Origin: an uncultured Pelagibacteraceae bacterium
GTDB taxonomy: Bacteria > Pseudomonadota > Alphaproteobacteria > Pelagibacterales > Pelagibacteraceae
NCBI GenBank assembly: GCA_902523895.1
Contig: CABZAZ010000004.1
Span: 32,491 to 96,490 of the forward strand
Length of the DNA stretch: 64,000 nt
Direction of reading: 5' to 3'
Each line of letters begins with the position of its first letter. Within the stretch, counting starts at the first letter, position 1. The position numbers and the translations under genes were made by a program. Shown in pieces: positions 1-64,000 of the stretch. Below the pieces are notes generated by a model. That model was not told where the DNA came from and did no database searches. It worked only from the letters and a program-made list of their open reading frames with translations.

Positions 1-31
1 TTATAAAATCTTTTTCAGAATTATGTAACAT
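1..31 (-). CDS. gcvP: glycine dehydrogenase (decarboxylating), N-terminal start only; truncated by window edge
   Basis: Reverse strand reads ATG TTA CAT AAT TCT GAA AAA GAT TTT ATA ([10 protein letters not shown]...), overlapping the gcvH stop; expected gcvT-gcvH-gcvP order. Confidence 0.6.
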   Translation of the reverse strand, partial: MLHNSEKDFI

Positions 32-411
32 TATGTTGTAGTCTCCTTTGCAAACTTATCATATTCATCTTTACTCATTAGAGAATCCATCTCAGACTTA
101 TCTTTAATTCTAAGTTTAAAGAACCATGCGATATTTTCTGGATCTTGATTTATAATTGATGGGTTATCGACTATGCTTGGGTTGGTTTCTACCACTTCTC
201 CACCTACTGGAGTATAAACATCACTTGCAGCTTTTGTCGACTCAACTACTCCTGCTGTTCCATCTTTTTCTAATTTTGAACCTTTTTCTGGAAGTTCAGC
301 AAACACAATATCACCTAACAACTCAGTAGCATGCTGAGTAATCCCTATTGTTGCAATATCTCCTTCAAGTCTAATCCATTCATGTTCTTTAGAATATTTA
401 ACTTCACTCAT
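31..411 (-). CDS. gcvH: glycine cleavage system H protein
   Basis: Lipoyl-domain sequence [21 protein letters not shown]...[20 protein letters not shown]. Confidence 0.95.
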
Positions 412-1514
412 TCATTCGATCCTTTCACATAACTTTTTTTATAAAATGGTAAACTGCAAATGCTTGCTGCATGTTTTTTTCCTCTAACCTCTAAAAAGAC
501 TTTAGTATTTTTTTTTGAGAATTCATTTTCTACATAGCCCATTGCTACAGGTCCATTTACACTTGGCCCAAATGTACCACTAGTAATCTCCCCAATATGA
601 GCATCTGATTGATTAAATATCTTTGTTTTTTCTCTAGCAATTACTCTTCCCTCAGGTTTTATTCCAACTCTAATTTTAGTGACACCGTTATTCAATTGTT
701 TAATAATAATGTCTGAACCAATAAAGTCTCCTTTAGATATTCTCTCTTTTGAAATTGCCCACTTTAAATTTGCTTCTACCGGGGTTTTTTCTTTATCAAG
801 ATCGTTACCGTACAAACATAAGCCAGCTTCTAATCTTAAAGTGTCTCTTGCTCCTAAACCAACTAGCTTTGAACCTTTATCAATTAATTCTCTAGTCAAT
901 TTACTCACGAAATTATTTGAAATTGATATCTCGAAACCATCTTCACCTGTATACCCAGATCGAGTAATGTATACTTTCTGATTATCAAATAAGAACCAGT
1001 TTCCAGACATAAAATTTAAATCTTTTACTCCATCAATGACATCATTTAAGATTTGCGATGATTTAGGTCCCTGAATTGCTATTAAGGATCTATTTTCGTC
1101 CAAAACCATTTTGTACTTTTCTTTTAAAAGTTCCTTCAAAATTTTAAAATCATTGTCTTTACACGCTGCATTAAGAATTATTAAAAAACCTTCATTAATT
1201 TTTGTAATGATTAAATCATCTTGTATCCCAGCATCTTTATCCATTAAGAAGCTGTATTTTGAATGATTTAGTTTCAAATTTTTCAAATCTAATGGGAAAA
1301 TTTTTTCTAGATCTCTAATTAGTTCATCACCACCATAAATAAATAATTGACCCATATGTGAAACATCAAAAATACCAGAGTGATTTCTTGTGAATTTATG
1401 CTCCTCTACAATACCTTCGGAATATTGGATTGGCATCTGATAACCTGCAAATTCAACAAATTTAGCATTATAATCTTGATGTAATTGGTAAAGCGATGTT
1501 TTTTTTGTTTCCAT
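408..1514 (-). CDS. gcvT: glycine cleavage system T protein (aminomethyltransferase)
   Basis: GcvT family motifs ([40 protein letters not shown]); adjacent to gcvH. Confidence 0.95.
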
Positions 1515-1521
1515 ATTAACT

Positions 1522-1690
1522 CATTATACCCATCTGTATATTTGCCTGAGAGTTTTGCTCCTTCGGCGAGAATTAAATCTCTTTCCAGAGTTAATATGTT
1601 ACGGTCCTTTTTGCCTGAGAGATTCCTGGGCAGTTGCTCCTTCGGCGCTACGATAATTTGTAGTCTCTCCCGTAAGTCAATAGTCCTATA
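1522..1690 (-). promoter_or_regulatory. tandem glycine riboswitch upstream of gcvT
   Basis: Reverse strand has two aptamer-like copies: GGGAGAGAC...GCGCCGAAGGAGCAACTGCCC...AATCTCTCAGGCAAAAAGGACCG and GGAAAGAGA...CGCCGAAGGAGCAAAACTCTCAGGCAAA, directly 5' of gcvT. Confidence 0.93.
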
Positions 1691-1704
1691 AGTGACACAA
1701 AATG

Positions 1705-2583
1705 TCAATTGGAAACGATTGCCTTAGGCTTTTTTAAAAGTGTGTAAAACTGTAGTAATACAGCAAATAGTATTATTGCTCCTCCTATCAATCCATACAA
1801 TGAAGGTATTTCGTTAACGAAAAGAAAAGCCCAAATAGGACCGAGAACAGATTCGGATAACATGATTATTCCGACCATTGCGGAAGGAGTTGTTCTTGCG
1901 CCAATTGTAATAAATATAAAACCAAAACCTATTTGAAAAAAACCAGCCAAAAAACCTAAAAAAATATCATGAGGTGAAATCATTATTGTGGGTGAAAGGG
2001 ATAAACCGATAAGACATGAGCTTATACCTGCAACGAATTGTGCTGGGACCATATCTACAGATGGAAATTTTCTAACAATCATTATCAAAACTGCAAATGT
2101 AATTGGCATTGTGAAAGCTGCTAAATTTCCAGATAATTCTCCTGGAGATAATGAATTTCCAACCATTAAAAGTACGCCAGACATTGCTAAAACAATTGAG
2201 ATCAACGTTATTAAGTTAATTTTTTCTTTTAAGAAAAAGAAACCAAATATAGCTAAAAATAAAATTTGAAGTGATATAATAAAATTAGTATTTGCAACTG
2301 TAGTATTATACATCGCAAAAACATAACCACAAAAACCAATAGATAATATTAATCCACCAATAAAACCTGGCAATCCAGAGTCATAAAAAGATTTAAAAAC
2401 TTTGCTTTTATAACTGATTATCAAAAAAGTTAAAACAGTAAGGGAGAAAAATAAGGATCTCCAAAATAATATTTGCCATAATGTTGCTCCCTCAAAAGAT
2501 TTTACTATTAGTCCACCAAAGCTTAAACTAAGTGCACCAAAGAATATCAGTAATGGACCGGGTAAACTTTTTAAAATATTCAT
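1705..2583 (-). CDS. EamA/DMT family transporter
   Basis: About 10 TM segments with EamA repeat pattern. Confidence 0.85.
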   Translation of the reverse strand: MNILKSLPGPLLIFFGALSLSFGGLIVKSFEGATLWQILFWRSLFFSLTVLTFLIISYKSKVFKSFYDSGLPGFIGGLILSIGFCGYVFAMYNTTVANTNFIISLQILFLAIFGFFFLKEKINLITLISIVLAMSGVLLMVGNSLSPGELSGNLAAFTMPITFAVLIMIVRKFPSVDMVPAQFVAGISSCLIGLSLSPTIMISPHDIFLGFLAGFFQIGFGFIFITIGARTTPSAMVGIIMLSESVLGPIWAFLFVNEIPSLYGLIGGAIILFAVLLQFYTLLKKPKAIVSN

Positions 2584-3527
2584 TAAATTTGTGAAATTAA
2601 ATTTTGAGTCTCTAAGTCATACAATTTAAAAAGAGTTTCTGCACTACTTAAATCGACCTCCTGAAATTTGACTCTGGAGCCAGGAGTTAATTGAACTAAT
2701 TTATCATAATCAGCACTTATAACGACGCCGATTTTAGGATATCCCCCTATAGTTCCATGATCTGAAAGCATGATTATTGGATTACCATCAGCCGGCACTT
2801 GTATCACCCCCTTAATTAAGCCCTCAGATCTAATATTAGTATCAATTATATTTTCTATTTTTTTTCCCTCTAATCTCATTCCCATACGATCAGATAATTT
2901 AGAAACTTTAAATTCATTTTTAAAAAAAATTTTCTTACCCTCTTCAGAAAAATAATTGAAATTTGTGCCTTTAATTACTCTAATATTTTCTATCTTTGTA
3001 TTAACATAATTTAGTTTTCTAAGCACAAAGTTATTATTAATTTCTTTAACATTAATTTTTTGGTTAACAGATAACTTTTCTCCATTATTGGATCCTAACT
3101 TTGCTTTAGTATTAGTTGAACAACTAGACCATTGAAATTGTAAATCAAATGTACCACTGATTGCTATATATCCATAAACGGATTTATTAGTTGATAAAAT
3201 ATCTAGCTCGTCATAATTTTCTAAAATAAATGATTGATAACATTCTCCATCAATTAAATTATCACCTTTTTTAATTTTGAAACTGACATCGCCAGTAATA
3301 GCAATATTAATTTTATCTCCATGATATTTCAAATGAGGGCCTTGATAAGCAAATTCTATCACTGGATCATTATGATCATTTCCAACAAGTTTATTAGCCA
3401 ATAAATAATTTCTATTATCCATAGCTCCACTGAATGGGACTCCTATATGATAGAGATTGCTCCTTCCAAGATCTTGGAAAGTTGAATTAATACCTGCCCT
3501 TATAATTTCAAAATAATTTTTATTCAT
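2583..3527 (-). CDS. pxpC: 5-oxoprolinase subunit C (biotin-dependent carboxyltransferase family)
   Basis: FEIIRAGINSTFQDLGRSNLYHIGVPFSGAMD; adjacent to pxpB and pxpA. Confidence 0.88.
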   Translation of the reverse strand: MNKNYFEIIRAGINSTFQDLGRSNLYHIGVPFSGAMDNRNYLLANKLVGNDHNDPVIEFAYQGPHLKYHGDKINIAITGDVSFKIKKGDNLIDGECYQSFILENYDELDILSTNKSVYGYIAISGTFDLQFQWSSCSTNTKAKLGSNNGEKLSVNQKINVKEINNNFVLRKLNYVNTKIENIRVIKGTNFNYFSEEGKKIFFKNEFKVSKLSDRMGMRLEGKKIENIIDTNIRSEGLIKGVIQVPADGNPIIMLSDHGTIGGYPKIGVVISADYDKLVQLTPGSRVKFQEVDLSSAETLFKLYDLETQNLISQI

Positions 3528-4194
3528 GATAATTTTGATATTTTTCTTTACTAATTCTTTTGAATGTAACTAAATCGCCCGGATTAATTAAATTGGGTTC
3601 TTTTTCTTTAGTGTTATCAAAAATATTTAATGGAGTATTTCCAATGATATTCCATCCCCCAGGGCTTTCAAAAGTGTAGATATTAGCGAATTGCTCAGTC
3701 AAACCAATTGAACCCTTTGGAACTTTAACCCTAGGAGTATCAAGACGTTTTGCTCTAAGATTTTCATCTAAATCTCCAAGAAAAGGCATTCCTGCAATAA
3801 AACCTGTCATATAGCAAAAAAATTCTTTTTCAAAAAAACTTTCATATATTTTTTCCTCTTTCATCTTTAGTTTTTCTTCTAATCTTTTTATGTCTAGAGA
3901 AAATTCTTTCTCACAACAAACAGGAATTTCAAATTTTTTATTTTGAATACTATCACCTTTAATAATCTCAATATTATCAATAATCTTTTTTAGTTTATTA
4001 AAATTAATTTTTTTAAGATCAAAAGAAATAATCAATTTATTATATGATGGGGTAAGATTATTTATTCCTGGAATATTTTTTTTTTGAATAGTTTTAAAGT
4101 ATTTGATTACGTGAGTGTTAATGTCTTTATTTATCTCTTTACCAAAATCACAATATAAAGCTGCGTCACCAAGATTTGATATATTTTTTATCAT
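3520..4194 (-). CDS. pxpB: 5-oxoprolinase subunit B (allophanate hydrolase subunit 1-like)
   Basis: YMTGFIAGMPFLGDLDENLRAKRLDTPRVKVPKGSIGL...SPGGWNIIGNTPL. Confidence 0.88.
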   Translation of the reverse strand: MIKNISNLGDAALYCDFGKEINKDINTHVIKYFKTIQKKNIPGINNLTPSYNKLIISFDLKKINFNKLKKIIDNIEIIKGDSIQNKKFEIPVCCEKEFSLDIKRLEEKLKMKEEKIYESFFEKEFFCYMTGFIAGMPFLGDLDENLRAKRLDTPRVKVPKGSIGLTEQFANIYTFESPGGWNIIGNTPLNIFDNTKEKEPNLINPGDLVTFKRISKEKYQNYHE

Positions 4195-4215
4195 GCCATG
4201 TTATACTGAAGAAAA
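4195..4215. promoter_or_regulatory. divergent pxpB/pxpA promoter with overlapping -10 elements
   Basis: Only 21 bp between divergent starts; plus-strand TATACT (4202-4207) and minus-strand TATAAC (4205-4200) overlap. Confidence 0.5.
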
Positions 4216-4995
4216 ATGAGTATTGAAATTAATATAAATTGTGATTTAGGCGAGAAATCTAAACATCATTCTAATAAGCATGATCCTGAATTACTTGAGA
4301 TAGTTAATTCAGCAAATATAGCATGTGGTTATCATGCAGGTGATGAGGAAACTATGAATCAAGTCGTAGAAATATCAAAAAAAAATGGTGTCAGTATAGG
4401 AGCACATCCATCTTTTAATGATCCTGAAAATTTTGGGAGAGAACGAATGAATTTATCCTCTTCTGAATTAGAAAAATTAATAACTGATCAATATGAAATT
4501 CTTCAAACAATTTCGTCTAACTATGGTGAAAATGTAACTCATATAAAACCACACGGAGCTTTAAATAATATGGCATGTGAAGATATTGATTTAGCAACGA
4601 CTTTAGCAACAGTAATTAAAAAAATAAATCCAGAGTTGATTTATTTAGTGCCAACTGGATCTAAAATGGAACAAGCTGCTAAAAAATTAGATATGAAAAT
4701 TGCTTGTGAAATATTTGCTGATAGAAATTATGAAGATGATGGAAATCTTGTATCAAGAAAAAAACCTCATGCTTTAATCACTGACCCAGAGCTAGCAAAA
4801 AAACATGTATTAAAGATGGTACAAACTCAGTCACTTAATTGTCACAGTGGGAAACAAATACCTTGTGAAATCGATTCTGTATGTATACATGGCGATAATA
4901 TTAGTTCTTTGGAAACAGCTAAATCTATAAGAAAAAATTTACTGGATAATGGACTAAAACTAGAAACATTAAATAAAATGAAAAAATTTATATGA
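4216..4995 (+). CDS. pxpA: 5-oxoprolinase subunit A (LamB/YcsF family)
   Basis: INCDLGE...SANIACGYHAGDEETM...GAHPSFND...HIKPHGALNN. Confidence 0.93.
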   Translation: MSIEININCDLGEKSKHHSNKHDPELLEIVNSANIACGYHAGDEETMNQVVEISKKNGVSIGAHPSFNDPENFGRERMNLSSSELEKLITDQYEILQTISSNYGENVTHIKPHGALNNMACEDIDLATTLATVIKKINPELIYLVPTGSKMEQAAKKLDMKIACEIFADRNYEDDGNLVSRKKPHALITDPELAKKHVLKMVQTQSLNCHSGKQIPCEIDSVCIHGDNISSLETAKSIRKNLLDNGLKLETLNKMKKFI

Positions 4996-5480
4996 TTAAA
5001 AATTTACTAATTTCACTATTTATATCTACTTTAGTAGTCTCAAGCTCATATGCTGCAGGATCGAGCGACAGTGGTTCCTCTAAAACTAAAACAAAATATG
5101 ATATGGCAGTTACACATATTAAAGCAGCAAAAAATTTTGAAAAAAAAGATAAGTTAGAAAAAGCAAAAAAAAGTTATTTGAAAGCACAAAAATTATTGGT
5201 TCAATCTAACAAAAATTTTCCAAATAAAGCTGATACATTAAATTATCTTGGTTTTACAACTCGAAAGCTTGGTGATTTTGAAAATGGTGAAAAATTTTAT
5301 TTACAAGGATTAAAAATTGATCCAAAGCATATAGGCATAAATGAATACCTTGGTGAACTATATGTAGCCACGAATAGACACAATCTTGCAGTTGAAAGAC
5401 TTGAAGTTTTAAAAAGTTGTAATTGTAAAGAATATGACCAGTTAAAAGCAGTTATAGCTGGTGAAAAATCAAAATATTAA
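4992..5480 (+). CDS. secreted TPR-repeat protein
   Basis: Signal peptide then TPR-like helices (TLNYLGFTTRKLGDFENGEKFYLQGLKIDP). Confidence 0.7.
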   Translation: MIKNLLISLFISTLVVSSSYAAGSSDSGSSKTKTKYDMAVTHIKAAKNFEKKDKLEKAKKSYLKAQKLLVQSNKNFPNKADTLNYLGFTTRKLGDFENGEKFYLQGLKIDPKHIGINEYLGELYVATNRHNLAVERLEVLKSCNCKEYDQLKAVIAGEKSKY

Positions 5481-5540
5481 TTACTAGTAATAGACAACAG
5501 AAATCTAACAATTATAATTGTCCTTTAAAATAATATTACC

Positions 5541-6152
5541 TTGTTAGAAGAATCACTCATACTCTTACAGATCATTTTCATTGATATTATCTTAGCTGCA
5601 GATAATGCAATCATAATTGGTTTAATCGCTGCAAATTTTGTACCTAAAAATAGAAAATTAATTATTTTTTGGGGTGTAGTTGGTGCACTTGTTTTTAAAG
5701 TTTTATTCGCTATTTTTGCTACTTACCTTTTTCAGTTTTATTGGGTTAAAATAATTGGTGGTCTTCTTTTAATCTGGATTGTTAATGATCTAAGAAAAGA
5801 TTTATTTGAAATTAAAAAGATTAAATCACCTACTAAAAAATCAAAAGAACCTTCATTTATTAAAAGTATTTATAAAGTCCTTTTTGCAGATATAACTATT
5901 AGTTTTGATAACGTCATTGGTGTTGTGGGTGCTGCAAAAGGTAACTTTGGTTATATGATGTTTGGACTGATCTTGTCAGTTGTTTTGACTGGTGCGTTAG
6001 CTACTTATTTAGCTAATTATATTCAAAGACATCTTTGGATTGCCTATATTGGTTTAGGTTTTATTTTGCTTGTAGCTTTACAGTTGATTATTGGTGGATT
6101 AAGTGATTATGGTGTTTTATCAATTAATGAAACCTTTAAAAAATACTTCTAA
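5541..6152 (+). CDS. TerC family integral membrane protein (TTG start)
   Basis: IDIILAADNAIIIGLIAANF...DITISFDNVIGVVGAA. Confidence 0.85.
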   Translation: MLEESLILLQIIFIDIILAADNAIIIGLIAANFVPKNRKLIIFWGVVGALVFKVLFAIFATYLFQFYWVKIIGGLLLIWIVNDLRKDLFEIKKIKSPTKKSKEPSFIKSIYKVLFADITISFDNVIGVVGAAKGNFGYMMFGLILSVVLTGALATYLANYIQRHLWIAYIGLGFILLVALQLIIGGLSDYGVLSINETFKKYF

Positions 6153-6161
6153 TCAAAAAAA

Positions 6162-7019
6162 TTGCCACTTAAACACTTACTCATTTTAATTTTCATAATG
6201 ATTGCTCATGGAAGTGCGTTTCCTGTTGCTAAGCTAGCTCTTAATAATTCTGTTCCGCCTATTCTAATGGCATCATTAAGAATGGGATTAGTATTTTTAT
6301 TACTAATACCTTTTTGGAAATTTAAATTACCAAATAAGAAGTTTATCAAACCTTTAATTTTATTTTCAATATCTATGGGTGTTTTAGTTTATGTATTTAT
6401 GAATTTGTCGTTATTTCATTCCTCAATAATTACTCCTATAATTTTTGGATCTCAACTTGCGATACCGTTTGGAATACTTGCAAGCGCGTTTTTATTAAAT
6501 GAAAATATTAGTAAAAATAAATGGATTTTGATTTTCACATCATTTGTTGGAATAGTCATAATCTTTTTTGATCCGAAATTAACAGAAAACTATTTAGGTT
6601 TATTTTTTGCTAGTCTTATGGCTTTATTTTTTGGACTAGCACAAGTTTATTCCCGGCAACTAAAAGAGCTGCCAATAAGTATGATAAATGCCAGTACAGG
6701 TATTTTTGGTTTTATAATACTCATAATTATTTCAGTTTTAATTGAGGGTAATGTTCAAGAAAACATTGAGAAAATAAATTTTGAGTCGTGGATGCTCATA
6801 TCTTATCAAGCAGTGATAGTATCTTTATGTGCACACCTGCTGATGTTTTATCTCTATAAATTTTATACTGTTGGTAAGATTTTTCCTTTTTATTCTCTCT
6901 TTCCAATATTTGGAATAATTCTTACATATCTAGTTTTTGGTGAAGTGCCGACTATTTTGTTCATATTGGGTGGAATAATAGTAATTACTTCAGTGTTTTT
7001 TCTACATAAAATTAAATAA
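6162..7019 (+). CDS. EamA/DMT family transporter (TTG start)
   Basis: Multi-TM EamA repeats. Confidence 0.82.
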   Translation: MPLKHLLILIFIMIAHGSAFPVAKLALNNSVPPILMASLRMGLVFLLLIPFWKFKLPNKKFIKPLILFSISMGVLVYVFMNLSLFHSSIITPIIFGSQLAIPFGILASAFLLNENISKNKWILIFTSFVGIVIIFFDPKLTENYLGLFFASLMALFFGLAQVYSRQLKELPISMINASTGIFGFIILIIISVLIEGNVQENIEKINFESWMLISYQAVIVSLCAHLLMFYLYKFYTVGKIFPFYSLFPIFGIILTYLVFGEVPTILFILGGIIVITSVFFLHKIK

Positions 7020-7094
7020 TTTGCTTATTGCAACTTTTTATAAATCAGATTTAATTTGGTTTTTAAAAATTGTTAACAATAAAAGAGGATAATA

Positions 7095-8276
7095 ATGAAA
7101 AAACTAATTGTAGCTGCATTTATATTTGTTTCTACTTTTACAACAAATGTTTTTGCAGAAGTAAAAATGGGAATTATATTAGGATTTACAGGTCCAATTG
7201 AATCCCTTACACCCGCAATGGCAGCATCTGCTGAGCTTGCTTTTAAAGAAGCATCAGATTCTGGATCATTACTTGGTGGTGAAAAAATTTCAGTTGTAAG
7301 AGCAGACTCAACTTGTGTTGATTCAGCTGCAGCAACAGCAGCAGCCGAAGGTGTTATTGCACAGGGTGTTGCAGCAATTATGGGAGCTGACTGTTCAGGT
7401 GTAACAGGTGCGATTGCAACTAATGTTGCAGTACCAAACGGTGTTGTAATGATTTCGCCTTCAGCAACATCTCCAGGTTTAACAACTCTTGATGATAAAG
7501 GATACTTTTTTAGAACAGCTCCTTCAGATGCAAGAGGTGGTCAAATCTTAGCAGATGTCACAAAAGACAGAAAAATTAAGAGTGTGGCAATTACATACAC
7601 AAATAACGACTATGGGAAAGGTTTAGCGGATGTTTATAAAGCAGCTGTTGAGGCTCATGGTATTAAGGTGACTACAGTAACTGCACACGAAGATGGCAAA
7701 GCAGACTATTCATCTGAAGTAGCAACGCTTGCTTCAGCAGGTGGAGATGCAGTAGCGGTAATAGGCTACTTAGACCAAGGTGGTAAAGGTATAATTCAAG
7801 CATCTTTAGACTCTGGTGCATTTGATAGATTTATTTTATCAGATGGTATGATTGGTCAATCATTAGTTGATGCATTTGGAAAAGATTTGAATAAATCTTT
7901 TGGTTCATTACCTGGTTCAACTGGAAAAGGAGCTGGAGTATTTGCTAAAGTTGCAAGTGCTGCTGGTATAGATAGTTCTGGTCCATACACAGGAGAATCT
8001 TATGATGCTGCCGCTTTAATAGTTTTAGCCATGCAAGCAGGTAACTCAACTGATAGAGCATCAATTGCAAAAAATGTAATGGATGTTGCTAATGGTCCTG
8101 GAACAAAAATTTACCCAGGTGAACTTAAAAAAGGTTTAGATCTATTGGCTAAAGGTAAAAAAGTTGACTACGAAGGTGCAACTGGAGTTACTTTTACAAG
8201 CGTCGGTGAAGCTGAAGGTTCTTTCTTAGAACAAGAAGTTAAAGGCGGAAAATTCAAAACTAAAAAACAAAGATAA
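7095..8276 (+). CDS. branched-chain amino-acid-type ABC transporter substrate-binding protein
   Basis: Signal peptide; Leu/Ile/Val-binding-like fold motifs (GIILGFTGPIESL, VMISPSATSPGLT, GESYDAAALIVLAM). Confidence 0.88.
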   Translation: MKKLIVAAFIFVSTFTTNVFAEVKMGIILGFTGPIESLTPAMAASAELAFKEASDSGSLLGGEKISVVRADSTCVDSAAATAAAEGVIAQGVAAIMGADCSGVTGAIATNVAVPNGVVMISPSATSPGLTTLDDKGYFFRTAPSDARGGQILADVTKDRKIKSVAITYTNNDYGKGLADVYKAAVEAHGIKVTTVTAHEDGKADYSSEVATLASAGGDAVAVIGYLDQGGKGIIQASLDSGAFDRFILSDGMIGQSLVDAFGKDLNKSFGSLPGSTGKGAGVFAKVASAAGIDSSGPYTGESYDAAALIVLAMQAGNSTDRASIAKNVMDVANGPGTKIYPGELKKGLDLLAKGKKVDYEGATGVTFTSVGEAEGSFLEQEVKGGKFKTKKQR

Positions 8277-8296
8277 TTTTTTATCTTTAAGAAATT

Positions 8297-8331
8297 AAAC
8301 CCCTAACATTAATTTGTTAGGGGTTTTTTTT
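8297..8331 (+). terminator. rho-independent terminator
   Basis: AACCCCTAACA-ttaatt-TGTTAGGGGTT followed by poly-T. Confidence 0.92.
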
Positions 8332-8378
8332 CATAAAAAAATATTGGTCCATTAGCAGTCAACTGATATAATTGTTTT

Positions 8379-8636
8379 ATGTCATCGTACCAAGAAATTT
8401 TAGATAAAGTTCCACAGTCTGTTAAAGATAAATTTTTAATAAAAAAAAGAGAAAGAGCTATTGAAATAGTTAAGGAAAAAATATCTAACTCAGGAAAAAG
8501 TATATCTGATTTTGATGATGATGAAATGGAAGGGATGATTGCAGATGAAGAACAAAATCTTAAAGGTGATCAATTAAAAACAATTTTGTTTAGTTTATTA
8601 ACAGCAGAAGGTCTCTCTTATTTAGCAAATCTTTAA
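8379..8636 (+). CDS. hypothetical protein, 85 aa
   Basis: ORF following terminator; first of three tightly packed co-directional ORFs. Confidence 0.65.
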   Translation: MSSYQEILDKVPQSVKDKFLIKKRERAIEIVKEKISNSGKSISDFDDDEMEGMIADEEQNLKGDQLKTILFSLLTAEGLSYLANL

Positions 8637-8637
8637 A

Positions 8638-9066
8638 ATGTATAAAAAAAGTTTGTTTGCAATAATTAGTACAAAGATCTTATTTTTTTTTAAACCTGAG
8701 CTTAAGAAAGTGTTTAGGAATATAATCTTGTGTTCATTATTTATAATATTATTAATATATTTTCACTCTGAGTATATTAACTGGTCCGAAATTTCTGGGA
8801 ACAGTCAATACTTGACTTTTTCATATATTTTAAAAAACATCTTAATATTATCATCTTTAATTTTATTATTTTTTAGTATCAAAAGATCAAAATTAAAAAA
8901 TGATGGGTTCGATAAATTTAGAAACAAAGATCTAAAAAGGGATTATGATAAAAAACTAAGTTCAAATAATGATAATAAATCAGAGATAAACGATGAATAC
9001 TTTGACAAATTTAGAAATAAGAAAAGATTAAGAACCACACAAGAAATTAAACTTAACAAAAAATGA
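8638..9066 (+). CDS. hypothetical membrane protein with repeated FDKFRNK motif
   Basis: Two TM segments, basic cytoplasmic tail with FDKFRNK twice. Confidence 0.65.
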   Translation: MYKKSLFAIISTKILFFFKPELKKVFRNIILCSLFIILLIYFHSEYINWSEISGNSQYLTFSYILKNILILSSLILLFFSIKRSKLKNDGFDKFRNKDLKRDYDKKLSSNNDNKSEINDEYFDKFRNKKRLRTTQEIKLNKK

Positions 9067-9476
9067 AAAAACAAAATGAAGTGGTTATATTTGAAAAGTT
9101 TAGAATAAAACCTTCACAAAAAGAAAAAAAGGAAATTGATGCCTTAAAAATGGAGTTTAAGGAAACTCCAATCAAAACCACTGGTGCCATGTTATTTCTA
9201 GCTGTTGCCACTCCATTTGCTGGGGAGGGTACCAAATTTTATAAAGAAACGGCATCTCAACTTGTAACAATATTTAAATCTTCAATTCGTGATGCTGCAA
9301 TAAGTGATGTTGGACAAAGTATAAGAAAAAAAAATAAAAAAGCTTATCAATATAATGAAGAAGAGATAAAAAAACTTATACTTAAACAGGAAAGTAGAAT
9401 TAAAAAAAAAGGTAGAATCGGTATTATGAAAAAACTTGTTACAGTATTAGGACTCGGCTATTTGCCATTTTTATGA
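9063..9476 (+). CDS. hypothetical protein
   Basis: 4-nt overlap with previous ORF; contains FEKFRIK. Confidence 0.65.
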   Translation: MKKQNEVVIFEKFRIKPSQKEKKEIDALKMEFKETPIKTTGAMLFLAVATPFAGEGTKFYKETASQLVTIFKSSIRDAAISDVGQSIRKKNKKAYQYNEEEIKKLILKQESRIKKKGRIGIMKKLVTVLGLGYLPFL

Positions 9477-9569
9477 TCGAAGTATTGATAGTTTTAGAAT
9501 TAACTTTTTTAACATATAAATTATTAAGCGATAATTAATATAGATCCACTGTTTGGAAATAGATAGACT

Positions 9570-9641
9570 TTAAAAAAATAAATATTTATCTGCCATATAT
9601 AAAGCCCAAGCTATCGCAGCACCTGTAATAATATATTTCAT
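9570..9641 (-). CDS. candidate 23-aa micro-protein MKYIITGAAIAWALYMADKYLFF
   Basis: ATG 4 nt after the livM stop codon, one hydrophobic helix; not in ORF track. Confidence 0.35.
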   Translation of the reverse strand: MKYIITGAAIAWALYMADKYLFF

Positions 9642-9645
9642 AATT

Positions 9646-11016
9646 TTATTTTATTTCTATTTTTTCAGGAAGTATACCCTTTGGTCTATACCTCATAATT
9701 AATAATAAACCTATTCCCATCATTAAAAATCTGAAATAAGGAACACTTTCAATTAAATGAACTTTCAAAAAATGTGTATCTTCTAAACCTGCTGTAGTTA
9801 GATTGACTAAATATAATCCAATTGGTGCTGCCTCAATCCATAAGAACCAAACTACGAAACCTCCAAGAATTGCTCCAAAATTGTTTCCACTTCCACCAAC
9901 AATAACCATTACCCAAATTAAAAAAGTGTATCGCAAAGGTCTATAGCTCCCTGGTGTAAATAATCCATCTTGTGTTACAAGCATAGCTCCTGCAATCCCA
10001 ACAATAGCTGAACCTAAAACAAAAATTAATAAATGTTGTTTAACTACATTTTTACCCATAGCGTTGGCAGCTTCTTCATTGTCTCTAATAGCTCTCATCA
10101 TTCTTCCCCAAGGAGAGTAAAGAGCTTTCTGAGTTAAGATTAAAAGAATAATCACAACAACTAAAAATAAACCTGAATAGCAAAGTTTTACAAATACTGA
10201 TGATCCTTCTATTACAAATTGATTAAGTGCTGTTTGTCTTTCTGTGATATCAGAAATCAAAGCTAATTTTCCTGAGTTAAATTTTTCAACTAGATTTATA
10301 AACCATTCTATTTCTTGTAAGTTAACTTCATATGGAGCAGGACGTTTTAATCCAATTACATTTTTAACACCTCTAGTTAGCCAATCTTCATGTTTTATAA
10401 TTGCTATTACTATTTCTGATATTAGTAATGTAGCTATTGCCAAATAATCAGCTCTTAAGCCTAATGCTACCTTGCCAATGACAAAGGCTAATCCACCTGC
10501 AAAGAAAGCTCCCACAATCCATGAAAAAATTATTGGAAGCCCTAGTCCACCTAGAAATCCAGTTCTTGCTGGATTTACTTCCTCAATTGCCTCAATACCA
10601 GGTTCAGAGACAAGTCGTATAATAATTATACCTCCAATAATAATTGCAGCAATTATATAATTTCTAATTTTAGATTTTTGATATCTTTTAAGAACAAATC
10701 TAACAGCTAAAACAATTCCAATAATAAGAAATAGACTTAATAGAATGTTGATACCCCCTGCACTCCAAGCCTCTTGAACTGGATTAACAGAAATTAAAAC
10801 TGCAGCTAGACCACCTAATGCGGTAAAGCCCATTATTCCAAAGTTAATTAAACCAGCATAACCCCATTGAATATTAGCGCCCATCGTCATGACAGCTGAA
10901 ATCAAACAAAGATTAAAAATAGATAAAGCAATATTCCAAGATTGAAATATACCAACAAGGATAATCAATCCCATCATAATACTGTAAGCTGCAATTACGT
11001 TTAAATTTTTTCTCAC
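9646..11016 (-). CDS. livM: branched-chain amino acid ABC transporter permease LivM
   Basis: LivM-like permease motifs; overlaps livH by 4 nt. Confidence 0.88.
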   Translation of the reverse strand: MRKNLNVIAAYSIMMGLIILVGIFQSWNIALSIFNLCLISAVMTMGANIQWGYAGLINFGIMGFTALGGLAAVLISVNPVQEAWSAGGINILLSLFLIIGIVLAVRFVLKRYQKSKIRNYIIAAIIIGGIIIIRLVSEPGIEAIEEVNPARTGFLGGLGLPIIFSWIVGAFFAGGLAFVIGKVALGLRADYLAIATLLISEIVIAIIKHEDWLTRGVKNVIGLKRPAPYEVNLQEIEWFINLVEKFNSGKLALISDITERQTALNQFVIEGSSVFVKLCYSGLFLVVVIILLILTQKALYSPWGRMMRAIRDNEEAANAMGKNVVKQHLLIFVLGSAIVGIAGAMLVTQDGLFTPGSYRPLRYTFLIWVMVIVGGSGNNFGAILGGFVVWFLWIEAAPIGLYLVNLTTAGLEDTHFLKVHLIESVPYFRFLMMGIGLLLIMRYRPKGILPEKIEIK

Positions 11017-12023
11017 AATATCTTTCCTTTAAATATTCCTGACGGACGATAAAGCAATACAATTACCAATATTGAAAAAGATACTGCAAATTTATAATCA
11101 GTTGAAAGTAACTGAATTAAACCATCAGGTTCCATGCTTTGTGGTAACACATACATAAAGAATTTCTTATATGCGTAAGTCAGAAGTATTTCAGAAAAAG
11201 CAATTACGTAACCTCCAAGGAAAGCTCCAAAAGGGTTACCAATTCCTCCAACTATAGCAGCAGCAAATATTGGGAGCATATTATTAAAATAAGTAAATGG
11301 TTTAAAACTTTTATCTAAACCATATAAAACTCCACCTATTGTCGCTAAAATTGCAGCTATCATCCACGTTATCATAACAATCTTTTTTGGATCTATTCCA
11401 GAAAGTAATGCTAAATCTTCATTGTCAGAGTAAGCTCTCATACTTTTTCCAGTTTTTGTTTTATTTAAAAACCAAAATAAAGTTGAAACTAAAATTATTG
11501 TGACAACAATTGTAATTACTTGAGTTGACTTAATAGCAAGTCCCTCGTTTAAACCTGTCATTTCCTTAAACTCATTAGCTCTAATCAAAAATTTCTCACC
11601 ATCAAAAAATCTTCTGTCCGATGGACCAATTATAATTCTTACTACTGCCTGGGTAACAAACATTACCCCTATACTCACCATTGCTAATTGAACTGGAGGA
11701 CTTTTATTTAGTCTGTAATATTTAAATACAAACTTATCAATAATTAGCATGTATAAACCCATAAACAAAATTGCAAAAGGTATTGCTAAAAGAGCAGTGG
11801 GTAAAAAACCAAGTGATAAGCCAATCGACTGAAAGTACCATGTAAAAAGTATGGCAACCATTGTGCCAAACGACATCATGTCTCCAGTTGCAAAATTTGC
11901 AAAACGCAATATTCCATAAATTAAAGTTACAAATATTGCTCCAATTGCTAATTGAGATCCATATGCAAGAGCAGGGACAAATATATAATTTAATAAAAGA
12001 ATTAATGCATTTAAAGCATCCAT
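11013..12023 (-). CDS. livH: branched-chain amino acid ABC transporter permease LivH
   Basis: GSQLAIGAIFVTLIYGILRFANFATGDMM. Confidence 0.9.
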   Translation of the reverse strand: MDALNALILLLNYIFVPALAYGSQLAIGAIFVTLIYGILRFANFATGDMMSFGTMVAILFTWYFQSIGLSLGFLPTALLAIPFAILFMGLYMLIIDKFVFKYYRLNKSPPVQLAMVSIGVMFVTQAVVRIIIGPSDRRFFDGEKFLIRANEFKEMTGLNEGLAIKSTQVITIVVTIILVSTLFWFLNKTKTGKSMRAYSDNEDLALLSGIDPKKIVMITWMIAAILATIGGVLYGLDKSFKPFTYFNNMLPIFAAAIVGGIGNPFGAFLGGYVIAFSEILLTYAYKKFFMYVLPQSMEPDGLIQLLSTDYKFAVSFSILVIVLLYRPSGIFKGKIL

Positions 12024-12731
12024 TTAACCACCTAGAAAAGAGCTTCTTACTCTTGGATCGTTTAATAATTCTTTACCTGTCCCTGAGTAACGATTTTCAC
12101 CAGTGACTAATACATATCCTCTATCAGAAATATTGAGAGCTTGCTTTGCATTCTGTTCAACCATCAAGATTGCAACATTTGTTTTTTTTACTTTTATAAT
12201 ATGATCAAAAAGTTCATCCATCACAATTGGAGAAACACCAGCAGTTGGCTCATCTAACATGAGTACAGATGGTTTAATCATCAGCGCCCTTCCTAACGCA
12301 ACTTGTTGTCTTTGACCTCCTGACAATTCTCCCACAAATTGTTTTCTTTTTTCATTCAAAATTGGGAAAAGATTATAAATTTCATCGATTACTTTTGTAT
12401 AGTCTTGATTTACTAGGAAAGCACCCATTTCTAAATTTTCCTCGACTGTCATTCCTGCAAATACATTTTTTGTTTGAGGCACAAATGAAATTCCCTCTTT
12501 CACTCTATCTTGTGGAGAAAGTTTTGAGATATCCTTACCATCAATAATTACAGAGCCTGATTTTAGATTTAGTAAACCTAACATTGCTTTCATCGCAGTC
12601 GATTTTCCAGCTCCGTTAGGTCCAAGGATAGATACTATTTCTCCTCTCTCAACATTAACAGAACATGAATTAATTATATCTGGACCCTTGCCATATCCAC
12701 CTGTCATGTTGTTCCCCTCAAAAAATGCCAT
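12024..12731 (-). CDS. livF: branched-chain amino acid ABC transporter ATP-binding protein LivF
   Basis: Walker A GPNGAGKS, LSGGQRQQVALGRALM. Confidence 0.92.
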   Translation of the reverse strand: MAFFEGNNMTGGYGKGPDIINSCSVNVERGEIVSILGPNGAGKSTAMKAMLGLLNLKSGSVIIDGKDISKLSPQDRVKEGISFVPQTKNVFAGMTVEENLEMGAFLVNQDYTKVIDEIYNLFPILNEKRKQFVGELSGGQRQQVALGRALMIKPSVLMLDEPTAGVSPIVMDELFDHIIKVKKTNVAILMVEQNAKQALNISDRGYVLVTGENRYSGTGKELLNDPRVRSSFLGG

Positions 12732-12733
12732 AT

Positions 12734-13522
12734 TTAATTATCTTTCAGTTTTGAACCTCTGCCTAAATAACTTTCAATTACTCTTTCATCTTTTTTTGCA
12801 TCTTCTACCGAACCCTCAAATAAAACAGATCCTTCTGCCATAACAATTACTGGATCACATAATCTTCCTATAAAATCCATATCATGCTCAATCATACAAA
12901 ATGTATAGCCTTTCTCTTTGTTCAATTTCTCAATAGCAGTACCTAAATCTTTTAATAAAGTTCTATTTACTCCTGCACCAACTTCATCTAGTAAAACCAA
13001 TTTAGCATCCACCATCATTGTTCTACCTAATTCTAATAATTTTTTTTGCCCTCCAGATAGATTTCCAGCTAATTCATTCTTTAAATGACTTAAATTTAGG
13101 AAATCCACTACTTCCATCGCTTTTTCTTTTATTCGACTCTCTTCTTTTGCAACTAATCCAGGTTTTAGTAAAGCATTCATCAGCTTTTCCCCAGATTGAT
13201 TACCTGGTACCATCATCAAATTTTCTAATACTGACAAATTTGTAAATTCATGAGCTATTTGGAAAGTTCTTAGCAATCCTTTTGAAAATAATTCGTAAGA
13301 CGGAACATCAGTAATATCTTGATTATTAAATAAAACATTTCCACCAGATGATTTTAAATTTCCAGCAATTAAATTAAATAAAGTTGTTTTTCCAGAACCA
13401 TTGGGTCCTATTATGCCGGTTATAGTTCCTTTCTTTACTTTTAAAGAACAATTAGAAACAGCAGCCAATCCTCCAAAATATTTTGATAAATTTTTTATTT
13501 CTAAAATATTATCTCGCATCAC
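12734..13522 (-). CDS. livG: branched-chain amino acid ABC transporter ATP-binding protein LivG
   Basis: Walker A GPNGSGKTTLFN, LSGGQKKLLELGR. Confidence 0.92.
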   Translation of the reverse strand: MMRDNILEIKNLSKYFGGLAAVSNCSLKVKKGTITGIIGPNGSGKTTLFNLIAGNLKSSGGNVLFNNQDITDVPSYELFSKGLLRTFQIAHEFTNLSVLENLMMVPGNQSGEKLMNALLKPGLVAKEESRIKEKAMEVVDFLNLSHLKNELAGNLSGGQKKLLELGRTMMVDAKLVLLDEVGAGVNRTLLKDLGTAIEKLNKEKGYTFCMIEHDMDFIGRLCDPVIVMAEGSVLFEGSVEDAKKDERVIESYLGRGSKLKDN

Positions 13523-13531
13523 TAATTTAGA

Positions 13532-14290
13532 TTATAATCTCTTATAAATTTTTCTTAGAGATTTTTCCAATAATCTGTAATAACCTGATCTTCTTAAATC
13601 ATTCACCCCTTGCCAATTTAATCCTCCTGGGGTTTGTTCATTGACTAAATTTTTTAATGGCTTATTTGAATTGGTCAGAGCTAATTCGGCTAAAGCCGAA
13701 TATAGCAAAGTTACATATTTTTGGGCATCTAATTTATTAACATTTTTTTTAATTAACCAATTAGATAAAATATTCAATAATTCATAAAATGAGGCCATAG
13801 TCCCTGAAATAGCCCAAAAATTTTTTGATAATTTCTCATTTTTAATTTCAATTGTTGTTCCAATTTTGTTAAAAAAATTCTTAACTTTTTTATTTGGGGG
13901 AAAAATCGCAACTGGGCCTTTTCCCGTTTTGATTGGCGGCATTGGAATAGCCCTTATAATAATTAATTTTTTTTTTATTAATTTTTTTAATTTTGCGTAC
14001 TTTGTTGTGGACATAAAACTGATAACAATTTGTTTTTGTTTAAAGATAAGTTTAGATAGTATCTTTTCGCCAACTTTAGGTAGAACTCCAATAAATATCC
14101 AATCTGATGCATCTATTACTTCTTGATTATTTTTAGCTATAGATATTTTCTTAAATTTCTTTTTTAGATATTTGGCTTTTTTTATATTTCTAGGTGAAAG
14201 AATAATTCTTGAATAAGAAATTTTCGATTTGCTAATTCCAGAAACAACATCCGAGGTAATATTGCCAGTTCCTATAAAACCTAAATTCAT
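13532..14290 (-). CDS. proC: pyrroline-5-carboxylate reductase family protein
   Basis: LGFIGTGNITSDVVSGI...IIRAIPMPPI...EQTPGGLNWQGVNDL. Confidence 0.75.
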   Translation of the reverse strand: MNLGFIGTGNITSDVVSGISKSKISYSRIILSPRNIKKAKYLKKKFKKISIAKNNQEVIDASDWIFIGVLPKVGEKILSKLIFKQKQIVISFMSTTKYAKLKKLIKKKLIIIRAIPMPPIKTGKGPVAIFPPNKKVKNFFNKIGTTIEIKNEKLSKNFWAISGTMASFYELLNILSNWLIKKNVNKLDAQKYVTLLYSALAELALTNSNKPLKNLVNEQTPGGLNWQGVNDLRRSGYYRLLEKSLRKIYKRL

Positions 14291-14340
14291 AAAATAATAT
14301 TAATTTAATTTAAATAAAAATTCTTTATAAATTTTACCCA

Positions 14341-14371
14341 AAAAAAAACCCCCTCTTAAAAAGAGGGGGTT
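14341..14371 (-). terminator. rho-independent terminator of the 14404-15102 gene
   Basis: Reverse strand AACCCCCTCTTTTTAAGAGGGGGTTTTTTTT. Confidence 0.92.
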
Positions 14372-14403
14372 CAAATTAACTATTTAAACTATTTAGTTTT
14401 TCC

Positions 14404-15102
14404 TTAAAACGTTTTTCCTACAGATATTCCAACACTCGCACCAGTGATACCATCGGCTTTAACTTTTTTATTAGAATCATTTGCGTTTGTTAGTTCTGTT
14501 CCATCTATTTCCATATAAAGTGTTTCAACTCTAAAGAAAGCACCGTTATCCAGGTCTTGAGTATATCCTAGACCAACTGTGTAACCATCTAATGATGTAT
14601 TACCATATGAACCACCAGTTCCTAAACTTTCATCAGTGTTTACATCAACTTCCATGTAACCAACTTTAAGATAAACATTTTCTGTTGCATGTAATAATGC
14701 ATAGACAGTTGTTAAATCATCAAAATCAACTTGAACAGTGTTAGTTGCTTGTGAATCTTTCTGTTTTCCGTCAGTTGGAATGTTTTGAATGTTTTCTGTT
14801 GTTTCTGACTCTAATGCCATTGGAACATAATCTATTCCAATAGAAAACTTGTCATTAACTGCAGCTTCAACGAAGATAGAACCGTAACCGAATTCTCCTA
14901 CAGCTTCATCACCTTCTGCTGACGCTTTTTTCGTTACTGTTCCTGGACTAGCTCCACTTGAGTGTGCTCCAGAAAAGATCTCAGAAGCTTCATCAACTTC
15001 GAATACTCCAGCTTTAAGCGTTACACCGATTTTCACTTTCTCAGCTTGTGCACTAGAGAATGCGAACAGCATAAACGCAGCTATTGTTAAAAATTTCTTC
15101 AT
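14404..15102 (-). CDS. outer-membrane beta-barrel protein
   Basis: Signal peptide MKKFLTIAAFMLFAFSSAQAE, alternating beta pattern, C-terminal GKTF. Confidence 0.75.
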   Translation of the reverse strand: MKKFLTIAAFMLFAFSSAQAEKVKIGVTLKAGVFEVDEASEIFSGAHSSGASPGTVTKKASAEGDEAVGEFGYGSIFVEAAVNDKFSIGIDYVPMALESETTENIQNIPTDGKQKDSQATNTVQVDFDDLTTVYALLHATENVYLKVGYMEVDVNTDESLGTGGSYGNTSLDGYTVGLGYTQDLDNGAFFRVETLYMEIDGTELTNANDSNKKVKADGITGASVGISVGKTF

Positions 15103-15278
15103 AAATACCCTTTTTGTTTAAATGTTAATTTTCGATTTTCTACCACTAAAACAATGGTTTTTTAAGAAAATTTTTTCTCAATTTAGGATTTATTATCTAA
15201 AATTCAAAAATGTTGCAATAATACAACACAAAATTTCCTGTATTTTATGGTGTTTTGATTGTTGTTAAAAGTTTAAAA

Positions 15279-15297
15279 TAAACACTTTAAGTGTTTA
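15279..15297. promoter_or_regulatory. palindrome, possible operator
   Basis: TAAACACTT-T-AAGTGTTTA perfect inverted repeat in the intergenic region. Confidence 0.4.
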
Positions 15298-15361
15298 CAA
15301 ATATGGTTGGTTTGAAGAGAGATTTTTTAAAGCTGAGTTAGAAAAATATTTTATTAGTGAA

Positions 15362-15408
15362 GATAGTCCTTAAAAACCGGGAGCTAAAGATGGCTAAGAA
15401 GGACTATC
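15362..15408 (+). other. 10-bp perfect stem-loop in leader region
   Basis: GATAGTCCTT ... AAGGACTATC enclosing CCGGGAGCTAAAGATGGCT. Confidence 0.5.
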
Positions 15409-15471
15409 AAATTAAATATACCATATTTGAAAGAAAATGCATTATCAATTTTTTTCAAATATAAGGGATTT

Positions 15472-15768
15472 ATGAAAAAAAAAGGTCACAGACCTTTAAC
15501 ACGCGTCAAAAATCCAGAGCCAAATGTAGAAGATCCAGATTGGGTCATTTGGGCTGCGTGGGCAGACAGGATCACCTTTGAGGAAATTGAAAAAAAAACT
15601 GGATATAAGGAATCTGATGTTATCAAAATAATGAGAAGGTCAATTAAACCCTCTTCATTTAGATTGTGGAGAAAAAGAGTAAATCAGAAAAGTATCAAGC
15701 ATAGAAAAAAATTTGAATATTCTAGAAAACTTATCACTAGTAAATTAAAAAAAAGAGATTATTTCTAA
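15472..15768 (+). CDS. TIGR03643-like conserved protein (start trimmed from the 15427 TTG)
   Basis: MKKKGHRPLTRVKNPEPNVEDPDWVIWAAWADRITFEEIEKKTGYKESDVIKIMR. Confidence 0.75.
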   Translation: MKKKGHRPLTRVKNPEPNVEDPDWVIWAAWADRITFEEIEKKTGYKESDVIKIMRRSIKPSSFRLWRKRVNQKSIKHRKKFEYSRKLITSKLKKRDYF

Positions 15769-15771
15769 GTC

Positions 15772-16026
15772 ATGAAAAATATCATAATTTATACAGGTCC
15801 ATTTTGTAATTATTGCGATGCTGCAAAAAGATTACTCACTCGAAATAATGCTCCCTTTAAAGAAATTGATATTGCAACAGTTGATGGTGCAATGGATGAA
15901 ATGATTAAGAAAGCCAACGGAAAAAGAACCATCCCACAAATTTTTTTTGATGACCAACATATAGGTGGTTATGATGAAGTTAGAGCTTTAGAGAAAGAAA
16001 ATAAGTTACAAGAGATGTTAAAATAA
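15772..16026 (+). CDS. grxC: glutaredoxin 3
   Basis: IIYTGPFCNYCDAAKRLL...GKRTIPQIFFDDQHIGGYDE. Confidence 0.92.
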   Translation: MKNIIIYTGPFCNYCDAAKRLLTRNNAPFKEIDIATVDGAMDEMIKKANGKRTIPQIFFDDQHIGGYDEVRALEKENKLQEMLK

Positions 16027-16029
16027 ATT

Positions 16030-16398
16030 TTATTTATTTTTAAAAGTCAAACAGATACCATTATTACAATATCTTTTACCGGTCGGTTGTGGCCCGTCAT
16101 CAAAAACATGCCCATGATGTGCTTTACAACTTTTACAATGATACTCTGTACGTGCATAACCTAATATATAATCTGTTTTTGTTTCAAATACATCTGGGAG
16201 TGATTCAAAAAACGATGGCCAACCTGAGCCACTTTCATATTTAGTTTTAGAATCAAATAACTTTACTCCACAATTTGCACAATGATAGCTTCCTTCACGT
16301 TTTTCATTATTCAATTCACTAGAACCTGGCGGTTCAGTTCCCTCTTCAAACATAACTAATTTTTGTTCTGCACTTAAATTTGAATTTTTTTTACTCAT
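16030..16398 (-). CDS. msrB: peptide-methionine (R)-S-oxide reductase
   Basis: GTEPPGSSELNNEKREGSYHCANCG...SGSGWPSF...HCKSCKAHHGHVFDDGP...RYCNNG. Confidence 0.93.
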   Translation of the reverse strand: MSKKNSNLSAEQKLVMFEEGTEPPGSSELNNEKREGSYHCANCGVKLFDSKTKYESGSGWPSFFESLPDVFETKTDYILGYARTEYHCKSCKAHHGHVFDDGPQPTGKRYCNNGICLTFKNK

Positions 16399-16402
16399 AC
16401 AA

Positions 16403-17296
16403 TTAAACTAATCTAGCACATGATTGATGTAAATAAGAATGTAATTCAACAAGTTTTTTAGAATCTTTATTGTAACCACCGCCTAAAACACCACAAAGAG
16501 GAATTCCTTGAGAAAAAAAATTTTCTGTAACAATTTCATCTCTTTTTTGAATGCCCTCATCAGAAACTTTTAGTTTTCCTAGTCTATCGTTGAAATGAAT
16601 ATCAACACCTGCAATATAAAATACAAAATCAAAATTTTCTTGATTTAATTGATTTAAATAAAATTTAAGTATCTTTAAATATTCTTTGTCTTCTAAATCG
16701 TTTTCAAGCTCTACATCACAATCACTAATTGATTTTTTTGCAGGATAATTTGATTTAGAGTGCATACTAAAAGTAAAAACATTTTTATTATCTTTAAAAA
16801 TATCAGAATTGCCATTTCCTTGATGAACATCTAAGTCTACAATTAAGATTTTTCCAGCTAATCCTCTATCTAATAAATAATAAGATGCTACTGCTACATC
16901 ATTAAAAACACAATAACCAGCACCACTCTGATAATTTGCATGATGACTACCACCAGCAGTATTACAAGCTACACCATAATTAATTGCTAACTTAGAGGCT
17001 AATACTGTGCCACCTGTTGCTATAAAAGATCTTTGAACTACACTGTCCACTAATGGAAACCCTATTTTTTTTATGCCAATTTCATCTAAAGTTTTATTTT
17101 TAATGTGATTAATATATTCCTCTGAATGAGCTCTCTTTAAAGTTTCAATTGAACAGGGGTAGGGTTCATAAAATTTTTTTACAATTTTTTTTCTAATTAA
17201 ATAATCTGCAAGATCACCAAATTTATTTATTGGAAATTTATGATCATCACCAATTTTAGCAAAATAATCTTTATGGTTAACGACTGGTAATTCCAT
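16403..17296 (-). CDS. histone deacetylase family protein
   Basis: GGSHHANYQSGAGYCVFNDVAVA, VDLDVHQGNG, GVLGGGY. Confidence 0.9.
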   Translation of the reverse strand: MELPVVNHKDYFAKIGDDHKFPINKFGDLADYLIRKKIVKKFYEPYPCSIETLKRAHSEEYINHIKNKTLDEIGIKKIGFPLVDSVVQRSFIATGGTVLASKLAINYGVACNTAGGSHHANYQSGAGYCVFNDVAVASYYLLDRGLAGKILIVDLDVHQGNGNSDIFKDNKNVFTFSMHSKSNYPAKKSISDCDVELENDLEDKEYLKILKFYLNQLNQENFDFVFYIAGVDIHFNDRLGKLKVSDEGIQKRDEIVTENFFSQGIPLCGVLGGGYNKDSKKLVELHSYLHQSCARLV

Positions 17297-17298
17297 TT

Positions 17299-18249
17299 TT
17301 ATTCAATGACACGAATTGGTCTACCATTTACACAGGCTTCAAGTGACTCTATCATTTGACTGTAAAAAATTTGATAATTTTCAGCAGTAACATATCCAAT
17401 ATGAGGGGTTAATAACACATTTGGTAAAAATCTAAGTTTATTATTTTCAGGCAAAGGCTCTTTTTCATAAACATCTAATCCAGCTCCAGCTATTTCATTT
17501 GTGGATAATGCAATTATTAAATCGTCCTCGCTTATGATTGGTCCCCTTGAGGTATTAATTAAAAAAGCAGTTTTTTTCATTTTATCCATTTCTTTAATTG
17601 TAATACAGTTTTTGTATCTCTCACCACCTTGAACATGAATAGATAAAAAATCTGAGTTCTTGATTAAATCTTCTTTGCTACAAGGTAAAACATCTAATTT
17701 TTTGCATGTATCTAAATTTAGATTTTCGCTCCATGCCATCACTTGCATACCAAATGCTTTTCCAATTTTAGCAACTTGAGATCCAACATTTCCTAGACCA
17801 ATTAAACCAAGTATTTTTCCTTTTAATTCTACTCCAATAGTAGTCTGCCAATAACCTTGGTACATATTATCAATTTCTTCTTTTAGATTTCTTGCTAATC
17901 CAAGAATTAATGCCCAAGTTAACTCAGGAACTGAATTTTGATTGCTGTCCGTTCCACTAACAATTATTTTTCTTTTTTTTGCAGCTTCAAGATCAATAGA
18001 CTTATTTGTTGATCCGCTGGTAATTATAAATTTTAATTTTGTTAAATTTTCAATTATATTTTTTGTTATGGGAGTTCTTTCTCTCATAATTAATAAAGCC
18101 TCAAAATCAGCTAGTTTATCAAGAACATCTGCTTCATCTTCAAAAGGCTCACTAAAAATTTTAATTTCATACTTTCCTGCTAATTTTTCAAGATCAACAA
18201 ATTGTTGAGAGACATTTTGGTAATCGTCTAGAATAGCTACTTTAAGCAT
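17299..18249 (-). CDS. D-2-hydroxyacid dehydrogenase family protein
   Basis: GLIGLGNVGSQVAKIGKAFGM...INTSRGPI...LLTPHIGY. Confidence 0.9.
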   Translation of the reverse strand: MLKVAILDDYQNVSQQFVDLEKLAGKYEIKIFSEPFEDEADVLDKLADFEALLIMRERTPITKNIIENLTKLKFIITSGSTNKSIDLEAAKKRKIIVSGTDSNQNSVPELTWALILGLARNLKEEIDNMYQGYWQTTIGVELKGKILGLIGLGNVGSQVAKIGKAFGMQVMAWSENLNLDTCKKLDVLPCSKEDLIKNSDFLSIHVQGGERYKNCITIKEMDKMKKTAFLINTSRGPIISEDDLIIALSTNEIAGAGLDVYEKEPLPENNKLRFLPNVLLTPHIGYVTAENYQIFYSQMIESLEACVNGRPIRVIE

Positions 18250-19135
18250 TTTTAATTTCCTTATTTGATAGAAATAAACCTAATATAATTAAAATTGCAC
18301 CAATCAAGTGAAAAAATTTAAATTGTTCGTTATAAAAGAGTATTGCCATTATGGTGCTAAACAACGGAATTAAGGATAAGAAAATACCTGCTCTATTTGC
18401 ACCAATGATAGAAACAGCACCCGCCCAACAATAGTAAGATCCTATGCTTGGAAAAAGAGCTAAGAATATCAAAGTGTAGACTATATTTATATCGAACTTA
18501 ATTAATTCTCCATTAGAGTATTCATACAAAAATTGAGGCAACACAGTTATCAAACCAAATGTACAAATAACATGAACTAAAGTTAATAACGGAAGAGTAA
18601 ATTTTTTTTTCTTTAAGAGTGTTGAATAAACTCCCCACGTGACAACACCTCCTATCATTATCAAATCGCCTTTATTAAAATTTAGGGAAAACAAAATGTC
18701 TAACTTAAGTCTGGTAATAATCGCCAGAATACCACACACTGAAATGATAAGACCTAAAATTTGATACTTATTAGTTTGTTCAACTTTAAATAAAAAACAA
18801 AGTAAAATTATTATAGCTGGAATAGCCGTATTAAAAAGAGATGCGTTAATGACTTGAGTATGAATTAAAGATAAGTAAGTAAAAGAATTAAACAAACCAA
18901 CACTTGTAAAACCCAAAAAGAATAATAAAGGTAAATTATTTAAAATCGTATCTTTATATTTAATTATTTCTTTAAAAGTAAAAGGTAACAATATAATCCA
19001 AACAAGTAACCAACGATAAAACACTAAAGTTAAAGGAGGTATCTCAACCAAGAAGGCATATTTTCCAACCATAAAATTACCAGCCCAGAATAAAGTAGCG
19101 CATACCAGCATGATATATGCTTTGGTATTTTGCAT
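18242..19135 (-). CDS. EamA/DMT family transporter
   Basis: About 10 TM EamA pattern. Confidence 0.83.
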   Translation of the reverse strand: MQNTKAYIMLVCATLFWAGNFMVGKYAFLVEIPPLTLVFYRWLLVWIILLPFTFKEIIKYKDTILNNLPLLFFLGFTSVGLFNSFTYLSLIHTQVINASLFNTAIPAIIILLCFLFKVEQTNKYQILGLIISVCGILAIITRLKLDILFSLNFNKGDLIMIGGVVTWGVYSTLLKKKKFTLPLLTLVHVICTFGLITVLPQFLYEYSNGELIKFDINIVYTLIFLALFPSIGSYYCWAGAVSIIGANRAGIFLSLIPLFSTIMAILFYNEQFKFFHLIGAILIILGLFLSNKEIKNA

Positions 19136-19139
19136 TTTA

Positions 19140-20378
19140 CTAATTGAATCTTGTTGAGCTATAAGGGGCTAAATTTAAATTGGTGTTTTCTTTAGCTATC
19201 ATTCCAGAGACAATCTTTCCAGATATTGGTCCTAATGTCCATCCTAAATGATGATGACCGAAACAATAGAATACATTTTTGTGATTTTTTGACGGACCCA
19301 TGACAGGTAAAAAATCAGGTAATGTTGGTCTAAATCCTAACCATTCATCCTCATGATCAGGTAAATCTCCCAACATATACTTAGCGTTATTAATCAAATT
19401 TTTAATACGCGATTTTGATAAAGGATTTTTCAATCCACCAAACTCGACTGTGCCTACAACTCTTAATCCTTGTTCCATTGGAGTAACTCCAAATCCTCGA
19501 TTTGAAAAAATAACTGGCCTTTGCAAAAGATGGTCGCAATCTTTAAAGTGAACATGATAACCACGCTCGGTATCTAAAGGTATTTTTTCATCTAAATTAT
19601 CAGTCAATTTTTTTGAAAAAGCTCCACAGGCTACTACCACTTTATCAAATAAAAATTTTTCAGACCCAGTTTTTAATATTGGTTGTTCATCTTGAAATTC
19701 TATACTTTTAATGTCCGTTTTTTTAAATTGCCCACCCTTTTTAAGAAATAAATCAAAAAATTTTAATAGAATTTTTTTTGGGTTCCTCGCATGTCTCGCG
19801 TAAGGATAATAAACACCAGCATGATAAAAAGGTTTTATGTTAGGCTCAAGATCGTGAATTTCTTTTTTATTCACAAGTTGTTGCTGAACTCCTAGTTCCT
19901 TCCTAACATTAATCTCCAATTCTCTACTTTTTAAATCTTGATCATTCCAAATATATAAAATACCTTTGTTTTCAACTAAACCTTCAATATCGACTTCATC
20001 AAATAACTCATCGTAAGCAGGTAAGGCTAAGTCTAAAATTTGGTGCATATTTTTTGCAGTATGCATCATTTTATTTTTGGTGGTATTCAATATAAATTTA
20101 ATAAACCAAGGGATCATTTTTGGAACATAATTCCATTTAAGAGCAAGGGGTCCTGTTGAACTCATTAACATTGCAGGAACATCCAGTAGAATGTCAGTTC
20201 TATTTAAAGATAATGAAGCATAGGGAGAAAAATGACCAGCATTTCCGTAAGATGCTACAGGGCTTCCTGGATTTTCTCTATCAAATATAGTTACATCAAA
20301 ACCTTTTTTCTGCAAAAATAAAGCATTGGAAATACCTTGAATACCTGCTCCAACTATACCTACCTTAAGTTTATTCAT
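19140..20378 (-). CDS. FAD-dependent oxidoreductase, D-amino-acid dehydrogenase-like
   Basis: VGIVGAGIQGISNALFLQKKGFDVTIFDRENPGSPVASYGNAG; GHHHLGWTLGPISGK. Confidence 0.85.
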   Translation of the reverse strand: MNKLKVGIVGAGIQGISNALFLQKKGFDVTIFDRENPGSPVASYGNAGHFSPYASLSLNRTDILLDVPAMLMSSTGPLALKWNYVPKMIPWFIKFILNTTKNKMMHTAKNMHQILDLALPAYDELFDEVDIEGLVENKGILYIWNDQDLKSRELEINVRKELGVQQQLVNKKEIHDLEPNIKPFYHAGVYYPYARHARNPKKILLKFFDLFLKKGGQFKKTDIKSIEFQDEQPILKTGSEKFLFDKVVVACGAFSKKLTDNLDEKIPLDTERGYHVHFKDCDHLLQRPVIFSNRGFGVTPMEQGLRVVGTVEFGGLKNPLSKSRIKNLINNAKYMLGDLPDHEDEWLGFRPTLPDFLPVMGPSKNHKNVFYCFGHHHLGWTLGPISGKIVSGMIAKENTNLNLAPYSSTRFN

Positions 20379-20428
20379 TTAAAGACTATATAATGAAATC
20401 TTAATTAAGATTAAGCGACAAATTATAC

Positions 20429-21553
20429 TTATGCAATGGATTGTTGACTATGAGTTTTGGCACTCATCACAATTCCAAATCCTATCATCGTGGCTAACAT
20501 TGATGAACCACCATATGACATTATCGGCAAAGGTGAACCTACAATAGGAAGTAAGCCTAGAACCATACTCATATTTATAACAACATATATAAAGATTGAT
20601 GTTCCAAAACTGTAACAGAATAATTTTGCAAAATAACTTCTAGAAAGCGCACCTATTCTGATAACTCGGTAAATTACTATACTATAAATCAAAAGTAACA
20701 AAACTGACCCTATAAAACCAAATTCTTCAGAAAAAAGGGTAAATATAAAATCTGTATGTTTCTCTGGAAGAAATTCTAGATAACTTTGTGTTCCTTTTAG
20801 AAAACCCTTACCAGTAAAACCTCCTGATCCGACTGCAATTTTAGATTGGATTATCTGATAACCAGCTCCTAAGGGATCTCTATCTGGATTTAAAAAAGTT
20901 AATACTCTAAGTTTTTGATAAGGTTTTAGAAAAGAAATGATAATTGGCAATGAAATGATTGATAGCAAACAAGAATAAAAAAAATATTTATGATTTAGTC
21001 CAGCAAACCACAAAACAACTATTCCACTTATCGCAATAAGTAACGAGGTACCTAAATCTGGTTGTATAATTACCAAACTCATTGGAACGAATATGATTAT
21101 TAAGGAGAAACAAATACTATAAAAAGAGTTAACATGTTGTGACTTCATTCTATGAAAATATTTTGCTAAACATAAAATGATAAAAATTTTCATCAATTCA
21201 GATGGTTGAATATTCAAAAAATATAAATCAATCCATCTTTTAGATCCTGACGCAGTAATACCAAAATTTATAGTCCAAATTAACATTCCTAAAATAACTG
21301 CGTAAGATAAATAACCGAGAGAGAACCAGAATTTTATGTTAATAAACGAAATTACAATCATCATTGAGAAGAAAACAATAAATTTGATAAAATGACTTTT
21401 TGTATGAAATAATACTTCACCTCCATCGGTAGAGTACATCGTTGCAAGGCTAATAAATCCTAAGATTAAAAGACATGATAAAAGTATATAATCTAAATTT
21501 CCAAATTTTTGGAAAAAACTATTTTTGTTATTAAATCTTCTGTATTGGTACAT
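20429..21553 (-). CDS. rodA: rod shape-determining protein RodA (SEDS family)
   Basis: SEDS motifs QPSELMKI, QPDLGT, LPIMSYGGSSML. Confidence 0.92.
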   Translation of the reverse strand: MYQYRRFNNKNSFFQKFGNLDYILLSCLLILGFISLATMYSTDGGEVLFHTKSHFIKFIVFFSMMIVISFINIKFWFSLGYLSYAVILGMLIWTINFGITASGSKRWIDLYFLNIQPSELMKIFIILCLAKYFHRMKSQHVNSFYSICFSLIIIFVPMSLVIIQPDLGTSLLIAISGIVVLWFAGLNHKYFFYSCLLSIISLPIIISFLKPYQKLRVLTFLNPDRDPLGAGYQIIQSKIAVGSGGFTGKGFLKGTQSYLEFLPEKHTDFIFTLFSEEFGFIGSVLLLLIYSIVIYRVIRIGALSRSYFAKLFCYSFGTSIFIYVVINMSMVLGLLPIVGSPLPIMSYGGSSMLATMIGFGIVMSAKTHSQQSIA

Positions 21554-21554
21554 T

Positions 21555-23429
21555 TTAGATATCCAAATATTTTTTGTTGTCGTAATTTTTTCTTATTTCG
21601 TGTCTATCAACAATCATTTTAAATAATTCTTTAGCAAATGGAGCTGCAACAGTTCCTCCAGAGCCACCATGTTCTATAATTATGCTTAGCGCATACCTTG
21701 GACTTTTGTAAGGTCCAAAAGCTACATATAAAGCATGATCTCTCTCTTCATAAGGAATTTCAAATGTTTTAAGATCTAACTCACGATCTCTTTCAGTAAT
21801 TTTTTTGACCTGTGAGGTTCCAGTTTTTCCAGCAAATTGATATTTAGGATCATCCAATCGAGATCTATAAGAAGTTCCTCTTACTTCGTTAGTTGAACTA
21901 AACATGGCGTCTTGAATAATTTTAATATTTCGAGACTTTTTAAATAATGGCATAAACTTATCTGCATATTGATTGTCATCATTTGCCACTATTTTAGGAT
22001 AAATTTTATATCCACCATTAGCTATTTGAGCAGTCATTAAACATAATTGTATCGGAGTTGTTTGAATAAAACCTTGACCAATACCAGTAATTATTGTTTC
22101 ACCAAGTACCCAGTTTCTTCCTAATGCATTTTTTTTCCACTCTGTATTGGGAATTAATCCCTTCTTTTCATTATCAAATATATTTCTAAAAACTCTCTGT
22201 CCCAATCCAAATTTTTTTGCAGTAACGCTTAATCTATCTACACCTAGCCTCCTTGCAACTTCATAAAAATATGTATCACATGATTGTTTCATTGCTTCTC
22301 TTAAATTTACGAATCCGTGTCCTTCTTTTTTCCAACAATGATAAGTTTGCCCATACAATTCCAATGGATTTTTGTGTCCTCTGCATTGGACTGTAAAATC
22401 TGGTCTAATAATTTCATTTTCTAAAGCTGATAAGGCAACAATAGGTTTTATGGTTGATCCTGGTGAGTAATTACCTGATAGTGATTTGTTAACTAGAGGT
22501 TTCATTGGATTATTCCTTATCAGTTGCCATTCATCTTGACTTATTCCAAATACAAAAGAATTAGGATCAAAAGATGGGGAAGAATGCATTGCAATTATTG
22601 CACCTGTGTAAATATCCATTACGCATATCGATCCTGCTCTTTCTTTTAGTAATTCATTAGTTAATTCCTGAATTTTGGTATCTACAGTAAGCTTGATTGT
22701 TTCTCCCTTGTCCCCTGTTTGAAATGCTAATTGACTAATCCTTCTACCATAAGCATTAACCTCGTATCGCTCTACAGAATTTGATCCAATTAATTTCTGT
22801 TCAAATGATTTTTCTAAACCAGTTTTTCCAACCTTTAATCCAGGGACAAATTTTTCTTTTATATTTTCATTTGTTAAAAGGTCATTTTCATTTGCCTGAC
22901 TTACATAGCCCAAAACATGAGTAAAATTCTCCTTATATGGATAATCTCTTGATATTGAAATAACTGGTTTAACTCCATTAAGGTCATACAGGTGGTTATT
23001 TATTTTTGAAAATTTTTCCCAACTTAAATTATCTGCTACAATTAATGTTTCCCAAGGTTTTATTTCATTCTTTTTTTTTACAATTTTTTTAAATTGTTTT
23101 TCACTTAATTCTAATAATTCTTTCACGCGAAAAATTACATATCTAAAATCCTCTACTTCCTCTGGTATAATATGAAGTTGATAAGCCTCAAAGTTTCCAG
23201 CAATAGTGTTTCCAAAATAGTCTTGAAATTCTCCTCTGATAGGAGGTAATTTCCATTCTCGAATTCTATTTTTATCTGAGAGTGTTAAATATTTTTTGTT
23301 CTCTTTAACTTGTAAAAAAAATAATCTACTAACTATCCCACCCAAAATAATAATCTTAGCAGCTGCCAGAATAAACATTCTTCGATTCAAGGAATTTAAT
23401 TTAGTTGCACTATCACTTATATTAATCAT
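21555..23429 (-). CDS. mrdA: penicillin-binding protein 2
   Basis: GNYSPGSTIKP (SxxK), KTGT, adjacent to rodA. Confidence 0.93.
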   Translation of the reverse strand: MINISDSATKLNSLNRRMFILAAAKIIILGGIVSRLFFLQVKENKKYLTLSDKNRIREWKLPPIRGEFQDYFGNTIAGNFEAYQLHIIPEEVEDFRYVIFRVKELLELSEKQFKKIVKKKNEIKPWETLIVADNLSWEKFSKINNHLYDLNGVKPVISISRDYPYKENFTHVLGYVSQANENDLLTNENIKEKFVPGLKVGKTGLEKSFEQKLIGSNSVERYEVNAYGRRISQLAFQTGDKGETIKLTVDTKIQELTNELLKERAGSICVMDIYTGAIIAMHSSPSFDPNSFVFGISQDEWQLIRNNPMKPLVNKSLSGNYSPGSTIKPIVALSALENEIIRPDFTVQCRGHKNPLELYGQTYHCWKKEGHGFVNLREAMKQSCDTYFYEVARRLGVDRLSVTAKKFGLGQRVFRNIFDNEKKGLIPNTEWKKNALGRNWVLGETIITGIGQGFIQTTPIQLCLMTAQIANGGYKIYPKIVANDDNQYADKFMPLFKKSRNIKIIQDAMFSSTNEVRGTSYRSRLDDPKYQFAGKTGTSQVKKITERDRELDLKTFEIPYEERDHALYVAFGPYKSPRYALSIIIEHGGSGGTVAAPFAKELFKMIVDRHEIRKNYDNKKYLDI

Positions 23430-23928
23430 CTAAACTTTTTAAATACCTCTTAAAAAAGATTGAAAATATTATGTAAAATAAAAATGTAAAAAAGTTATTC
23501 ACAATAAAAAGTGTAATATCCAGCTCGTAAGAAAAAAATAAAAATAGAACTGAAAAATTAATTGAATTAATTAAACTAATTATAAACAAAAAATAGAACC
23601 AATCTTTTATTAAATTTGGACTAAGTGTTATATTTCGAAGATAAGTCGCAAAGATACAAATTAAAATATATGATAAAGAACTTATACCTAATGGTAAACC
23701 AACAACAGCATCATTAAATAGTCCAGCTAAAAAAACTAAAAAATAATCAAACTTTTGGTAAGCTTTTAGAGCAAAATAAAAAATTAATATATATGGAAAA
23801 TTAAATGAAAAGTAGTCAATGTTAAGATAATTCAAATCAAATTCACTAAATACAGATATAAATAAAGCAAGAATTGGTAACCAAGTATAAACCTTGTACA
23901 ATAAATTTTTCTTTTGAAATCTAATCAC
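23422..23928 (-). CDS. mreD: rod shape-determining protein MreD
   Basis: Hydrophobic ~168-aa protein between mreC and mrdA. Confidence 0.75.
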   Translation of the reverse strand: MIRFQKKNLLYKVYTWLPILALFISVFSEFDLNYLNIDYFSFNFPYILIFYFALKAYQKFDYFLVFLAGLFNDAVVGLPLGISSLSYILICIFATYLRNITLSPNLIKDWFYFLFIISLINSINFSVLFLFFSYELDITLFIVNNFFTFLFYIIFSIFFKRYLKSLDD

Positions 23929-25141
23929 TTATCTTTCCTTTTCTCATAATGCATTCTTTATATTCTGGGGTGCCTACTTTAAAACCAGTGCTAAAGAGTT
24001 TTTTCGATTGACACTTAGAGCTATAGATTAAATTTAATCTTAAAAATTCTAACTCCTCTTGATCTAAATTATATTGTTGAATAAGATTTTTTTGAAAATC
24101 ATTTTCTTTTTTTAATATCTCAATTTGTTTATTTAATTCGTTAGTTAGAGAATTCAATTCCTTGTTTTCCTCTAGAAATTTAGTGTTACTTTCTTCTAAA
24201 ATTTGCAATTCATCACTTATTAGATTTAATTTTATTTGTTCGGTATCAGAAGAGACCTTTGTTTGATCATCTTCTTTAGTTTTAACAGATGTGGGAACGA
24301 GCTCGTCAATTTCCGCAAAAACGTATTTTAATTGAGTAAAATCACTGTAAAAGTTAATTAATATTTTTTCATTTTCATCTTTTAAATCAACTGTGCCTAC
24401 AGGAATTCCGCTTTTAAAGATTGAACCCGTTCCTGATGTATATGCAATTCCTTTATCATCGATTTTGTTTATTAAATCGTTTTTGATATATCTAATTTCA
24501 CCTTTTTTATCTCCATTACCGACTATAATTGCTTGAACATTTCCAGGTGTAATAGAAACAGGAATATTTGAATTTAAGTCGGTCAATAACAATACTCTTG
24601 AATTAGTATAATTAACTTCAATCACTCTTCCTACAAGATAGCTTCGATCATAAATATTTGTTCCTATTTTTATTTTCTCTTTGCTCCCTTTATTAATTAT
24701 AATTGACTTTAAAAAAGGACTTTTGTGATCGACAATTACCTTTGCTAAAATCTTGTTTGAAGTAATGGTATAACCATCAATTAGACTTTTAAGTTCATCA
24801 TTTTCGCTCTTAATTATTTTTGTTGAAATATTTTCAGATTTTAATTGATCTAACTCCTCTTTAGTTGTTTTAAACTCCTTATAAAAATTAGTGTATTCAG
24901 TTAAATTTAAATAAGAAGATTTAATAAAATTTTCTGGAATTGAAACTATAAAGGAAGATCGATAAACAATTTCTTTTATTACTGACTTTGTTACAGTTAT
25001 TGCCTTAAAATTAAAATTAGATAAAACAATTATAAAAATCGAAAAAAAAACTAAAGTTAATAAAGAAAATTTTTGTTTAGTGCTTTTTTTTAAAAAAGCA
25101 GATCTAATCGCAATAATAAAATCATCTCTGCTTTCAGCCAT
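23921..25141 (-). CDS. mreC: rod shape-determining protein MreC with long C-terminal extension
   Basis: MreC core (KVIVDHKSPFLKSIIINKGSKEKIKIGTNIYDRSYLVGRV); then extra coiled coil and a Cys motif. Confidence 0.85.
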   Translation of the reverse strand: MAESRDDFIIAIRSAFLKKSTKQKFSLLTLVFFSIFIIVLSNFNFKAITVTKSVIKEIVYRSSFIVSIPENFIKSSYLNLTEYTNFYKEFKTTKEELDQLKSENISTKIIKSENDELKSLIDGYTITSNKILAKVIVDHKSPFLKSIIINKGSKEKIKIGTNIYDRSYLVGRVIEVNYTNSRVLLLTDLNSNIPVSITPGNVQAIIVGNGDKKGEIRYIKNDLINKIDDKGIAYTSGTGSIFKSGIPVGTVDLKDENEKILINFYSDFTQLKYVFAEIDELVPTSVKTKEDDQTKVSSDTEQIKLNLISDELQILEESNTKFLEENKELNSLTNELNKQIEILKKENDFQKNLIQQYNLDQEELEFLRLNLIYSSKCQSKKLFSTGFKVGTPEYKECIMRKGKISD

Positions 25142-25146
25142 CTTTC

Positions 25147-27758
<2,612 letters not shown>

Positions 27759-27834
27759 AAAAAATTATTATGGAATATACAACCTATCGGTTAGATTGCA
27801 AAATAAATAACGAATTTTAGCCCCAATTTGACAC

Positions 27835-28509
27835 CTATGAAAAGAATTTAGGTTTTTCAAAAGCTGAATTAACAAACTTTGAATTTTTTGACAACCTAAG
27901 ACTAACATCCCGTAAATTTTTTCTCACATATTTATCTAAACTTGTTGGATACTTAAATTCTAATATACATATGTTTTTAAAATTTTTAACAATGTCAATT
28001 TGACTTAAATTATTGAGAAAAATACTTTTTAAGTTGTAATCAACAGTTGCTCTAATTTTTCCGTTTAAAGATATAAAATACTCTCTCTCATAGTGTGTTG
28101 TTAAAACTGGATAAATGACTTTTTTTTGTTTGAGTTTAAAGTTTAAAATTTCTTGAATTCTTTTTAAATTATCTAAATTTAAAAGATTTAAATTATTTAA
28201 TTTTTTTATTGAAATACTCTCTTTTTTAGTCTCAAATCCTTTTTTGCTTTTAATCTCAATGATCGGTTTAGTAATAATATTCTTATTTCCATACCACCTT
28301 ATTCTAATTTTTTTTTTATTACTCACTCCATCTAAATTTTGTCTTATTGAGACATAATCTTGTGTATCAAAGTATATTGAATTTACTTTTCGTAAAGGAT
28401 ATTGTGTTCTAAAAAATAACTTAGATCTTAATAATGAGTTTATCATAGCCAAATAATTGTTACTTCTAAATAACCATTTTCTCTCAAATCTCTTAATCTT
28501 ATTTTTCAT
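27835..28509 (-). CDS. VTC-domain (polyphosphate polymerase-like) protein
   Basis: KIRIRWYG, IEIKSKKG, TTHYEREYF, RATVDYNL, ILEFKYP, LSKNSKFV. Confidence 0.82.
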   Translation of the reverse strand: MKNKIKRFERKWLFRSNNYLAMINSLLRSKLFFRTQYPLRKVNSIYFDTQDYVSIRQNLDGVSNKKKIRIRWYGNKNIITKPIIEIKSKKGFETKKESISIKKLNNLNLLNLDNLKRIQEILNFKLKQKKVIYPVLTTHYEREYFISLNGKIRATVDYNLKSIFLNNLSQIDIVKNFKNICILEFKYPTSLDKYVRKNLRDVSLRLSKNSKFVNSAFEKPKFFS

Positions 28510-31135
28510 ACATTAAAGAGATAATTTTTTCTGATTTCATTACGACGATTTCATCTTCAGTGGATAATTTTGCAGTTTTATCTTGGATTGATTTTACTAA
28601 AAAATTTTTAATCTGATATTTTTTTGCATCAAGAAAAGGGAAATCATATTCTTTTTTTTTTTGATAAGCAGCAAAAGGAATTTTAACACCATCAAATTTA
28701 ATATTTTGAGAATAAACCTCTGAACCATCTTTGCTAATAATACCTGCATAAGAATTTATTCCAGTAACTTTATCAATATTTATTTCCGATTCTTCACCTG
28801 CACTAATAATTTTATCATTTATATTATTAAAATTTGCATTGTTGATAGTTACTTTAGACCCTGAAAAATCTATTGCATCATTATTGATATTTTTAAAATC
28901 TGACTTCGTGATTTTCCCTGCACTAAAATCAATATCTATTGCATCAGAAGATATGTTGTTATATTTAGCCTCAATTATTTCAAATTTTGACCTGAATATA
29001 TTTATTGCATCTTCAGAAAAAATATTTTTAAAACGAACATTTTTCATTTCAACTTCTGTCTGATGAAAATTAATTGATCCCAAAATTATGTATTCAGAAT
29101 TCTTTTCTAAATCAAAGCCACTTAGATAAGAAAATTCTGTGTTTTTGATTGAGGATATCTCTTTTGTATCACCTATCAAAATTCCCCCACCTAAATTTTC
29201 AGGTTCTCCAGAAATTATGACCACTTTGTTTTCGCCTCCAATTTGCCAAGGTGAATTTGAAATTATAAATGCTTTATTTGTGATTAATATTTTTTGACCC
29301 GGCTTTATTACAACTTTGAAGCCTTCTGGAATATATACATCTTTATCAATTATGACTTCATCACTTTTCAAAAAAAGATTATTTTCTGTTTGGATAAAGT
29401 AGTTTTTAAATACCTCAGAATTAAGGTTTTTAAAATTCTCATAAGAGTATTCTGAATTTAAATAATCTATTTTTGTCAAAATTTTTTCTTTACTAATTTT
29501 GTTAGTGAAAGCAACATGAGTACATATCAAATTTTTTTCTTTAGGTAATTTTACAGATGTATCAGAAAAAAAATTTAAATCTTTTCTTACATTAATTGTG
29601 ATATTTTGATCACTTTTCGTGCATATTACCTTATCTATAAATAGCGGTGAAAAGCTTAAAGAATTTAGCTCCTTCATACCTCGTATCATTAATTCGGAAT
29701 TATCTTTTTTTAATATTTGTACTTTTTGTACTTTTTCTATTTTTTTTCTAATATTTTTGGCATGGTAATAAAAATCAGACAATAAGAAATAATATAATCC
29801 TACTCCATAATTTCTTGCATTATCAAAATAAAAATAATCTGCATAGATATGTGAATTGAATTCCTCAATTTTATTTTTATTTTTAAATATGAAATTATCT
29901 AAATATGTTTTTTTACTAATTTTATTTAAATTCTCTACATACAAATTATAAAATGATTTATTTAAAGATTTATCCTTATTAAAAAAAATAATATTTAGCC
30001 AAGAGTAGCTAGAAATTTCTTCTCTTGATTTTGGCTTTAATACTTTATCAATTAAAATTCTATTATCGTAATTTTTAATATTTTTGTGATAATTTTGCTT
30101 CAATCTATGCCCATCAAATGGAATTGGCTCGAATAAACCATTAATAGGGTTATAATAAAATTTTACACTCTTTAATAATGAGCCGTGATATGTAGATGTT
30201 AAGTCTATTATAGCAAAATATGATGCCCATTTTTTAAGATCTAAAACTTCTTCTGGTGAAATTTTTTTATCTAAGAAGTCTCTTAATTTTTGAGAAGCGA
30301 TATTTAAAATATCTTTATTTTCACTTTTATTCCAAAATTGTTTATTATAAATTTCAAAAACAATATTTTCACTACCGTTCTCAATTTCTAAATTAGTAGT
30401 TAAATCCTCATCCAAACTAAAAATGGGTCCGTTCCTTCTCTTGTTTCTTTCGATTAATTCCTTACCGAAACCTTCCTCTAAAACATAAAGTCCTTTATCT
30501 TCACCATTTATTGATAAATTTAAAAATTCATATTTCAATTTTATTATATCAAGATCCTCTGCTAATTTATGAAAAATCCATTCATGTATATAATTTCTAG
30601 CCCTTGGTTTTTGTAAAGAAAATTTTTTTATTCCAAATATGTATTGATTTCTATCTAGCTCTATTTTATATGATGATTTCTCTTTGTCTTCCCAATGTAT
30701 TCTTCTGTCACCTTTAAGTCTTATATCTCCTCTATACTTTTTTTCGTTAAAAATGATATTGACTTTAATTTGAGGCATTTTATCTGATGAAGGTAAACCA
30801 TTAGTTTCTCTTTCTGTGTCAATCGCTTCTTTCCTTATTTTTTCTATTTTTAAAATATCGTCAAAACCTATCTCTAAATTTATCTTATCAATTTTATAAA
30901 AATTACTTTTAAAAGCCTTAAATGCTATTATTGGTAAATAAATATATTCTATTCTTCCACCTTCAGAAATATAATGTAAAAAATTTTTTTTCTTTTGTTC
31001 AAATGTTTGAGATTGCGAAATAGTAAAAAACAACAATAAAATTGCTATTAATGTAGAAAAAAAATAAAATTTAAGAAATCTATTAAAAGAAAAAAAATTT
31101 TTCTTACTCTTTTTTTCTTCCTTTTTTATTATCAT
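28499..31135 (-). CDS. CotH kinase family protein with C-terminal beta-helix-like region
   Basis: RLKGDRRIHW...SYKIELD...LSINGEDKGLYVLEEGFGKELIERN; C-terminal repeats of N-x-D-A-I-D. Confidence 0.82.
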   Translation of the reverse strand: MIIKKEEKKSKKNFFSFNRFLKFYFFSTLIAILLLFFTISQSQTFEQKKKNFLHYISEGGRIEYIYLPIIAFKAFKSNFYKIDKINLEIGFDDILKIEKIRKEAIDTERETNGLPSSDKMPQIKVNIIFNEKKYRGDIRLKGDRRIHWEDKEKSSYKIELDRNQYIFGIKKFSLQKPRARNYIHEWIFHKLAEDLDIIKLKYEFLNLSINGEDKGLYVLEEGFGKELIERNKRRNGPIFSLDEDLTTNLEIENGSENIVFEIYNKQFWNKSENKDILNIASQKLRDFLDKKISPEEVLDLKKWASYFAIIDLTSTYHGSLLKSVKFYYNPINGLFEPIPFDGHRLKQNYHKNIKNYDNRILIDKVLKPKSREEISSYSWLNIIFFNKDKSLNKSFYNLYVENLNKISKKTYLDNFIFKNKNKIEEFNSHIYADYFYFDNARNYGVGLYYFLLSDFYYHAKNIRKKIEKVQKVQILKKDNSELMIRGMKELNSLSFSPLFIDKVICTKSDQNITINVRKDLNFFSDTSVKLPKEKNLICTHVAFTNKISKEKILTKIDYLNSEYSYENFKNLNSEVFKNYFIQTENNLFLKSDEVIIDKDVYIPEGFKVVIKPGQKILITNKAFIISNSPWQIGGENKVVIISGEPENLGGGILIGDTKEISSIKNTEFSYLSGFDLEKNSEYIILGSINFHQTEVEMKNVRFKNIFSEDAINIFRSKFEIIEAKYNNISSDAIDIDFSAGKITKSDFKNINNDAIDFSGSKVTINNANFNNINDKIISAGEESEINIDKVTGINSYAGIISKDGSEVYSQNIKFDGVKIPFAAYQKKKEYDFPFLDAKKYQIKNFLVKSIQDKTAKLSTEDEIVVMKSEKIISLMYEK

Positions 31136-31848
31136 AAAGATAAGTCATCATTATATGCTAATACAACCTTAGAATTTTTAAATCTTTTCTTAATTTGACC
31201 TGACAACATAGACAGCTTTTCAAATTTTTTTGGTTTAACATCAAAATTTATAGTCGTATTATTTTCAGTTCTTGACATAGATATAAATTTTAACTCAGAA
31301 GAAACTTTTTTGATTTCATTGATAAGGTTGTTAATCTGCGTATCAGTAATATCTTGATCAATGATAATCCCAAGATTTATAGTTTCTTCAATATTTTTTT
31401 TGGATCTTTTCATATAACCTGAATAAAAAACGATTAAAATTAGTGCAAATACAATACCTACTGTTGTTATAACTAATTGATTTGCCCCACATCCTAAACC
31501 AATTGCAATGATTAAAAATAAGTATACCAATTCCTCTGGCTCTTTGATTGCAGCTCTAAATCTTACAATAGATAAAGCTCCTACTAAGCCAAGAGATAGT
31601 GCTAAAGAACTTTTTACAATCATAATTACAATACAAGTAGTAACAGCCAAAATGACAAAATTTTTTGAGAATTCCTTACGATTAGATAAAGATGATGAAA
31701 ATTTAATATAAAATAATTGAACAAAAAAACTTAAAATGACAGCACAAATTAAACTTAAAACAAAATTTGGAATATCAATCTGAACGTTTTGATTTATAAA
31801 AAAGTTTAAATCTCCTCTAGTAAGATTTTGAATTTGTTCCATAAACAA
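31132..31848 (-). CDS. DUF4956 family membrane protein
   Basis: GLVGALSIVRFRAAIKEPEELVYLFLIIAIGLGCGANQ. Confidence 0.85.
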   Translation of the reverse strand: MFMEQIQNLTRGDLNFFINQNVQIDIPNFVLSLICAVILSFFVQLFYIKFSSSLSNRKEFSKNFVILAVTTCIVIMIVKSSLALSLGLVGALSIVRFRAAIKEPEELVYLFLIIAIGLGCGANQLVITTVGIVFALILIVFYSGYMKRSKKNIEETINLGIIIDQDITDTQINNLINEIKKVSSELKFISMSRTENNTTINFDVKPKKFEKLSMLSGQIKKRFKNSKVVLAYNDDLSL

Positions 31849-31862
31849 TTTTTATATTTGTA

Positions 31863-32897
<1,035 letters not shown>

Positions 32898-32905
32898 TTA
32901 TAAAT

Positions 32906-33454
32906 TTATTTGAATGTTTGAGCACCTCTAGTCATGGCTATCGCTCCAGTCCTTGAAGTGCTTGTTAGACCAAAGGGTTTTAATTTTTTACTCATCTTAT
33001 CAATTTCTCTTCTTAAAGCAGTAATCTGAATAACAACAGACTTGCTTGTTTTATCCAAAATTACAGGATTAAACTTTTTACATTCTTTAATACATTTTTC
33101 TATTTTTTTTTTCTGTGCAACGATCTTGAGCAATGCCATCTCTTTAAAGATAACATTTTTATCTTCTCTTTTAAAATCTGCAACTTTATGGACTGGAACT
33201 AGTTTTTTAAGCTGAAGTTTAATTTGATCAATCACTTGTGGTGTTCCTGTTGTTACAATGGTTATTCTTGAAATATTTTTTGTTGCATCAACTTCTGCAA
33301 CTGCTAAAGACTCTATATTATATCCTCTGCCAGAAAATAACCCAACTACTCTAGCTAATACTCCAGACTCATTATCAACCCAAACAACAAATATATGAGT
33401 ATCTAATTTACCTTTTTTAGTGGGTATGCTGTATGCTGATTTTGGAGATGGCAT
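32906..33454 (-). CDS. ilvN: acetolactate synthase small subunit
   Basis: ACT domain: VDNESGVLARVVGLFSGRGYNIESLAV. Confidence 0.95.
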   Translation of the reverse strand: MPSPKSAYSIPTKKGKLDTHIFVVWVDNESGVLARVVGLFSGRGYNIESLAVAEVDATKNISRITIVTTGTPQVIDQIKLQLKKLVPVHKVADFKREDKNVIFKEMALLKIVAQKKKIEKCIKECKKFNPVILDKTSKSVVIQITALRREIDKMSKKLKPFGLTSTSRTGAIAMTRGAQTFK

Positions 33455-35220
33455 TAAACTAATGATTTCCCTTTACCAGTAATCTTATTTTCCTCTTTGT
33501 CATTAGGACCTAAAATCATCTGATTATGTGGTTTTCCAGATGGTATCATTGGAAAACAATTTTCATTTGGGTCTACGTGACAGTCAAATATTACTGGACC
33601 ATTATAATCTATCATCTCTTTAATTTTAAAATCTAATTCGTCAGGATTATCGGCTTTGATACCCTTACATCCATAAGCCTCAGCTAGCTTTACAAAGTCA
33701 GGTAAAGCCTCAGAATAACTTTCTGAATAATTTTTTTCGTGTAAAAGTTCTTGCCACTGTCTAACCATTCCCATGTACTGATTATTCAAAATGAATATCT
33801 TTATAGGCAAATTGTACTGAACTGCTGTAGACATTTCTTGCATTGTCATTAATACAGATGCTTCACCTGCAATATCGATCACAAGTTTATCTGGATGAGC
33901 AATTTGAACACCAACTGCGGCTGGAAGTCCATATCCCATAGTTCCTAGACCTCCAGATGTCATCCATCTATTGGGTTTATTAAATTTATAATGCTGAGCA
34001 GCCCACATTTGGTGTTGGCCTACCTCAGTTGTGATAAATGTATCTTGATTTTTTGTTAATTCATATAACCTTTTTACAGCATGCTGAGGTTTAATCTCTT
34101 TATTACTATTTATAAATCCTAAAGAGTTCTTGGTTCTCCATTTTTGGATTTGTTCCCACCATTTTGAAATTCTTTGTTTATTAGAATCTTTTAATCCATT
34201 TTGTTTTTTATTTATTTTTTTAATAGCTGATTTTATTACTTCATTGACATCTCCAACTATTGCAAGATCTACTTTTATAATCTTATTTATTGATGATGGA
34301 TCAATATCAATGTGAACTTTTTTTGATTTAGGTGAAAATTCATCTATCTTACCTGTTATTCTATCATCAAATCTTGCTCCTATGTTTATTAATAAATCAC
34401 AATCATGCATTGCATTGTTAGCTTCATAAGTTCCATGCATACCTAACATTCCAATAAATTGATTATCATCACCTGGAAATGCACCTAAGCCTTGCAAGGT
34501 TGATGTGATTGGAAAACCGATGAGTCTTACAAATTCTTTTAAAGTTTCACTGGCCTGAGGGCCCGAATTTATTACTCCACCTCCTGTGTAAACAACTGGC
34601 TTTTTTGCTTTTGAAATTAAATCAATCAATTGGTCAATTTCATTTTGAGAAAACTTATTATGCGCTCTTCCATTCAATTTTTTTTCTTTTTTAAATTTTG
34701 TATAACTGGCTTTTGCAAATTGGATATCTTTAGGAATATCAATTAATACAGGTCCAGGTCTTCCAGTTGTTGCAACCTTAAAAGCCTCATGCATTACTTT
34801 AGATAAATCTTTAACATCTTTAACTAACCAATTATGTTTTGTGCAAGGTCTTGTAATTCCAGTGGTATCACATTCTTGAAAAGCATCAGTGCCTATTAAG
34901 TGTGTAGGTACTTGCCCAGAAATACAAACTAAAGGAACTGAATCCATATAAGCATCAGTCAAAGCTGTAACAACATTGGTAGCACCTGGACCTGATGTTA
35001 CCAAAACTACTCCAGGCTTACCTGATGATCTTGCATATCCTTCTGCAGCGTGACCTGCTCCCTGCTCATGTCTTACAAGTATGTGTTTGATTGATGAATG
35101 ATTTTTAAGTTCATCATAAATTGGCAAAACTGCACCACCCGGATAACCAAAAATATATTCAACCTCTTGATCCTCAAGACATTTGAATACAATTTCTGCT
35201 CCAGTATATAATTTAGACAT
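33454..35220 (-). CDS. ilvB: acetolactate synthase large subunit
   Basis: TPP enzyme: EYIFGYPGGAVLPIYDEL...TSGPGATN...GEASVLMTMQE. Confidence 0.96.
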   Translation of the reverse strand: MSKLYTGAEIVFKCLEDQEVEYIFGYPGGAVLPIYDELKNHSSIKHILVRHEQGAGHAAEGYARSSGKPGVVLVTSGPGATNVVTALTDAYMDSVPLVCISGQVPTHLIGTDAFQECDTTGITRPCTKHNWLVKDVKDLSKVMHEAFKVATTGRPGPVLIDIPKDIQFAKASYTKFKKEKKLNGRAHNKFSQNEIDQLIDLISKAKKPVVYTGGGVINSGPQASETLKEFVRLIGFPITSTLQGLGAFPGDDNQFIGMLGMHGTYEANNAMHDCDLLINIGARFDDRITGKIDEFSPKSKKVHIDIDPSSINKIIKVDLAIVGDVNEVIKSAIKKINKKQNGLKDSNKQRISKWWEQIQKWRTKNSLGFINSNKEIKPQHAVKRLYELTKNQDTFITTEVGQHQMWAAQHYKFNKPNRWMTSGGLGTMGYGLPAAVGVQIAHPDKLVIDIAGEASVLMTMQEMSTAVQYNLPIKIFILNNQYMGMVRQWQELLHEKNYSESYSEALPDFVKLAEAYGCKGIKADNPDELDFKIKEMIDYNGPVIFDCHVDPNENCFPMIPSGKPHNQMILGPNDKEENKITGKGKSLV

Positions 35221-35256
35221 TCAAGCAATCTAGCTGAAGTTGTGCTAATTGGTCAA
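35221..35256 (-). promoter_or_regulatory. candidate ilvBNC promoter, apparently leaderless
   Basis: Reverse strand TTGACC (35256-35251), 18 nt, TAGATT (35232-35227), 6 nt, ATG. Confidence 0.5.
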
Positions 35257-35273
35257 GACTAAGTACAGAATAT

Positions 35274-36182
35274 CTAAATTTTTTTTAAAAGCTTATCCAA
35301 ATCTTCTGGATTAAATTTATTCCAATCTTTCATATTTCCTCGGGCCCAGGTGCTCTGTCTTTTGGCATATTGCCTTGTCTTTATTGATATTTTCTCAATT
35401 AATTGTTCAATTTGAATTTTTTTTTGAAGATATTCCTTAATCTCGTTAATACCTATAGCTTTGGTTAAACTTTTTTCTTTTGGAACTCTCAATTTAATAA
35501 ATTTTTTCACTTCTAATATAGCGCCTGACTCAATCATCTCTTTAGATCTCTGGTTTATTCTCTCGATTAAATCTTTCCTTGGAAAATCAATACAAATTTT
35601 AAAAAAATCTGTTTTGTCATAATCTGACTTTGTATTTTTAAACCAACTTGTTATAGATTTTTTTGTATAAGACTTAATCTCATATGCTCTTATAGACCTT
35701 TGAGTATCTAAATTATTAATTTGATTTTTGATTAGAGGGTCTATTTTTAGCAACTCTAAAAAAAACTTTTTTTGACCAATCTTTTTATGTAAATTTCTCA
35801 CTTTATTTCTAAAACTTAAAGGAATTTTTGGAATATTCATTAATCCATCAGTTAAAGCTTTAAAATATAGACCAGTACCACCTACTAAGATTGGGGTTTG
35901 TTTTGTTTTTTTGCATAGCAAAATTTTTTGATTAGCTAACTTAAGCCAATCCCCTGTAGAAAAATTTTTCTTGGCACTTTGAAATCCATATAAATGATGC
36001 TTAATTTTTTGATGATCTTTTTTAAATGGTCTCGCGGTTAAAATTTTTAATTCTTTGTAAACTTGCATGCTATCGGCATTTATAATCTGCCCTGAAAATT
36101 TTTTTGCTAACTTTAATGCAAACTTAGATTTTCCAGATGCTGTTGGTCCATAAATTAAAATAATTTTGGATTTTAAATCCAT
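35274..36182 (-). CDS. miaA: tRNA dimethylallyltransferase
   Basis: ILIYGPTASGKSKFALKLA...INADSMQVYKELKILTARP...GGTGLYFKAL. Confidence 0.95.
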   Translation of the reverse strand: MDLKSKIILIYGPTASGKSKFALKLAKKFSGQIINADSMQVYKELKILTARPFKKDHQKIKHHLYGFQSAKKNFSTGDWLKLANQKILLCKKTKQTPILVGGTGLYFKALTDGLMNIPKIPLSFRNKVRNLHKKIGQKKFFLELLKIDPLIKNQINNLDTQRSIRAYEIKSYTKKSITSWFKNTKSDYDKTDFFKICIDFPRKDLIERINQRSKEMIESGAILEVKKFIKLRVPKEKSLTKAIGINEIKEYLQKKIQIEQLIEKISIKTRQYAKRQSTWARGNMKDWNKFNPEDLDKLLKKI

Positions 36183-36185
36183 AAA

Positions 36186-37598
36186 CTAATCTAATTTAAC
36201 GCCTATATATCTTTTTTGATTTTGGCTATTATAGATCACAAGCAAAATAGTCTTCTGATTACTATTCAAAACTTGTTTTAGTGCTTGATTTAAATCCTCA
36301 ACATTCCTTATTTTTTTCTTCTGAGCTTCAAGAATAATACTATTCACTTCTATCGAACCAGCTAAAGGACTATTTTTTTCAATACTTGTAATCACTAAAC
36401 CATTTGTTTGGTTAGGTAAATTTCTTGTTTTAATATCTTGGCTGGAAAGTTTTCTTACTTTTATTTTAAGGTTTTCAATTAAAGTTTCTTTTGGTAGTTC
36501 TTCTTTTTTTTCAGAAATTTTAAAATCCTCAGATGTCTCCAGTCTTCCGAGTGTAATCGTTTTGATAATTTCTTTTTTGTTTCTCCAGATTTTAACTTTT
36601 ACTTTTTTTCCAACTTCAGTTCTTGCAACAATTATAGGAAGCTCTTTCATTTGCTTTATTTTTTCTCCATTGAATTCTAGAATAATATCTCCACTTTTAA
36701 CTCCAGCTTTTTCTGATGGACTATTTGGTGCAACACTTGCAACCAAAGCTCCCCTTGGTTCATCTAACTTTTCTACTTCTGCAATTTCTTTTGTTACATC
36801 TTGAATTCTTACTCCTAGCCATCCTCTTTTTGTTTCTCCAAATTCAATTAATTGATCAATTACAATCTTTGCGCTGTTTGATGGTATTGAAAAACCTATT
36901 CCTACATTTCCGCTTCTACCAAGTATAGCCGTGTTAATTCCAATCACATTACCATTCATATCGAATAAAGGACCACCTGAGTTCCCAGAGTTTATAGATG
37001 CATCTGTTTGAATATAATCTTCATATCTAGATAATCCGATTGATCGATTTCTTGCAGAAATTATTCCTGAGGTAACTGTTCCACCTAAACCGAATGGATT
37101 TCCAATAGCTATAACCCAATCACCTATTCTTGCTTTATCTGAATCACCAAATCTTACAGGTAAAAATTTTTCTTTTGACTCAATTTTTAGAACTGCAATA
37201 TCTGAAAGGGGATCTGCTCCAATAACTTTTGCTTTAAATTTTTTTTCACCATTTACTTGAACAACAATATCTTCTGCTCCTTCAATCACATGATTATTTG
37301 TTACTAGTATTCCTTTTTCATCTATAATAAATCCTGAGCCAAGTGCCGAAGATTGCCTTTCTTGAGGAGTTCCAAATTCTTTGAACATATCTCCGAATGG
37401 TGATCCTGGAGGAAATTGAAAATTTGGGAAGGGATTGCTTCTCTCAACAACAGTCTGCGTAGTTGAAATATTCACCACTGAAGGCATTAATTTTTCAGCT
37501 AAATCTGCAAACGAATTAGGAATATTTTGAGAATTTGATATTGATGAAAAATTAAATACTAATATTAAAGAGAGAAATATTGCTTTTATTTTCATCAT
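36186..37598 (-). CDS. degP: Do/DegP-like periplasmic serine protease with PDZ domains
   Basis: Signal peptide; ALGSGFIIDEKGILVTNNHVIEGA, DIAVLKI, GNSGGPLF. Confidence 0.93.
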   Translation of the reverse strand: MMKIKAIFLSLILVFNFSSISNSQNIPNSFADLAEKLMPSVVNISTTQTVVERSNPFPNFQFPPGSPFGDMFKEFGTPQERQSSALGSGFIIDEKGILVTNNHVIEGAEDIVVQVNGEKKFKAKVIGADPLSDIAVLKIESKEKFLPVRFGDSDKARIGDWVIAIGNPFGLGGTVTSGIISARNRSIGLSRYEDYIQTDASINSGNSGGPLFDMNGNVIGINTAILGRSGNVGIGFSIPSNSAKIVIDQLIEFGETKRGWLGVRIQDVTKEIAEVEKLDEPRGALVASVAPNSPSEKAGVKSGDIILEFNGEKIKQMKELPIIVARTEVGKKVKVKIWRNKKEIIKTITLGRLETSEDFKISEKKEELPKETLIENLKIKVRKLSSQDIKTRNLPNQTNGLVITSIEKNSPLAGSIEVNSIILEAQKKKIRNVEDLNQALKQVLNSNQKTILLVIYNSQNQKRYIGVKLD

Positions 37599-37599
37599 T

Positions 37600-37785
37600 T
37601 TAACTTTTTGCGTAATAAATAATTATAAATCCTATTAAAGCAAAAATTAATCCACCAGTACGTAATTGACTATCTTTGATTAACTCCAACTTTTTTAACA
37701 TATTCTTCATTTTTGATGGAAATAAGGCATATAAAATTCCCTCAATAAAAAAGAATAGACCAAATGCAATGATCAATTCTTTCAT
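37600..37785 (-). CDS. DUF2065 family small membrane protein
   Basis: 61 aa, ELIIAFGLFFFIEGILYALFPSKMKNMLKKL...RTGGLIFALIGFIIIYYAK. Confidence 0.8.
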   Translation of the reverse strand: MKELIIAFGLFFFIEGILYALFPSKMKNMLKKLELIKDSQLRTGGLIFALIGFIIIYYAKS

Positions 37786-37791
37786 TAAATC

Positions 37792-38661
37792 TTACTCAGT
37801 TTTCGGCTGGATATTCCCAAAAAATTTAAAGAACTCACTGTCAGGAGATAAAATCAAAGATGTTTCTCCACCTATTAAAGCTTTTTCATAAGCCTGCATA
37901 GCTCTATAAAATGCAAAGAATTCTGGATCTTGTCCAAATGCTGCAGCAAAGATATTATTTCTTTTACCATCTCCCTCACCTTTCATAATTTCCGATTTTT
38001 TTTGTGCCTCAGCTAAAATTACAGTTACTTCTTTGTCAGCAGTTGATGTAATTGTTACTGCCATTTCAGCTCCTCTTGCTCTAAATTCTTTTGCTTCTCT
38101 CTCCCTTTCGGTCTGCATTCTTCTAAAAATCGCATCACTGTTAGCTTGGGGAAGATCAGCTCTTTTAATTCTAACATCAACTATTTTTATTCCAAAATTT
38201 TCTGCCTCATTATTTACACCTTCTTGAATTAAAGCCATTTGTTTAGTTCTATCTTCTGAAAGTAAAGTTTGAAGTTCTTGTTGTCCAAGAACATTCCTAA
38301 TTCTTGAATTAATAATTGTAGCCAATCTTGATCTTGCCACTCTCTCATTTCCAACTGAAATATAAAACTTAAGTGGATCAACTATTTGAAATCTTGCAAA
38401 CGCATCAACTATTAGCCTCTTTTGATCAGAAGCAATTACTTCTTCTGGCGGTGTATCTAAATTAAGAATTCTTTTATCTAAAAAGACAACATTTTGAATA
38501 AATGGAATTTTAAAATTTAATCCAGGTTTTAAAATTATTCTTTTTGGATCACCAAATTGAAGAACAATTGCTTGATTGACTTCTTTAACAATAAAAATTG
38601 AAAAGAATGCAACAACAGCTAAAGCAACAATACTTCCTGCGATAATTTTTCCAGCTTTCAT
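37792..38661 (-). CDS. hflC: protease modulator HflC
   Basis: Band-7 domain; EVNQAIVLQFGDPKRIILKPGLNFKIPF. Confidence 0.93.
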   Translation of the reverse strand: MKAGKIIAGSIVALAVVAFFSIFIVKEVNQAIVLQFGDPKRIILKPGLNFKIPFIQNVVFLDKRILNLDTPPEEVIASDQKRLIVDAFARFQIVDPLKFYISVGNERVARSRLATIINSRIRNVLGQQELQTLLSEDRTKQMALIQEGVNNEAENFGIKIVDVRIKRADLPQANSDAIFRRMQTEREREAKEFRARGAEMAVTITSTADKEVTVILAEAQKKSEIMKGEGDGKRNNIFAAAFGQDPEFFAFYRAMQAYEKALIGGETSLILSPDSEFFKFFGNIQPKTE

Positions 38662-38662
38662 A

Positions 38663-39778
38663 TTAATTCGTCACTTTCTTTTTTTGTAACTCAGGTAACG
38701 GTAAGTATGGCACTACACCAGAACCTGCATTTTTTTCTATAATTACTTTATCAATATCAGCTAAAACCTTTTCCATGGTCTCTAAATACATTCTCTCTTG
38801 TGTTACAGATTTTGCATTTTTGTATTCATTATAAATCGCTAAAAACCTGCTGGCTTCACCTTCAGCTTTAGCTACGACTTCTTTTTTATACGCCTCAGCT
38901 GCTTGTAAAATTTTTTCAGCTTCCCCTCGTGCTCTTGGGATAACATCATTAGCATAAGCTTCAGCTTCATTTTTTGATCTTTCCATATCAGCTCTTGCAG
39001 CCTGTACATCTCTAAATGCATCAATTACTTGATCAGGTGGATCTGCTTTTTGTGTTTGAACTTGTGTAATCTGAATACCACTAGTGTATTCATCTAGAAT
39101 CTTTTGAATGATAAGTTGTGTATCTGTTTCTATAACTGATCTACCTTCAGTTAAAATTGGTTGAATATCTGATCTAGCAATAACTTCCCTCATTGCAGTC
39201 TCTGCCGCTGCCTTAACTGTTCCCTCTGGGTCCTGAATTTTGAATAAAAAATTTCCTGCATCTTTAATAACCCAAAAAACTGAAAAATCGATATTAACAA
39301 TATTTTCATCACCCGTTAACATCAAGCTTTCTTGAGGAACATCAGCTACACCACCTTGAGATGTAAAACCACTATCTCTCTCGGATCTAAAACCAATATC
39401 AATTCTATTAACTTTTGTGACTTTAGGAGTAAGAACAGACTCTACTGGAAACGGTATATGGTAATTTAATCCAGGTTGAGTTGTTTTTACAAATTTACCA
39501 AATCTTAAAACTACACCTTGCTCATCGGGTAATACCCTGTAAAGCCCACTTGCCAGCCAAATAAAACCTAAAATAATTAAAACTAAAACTGCTTGCTTAC
39601 CACCTGAAGAACCTCCACCGGGTAAAAATTTCTTAATCCTTTCTTGAAACTCTCTAATAATTTTGTCTATATCTGGGGGAGTTGGGCCACGGCCTGAGCC
39701 ATTGCCGCTTCCGCTACCACTTCCTCCTGGGGGTGTTCCCCAAGGACTTCCTCCACTTTGTCTAAAATCATCTGACAT
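38663..39778 (-). CDS. hflK: FtsH protease activity modulator HflK
   Basis: Gly-rich N-terminus then band-7 domain; adjacent hflC. Confidence 0.93.
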   Translation of the reverse strand: MSDDFRQSGGSPWGTPPGGSGSGSGNGSGRGPTPPDIDKIIREFQERIKKFLPGGGSSGGKQAVLVLIILGFIWLASGLYRVLPDEQGVVLRFGKFVKTTQPGLNYHIPFPVESVLTPKVTKVNRIDIGFRSERDSGFTSQGGVADVPQESLMLTGDENIVNIDFSVFWVIKDAGNFLFKIQDPEGTVKAAAETAMREVIARSDIQPILTEGRSVIETDTQLIIQKILDEYTSGIQITQVQTQKADPPDQVIDAFRDVQAARADMERSKNEAEAYANDVIPRARGEAEKILQAAEAYKKEVVAKAEGEASRFLAIYNEYKNAKSVTQERMYLETMEKVLADIDKVIIEKNAGSGVVPYLPLPELQKKKVTN

Positions 39779-39829
39779 ATGGCAATCTATATAATGTCTT
39801 TATGCTGAAAAACAAGTTAAGATCCCTTT

Positions 39830-40654
39830 ATGCCAAAGGAAAAACCAGAATTAAGTGACGCAATGAGAGCTAAAATGAGTAGAAAATTGCCTGTGAAAAA
39901 TCCAATTAAAGGCACAAAATTTACAATTGCGATTTCAAGTGCAAAAGGAGGTGTTGGAAAATCCACCTTTGCAACAAACTTGGCCTTGGCTTTGAAAAAG
40001 GTTGGATGTAAGGTTGGTTTATTAGATGCGGATATTTACGGTCCCTCTATCCCAAAAATGTTGGGGATTGACGAGAAACCAAAAAGTGATGGAGAAAAAT
40101 TAGAACCTATAAATAAGTACGATATTCAGTGTATGTCTATTGGTTTCTTAGCTGATCAACAAACACCTATGATTTGGCGAGGACCAATGGTGACTAGCGC
40201 TATTAGAACTTTTACACAAAAAGTTAATTGGAGAGACTTAGATTTTATAATTATTGATATGCCTCCAGGAACTGGAGACACTCAGCTTACTTTTTCCCAA
40301 GAGATTAAGATGGATGGTGCGATTATAGTTTCTACACGACAGGAAGTTGCTTTATTGGACGTGAAAAGAGGAATAAAAATGTTTGATAAACTAGGAGTTA
40401 AAATTTTAGGCTTGGTAGATAATATGAGTTACTTTGTTGGAGATGATAATAAAAAATATAATATCTTTGGAGAAGGTGGAGTTAAAAATACTGCTGAAGA
40501 GTTTAATAAAGAATTTTTGGGAGAAATTCCAATTAATCCAAAAGTTGGTACATCAGCTGATAAAGGTAAACCGATTGTTGAAGAAGATCCGAATAACCAA
40601 ATATCAAAAATTTATTTAGATTTTGCCAATAAGATTAAATCAACTTATCTTTAA
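39830..40654 (+). CDS. Mrp/ApbC family Fe-S cluster carrier ATPase
   Basis: [21 protein letters not shown]...[16 protein letters not shown]. Confidence 0.92.
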
Positions 40655-41582
40655 GATCAAAAGCTTCCATTAATTCATTCCATTCTCGCTTAGATAAACC
40701 AGAGTCCTCCATAGAAATATTTTCACCTTTGATAAGTTTTTGAATAATAATTTTTCCTTTTGCTGAAACTTCAGTTCCTCCAACTCTATAATCTATAAAA
40801 GCATCATAGGTTATTGGAACCCATTTTTTTAATGTATCAAGCATTATATCTGCATAAACTCTAATTTCATATTGTGCATGATGGTCTGCTCTCAGTCTTA
40901 AAAAGTTCATTAGGTTTAATAAATCTGTTTTCCAATACCATTGAGTGTAAGTGTTTAATGTTAAGTTCATTCTTGCAAGCTCTCTTGCCAAACCTTTTTT
41001 ATCTTCATCAATTTTAGAACCATCGTATCTTTCATTGAGCATTGTTTCATAATTTGCATATGTTCTTTCAGCATCATTTTTTAGAAGTTCTAAAACTTCT
41101 TTAGCTTGCTCACCCTCTAAAATATCTCCCCTACCTTGTCTATTAGATGTTGATTGAGCTGCAAGATTTTCTTGAGTTGGCAAATAAAATTCTTTATCTA
41201 AAATTGAGTATCTTGCAGAATACTCATTCACATTTGCAGTTCTATGTCTTATCCATTGGCGAGCAATAAATATTGGTAGTTTGATATGATATTTAATTTC
41301 ACACATTTCAAAGGGTGTGCTATGCCAATGACGCATTAAATATTTAATTAACCCAGAGTCAGTTGAAACTTGTTTTGTTCCTTTGCCATAAGAAACTCTA
41401 GCTGATTGCACTATTGATGTATCATCTCCCATGTAATCAACAACTCGAACAAATCCGTGGTCTAGCGCTGGTAATGCTTCATAGAGAATTTTTTCTAATT
41501 CTGGAGATGTTACTCTTTTTGTTGAATTATTTTGTGATTGTTGACTTTTAATTTCAGCGGTTTGCTCTTTTGTTAGTTTCAT
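40635..41582 (-). CDS. thyX: flavin-dependent thymidylate synthase (start trimmed from 41705)
   Basis: [46 protein letters not shown]-track N-terminal 41 aa lie across the tmRNA acceptor piece, so MKLTKEQ at 41582 is the likely start. Confidence 0.92.
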
Positions 41583-41624
41583 GATTGTTATTGAATCTTT
41601 AGCAATTCCTTTTATATTAATAAA

Positions 41625-41704
41625 GTTGGATTTCCAACTATGACGATAAACGAATTTCGTAATAACCATTGCGGACGTGGGGGCAGTACCCACCACCTCC
41701 ACCA
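41625..41704 (+). ncRNA. ssrA: two-piece tmRNA, acceptor piece (5' boundary approximate)
   Basis: GGACGTGGGGGCAGTACCCACCACCTCCACCA; CACCTCC pairs with GGGGGTG at 41717-41723; 12-nt intervening sequence 41705-41716. Confidence 0.88.
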
Positions 41705-41716
41705 TTTACAACTTAT

Positions 41717-41885
41717 GGGGGTGAACTAGATTCGACGGGTGACTAAAAGCTATTCTTTCGTTCGGAATTGTTCCTCCGTAACGGGCTAATTTATAATTGC
41801 TAACGAAAGTTACGCACTTGCTGCTTAATTAACTTTGTTAATTAAGTAGTCGGGGTCCGGGGCACCTGGCAACAGAACGCCCCTT
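41717..41885 (+). ncRNA. ssrA: two-piece tmRNA, coding piece (3' end approximate)
   Basis: GGGGGTGAACTAGATTCGACGGGTGAC; tag codons 41799-41828 GCT AAC GAA AGT TAC GCA CTT GCT GCT TAA (ANESYALAA); 3' pseudoknot element CCGGGGCACCTGGCAACAGAACGCCCC. Confidence 0.9.
41858..41883 (+). repeat. ssrA attachment core, copy 1 (native)
   Basis: CGGGGCACCTGGCAACAGAACGCCCC. Confidence 0.8.
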
Positions 41886-41999
41886 CTTATTTGTAAATTA
41901 GTTTGCAGAACTAACGTTATTTTAAAAATACAACCTAGTTAGACGACTACAGGACGACTAAAATATTTACAAAATAGTTTTAAATTAATAATATTTTTT

Positions 42000-42191
42000 A
42001 TGGCTAAAAAACAAACAAGTGGAAAAGCACATAACAAATTTGCAGGTGTAGCTTTAATTGCATTTGGATTATTTTTATTTGTTATAGGATTAATGAGTGT
42101 TGGTGTAAGTTTTGGAACTCATTACGTTATTGGATCAATAGTAATTGGTATAATAATGGTAGTTCTAGGTGCAATTTTATTTAGAAAATAA
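42000..42191 (+). CDS. small two-TM membrane protein (module 1 cargo)
   Basis: 63-aa ORF with two TM segments between att copies 1 and 2. Confidence 0.7.
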   Translation: MAKKQTSGKAHNKFAGVALIAFGLFLFVIGLMSVGVSFGTHYVIGSIVIGIIMVVLGAILFRK

Positions 42192-42299
42192 TTTCAAAAT
42201 AAATTAGTGACGACTCAATTTTGGTCGGCATTTGGTCGGAATTATTCTATAATTTACTTAATTTGATTATTACTGAGTGTTGCAATATAAGGATTATTG

Positions 42300-42335
42300 A
42301 AACAAAGTTCGGGGCACCTGGCAACAGAACGCCCC
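42300..42335 (+). repeat. ssrA attachment core, copy 2
   Basis: AAACAAAGTT + CGGGGCACCTGGCAACAGAACGCCCC, core identical to copy 1. Confidence 0.9.
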
Positions 42336-42378
42336 TTTCCAAAGTTTACCGTTGTCCCTAGTCGATTTCCAAAAAAAC

Positions 42379-42413
42379 TTACATTGAAGTTTGCATTGAA
42401 GTTACATTGAAGT
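42379..42413 (+). repeat. direct repeats TTRCATTGAAGT x3 (12/11-nt period)
   Basis: ttACATTGAAGT ttGCATTGAAGT tACATTGAAGT. Confidence 0.85.
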
Positions 42414-42425
42414 CAGAAAACAAAA

Positions 42426-43001
42426 TTATCTTCTCTTATATTTAAAACCTGCAACTTTCGCAGCAAGTCTGTTAATTGGGGTAGGTTTAGAATTCGTTGA
42501 TCTAAGTAATTGAAAACTACCTTTTACATTGGCAGGTTTAATTTGACTTGAGCGTCTAGTTCCTCTTGGTCTAGGTTTTTGTTTAATTTTGATTTTTTTT
42601 CTTTTAGGTTTATTTTTTGTGTATTTTTTTAACTCATTAATTATTTTTTCTCTTTCATTTTGTAATTTTGAAGTTTTTTTAAGAAATAATTGATCAATTT
42701 TTGATTTTAATGATTTTATTTTTTTATTGATTTCATCCAAGTTTTTATAAAAGGGGTCTTTTTTGTAAAGAGTTCTTAAACTGGTGGGTGATTTAGAGAT
42801 AGGGAGTTTTCGTGTTTTAATTTTATTTAAAATTAAATCCTTTTTAGTAATTAATTTCTTTCTTCTTATTTCAAATAAATCATTAAATTTTAATCTTACT
42901 TTTTTAATTTTAATATTTAATTCTGATAATTCTTTATTTAATTTAGGAATTTTTGATTTATCAATCATTAAATTAATTGCTAATTTCGATTTTAAACTCA
43001 A
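42426..43001 (-). CDS. hypothetical highly basic coiled-coil protein (module 2 cargo; real start may be 42968)
   Basis: 191-aa Lys-rich ORF; TTG start lies in repeat R1, internal ATG gives MIDKSK. Confidence 0.6.
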   Translation of the reverse strand: MSLKSKLAINLMIDKSKIPKLNKELSELNIKIKKVRLKFNDLFEIRRKKLITKKDLILNKIKTRKLPISKSPTSLRTLYKKDPFYKNLDEINKKIKSLKSKIDQLFLKKTSKLQNEREKIINELKKYTKNKPKRKKIKIKQKPRPRGTRRSSQIKPANVKGSFQLLRSTNSKPTPINRLAAKVAGFKYKRR

Positions 43002-43060
43002 TCCTTAATGAAGTCTAGAAACAAGATTAAACCGTTATACGCGCAGATACGTCTATAACA
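42997..43060 (-). repeat. 64-bp dispersed repeat R1
   Basis: 60/64 identical to R2 at 43809-43872 by eye. Confidence 0.9.
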
Positions 43061-43087
43061 TAGTTTATTATGTGATAAGAAATTAAA

Positions 43088-43792
43088 CTATTTCATTCTG
43101 TTTCTTCTCTTGATTACAAAATCTACATTATTATTAATATATTGATTATATTCTTTTAAATTTTTTGGCAGAGGTCTTTGGGGGAATTTATCATCAAAAT
43201 CAAGAAAAAATTTTATTTCTGTAAAGTTCGTATTTACTAAATCCTGAAGAAAGAAAAATTCGACATAATGACGAAAATCTTCAAATAATAAAAAAAAACT
43301 TTTATATCTTTCTAAAGTCTCTTTTAAGGGACTTTCAATATCTAAATAATATCTTCTTATACATTCAAGTGTTAAATCAAACCTATCAACAATTCTTTTA
43401 TTCCAACCCCTCTCTCCATTTATGGTTAATTTTTTCTTTCCATTTATTATTATTTTATTTGAGGGAAAGATTATAAAACCTCCTATTGAGTAAAGTATTT
43501 CTAGTATCTCCCCTTTACGTTTTTCACTTATTTGGTCAGTAATTTCTTTCATATCCTTTCTATTAATGAATGAAACTCCAATCCCATCACTAGACAACGA
43601 AAACTCCCCTAAAGATGATTTATGAAACAAATATTTGTTTGGTTCCTTATCGGATAATTCAAACTTTTGACCATTTGGTAAATCCTTTGACCATAAGTAT
43701 TTATGATAGGACAATAATTTTTTACTTTCTTTATCTGGATCTGCTTTAGGTTTTACATCCTTCCTAAAGTCAAACGTATTGTCTATTAACAT
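43088..43792 (-). CDS. DUF6994-like hypothetical protein (module 2 cargo)
   Basis: IDNTFDFRKDVKPKADPDKESKKLLSYHKYLWSKDLPNG...LTINGERGWNKRIVDRFDLTLECIRRYY. Confidence 0.65.
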   Translation of the reverse strand: MLIDNTFDFRKDVKPKADPDKESKKLLSYHKYLWSKDLPNGQKFELSDKEPNKYLFHKSSLGEFSLSSDGIGVSFINRKDMKEITDQISEKRKGEILEILYSIGGFIIFPSNKIIINGKKKLTINGERGWNKRIVDRFDLTLECIRRYYLDIESPLKETLERYKSFFLLFEDFRHYVEFFFLQDLVNTNFTEIKFFLDFDDKFPQRPLPKNLKEYNQYINNNVDFVIKRRNRMK

Positions 43793-43808
43793 AATTCAAA
43801 AACTTAAT

Positions 43809-43872
43809 CTCAATCCTCAATGAAGTCTAGAAACAAGATTAAACCGTTATACGCACAGATGCATCTATAACA
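43809..43872 (-). repeat. 64-bp dispersed repeat R2
   Basis: CTCAATCCTCAATGAAGTCTAGAAACAAGATTAAACCGTTATACGCACAGATGCATCTATAACA. Confidence 0.9.
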
Positions 43873-43873
43873 A

Positions 43874-44428
43874 TCACTGTATTCTATCTTTAATTTCAAA
43901 TTTATTAAAATAAATATATTTTAACTCTTCCCTAAAAATTTTACCTATATCAGTGAGATTTACATTAATTCTATTTCCTGGTCGTATCATCAATATGTGT
44001 GGTTGGAAATGATTAGAACCAAAAGCATTTTTCTTATCACTTGTTTTGTGCCGTCTATTCCTTAAAACACGCTCATTTTCATATTTATAAAATGATCTTC
44101 TAAGTTGAAGTAATCTCGGCATTGCAATATTTCTTCTTGTTAATCTTATTCCTACGGGACTTTTGTTAACATTTATATTTTTTCTTGGGTTCTCTCCTCC
44201 TGGTGCTAAAACCATAAACCTAGTCTCTTTTACATCCGCCTTAATGATTTCATAACTTTTACTTCGCTTGACGTCAATTAATCTCCTCCTGCTATGATAA
44301 ATTGTTAAATGCATCCTTCGTTGTATGTGTTCCTCATCTACACCACATTTATATTTTAGAACATCAGAGATTTCCTTTTCACTCTCTCTATCAATCCATA
44401 ATAATGAATATAAACTATACCTTGTCAT
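43874..44428 (-). CDS. hypothetical protein, possibly 2H-phosphoesterase-like (module 2 cargo)
   Basis: HLT motif (RRMHLTIYHSRR) plus later FQPHILMIRPG. Confidence 0.5.
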   Translation of the reverse strand: MTRYSLYSLLWIDRESEKEISDVLKYKCGVDEEHIQRRMHLTIYHSRRRLIDVKRSKSYEIIKADVKETRFMVLAPGGENPRKNINVNKSPVGIRLTRRNIAMPRLLQLRRSFYKYENERVLRNRRHKTSDKKNAFGSNHFQPHILMIRPGNRINVNLTDIGKIFREELKYIYFNKFEIKDRIQ

Positions 44429-44450
44429 GATGAATAAATTTAACCCTGAT

Positions 44451-44519
44451 TTACAATGAAGTCGAGAAACAAGGTTGCTGCCATAAACGCTGAACTTACA
44501 TTGAAGTTTACATTGAAGT
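44451..44519 (+). repeat. degenerate R3 plus direct repeats TTACATTGAAGT x2 (12-nt period)
   Basis: TTACAATGAAGTCGAGAAACAAGGTT (cf. R1/R2) then TTACATTGAAGT at 44496 and 44508. Confidence 0.8.
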
Positions 44520-44560
44520 GTTTCAAAAAGTCTTTATTTTCTGTTATTATTTAAATTATA

Positions 44561-44580
44561 GGGGGAAACAGAACGCCCCC
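44561..44580 (+). repeat. ssrA attachment core, degenerate copy 3
   Basis: GGGGGAAACAGAACGCCCCC; keeps AACAGAACGCCCC and a G/C stem. Confidence 0.7.
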
Positions 44581-44586
44581 TGTAAA

Positions 44587-45003
44587 TCAACATAAATCTT
44601 CTAATAAAGAATAGTCAACACTTTCTGGTACTGGATATTTCCAATTTTTATTTGCAGACTCTTGTTGATCAGAATCACCTGTTCCTTTCCTTCCAGTGTA
44701 AAACACATAGGTAAGAGTTTTAATTTTTTTTATTTTGCAATCACCTTGAATATAGACTTTTACAGAATAAAAATTGCTATCTAGTATTGGTTTTGGATAA
44801 TCATTCATCTTCCAAAAAAATATATATCCTGACTCTTTCCGGACGGTATCTGTTTCTACAAAATATTCACCATCTGTTGCATTTCCAAATTTTTTCCAGT
44901 CAGCAAAAACAGAATTACAAAAAATTAGAGCAATAGAAATAATTAAAAAAAATATTTTTTTCATAATTAATTTTACTAAATTTACAACGAAGAACCAGAG
45001 CAA
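44587..45003 (-). CDS. secreted hypothetical protein (module 3 cargo; likely start MKKIFFLIISIALIFCNSVFA, ~44964)
   Basis: Signal peptide; WKKFGNATDGEYFVETDTVRKESGYIFFWKMNDY. Confidence 0.7.
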   Translation of the reverse strand: MLWFFVVNLVKLIMKKIFFLIISIALIFCNSVFADWKKFGNATDGEYFVETDTVRKESGYIFFWKMNDYPKPILDSNFYSVKVYIQGDCKIKKIKTLTYVFYTGRKGTGDSDQQESANKNWKYPVPESVDYSLLEDLC

Positions 45004-45033
45004 AAAAACAACTGAAAAGAAAATAAGTCATTC

Positions 45034-45057
45034 TGGCAATGAAGTTTGCAATGAAGT
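45034..45057 (+). repeat. direct repeats GCAATGAAGT x2 (12-nt period)
   Basis: TGGCAATGAAGT TTGCAATGAAGT. Confidence 0.8.
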
Positions 45058-45098
45058 GTTTTGATAAAACAAACAAATATGCTATTTTCTTATCTAAT

Positions 45099-45118
45099 GC
45101 CGGGCAACAGAACGCCCC
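45099..45118 (+). repeat. ssrA attachment core, degenerate copy 4
   Basis: GCCGGGCAACAGAACGCCCC. Confidence 0.75.
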
Positions 45119-45206
45119 TTCCTATTTTAAAATAAATTTTGATTATCAACATAAATTTGAAAATGCAACTTAGGGGCTCGGCCTGTATTCGGCCAAATAA
45201 TAATAA

Positions 45207-46823
45207 TTAATTACAAAAAATATAAAGGACTGAATTTTCTAAAATTGTGTTTAAATTTTTACCTCTATATCTTTTTGATATCTTTTGAGTATCTATTTTA
45301 TTTGCATATAAAAAATCTCTAACTTGGCTAACTTTCACTCCAAAATTTATACCCTCAGTAATTTCATTTCTCAAAATAGAAACTGCTACAGCTGCAAGTT
45401 CACCATTCTTACTATCTACAATAGGTCCACCACTATTTCCAAAATTAAGAGCAGCATCAATTTGTATTTGTGCACTATTATCCTCTAATCCCTTGAGAGA
45501 ACTAATAATTCCTGACGTAAATTTTAAGTCATCACTTAAGGCTTTACCTCCTGGGTATCCTGCAGCAATTATTGATTGAAGTTTTTTTATTGGCTTATTT
45601 GTTATTTTTATAAAATATTTATTATTTAAGTTTACTTTTAGCAAAGCGAGATCTAGCTGCTTATCTTTTGCAATTAATTTAGCTTTAATTTCCTTATTAT
45701 TATAAATAATTTTTTGCTTATTTTGGCAAGACGCAATTACATGATAATTGGTAATAATATGACCTTTATCATCAACAAAAAAACCTGTGCCAGAAGATGA
45801 AATTTTTTGCTTATTTGAAAATTGTAAATCATCTTCATCAGTAGCCTCAGGCCATAGTCTTTTCATTGTTTCTTCTGTATCTCCAAAATTTGCTCTTGTT
45901 ACTATAAGATTATTATTTTTTACAAATGCATTTTGAGTTTGTTCCTCATGGGCGAATGAATAACTCCCATCCTCTGAAGGAACTATGTAAACACCTTTGC
46001 AATTTAATTTGAATTTATTTTTAACTTTTGTTGGAATTAAAGCGCCACCCTTTGTGCCGTTACACAAATGATAATCTATATTTTGATTAGCATTTTGTTC
46101 TCCCAATAAACCATCAAAAAAAGAGTCAACTGCACCTTTTTGAATTTTCCATTGATTTTTTGCAATGACATCAATGTCGTACATTTGATAAACTGAACCC
46201 TCTTTTACGATTCCTAAAATTGACCATTGTCCCCAATGCCATATTCCCTCCAATCCTTTTGGAGATTTTTTATCAAAAAATTTATGTATAAATTCATTTC
46301 TAGATTTAGGATAAATAGGATCTGAATTCCAATATTTACCTTTATTAGTTTTTAAAATTTTAACCGGATAATTTGACATTGAACTATTTCTAATATTTTC
46401 TTTTAGGATTTTTTCTACTTCGGGGATCCAGGTATTAATGTAATATTCCTTATCATATTCAAAACCATAAACTGTAAAGGGATGTTTATACTTGGGTTTC
46501 TTTTTTTTTTTTTTAATCTTATCTATTTTACTTGTTGATTTTTTAACCTTATTAAACTTCTTCTTCTTTTTTGAGCTAGACTTTCTTTTTTTTGGTTTTA
46601 TTATTTTTTTAGAATCTTTAATTTTCTCAGAACTTCCCAAAATTAATAAATTACCATCCTCTGATCTTCTCCAATCCTTACTTTTAAAAAACTTATCAAA
46701 TGAACCGTAGCTATCTTGATCTAACCAACCTAATTCATTCCAGCGTCTACGCGCAACATCTACAGCTTTTTCTTTGACATTGAACCTTGGGTCGTTTTTC
46801 CAATCTTCACTCATATCAAACAA
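45207..46823 (-). CDS. trypsin-like serine protease without signal peptide, Lys-rich linker and uncharacterised N-terminal region (module 4 cargo)
   Basis: ITNYHVIAS (His), LDLALL (Asp), NFGNSGGPIV (Ser); K-rich segment after an ~80-aa N-terminal region. Confidence 0.8.
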   Translation of the reverse strand: MFDMSEDWKNDPRFNVKEKAVDVARRRWNELGWLDQDSYGSFDKFFKSKDWRRSEDGNLLILGSSEKIKDSKKIIKPKKRKSSSKKKKKFNKVKKSTSKIDKIKKKKKKPKYKHPFTVYGFEYDKEYYINTWIPEVEKILKENIRNSSMSNYPVKILKTNKGKYWNSDPIYPKSRNEFIHKFFDKKSPKGLEGIWHWGQWSILGIVKEGSVYQMYDIDVIAKNQWKIQKGAVDSFFDGLLGEQNANQNIDYHLCNGTKGGALIPTKVKNKFKLNCKGVYIVPSEDGSYSFAHEEQTQNAFVKNNNLIVTRANFGDTEETMKRLWPEATDEDDLQFSNKQKISSSGTGFFVDDKGHIITNYHVIASCQNKQKIIYNNKEIKAKLIAKDKQLDLALLKVNLNNKYFIKITNKPIKKLQSIIAAGYPGGKALSDDLKFTSGIISSLKGLEDNSAQIQIDAALNFGNSGGPIVDSKNGELAAVAVSILRNEITEGINFGVKVSQVRDFLYANKIDTQKISKRYRGKNLNTILENSVLYIFCN

Positions 46824-46934
46824 TTATCAAATATTATTAATTCATTCGAGTCGATTTTTATTCGGCCTTGACTCGGCTTGATAAGTAAAATTAGTGTGAT
46901 TTTGTAAAATAATTGACTATAATCAAACAAAGTT

Positions 46935-46960
46935 CGGGGCACCTGGCAACAGAACGCCCC
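46935..46960 (+). repeat. ssrA attachment core, copy 5
   Basis: CGGGGCACCTGGCAACAGAACGCCCC preceded by AAACAAAGTT as in copy 2. Confidence 0.9.
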
Positions 46961-47017
46961 CTTTTAATGATCTTAAGTCACAGTGAATAAAATCAATAAT
47001 AAATTAAATATTATAAC

Positions 47018-47140
47018 ATGGAATTTTTTATAATTATAATTCTAATATTAGTCACTGCCTGGATTTTGTTTAGACCAGTTTCAAAAAAAGAGCTTGATAG
47101 ATATAATGATAAGGATAATTGGTCAAATATGGGTTTTTAA
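47018..47140 (+). CDS. 40-aa small membrane protein MEFFIIIILILVTAWILFRPVSKKELDRYNDKDNWSNMGF
   Basis: ATG...TAA, N-terminal TM helix and polar tail; not in ORF track. Confidence 0.5.
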   Translation: MEFFIIIILILVTAWILFRPVSKKELDRYNDKDNWSNMGF

Positions 47141-47202
47141 TTTAACTTATCTAAAATAATAAACTTTTACTTAGTAATTTATTCATAATAAAACACTTCA
47201 TA

Positions 47203-49260
47203 ATGAAGCTAAATTATAGACCTGAAATAGACGGTTTAAGAGCTCTAGCTGTTGGCGTTGTAATACTTTATCACTCAAAACATTCATTTTTCGGTAGAGA
47301 TTTTTTTTCAGGGGGATTTATTGGAGTTGATATATTTTTTGTAATTTCTGGATATTTGATTTCTTCATTAATTTTTAAGGAACTTTTAGCAACTGGAAAT
47401 TTTTCTTTTAAATTATTTTACGAGCGAAGAATAAGAAGAATATTACCTGCTTTATTCACTGTAATTATTGCTTGTATCCCATTTGCATGGATGTTTATAC
47501 TGCCTTTGGATTTGATTGATTTTTCAAAATCATCAATATCCTCTATTTTATTCAGTTCAAATATTTTTTTTCATTTCTCAGGACTTGAATACGGAAGTCA
47601 AGATAGCCTGCTAAAACCTCTACTTCATACATGGTCATTATCTGTTGAAGAGCAATTTTATATTTTATTTCCAATTATATTTTTATTTTTTTTTATAAAT
47701 TTCAAAAAATTTTTAGGTAATTTCATTATTCTTGGAATCGTAATCGGTTTGATAATTGCAGAAATTACATCAAAAAATTTCATTTCATTGAATTTTTATT
47801 TTATTCATACAAGAATTTGGGAACTTTTAGCTGGTTCTTTAATTGCTTATTATGAATTTTTTGAAAAGAAAAATTTTAAAGAAAATGCTTTAAGCAAATT
47901 TTATCCTTCAATTGGATTATTGATGATTATTTACTCCATAATCTTTTTTGATGACACTATGAGACATCCATCTTTAATTACTCTAATTCCTGTTTTAGGA
48001 ACTGCATTGATTATTTCTTTTTCAAAACAAAATGAAATAGTCAACACATTATTCTCACAAAAAATTTTTGTGCAGATTGGTTTAATTTCATATTCATTAT
48101 ATCTTTGGCATTACCCTGTGTTTGCCTTTTCAAGAATTACTGACTTTTCTCAAGGAGATATAATTAAAAAAATTTTGTTAATTTTTTTAATTCTCATATT
48201 ATCAATTCTTACTTATAAGCTTATTGAAAGACCAGCAAGAGACAGAAAAAATAATTTTAAAAAAATACTTTTTGTATTAATTAGCTCAGCTGTAATAGTT
48301 ATTATTTTTTGTGTTTATACAATCAAAAAAGATGGATTAATTAAAAACCATCCTAAAATAATTCAAAATTCTTATAAAAATTTAGACTATAGAGGAATTT
48401 CTCAGAATGATAAATTCTGTCACTCAAGAGTTGGTGCTAATGGCTTTTGTGTTTTTAATCAAAAAATTAACAATACTGGAAATATTATTTTTCTTGGCGA
48501 CTCTATCACAGATGCTTTATTAGGAGATATGATTGAAAAAGTTAAAGAAACAAACTTAAAATTAATTCATATGAGTTACAGTGGAAACTTATATTTTCCA
48601 AAATTTCTAGCAGTGAGAAAAAGAGATAATCGTATTGATCAAGATGAAACATATCATAAATATCGACAAGAATACTTAAATAATCTTGATGAATTAAACT
48701 ATATAGTAATTGCAGGTAATTACTCATACTTTTTCGAAGAGCAAAGAATTAAATTGGAAAATGAAAATTTAAAGATTTATCCTACAGCAAGAAAATTCGT
48801 AGAAAAAAATTACATAAACAAAAAAAAAGAAGAAAGAATTTTTAGATTAAAATCAAAATTTAAAGATACAATCAAGAACCTAGCACAAAAAAATAAAGTA
48901 ATATTAGTTTATCCAATACCACAACCACCCAAAGATGTTTGGCAGAGAGTAACGAATAATTACTTTAAAGGATTGATTGATGATAAAAATAATAGAAATC
49001 ACTTTTTAAAAGATAAAATTAATTATGATAAAGAATACTTCTTCAGATTAAATGAAAACATTTTTAATTTTTTTGATGAAATAGAGACTGAAAATATCCA
49101 TAGAGTTTATCCTCATAAAATTTTTTGTGATGAAAAATGCCTATTCTATGATGATAAAAGAATATATTTTTTTGATAAAGTTCATCCGTCAAAATATGGA
49201 AGTTCAATGATTAATTCATTAATAATGAAAACAATAAAGGATATTGAAAGCGCTAACTAA
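47203..49260 (+). CDS. acyltransferase family protein (OafA/YrhL type with C-terminal SGNH-like domain)
   Basis: YRPEIDGLRALAVGVVILYHS...FVISGYLIS...HTWSLSVEEQFYILFP; GNIIFLGDSITDA. Confidence 0.9.
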   Translation: MKLNYRPEIDGLRALAVGVVILYHSKHSFFGRDFFSGGFIGVDIFFVISGYLISSLIFKELLATGNFSFKLFYERRIRRILPALFTVIIACIPFAWMFILPLDLIDFSKSSISSILFSSNIFFHFSGLEYGSQDSLLKPLLHTWSLSVEEQFYILFPIIFLFFFINFKKFLGNFIILGIVIGLIIAEITSKNFISLNFYFIHTRIWELLAGSLIAYYEFFEKKNFKENALSKFYPSIGLLMIIYSIIFFDDTMRHPSLITLIPVLGTALIISFSKQNEIVNTLFSQKIFVQIGLISYSLYLWHYPVFAFSRITDFSQGDIIKKILLIFLILILSILTYKLIERPARDRKNNFKKILFVLISSAVIVIIFCVYTIKKDGLIKNHPKIIQNSYKNLDYRGISQNDKFCHSRVGANGFCVFNQKINNTGNIIFLGDSITDALLGDMIEKVKETNLKLIHMSYSGNLYFPKFLAVRKRDNRIDQDETYHKYRQEYLNNLDELNYIVIAGNYSYFFEEQRIKLENENLKIYPTARKFVEKNYINKKKEERIFRLKSKFKDTIKNLAQKNKVILVYPIPQPPKDVWQRVTNNYFKGLIDDKNNRNHFLKDKINYDKEYFFRLNENIFNFFDEIETENIHRVYPHKIFCDEKCLFYDDKRIYFFDKVHPSKYGSSMINSLIMKTIKDIESAN

Positions 49261-50033
49261 GTTTTTGTAAATAAAGCAATAAACTTTCTTTTTAGGGGAT
49301 CACAATTATTCAAAACATCTAATCTTTTATAAAATAAGTTTAAAGAAATTAATTTTTCACCCTCTAATGTTTTAAGTGTTTGAAAAGCTCCTATTGATCT
49401 GTAGACTTGATCTTCATTAATAGGTTTTGTTAAAAAAACATCATCACAAAGAGCTATTCCTTTTTCATTTAACATATTAAAAGAATTGATTATATCTATA
49501 CAAATAGTGGGATAACCATGAGCACCATCTATCCAAATAATATCAAATTTTTTTTTAGATTTAATTAAGTTAATAGAATTAGTTTTAACAAATTTAATAT
49601 TTTTTACATTTGATAAGATTTCATCTCTCTTTTTTAAAAATTTATCAAGATCTTTTTGCCTCTCGTAAGTTTTGATAAACTCTTCGTTATCATCGGGAAG
49701 ATCAATCGTAGTAATATTTGAATTTTGAAATAAAAGTGACAAAAGAAAGCTGTTAGCACCATCATAAGTACCGATTTCTAAAATCTCAATTTTAGGAATA
49801 TCCATTTTATATGACAATGCTGAGAGCAAAGTCTCATGCTCTGTTGACATTTTTCTATCTAAAAAATCATATTTTTTTTTTATTATTGAGAGTTTTTCAA
49901 GAGCTTGTTTTCTATTAAAGCCTAAAAGTTTGAATTTATTATTTTGATCTTCTACAAAAAAATTGTAATCATAATTTTTTTTTAGCTTTCTAAAAGATAA
50001 AGTATTTGAGATTTTTTTGAAAATATTTACCAT
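49257..50033 (-). CDS. class I SAM-dependent methyltransferase
   Basis: ILEIGTYDGANSFLLSLLF...FDIIWIDGAHGYPT. Confidence 0.8.
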   Translation of the reverse strand: MVNIFKKISNTLSFRKLKKNYDYNFFVEDQNNKFKLLGFNRKQALEKLSIIKKKYDFLDRKMSTEHETLLSALSYKMDIPKIEILEIGTYDGANSFLLSLLFQNSNITTIDLPDDNEEFIKTYERQKDLDKFLKKRDEILSNVKNIKFVKTNSINLIKSKKKFDIIWIDGAHGYPTICIDIINSFNMLNEKGIALCDDVFLTKPINEDQVYRSIGAFQTLKTLEGEKLISLNLFYKRLDVLNNCDPLKRKFIALFTKT

Positions 50034-50034
50034 T

Positions 50035-50856
50035 TTAAATTAAATAAATATTTATATTTACGGACCTTCTTGTTAAATCTTCATCAAATTTTTTTACATC
50101 ATGCCATGATTTATCTGATTTGATAAAACCAGTAAGTTTATTTTTTTCAAACTTTGAATTATAGAAAAGTTCATAATTTTCAAAAAATTTTTTTGAGATA
50201 TTCTGGTCGAGGTATTTGCTTTTCCAGATATCAAGACTTTGAGAATTAGTTTTTTTCGATTTATAAAAATTTGTCCCTAAATTTTCATACGCTGAAAAAA
50301 ATGGATCATCATTATTTGGAGGAAAGTAAATCATTAGGGATAAAAGCTTATTTTCTGTATCACAATGAGGTGGAATAAAACAGTCTCTTTTGATAATTGA
50401 AAATTCAAAACCGATCCTAACTAAATTAAAATTGATAGTTTTTAAAATTTTATATACCGATTTTTGAAAAAATTTATCACTGTAATTTTTTATAAAAAGA
50501 TAATTTTTAAGATTTTGTCTATTTTTTATTTTTTTAAGTTCATTGTTGATAAGACTCAAAAATTCAAAGCAAACTTTTTTTGAATTGAGCATTTCATAAA
50601 AATCTCCCCATATATTACCTTTAATAAATTTAAAAAATTCTTTATGTTTATTATTAAGAAATTTTTTATTTCCATTAGAGTGAATTGCAGGAAATTGATC
50701 TTCACTCGGAAAGTTTAATAATAAATTTTTATATAAATCAAAATCTAAGAAATTTTTTTTTTCAAAAATACAAAATGGTTGATTGATGCATTCCTCAAAC
50801 TCATTTAAATTTTTTGGCAGATTTATTGATTTTTTTTTAATATTAAAATCTTTCAT
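50035..50856 (-). CDS. 2OG-Fe(II) oxygenase-like protein
   Basis: PPHCDTENKLLSLMIYF ... SWHDVKKF ... RRSVNINIYL (HxD...H...R pattern). Confidence 0.65.
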   Translation of the reverse strand: MKDFNIKKKSINLPKNLNEFEECINQPFCIFEKKNFLDFDLYKNLLLNFPSEDQFPAIHSNGNKKFLNNKHKEFFKFIKGNIWGDFYEMLNSKKVCFEFLSLINNELKKIKNRQNLKNYLFIKNYSDKFFQKSVYKILKTINFNLVRIGFEFSIIKRDCFIPPHCDTENKLLSLMIYFPPNNDDPFFSAYENLGTNFYKSKKTNSQSLDIWKSKYLDQNISKKFFENYELFYNSKFEKNKLTGFIKSDKSWHDVKKFDEDLTRRSVNINIYLI

Positions 50857-50879
50857 TAATTATTATTCTTTCATCCAAA

Positions 50880-51251
50880 TTATTTAACAAACTTATTAAG
50901 GTCAGGCCTAAAATAATTTGGCCCCTTCATAACTTTTCCTGACTCGTTATAAATGGGTTTGCCATCTTTATCTAATTTGCTCATATTTGAATTTTGAACC
51001 TCTTCAAAACATTTGTCTAAATTTATACCAAAAGCATGTCCCGCACCATATGTTACATAAAGGATATCAGTCAAAGCGTCTGCTACCTCAAGTAAATCTT
51101 TTTTATTTATTGCTGCTTTTAATTCTTCTAGTTCTTCATTAATTAGACTAACCCTTAATTCACTAATCTGGTTTGTAGTCAATGAGGGACTTACCTTAAC
51201 CTCTTGACCAAAAGTTTTCATAAAAATACCAACTTTTTCAAAATTTGTCAT
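50880..51251 (-). CDS. MazG-like / phosphoribosyl-ATP pyrophosphohydrolase-like protein (start trimmed)
   Basis: SLINEELEELKAAINKKDLLEVADALTDILYVTYGAGHAFGI. Confidence 0.75.
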   Translation of the reverse strand: MTNFEKVGIFMKTFGQEVKVSPSLTTNQISELRVSLINEELEELKAAINKKDLLEVADALTDILYVTYGAGHAFGINLDKCFEEVQNSNMSKLDKDGKPIYNESGKVMKGPNYFRPDLNKFVK

Positions 51252-51304
51252 TTTGCTCCTATAAGTTATCAAATTTTTAATATATAAATAGTTTTTAATA
51301 ATCA

Positions 51305-52693
51305 ATGAAATTTCGCAAAGAATTTGACAGCATCGGATCTATAAATGTTCCTAATGACAAATACTGGGGTGCTTCAACACAAAGATCTAAAAAATATTTT
51401 GACATAGGTGATTTTTTAGTAAGACCAATTTTAATAAAATCAATTGCAATAATAAAAAAAGCTGCAGCTGTCGTACATGAAAAAAATAAAGAAATTTCGC
51501 CAAAAATCTCGAGAGCAATAATCAATGCTTCAAATGAAGTGATTAAAGGAAAACTTGATAATCACTTTCCATTAAAAGTTTGGCAAACAGGATCTGGAAC
51601 CCAGACTAATATGAATGTAAACGAGGTAATAGCTAATAGAGCTATAGAAATTTTAGGTGGTAAAAAGGGATCAAAAAAACCTGTTCATCCAAATGATCAT
51701 GTTAACAAATCTCAATCAACTAATGATGTATTTCCAACCGCTATGCATATTGCGATTGCTTTGGAAACAAAAAAATATTTATTGCCATCACTAAAATTAT
51801 TAAATGACGAACTAAAAAAAAAAAAATCTAAATTTAAAAATATAATAAAAGTTGGGAGAACACATCTTCAGGATGCTACCCCTTTATCTTTGGGTCAAGA
51901 ATTTTCAGGGTATCAATCGCAAATTGAAGATTGTATTAACAGAATAACAAAAGCTTTAGATGAAATTTATTTTCTTGCACAAGGAGGGACTGCAGTAGGA
52001 ACTGGAATTAATACAAAAAAAAATTTTGATAAAAAAATTATTAAAGAAATTAAAAAATTTACTAAATTACCTTTTAAACCAACAAAAAATAAATTTGCAG
52101 CACTTGCAGCACACGATAGTGTAGTGAATTTTTCTGGCACTCTTAATACAACTGCAGTGAGTTTAATGAAAATTGCTAATGACATCAGATTTTTAGGCTC
52201 TGGGCCACGAGCAGGGTATGGAGAATTAATATTACCTGCTAATGAACCAGGATCATCAATTATGCCTGGCAAGGTAAATCCCACACAATCTGAGGCAGTT
52301 ACAATGGTTTGTGTCAAAGTCATTGGTAATCATAATGGTATTACTATGGCAGGTTCACATGGGCATTTTGAATTAAATGTTTTTAAGCCTTTAATTGCAC
52401 ACAACATTTTACAATCAATTAACTTGCTAGCTGATAGTATAAAAAACTTCTCTCTTTATTGTATAAAGGGATTAAAAGCTGATGAATTGAAAATAAAAAA
52501 ATACTTAGATAACTCTTTAATGTTAGTAACTGCACTAGCTCCTCATATTGGATATGACAAGTCTGCAAAAATTGCAAAACAAGCTTTAAAAAATAAAACT
52601 ACTTTAAAATATGAAGCTTTGAAATCCGGACTAATTAATGAAAAAGATTATAATAAAATTGTAAATCCAAAAAAAATGATTTACCCGGCGTAA
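51305..52693 (+). CDS. fumC: class II fumarate hydratase
   Basis: YWGASTQRS...[18 protein letters not shown]...[16 protein letters not shown]. Confidence 0.96.
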
Positions 52694-54249
52694 GTTTGAA
52701 AAAATTCTTTAATAAAATTTCTAAAAGTTACTTTATTGAACAAACTTTTATTTTTTTTATTATACTGATCTAAAAAAACACTTATTTTTTTGTTAGATTT
52801 TTTATCTATTTTTAAATTGCTTAATAAAATTTTATTTTGGAGAAGATCATAAGCGAAATCTAACTTAATTTCATCAAAGACATTTCTGTAATTTCTTTTT
52901 ATCTGGAAGTATCTAAAAAACTTTTCAACATCATTAAAAGTAAATATGATTTCTCCAATTAATTTTTTTCCATCTTGGTCATTTAAGAATTCAATTTCAT
53001 TAGATTTGATTAACACTGACTCATTCCACTTCGCATCAAAATTATTCATGAATATTCTTCCATTATCTAATTGAATCTTTAGAACAAAGTTCGTCAAATA
53101 TTCAAATTTATCTATCTTATCAATGTTAATATTGAAAACTGCATTTAGGTTGGCATTATTCAATAACTCAGAGTCAAGTAAATCAATTAGTAAGGACTCG
53201 CTGTTGAATATCTTTTTTTGACTTATATAGTTAAAATTCAAATCGGTAGAAAAATAAAATGGTTTAAAATCTAACTCACCCTTAAAATTTTCATTATCAG
53301 ATTTAAAAGTAAGTGTATTATCTTTAATTTCATAATTGAATAAATTTTCTTTATTAATAAATTTGATATCAAAAACTCCGTAAATGTCTTTATCTTCATG
53401 CTCTACTGATGTTTTAATATTTAAACGAATTTTTTTTGAGAACAATTCTATTTTTTTTTCTCTATTAGAATTTTTTTTAGTTACAATTAAATTAAATGGT
53501 GTATTAAAAATTTCAAGTTGTGAAATTAGTTTTTGAATTTGATTTTTTTCGTCATAAAAAAAAGTAGATTTATTTACCTTTGATAAAAATAGCAATTCCT
53601 CATTTTTATCGTTAAAAAATAATTTTACTTTTTTAAAGAAAATTTTATTAGTGATTTCTGAGTCATTTAATGTTTTGAGAAAAAAATTGAGATCACCTGA
53701 CTTAATATTTAATTCTGTATTTTGAAAAATAACATCTTTAATTTTTGGTTTTTTGTAAGTAAAAAAATTCCGAAATGAAATATAAAATTTTACATAATCA
53801 GAATTACCCAAGATCTTACTCTCATGATTTATATCTAAATTTTTTGTGTAAAAAAAAGGTTTTGGAAATAACCCATATTTTATTTTTTCATTAAAATTAA
53901 TATCTATTTTGTATTTTTCATAAATTTGGTTTTTTAGTAAAACCTTCATTTCATTTTTATCGTAAAAAGCTGGTATCAAAAAATAGCTTAAAAATAATAT
54001 CAATAGGAGTGCAATGGATAACGCTATTTTGTTATTGAGGTAAAATTTATTCTTGCTCTGATTGAATTTTTTTAAACTTCGAAATTTATCAAAAAAATTT
54101 TCAATTTTATTATCTAAAATATTAATTTTTTTTTTAATAGGAGTGTGCTTATTTGAACTTTTGAATTTATCAAAAAAACTTCCTATTAGTTTATTTATTG
54201 ATAATAATATTTTCTGTAACTTTTTTTTAAATATATTTTGATTAGACAT
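52681..54249 (-). CDS. AsmA-like hypothetical inner-membrane protein
   Basis: Basic N-terminal cytoplasmic segment, one TM, long periplasmic beta-rich region; 13-bp convergent overlap with fumC. Confidence 0.55.
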
Positions 54250-54281
54250 AAATTATTGAATCTTATAATAAAATTATTTAA

Positions 54282-56318
54282 ATGGTAAACTCTGATTATT
54301 TCAAAAATTTAAATGACGCTCAAAAAGAAGCTGTTTTGAGCCTTGATGGCCCTCTTTTAATAGTTGCGGGTGCTGGATCAGGTAAAACAAAGGTTTTAAC
54401 AAGTAGGATTGCGCATATAATTAAAAATAAGAAAGCTTTTCCAAATCAGATCCTTGCAGTCACATTCACAAATAAAGCAGCTAAAGAAATGCAAAATAGA
54501 GTAAGTAAAATTCTTGGATCCTCAGCAGTAGGACTATCATGGCTTGGAACATTTCACTCTATCTGTGCCAAACTACTAAGAAAACATGCCTCTGCAGTTA
54601 ATTTAAATTCCAATTTTACAATCGTAGACACTGATGACCAAATCAGACTGATTAAAAATATTTGTAAAGCTGAAAATATTGACGTAAAACAAATTTCTCC
54701 AAGATATATAATTGCAATCATTGACAAATGGAAAAACAAAGGTTTTTACCCTAGTGAAGTAAGAATTAATTCTAAGGATATATATGAAAAAACAATATTA
54801 CCTGTTTATAAAATTTATCATCAAAAACTAATTGAATTAAATGCCTGTGATTTTGGAGACCTAATTTTACATTCCGTCAAAATTTTAGAAAAAAATGAAG
54901 ATTTAAGAAATATCTACTCCAAAAACTTTAAATACATACTTGTAGATGAGTATCAAGATACAAATTTTATACAAAGTCGATGGCTTAATTTATTAGCAGA
55001 GAAAAATAAGAATATTTGTTGTGTTGGAGATGATGATCAATCAATCTATAGTTGGAGAGGTGCTGAGATCAAGAACTTTTTAGAATTTGATAAAATATAT
55101 CAAAACACTAAAGTAATTAGACTAGAGCAAAATTATAGATCCACAAAAAATATTCTATCTGTTGCTTCATCATTGATTTCTAATAATCAAAATAGAGTTG
55201 GAAAGACATTAAAGTCTACAATGGATGAAGGTGATTTAATAAAATTAAATTGTTTTAAAAATGGAAAAGATGAAGCGATAGGTATTTCAGACGAAGTTGA
55301 AAAATTAAAAAAAAAGTACTCTCTTAATAAGATTGTGATTTTAGTAAGAGCAATTTTTCAAACAAGAGAATTTGAAGAAAGATTTTTAAAGATCGGCATG
55401 CCATATCGAATTTTAGGTGGAATTAAGTTTTATGAAAGATCCGAGATAAAAGACTGTGTAGCCTACTTAAGATTAATTTACCAAGAAAAGGATGATTTAG
55501 CTTTTGAGAGAATAGTAAACAGTCCAAAGAGGTCAATTGGTGAAAGTACGATTAAACTAATTCACCAATACTCTAAAGATAATAAAATGAGTTTAGAAAG
55601 TTCAGCTAGAAAAATGGTAGCTCAAAATTTGATAAAACCTAAAGCAAAACTAGGTCTTAACTTATTTTTAGATTTAATTTTTAAATGGAGAAATGATTTA
55701 AAAATTAAAAAATTCAACCATATAAAGTTATTACAAATTCTCTTAGATGAATCTGGATATTCCGCAATGTTAAAGAATAAAAAAGATCTTGAAAATGAAA
55801 ATCGATTAGAAAATATAAAAGAGTTGCTGAGTGCTATGAAAGAATTTGATAATTTAGAGAGTTTTTTAGACCATGTATCTCTTGCAACTTCAATTGATCA
55901 AGATTGGGAGGGCGAAAAAATTAATATGATGACAATGCATGCAGCTAAAGGTTTAGAGTTCGATATAGTTTTTTTGCCAGGTTGGGAGGAAGGTTTGTTC
56001 CCACACCAAAAATCAATTGAAGAGAAAGGTCATAACGGTTTGGAGGAAGAGAGAAGATTGGCATACGTAGGTATCACTCGAGCAAAAAAAAATGTGATTA
56101 TTTCTTTTTCAATGAATAGATTTTATCAAGGTGATTGGATCGACAGTATGGCATCAAGATTTATTGATGAACTGCCAGAAAATAATTTAGAAAAAAATTC
56201 ATATTTTGACGAAACTAATGAAACATTTGACGAATTTGAGTTTAATCAAGATTTTGAGTTAGATAATGATTCTAAGAGAAGTCCAGGTTGGATTAGATAT
56301 CAAAAAAGAATTAAATGA
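54282..56318 (+). CDS. uvrD: UvrD/Rep-type ATP-dependent helicase
   Basis: LNDAQKEAVLSLDGPLLIVAGAGSGKTKVLTSRIAHII...VDEYQDTN...DDQSIYSWRGA. Confidence 0.93.
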   Translation: MVNSDYFKNLNDAQKEAVLSLDGPLLIVAGAGSGKTKVLTSRIAHIIKNKKAFPNQILAVTFTNKAAKEMQNRVSKILGSSAVGLSWLGTFHSICAKLLRKHASAVNLNSNFTIVDTDDQIRLIKNICKAENIDVKQISPRYIIAIIDKWKNKGFYPSEVRINSKDIYEKTILPVYKIYHQKLIELNACDFGDLILHSVKILEKNEDLRNIYSKNFKYILVDEYQDTNFIQSRWLNLLAEKNKNICCVGDDDQSIYSWRGAEIKNFLEFDKIYQNTKVIRLEQNYRSTKNILSVASSLISNNQNRVGKTLKSTMDEGDLIKLNCFKNGKDEAIGISDEVEKLKKKYSLNKIVILVRAIFQTREFEERFLKIGMPYRILGGIKFYERSEIKDCVAYLRLIYQEKDDLAFERIVNSPKRSIGESTIKLIHQYSKDNKMSLESSARKMVAQNLIKPKAKLGLNLFLDLIFKWRNDLKIKKFNHIKLLQILLDESGYSAMLKNKKDLENENRLENIKELLSAMKEFDNLESFLDHVSLATSIDQDWEGEKINMMTMHAAKGLEFDIVFLPGWEEGLFPHQKSIEEKGHNGLEEERRLAYVGITRAKKNVIISFSMNRFYQGDWIDSMASRFIDELPENNLEKNSYFDETNETFDEFEFNQDFELDNDSKRSPGWIRYQKRIK

Positions 56319-58012
56319 TAAAAAAAAGAATCAACAAACTCAAGGAGCAATTTAAGAATTATAATATAGATGGTTATGTGATACCAAAAAATGATGAGTT
56401 TTTCTCAGAATATTCAAACAAAGATAGACTTAAATTTATCTCAAACTTCACTGGATCTGCTGGGTATGCTGTAATATTAAAAAATAAAAATTATTTATTT
56501 GTTGATGGAAGATATACAATTCAAGCTAAAATTGAAAGTGGAAAAGAATTTAAAATTATAGATTATTCCAGAATTATAAATACGAATATTTTTAAAAACT
56601 TAAATTTAGGAATTGATCCAACATTATTTACTTCAAGTCAGATTAAAAAATTTTTTTTAAAAAACAACAAAGTAACAATAATTGAGAAAAACCTCGTTGA
56701 TTACATATCTAAATTTATAACCAAGACTAAGAATCCTTTTTATTCTCTTAATAAAAAAATTACTGGTGAAAGCCATTTCCATAAGATTTCTAAAATTTCA
56801 AGTTATTTAAAAAGAAAAGGTTTTGATTATTTATTTGTTACAGCCCCAGAAAATGTCGCCTGGTTATTAAATATCAGAGGAAATGATAACCCAAATAGTC
56901 CCATACCGAATTGTAATCTTATAATTAACAAAGATAAGCAATTTTATTTGATCGTTAAAAACGAAAAATCAAAAAAACTTATCAGTGAAAAAAAACTAAA
57001 AAAGAATCAGATTATTGATCCAAGAAATTTACCTGATTTCTTAAGAAATCTTAAAAGTGGAAATATCATGGTAGATAAAAAAACTTGCTCGTTATTTTTA
57101 GAAAAATTATTAAAAAAAAAATTTAGATTAAAAAGAAAAGATGATCCAATTTATTTATTTAAATCTTTAAAAAATAAAATTGAAATTAAAAATATGATAA
57201 ATGCACATATTATTGATGGGGTTGCATTAACAAAATTTATATATTGGATTAAGAATAAAAAAAAATTAGATATAACAGAGTTTGATGCTCAAAATAAATT
57301 AGAAAAATTAAGAAAAAGAAATTCGAAATACCTATATTCCAGTTTCAATACAATTGCTGGAACCGGAAAGAATGGGGCGATAGTTCATTATAGAGCTACT
57401 AAAGATAATGCTAAATTTTTAAAAAAAAATGAAATTTTTTTATGTGACTCAGGTGGACAATACAAGTTTGGTACAACAGATGTTACAAGGACTATTTGTT
57501 TTTCAAAACATAGTAAAAGAATAAAAAATATTTATACGAATGTCTTGAAAGGTCACATCGCTGTTGCTGAGACTAATCTTAATAAAAGAAATACTGGTAA
57601 AATAATTGACATAGATGCTAGGAAATTTTTAAAAAAGATTGGACTTGATTATAGTCATGGCACTGGTCATGGAGTTGGCTTTTTCCTAAATGTCCATGAA
57701 GGTCCACAAAGTATATCGAAATTCAATACGGTTAAGATTCAAAAGGGTATGATACTAAGTAATGAGCCCGGTTATTATGAAAAAGATAAATTTGGAATTC
57801 GTATTGAAAATTTACTCTATGTTAAAAAAATTGCAGGAAAAATCTCTTTTGAAAATTTAACTTTAGCTCCTATAGAAAAAGATTTAATTAACTTTGAGCT
57901 ACTGACAAACAAGGAAAAAAACTATCTTTTCAATTATCATTTGAAAGTTTACTCTAAAATTTCACCATTTTTGAACAAAAAAGAAAAGAAATGGTTAGCA
58001 ACTTTTATTTAA
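56315..58012 (+). CDS. Xaa-Pro aminopeptidase (M24 family)
   Basis: LCDSGGQYKFGTTDVTRTICF...HGTGHGVGFFLNVHEGPQ...LSNEPGYY. Confidence 0.93.
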   Translation: MIKKRINKLKEQFKNYNIDGYVIPKNDEFFSEYSNKDRLKFISNFTGSAGYAVILKNKNYLFVDGRYTIQAKIESGKEFKIIDYSRIINTNIFKNLNLGIDPTLFTSSQIKKFFLKNNKVTIIEKNLVDYISKFITKTKNPFYSLNKKITGESHFHKISKISSYLKRKGFDYLFVTAPENVAWLLNIRGNDNPNSPIPNCNLIINKDKQFYLIVKNEKSKKLISEKKLKKNQIIDPRNLPDFLRNLKSGNIMVDKKTCSLFLEKLLKKKFRLKRKDDPIYLFKSLKNKIEIKNMINAHIIDGVALTKFIYWIKNKKKLDITEFDAQNKLEKLRKRNSKYLYSSFNTIAGTGKNGAIVHYRATKDNAKFLKKNEIFLCDSGGQYKFGTTDVTRTICFSKHSKRIKNIYTNVLKGHIAVAETNLNKRNTGKIIDIDARKFLKKIGLDYSHGTGHGVGFFLNVHEGPQSISKFNTVKIQKGMILSNEPGYYEKDKFGIRIENLLYVKKIAGKISFENLTLAPIEKDLINFELLTNKEKNYLFNYHLKVYSKISPFLNKKEKKWLATFI

Positions 58013-60026
58013 TCATTTTAAGCCAAGAAAGCTGGTCTAAGATTTTTACATTTAAATTTTTTGCAGCATCCACTTTTCTACTTGTTGGTTTTTCACCAAC
58101 AATTAGATAGTCAAGTTTCTTGGTGACATTACTAACTATTGATCCTGAATTTTTTTCAATTATTGATTTTGCTTCGGAGCGGCTCATGTTTACTAATTTG
58201 CCTGTAAACATAAATGTTTTATTATTTAACAAACCATCAGTTTTTTTTATTTCTGCATCTCTTACCTCTAGTGCTTCTTCAAGACTTTCTAAAACATTTA
58301 AATTAGTCTTATTTTTAAAAAAATTTTTAATAGAATTAATTTGAGTTTCCCCTATTCCGTCAATATTTATTAAATCGTCAAAATTATTTTTTTTTGATAA
58401 TGAAATAAAGTTTTTTAAGGATTTAAGGTTTTTAGATATTATTTTAGCGTTTTCTAAACCGATATGTCTTATCCCTAGTGAATATATAAATTTTTCAAAA
58501 GTAATCGTTTTTCTCAAATTAATTGAGTATTGTAGGTTAGCTACTGATTGTTTTCCCCAGCCGTCCAAACTTTGAATCTTAGAAAAATCAAGTTTGAATA
58601 TATCTTGAGGAAGTCTAATTAATTTTAAATTCCAAAAATTTTCTACAATCTTTTTTCCAAAACCTTCAATGTTGAAAGCTTCTTTAGACACAAAATGCTT
58701 AATTTTTTCTATAGCCATTTTTTCACATTCATAACCTTCGCTTGAACATCTTCTGACTGCATCTTCTTTTTTAGTTGTAAAATTATAATCTTTTACAGTT
58801 TTAGACCCACAAGATGGGCAATTTAAGGGAAAACTAAATTTTTTTGAATTTCTATTTCTTAACTTTAAATCTACAGAAATTACATGAGGTATTACATCTC
58901 CCGCTCTTTCGATAAGAACTGTATCACCTATTCTTATATCTTTTCGATTTATTTCTTCTTCATTATGTAAAGTTGCATTAGAAACTACAACACCTCCTAT
59001 ATTAACAGATTTTATTTTTGCAACGGGTGTTAGAGCTCCAGTTCTTCCTATTTGAATTTCAATATTTTCTATCCTGGAAATAGCACTATTCGCTGAAAAT
59101 TTATGTGCAATTGCCCATCTAGGAGCGTTTGCAACGTTTCCTAACCTTTTTTGTAATCTAAATTCATTTAGTTTGTAAACAATCCCATCAATATCAAAAT
59201 CTAATTCACCTCTTTTTTTTTCAATTGCACTATAATTCTTCATTAAACCATCCACTGTTTTTATTGTTTTATTAAAAGGATTTGTTTTAAAACCCCATTC
59301 TTTCAATTTTTCTAAATATTCATTTTGTCTCTTTGCAATTAAACCTTGCTCATAACCAAAAGTGTAGGCAATAAATTTTAATGGGATTTTTTTTGTTTCT
59401 TTTGGATCTTTCTGTCTTAAGGATCCTGAGGCGGCATTTCTTGGATTTGCAAACTTATTTTCTAATCTTTTAAAATCACTATTCTGGATAAATACTTCAC
59501 CTCGAATATCAATTTCCTCTGGAAAATCTTTTGAATTAATATTTTTTGGGATATCTTCGATTGTTTTTAAATTTTCTGTAATATCTTCACCTTCTTTTCC
59601 GTCACCCCTAGATAAACCACAAATAAACTTACCTTTATTATAGATTAAAGAGGCAGAAATACCATCTATTTTGGGTTCTGCACTATACTCTAAAATAAAG
59701 TTAGATTTTTCATTTAAAAAATTTAAAATTTTCTTTTCAAAGTTTATTAGATCCTCTTTATCAAAAGCATTATTTAGTGAAAGCATAGGAATACTATGTT
59801 TTACTTTCTTAAAAGTTTTAGATGGCTTGAAGCCTACAGAAATTTTGGGAGAGTCCTTATGATGTAAAAAATCGTACTTCTTTTCTAAATCAAGTATTTC
59901 GAACTTTAATTTATCAAAAATTTGATCTGAAACTAAAGGTTTATTTAGATTGTAGTAATGTTTGTTATATTTTTGAAATAATTTTATTTTTTTTAAATAT
60001 TTTTGATTAATTTTTTCATGAGTCAT
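58005..60026 (-). CDS. ligA: NAD-dependent DNA ligase
   Basis: AEPKIDGISASLIYNKGKF...GDGKEGEDITENLKTI...BRCT C-terminus. Confidence 0.97.
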   Translation of the reverse strand: MTHEKINQKYLKKIKLFQKYNKHYYNLNKPLVSDQIFDKLKFEILDLEKKYDFLHHKDSPKISVGFKPSKTFKKVKHSIPMLSLNNAFDKEDLINFEKKILNFLNEKSNFILEYSAEPKIDGISASLIYNKGKFICGLSRGDGKEGEDITENLKTIEDIPKNINSKDFPEEIDIRGEVFIQNSDFKRLENKFANPRNAASGSLRQKDPKETKKIPLKFIAYTFGYEQGLIAKRQNEYLEKLKEWGFKTNPFNKTIKTVDGLMKNYSAIEKKRGELDFDIDGIVYKLNEFRLQKRLGNVANAPRWAIAHKFSANSAISRIENIEIQIGRTGALTPVAKIKSVNIGGVVVSNATLHNEEEINRKDIRIGDTVLIERAGDVIPHVISVDLKLRNRNSKKFSFPLNCPSCGSKTVKDYNFTTKKEDAVRRCSSEGYECEKMAIEKIKHFVSKEAFNIEGFGKKIVENFWNLKLIRLPQDIFKLDFSKIQSLDGWGKQSVANLQYSINLRKTITFEKFIYSLGIRHIGLENAKIISKNLKSLKNFISLSKKNNFDDLINIDGIGETQINSIKNFFKNKTNLNVLESLEEALEVRDAEIKKTDGLLNNKTFMFTGKLVNMSRSEAKSIIEKNSGSIVSNVTKKLDYLIVGEKPTSRKVDAAKNLNVKILDQLSWLKMIK

Positions 60027-60028
60027 TT

Positions 60029-60862
60029 TTAAAAAAGACTTTTTATTTTACCTAAGATCTTACTTTTTTCTTTTTTACTCTCTGGAATACTAACCTCATA
60101 TTTTTTATTAAAAATCTTATATGTTTCTTCATACCACTTTCCAGAGTTATAATTATAGCCCAGTAATGACGCATATTTGAGGGACTCCTCTTCCATTCCT
60201 AATTTATAGTAAATTTCAACTAATCTATGTATTGCCTCCTCTACATGAACAGTTGTTTCGTATTCTTTCAAAACATTCTTGAACCTATTAAGTGCCGGTA
60301 TCCATTTCTTTTTTTTAATATAATGTCTGCCTATATAAATTTCCTTAGCAGCTAATATATCATTAATTAAGTCAATTTTAAATTTAGAGTCATATGCATA
60401 ATCAGTGTTTGGGAAATTTTCAATTATGAAGTTAAGTTCTTTTTTAGATAATATTAAAGGAGCCAAATCTTTTTTTTCTCCCTCTATAGTCTCATAATAA
60501 CACATTGCTAAAAGATAATGTCCATAAGCTTTATTTCCATCTTTTGGATAAGTTTGAAAATATCTTTTTAAATTTTGAATCGCTAATGAATAATAATTTT
60601 GCATATAATAGGAATATGATGCCATTAGAACTGATTTTGGTGCCCACTCAGACTGTGGAAACAAAATTTCTGCCTCCAAAAACTTCTTACTAGCAGCATA
60701 ATAATCTCCCACTTCCATCAAACCCATACCTTTTTGGTATGCAGAGATCATTTCAACTTTTTGATTAGTTTCATTAATAATTGAAACTTTTTCTACTTCT
60801 TTGCTGCAAGAAAATAGGAATACAAAAGATAAGAAAATTGAAATAATTTTATTTTTAGACAT
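60029..60862 (-). CDS. bamD: outer membrane assembly lipoprotein BamD
   Basis: Lipobox FLFSCSK; TPR pattern; position between lpxC and ligA. Confidence 0.85.
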   Translation of the reverse strand: MSKNKIISIFLSFVFLFSCSKEVEKVSIINETNQKVEMISAYQKGMGLMEVGDYYAASKKFLEAEILFPQSEWAPKSVLMASYSYYMQNYYSLAIQNLKRYFQTYPKDGNKAYGHYLLAMCYYETIEGEKKDLAPLILSKKELNFIIENFPNTDYAYDSKFKIDLINDILAAKEIYIGRHYIKKKKWIPALNRFKNVLKEYETTVHVEEAIHRLVEIYYKLGMEEESLKYASLLGYNYNSGKWYEETYKIFNKKYEVSIPESKKEKSKILGKIKSLF

Positions 60863-60907
60863 TGTTAAGTATGTATACTTAAAAAAGCTGTAAAGATGAA
60901 TATTAAA

Positions 60908-61828
60908 TTAGGCTATTGATCTTAATAAACTTCTGTTAATCAATGTGTGAGGCAAGGTTCTCTCTTGAATTTCAATAATAGAAAAATTATCCCTATTTTC
61001 AAATACTTTTCTTAACAAACTATTTGTTAGATAATGTCCTCCTTGTGAACAATTCACACTAGCTATAATTCTATAACCTGTTGTGTATAAATCACCAATA
61101 CAATCAAGAATTTTGTGATTAACAAATTCTTTCGAATTTCTTAAACCATCAGAATTTAATACAATATCATCTTTGACCACTATGGCGTTTTCTAAACTTC
61201 CACCTTTTGCTAAACCTTTTTTCTTAATAGCCTCAATATCCTCATACAAGCAAAAAGTTCTTGAGTTAAAAATTTCTGTCAGATCATCTTCATAAACATT
61301 AATTTTATTTCTTTGATTTCCAATTATATTGTTGTGGTATTTTAATTCAAAATCTATATCTAAACTTAATTTTGATGGTTCTATTGAAATATACTTTTCA
61401 CTGTTTTTAAATTCAACTTTTTTATTTATCTTTATAATCTTAATGGGCTTATCACTAAATTGTAATCCTACTGATAGAATTTCTTTTATAAAATCTTTAG
61501 CTGATCCATCTAAAATTGGAACCTCTTCATTGTCAATTTCAATAAGAGCATTGTCAATACCAATTCCAAATAGCGCACCCATCAAATGCTCAATGGTTGA
61601 TACTTTTACACCTGAACCGTTGCTAATAGTGGTATTGAGTGCTGTGCTACTGACATTCATAAAATTTGGATAGACAAAATTGTTTTTTTTTAAATCTATT
61701 CTTTTAAAAACAATTCCTGTATCAGGGTGTGAAGGTTTAATAATTAAATTAACAATTTTTCCACTATGGAGACCTACTCCAGTAAATGATACTGGTTTTT
61801 TTATAGTTTTTTGATTTAAAAGCGACAC
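60908..61828 (-). CDS. lpxC: UDP-3-O-acyl-N-acetylglucosamine deacetylase
   Basis: VSFTGVGLHSGKIVNLIIKP...STIEHLMGALFGIGIDNALIEI...VNHKILDCIGDL. Confidence 0.96.
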   Translation of the reverse strand: MSLLNQKTIKKPVSFTGVGLHSGKIVNLIIKPSHPDTGIVFKRIDLKKNNFVYPNFMNVSSTALNTTISNGSGVKVSTIEHLMGALFGIGIDNALIEIDNEEVPILDGSAKDFIKEILSVGLQFSDKPIKIIKINKKVEFKNSEKYISIEPSKLSLDIDFELKYHNNIIGNQRNKINVYEDDLTEIFNSRTFCLYEDIEAIKKKGLAKGGSLENAIVVKDDIVLNSDGLRNSKEFVNHKILDCIGDLYTTGYRIIASVNCSQGGHYLTNSLLRKVFENRDNFSIIEIQERTLPHTLINRSLLRSIA

Positions 61829-61891
61829 AAAAGCTTTTTAAACCCGTTATCAGCCAAATTAAAAACAACTAATGTTACGAGAAAATACAAA

Positions 61892-62593
61892 TTAATTAAA
61901 AAAATTAAAAAGTTTCTCAAAAAAGCCTTTATTTTTTAAGCTTTTGTTAGTTAAAAAAACCTCATTCTTATTAAGTCCATTCAAGATTTTTTGTGCTGTG
62001 AAAAAAAGATCGCTATCTTTTTCATCCAAAAAACTTGAAAGATACCCTTTGCTTAATACTTTTTCTATTGATATTTGATACTCACTTAGGATTTTGTGAA
62101 GATCCTTTAAAATATTTTTGGATATACAAATAAAACTTAAATCAATTGAGAATGTTTTACAATTTTGCTGGTTTGGAAAGACTTCATAACATTTATCATC
62201 TAAATAAAATCTATCAATTATCATATGTATTACATTTACATTTTCCAATGTTTTATCACACGAATTTTTAGCTTCTGCTAACAAACTATTTATTGAATTA
62301 TTATCTAATAAAACATTATCAAGCTTATTTTTAATTGATAATTCAATTGAATAAATATCATCAAGATCAATTATTAAAAAAATATTCTTTATGAATCGGT
62401 TAATTTTTTTTTCAATCTCAAAAATATTTCGATTCAGAAATTCTTTTAAAAATTTAAGTTCAAGTTTATCTGTTTTCTCACTTTTTAATTTCTCATTTTT
62501 ATATACAACTTTATTTTCATTATTATACACAACAATGATAAATTTTTTTGTACTCACAAAAAGATAGGTTTTGTTACTAAAATTATTTACCAT
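61892..62593 (-). CDS. ftsA: short FtsA-like protein lacking the second actin-like half
   Basis: Position directly after ftsQ; IHMIIDRFYLDD resembles the FtsA 1C-region ilHxiPxxYxxD; ends with FFEKLFNFFN amphipathic tail. Confidence 0.55.
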   Translation of the reverse strand: MVNNFSNKTYLFVSTKKFIIVVYNNENKVVYKNEKLKSEKTDKLELKFLKEFLNRNIFEIEKKINRFIKNIFLIIDLDDIYSIELSIKNKLDNVLLDNNSINSLLAEAKNSCDKTLENVNVIHMIIDRFYLDDKCYEVFPNQQNCKTFSIDLSFICISKNILKDLHKILSEYQISIEKVLSKGYLSSFLDEKDSDLFFTAQKILNGLNKNEVFLTNKSLKNKGFFEKLFNFFN

Positions 62594-63257
62594 CTAATAT
62601 GATTTGATTTTTTTGACGAAAATCAACTATAGTTTTATCTTTAATAAAATCATCTTTCTTTAGACTGACAAATAAATTTAAAGAATTTTCAATATCGTTT
62701 TTAGGTAATTTTATCAGATACCCATGGGAAGTTTCAATATCCCATCTCTTAGACTTAAAAAAAAATACTTTTGATATTTCATTAAAAGAAAAACTGGATT
62801 TATCAACTTTATTTTTAAATTTTAAAAATTCTTCAACATCTATGTCACCAAATATATAAGGTAAATTTGAAACAAGCTTGTTACTTTCAATTAGTTTTCC
62901 ATTAGAGCCAATCAAATAATCTGATCCATTTTTTTTCGTAACTGCTAAAAATTTTGTTTTTTTAATATTTACGATTAAAGTTGATGGATATTTTTTAAAA
63001 ATGCTAAACTCTTCTATAATTTTAATAGAGTTAAGTTTTTCCTCAAAATCAATTTTATTTAAAAAAAAAATATTTTTTAAATTTATCTTATTAATTAGAT
63101 TTTCTAATTCGTTTGTTTCAGTAAAATTAAGTCCAGAAATTTTAATCTTACTTATTTTTGGTAAAATCAAATCTCTTATTGCAATGTTATTAATTGTAAC
63201 AAGAAAAAAAAATAAGAATAAGTAAATAATAATTCTTTTACTTATTGATAGATGCAT
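62583..63257 (-). CDS. ftsQ: cell division protein FtsQ (POTRA domain)
   Basis: One N-terminal TM; ISKIKISGLNFTETNELENLI; position after ddl. Confidence 0.78.
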   Translation of the reverse strand: MHLSISKRIIIYLFLFFFLVTINNIAIRDLILPKISKIKISGLNFTETNELENLINKINLKNIFFLNKIDFEEKLNSIKIIEEFSIFKKYPSTLIVNIKKTKFLAVTKKNGSDYLIGSNGKLIESNKLVSNLPYIFGDIDVEEFLKFKNKVDKSSFSFNEISKVFFFKSKRWDIETSHGYLIKLPKNDIENSLNLFVSLKKDDFIKDKTIVDFRQKNQIILDGK

Positions 63258-64000
63258 CTTTCAAAATTAATTTAATTAAATTTATAAAATTAATACCAGT
63301 ATATGCCGATATTTCTGGAACTAAAGATAGTTTTGTCATACCTGGCTGAGTATTTATTTCTAAAAGATAAAATCTACCTTTATGGTATTTAAAATCAGAT
63401 CTAGTTACCCCTCGACATCCCAATAATTTGTGAGTTTTGAGAGTAATGTTCATTAGATTCTCATATTTTTTTTTTGGTAAATCAACAGGAATGATGTGTT
63501 TTGTTTTGGCATTAATATTGTATTTAGCTTTAAAATCATAAAATTTTCTTTTTGGTTTTAGCTCTATAGCCCCTAATTTTTTTTTACCGATAATTGCAGA
63601 TTGAATTTCTCTTCCAGGTATAAACTGCTCAATTATTATTTTTTTGTAACTTTTTAATACCTTTAATTTATTCTTAAGATTACTCTTTGTGCAAATAAAA
63701 ACATTTACACTAGAACCTTCGTTTATGGGTTTAATTACAACTGGAAAATTTATCTTATTTTTTATTAAATTTATTAATTCATTATTAGTTTTGTTAAAAT
63801 GATAAATAAAATATTTTGGAGTTAATATTTTGTTTTTAATGAAAATTTTTTTTGAAATTTCTTTATCCATTGCTTTTGCAGAAGAAATCACGCCTGAATG
63901 TGTGTAAGGTATTCCAATACTTTCTAAGATTGTTTGTATATATCCGTCTTCACCAAACTGCCCATGTAAAGCATTAAAAATGACTTTTGGTTTAAAATTT
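63238..64000 (-). CDS. ddl: D-alanine-D-alanine ligase, N-terminus truncated by window end
   Basis: Open frame continues past the 63891 ORF start (...FNALHGQFGEDGYIQTILESIGIPYTHSGVISSAKAMDKE); ATP-grasp residues follow. Confidence 0.9.
   Translation of the reverse strand, partial: NFKPKVIFNALHGQFGEDGYIQTILESIGIPYTHSGVISSAKAMDKEISKKIFIKNKILTPKYFIYHFNKTNNELINLIKNKINFPVVIKPINEGSSVNVFICTKSNLKNKLKVLKSYKKIIIEQFIPGREIQSAIIGKKKLGAIELKPKRKFYDFKAKYNINAKTKHIIPVDLPKKKYENLMNITLKTHKLLGCRGVTRSDFKYHKGRFYLLEINTQPGMTKLSLVPEISAYTGINFINLIKLILKDASINK

Follow-up and report, generated by a model that had tools for sequence, protein, structure and literature searches.

The two repeats, R1 and R2, that separate three genes behind ssrA in the window (the whole stretch of DNA analysed, 64,000 nucleotides from an uncultured Pelagibacteraceae bacterium) are hybrids, in which the upstream part resembles the right ends of ssrA-bounded gene cassettes and the downstream part, including a palindrome, resembles their left ends. 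Both are probably seams formed where tandem cassettes were joined at a common inner site, making the three genes one composite element, and the third repeat, R3, is the putative inner arm site of that element's right end.

The hybrid character was established by comparing four internal sites (R1, R2, one in L022 from AG-390-C19 and one in L102 from AG-470-I07) with 13 left ends and with right ends. Over the 18 bp before the four sites, right-end matches numbered 14, 16, 15, and 11 and left-end matches 10, 8, 8, and 10, with a random 99th percentile of 12, so that the upstream flank of the L102 site, at 11 against a background of 12, is not discriminating. Over the 42 bp after the sites the pattern was reversed, with 33, 32, 36, and 33 left-end matches, 22, 22, 23, and 18 right-end matches, and a random 99th percentile of 24. 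Three of the four internal sites also have the same spacing between inner site and palindrome as left ends.

The composite element is the first of several units stacked behind ssrA (Table 1). The 3′ end of ssrA recurs in the window at 42320, 44564, 45103, and 46945, Rfam recognises tmRNA pieces at three of the copies, and CAWTGAAGT motifs occur in pairs or triplets just inside them on the same strand; the cores at 42320 and 44564 bound the composite element. Searches of g1–g3 against defence and phage-family libraries returned nothing useful. A 356-aa ORF (40635–41705, minus strand) as listed overlaps the ssrA gene, its true start being probably an ATG near 41582.

Table 1 Features of the ssrA island, in window coordinates.
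Feature	Position	Strand	Remarks
ssrA, permuted alphaproteobacterial tmRNA (integration target)	41587..41887	+	Rfam RF01849, 224 bits, E=1.2e-64; ARAGORN 41610-41919
Left att core of composite element	42313..42335	+	Copy of ssrA 3′ end (GGGGCACCTGGCAACAGAACGCCCC)
Left-end arm repeats (putative)	42382..42413	+	Three CATTGAAGT (42382, 42394, 42405), the last being the inner site with CAGAAAACAAAATT after it
g1	42426..42968	-	Basic 180-aa protein; no Pfam family above cut-off
R1, hybrid, probable seam	42992..43060	+	Right-end-type flank and TAATGAAGTCTAGAAACAAG, then left-end-type ATTAAACCG and palindrome 43034-43059
g2	43088..43792	-	DUF6994 (PF22507, E=8.8e-82)
R2, hybrid, probable seam	43804..43872	+	93% identical to R1; palindrome 43846-43871
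g3	43874..44428	-	184 aa; no family
R3, putative right-end inner arm site	44454..44476	+	CAATGAAGTCGAGAAACAAGGTT; near-identical in right ends of L022, L053, L056, L080, L102
Right-end outer arm doublet (putative)	44499..44519	+	CATTGAAGTTTACATTGAAGT
Right att core of composite element	44564..44579	+	GGAAACAGAACGCCCC
Next cassette	44587..45118		Adhesin_E-like gene 44587-45003 (-); right arms 45037-45057; att core 45103-45118
Further cassette	45207..46960		Trypsin_2 gene 45207-46823 (-); distal att core 46945-46960

The repeat reported in an earlier note on this DNA is real: R1 and R2 are 93% identical over 69 aligned bp, with the match beginning 5 bp ahead of the 64-mer originally noted. Used as a query against its own genome, R1 matched only itself and R2 (E = 9.5e-24 for R2), and the pattern CAATGAAGTCKAGAAACAAG, allowing up to two mismatches, occurred there at three places only, R1, R2, and R3, all inside the island; the resemblance of R1 to R2 is therefore far beyond chance. 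R3 has only the first half in common with the other two, and lacks the 26-bp palindrome that forms part of their downstream half. The inverted repeat GTTATA...TATAAC, ascribed by the note to every copy, is present in R1 and R2 and absent from R3. As noted, each repeat lies upstream of a minus-strand ORF and in the same orientation, with gaps to the start codon of about 25–30 bp for g1 (ATG at 42968), 12–17 bp for g2 (43792), and 26 bp for g3 (44428). R2 ends 2 bp from the final base of the g3 ORF (43874), and R1 is located 28 bp past the g2 stop.

A search for the doublet CAWTGAAGTTTRCAWTGAAGT matched 11 of 297 family genomes, compared with 0 matches for the reversed control, and approximately 45 Pelagibacteraceae contigs were taken from GTDB genomes. 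These contigs share a single plan (ssrA 3′ end, arms, one or more genes, arms, ssrA 3′ end), which often occurs in several tandem copies. The SAR11 loci comprise 107 distinct att-bounded intervals with a median of 789 bp, and the cassettes, mostly <2.5 kb, carry 1–3 genes each and no recombinase. Left ends are ordered as core, spacer, and CATTGAAGTTTRCATTGAAGTTACAWTGAAGTC AGAAAACAA..., often followed by ACCG and the 26-bp palindrome GTTATACGCGCANATGCGTCTATAAC, while type II right ends run ...AAATTTAACCCTGATTTACAATGAAGTCGAGAAACAAGGTT, arms, spacer, and GGGGGAAACAGAACGCCCC. The first arm lies 63 bp from the core in 12 of 17 left ends (62 bp in the window) and the last arm 53–54 bp from the core in 40 of 47 right ends, and the inner sites of both ends have CAWTGAAGTC..AAACAA in common, in the same orientation. 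Given this core–arm geometry, we infer that the CAWTGAAGT-type repeats may be integrase-binding arm sites. The plan also holds for two more right-end types and for a family whose arms are CACGAAGT; this second ssrA cassette family (L106, 5900–7190, and L181, G266:C1) has AATCAAGGGACGAGAAACAGAACGCCCC as its right core, and its left end contains the same palindrome. The palindrome was also observed 3′ of genes away from arm repeats, in L053 (7214), L072 (2024), and L077 (6584).

Internal hybrids were confined to gene–gene junctions, with two in the three-gene element of the window, one in L022, and one in L102. The three seam-bearing elements come from three genomes, the genes at their junctions are unrelated, and in each the number of internal sites equals the number of genes minus one; four of seven multi-gene elements (L023, L024, L167, L181) have no internal R. 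The protein encoded by g2 is 91% identical to that of a gene in G239, a genome of another genus, where it occupies a different element with different neighbours. In G239 the corresponding DNA block, 85% identical, extends from the inner boundary of a true left end (...CAATGAAGTCAGAAAACAATTTT) into the 5′ leader of the gene, where it stops, and in the window this block sits between R1 and R2 with neighbours unlike those in G239. Likewise, G239 carries at the equivalent position a 63% homologue of the first gene next to the right end in the L022 element, so that the three composite elements hold common genes in different combinations. The earlier note had stated that its reading would fall if the repeat occurred only with this gene pair; in other SAR11 genomes we found it ahead of other cargo, between other gene pairs, and g2 with other neighbours. 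To that extent the proposal of gene-plus-repeat sub-cassettes recombining at the repeat was borne out, while R does not behave as an independent cassette site, R3 being the inner part of a right end and R1 and R2 right/left hybrids.

The seams could have arisen from tandem cassettes if recombination or slippage joined the right inner site of one cassette to the left inner site of the following one. A deletion at the inner site, which we infer to be the route to the seams, would remove the att core together with the right and left arms flanking it and leave a gene-R-gene arrangement with a hybrid R; two such joins would convert three cassettes, carrying g1, g2, and g3, into one composite with cores at 42320 and 44564. 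The unfused state is seen in L102 (AG-470-I07), in which two type II elements have one core in common and 196 bp separate the right inner from the left inner site; no pair of strains representing the states before and after fusion was found. As the ten intervals that have arms at both ends contain 19 genes, all in one direction, fusion would yield co-directional genes. The cassettes themselves may be moved by an integrase supplied in trans, perhaps from a rare element, in which case the attP junction of an excised element would join right end to left end at GGCAACAGAACGCCCC. The palindrome is missing from 7 of the 13 left ends used, and because the window's own left end and the one beside g2 in G239 are among these, no exact parent of R1 could be identified. 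R1 and R2 also resemble each other (93%) more closely than they do the L022 seam (85%), which leaves room for one seam having been copied into the other.

We also considered whether R is itself an active cassette site, at which single R-gene units enter and leave through a recombinase or by homologous recombination in the manner of integrons. This seems unlikely, although the near-identity of R1 and R2 on either side of g2 is what would be expected had an R-g2 circle entered an R site, the gene-R order recurs, and g2 is found elsewhere beside other neighbours. In G239, however, no R separates g2 from the next gene and its opposite flank is simply a left end, and no single gene bounded by R was seen outside an att-bounded element. 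Moreover, no recombinase was found in the 916 array-locus ORFs or adjoining the arrays in whole genomes, and the downstream half of R is accounted for by left ends; what probability this reading keeps, it owes chiefly to the likeness of R1 and R2. More improbable is a local duplication of a 69-bp piece with no link to mobility: the genome does hold only two full copies, but hybrid copies lie between unrelated genes in two other genomes and each half is found by itself in element ends of many genomes, a recurrence that contradicts this explanation and makes it very hard to sustain.

Another possibility, to which we assign a low probability, is that R has been kept for expression of each gene, as a shared leader or a regulatory element (a promoter, a hairpin at the ribosome site, a palindromic operator, or an intergenic terminator). 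The position of R, 12–30 bp ahead of each start, accords with such a role, as does the location of the 26-bp palindrome 3′ of the stop codon of the upstream gene, also seen after genes in L053, L072, and L077. The flank includes an AGGAT/AGGGT-type ribosome-binding region, read by eye, and since each gene probably has its ribosome-binding region there, the shared leader of the earlier note retains some plausibility. The shared promoter proposed alongside it was not supported, as no sigma-70-like site is common to R1–R3 and promoter-like sites were not in excess over shuffles (22 versus 16.7 ± 4.5). Folding on the sense strand was no better than in shuffles (z-scores −0.66 and −0.38), which leaves R as a structured RNA equally unsupported, and the conserved spacing from element end to att core would be superfluous for a leader. 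We tried the palindrome as a conserved RNA hairpin and rejected it: pairing holds in 91% of cells and the register does better than slid versions, while covariation stays within that of shuffles by most measures. A leader hairpin pairing CCUUG with the ribosome-binding site, examined by eye, was set aside as well, given that its register varies among ends and its folding is not unusual. Overall, we favour the reading of R1 and R2 as seams between cassettes.

No tyrosine recombinase was detected among 916 array ORFs, using a profile for which a control recovered 25 of 25 seeds, and serine recombinases occurred in 2 of 27 genomes, none on array contigs. Because neither type was found in the arrays, we consider mobility in trans, with a helper as mover, to be likely but unproven. 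Array genomes mostly have one Xer-like protein, in no case inside an array. In most SAR11 family genomes the only Phage_integrase-family protein is Xer-like and ~317 aa long, which may point to an Xer system with one recombinase. No ssrA-specific integrase was recognised in the 297 family genomes on inspection of the loci; the 12 additional integrase loci examined had neither these cores nor the repeat arrays, and a tRNA gene was close by in most of them.

A viral carrier was sought and rejected. The exact core occurs in 14 IMG/VR contigs, of which eight look like phage-borne tmRNA genes and the rest like chance, and viral contigs with arm-doublet or R matches lack att cores. L111 has P22-like structural genes and no integrase in the four proteins scanned, and the right end gave no meaningful match in a phage collection. 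In the eight phage-like contigs (L112–L115, L118, L119, L121, L124) the ssrA 3′ end is intact and follows a gap roughly as long as a tmRNA; based on this gap and on the phage-encoded tmRNA genes known from the literature (PMC9004378), they are likely phage-encoded tmRNA genes. Such genes are possible extra cassette targets, and no cassettes were seen at these eight.

The nearest precedent appears to be the ssrA-specific genomic islands of Dehalococcoides, which, in the portion of PMC3146451 available, are described as tandem behind ssrA, bounded by direct repeats (20 bp) of its 3′ end, and in some cases as having no integration module and being proposed cis-mobilizable. Where a module is present it contains the serine recombinases DsiA/DsiB, whereas no recombinase was found in the SAR11 arrays, and the SAR11 cassettes differ further in their median of 789 bp and their CAWTGAAGT-type direct repeats at near-fixed distances. 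That portion describes no internal hybrid seams, and sub-kilobase cassettes with end fusion look new beside these islands. CIMEs and accretion in the ICESt1 family (Pavlovic 2004, in the excerpted account of PMC3146451) similarly involve att-bounded, integrase-less, tandem stacks, and CIMEs are there presumed to descend from ICEs whose ends are related. The SAR11 elements are bounded by two ssrA 3′-end copies and lack their own recombinase, as CIMEs do, and short direct repeats (putative arm sites) flank the core at a near-fixed distance on both arms, as in the att sites of tyrosine integrases. In contrast to CIMEs, no parent ICE or integrase was seen at ssrA in the SAR11 genomes examined, and the same account contains no description of fusion through loss of att between neighbours.

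Integron cassettes resemble those of SAR11 in their small, co-directional genes, repeat-gene-repeat order, and very diverse cargo, but here no integron integrase or attC-like fold was seen, the target is ssrA, and the repeat is built of element ends. Rather than a nearby intI tyrosine integrase, there is as a rule one Xer-like protein per genome, outside the arrays, and R, with a sense-strand fold no better than shuffles, has only the 26-bp palindrome to set beside an attC hairpin. SAR11 hypervariable regions were searched earlier for attC sites and none were found (PMC2217521). Additive flexible genomic islands also stack cargo behind a tRNA gene, with 3′-end repeats, in streamlined aquatic bacteria (PMC10872708). 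That paper describes tycheposons as stacking cargo behind a tRNA gene in such bacteria too, and as encoding a tyrosine recombinase and spanning 4–200 kb, whereas the SAR11 cassettes are mostly <2.5 kb, lack a recombinase, and target ssrA, and we do not class them as tycheposons. No paper describing ssrA cassette arrays in SAR11 was found in the literature searched; coverage was incomplete, which makes it uncertain whether the arrays as such are new.

One broader interpretation, which we put forward tentatively and with some doubt, is that SAR11 possesses a helper-dependent ssrA cassette system that parallels integrons, with arm-site ends and inner-site fusion into co-directional multi-gene units, i.e., an operon-building route. 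If true, this would provide a route to operons in streamlined genomes, and it bears on how SAR11, the most abundant ocean bacteria, vary gene content with little spare DNA. The ssrA arrays offer a defined alternative to attC, with one site, precise ends, and very diverse cargo, and the probable seams provide a testable record of single-gene cassettes becoming multi-gene units.

The arrays carry 136 cargo ORFs, and for 87 of these the other arrays hold no relative. A 110-aa gene is 91–98% identical in six genomes (L044, L055, L083, L094, L098, L107), always behind the ssrA core, and starts exactly 91 bp into the interval in five of the six. The left-end genes of L080, L102, and L106, three elements with two end types, are related to each other (33–46% identical), and two of the three match the polysaccharide lyase family PF14099.
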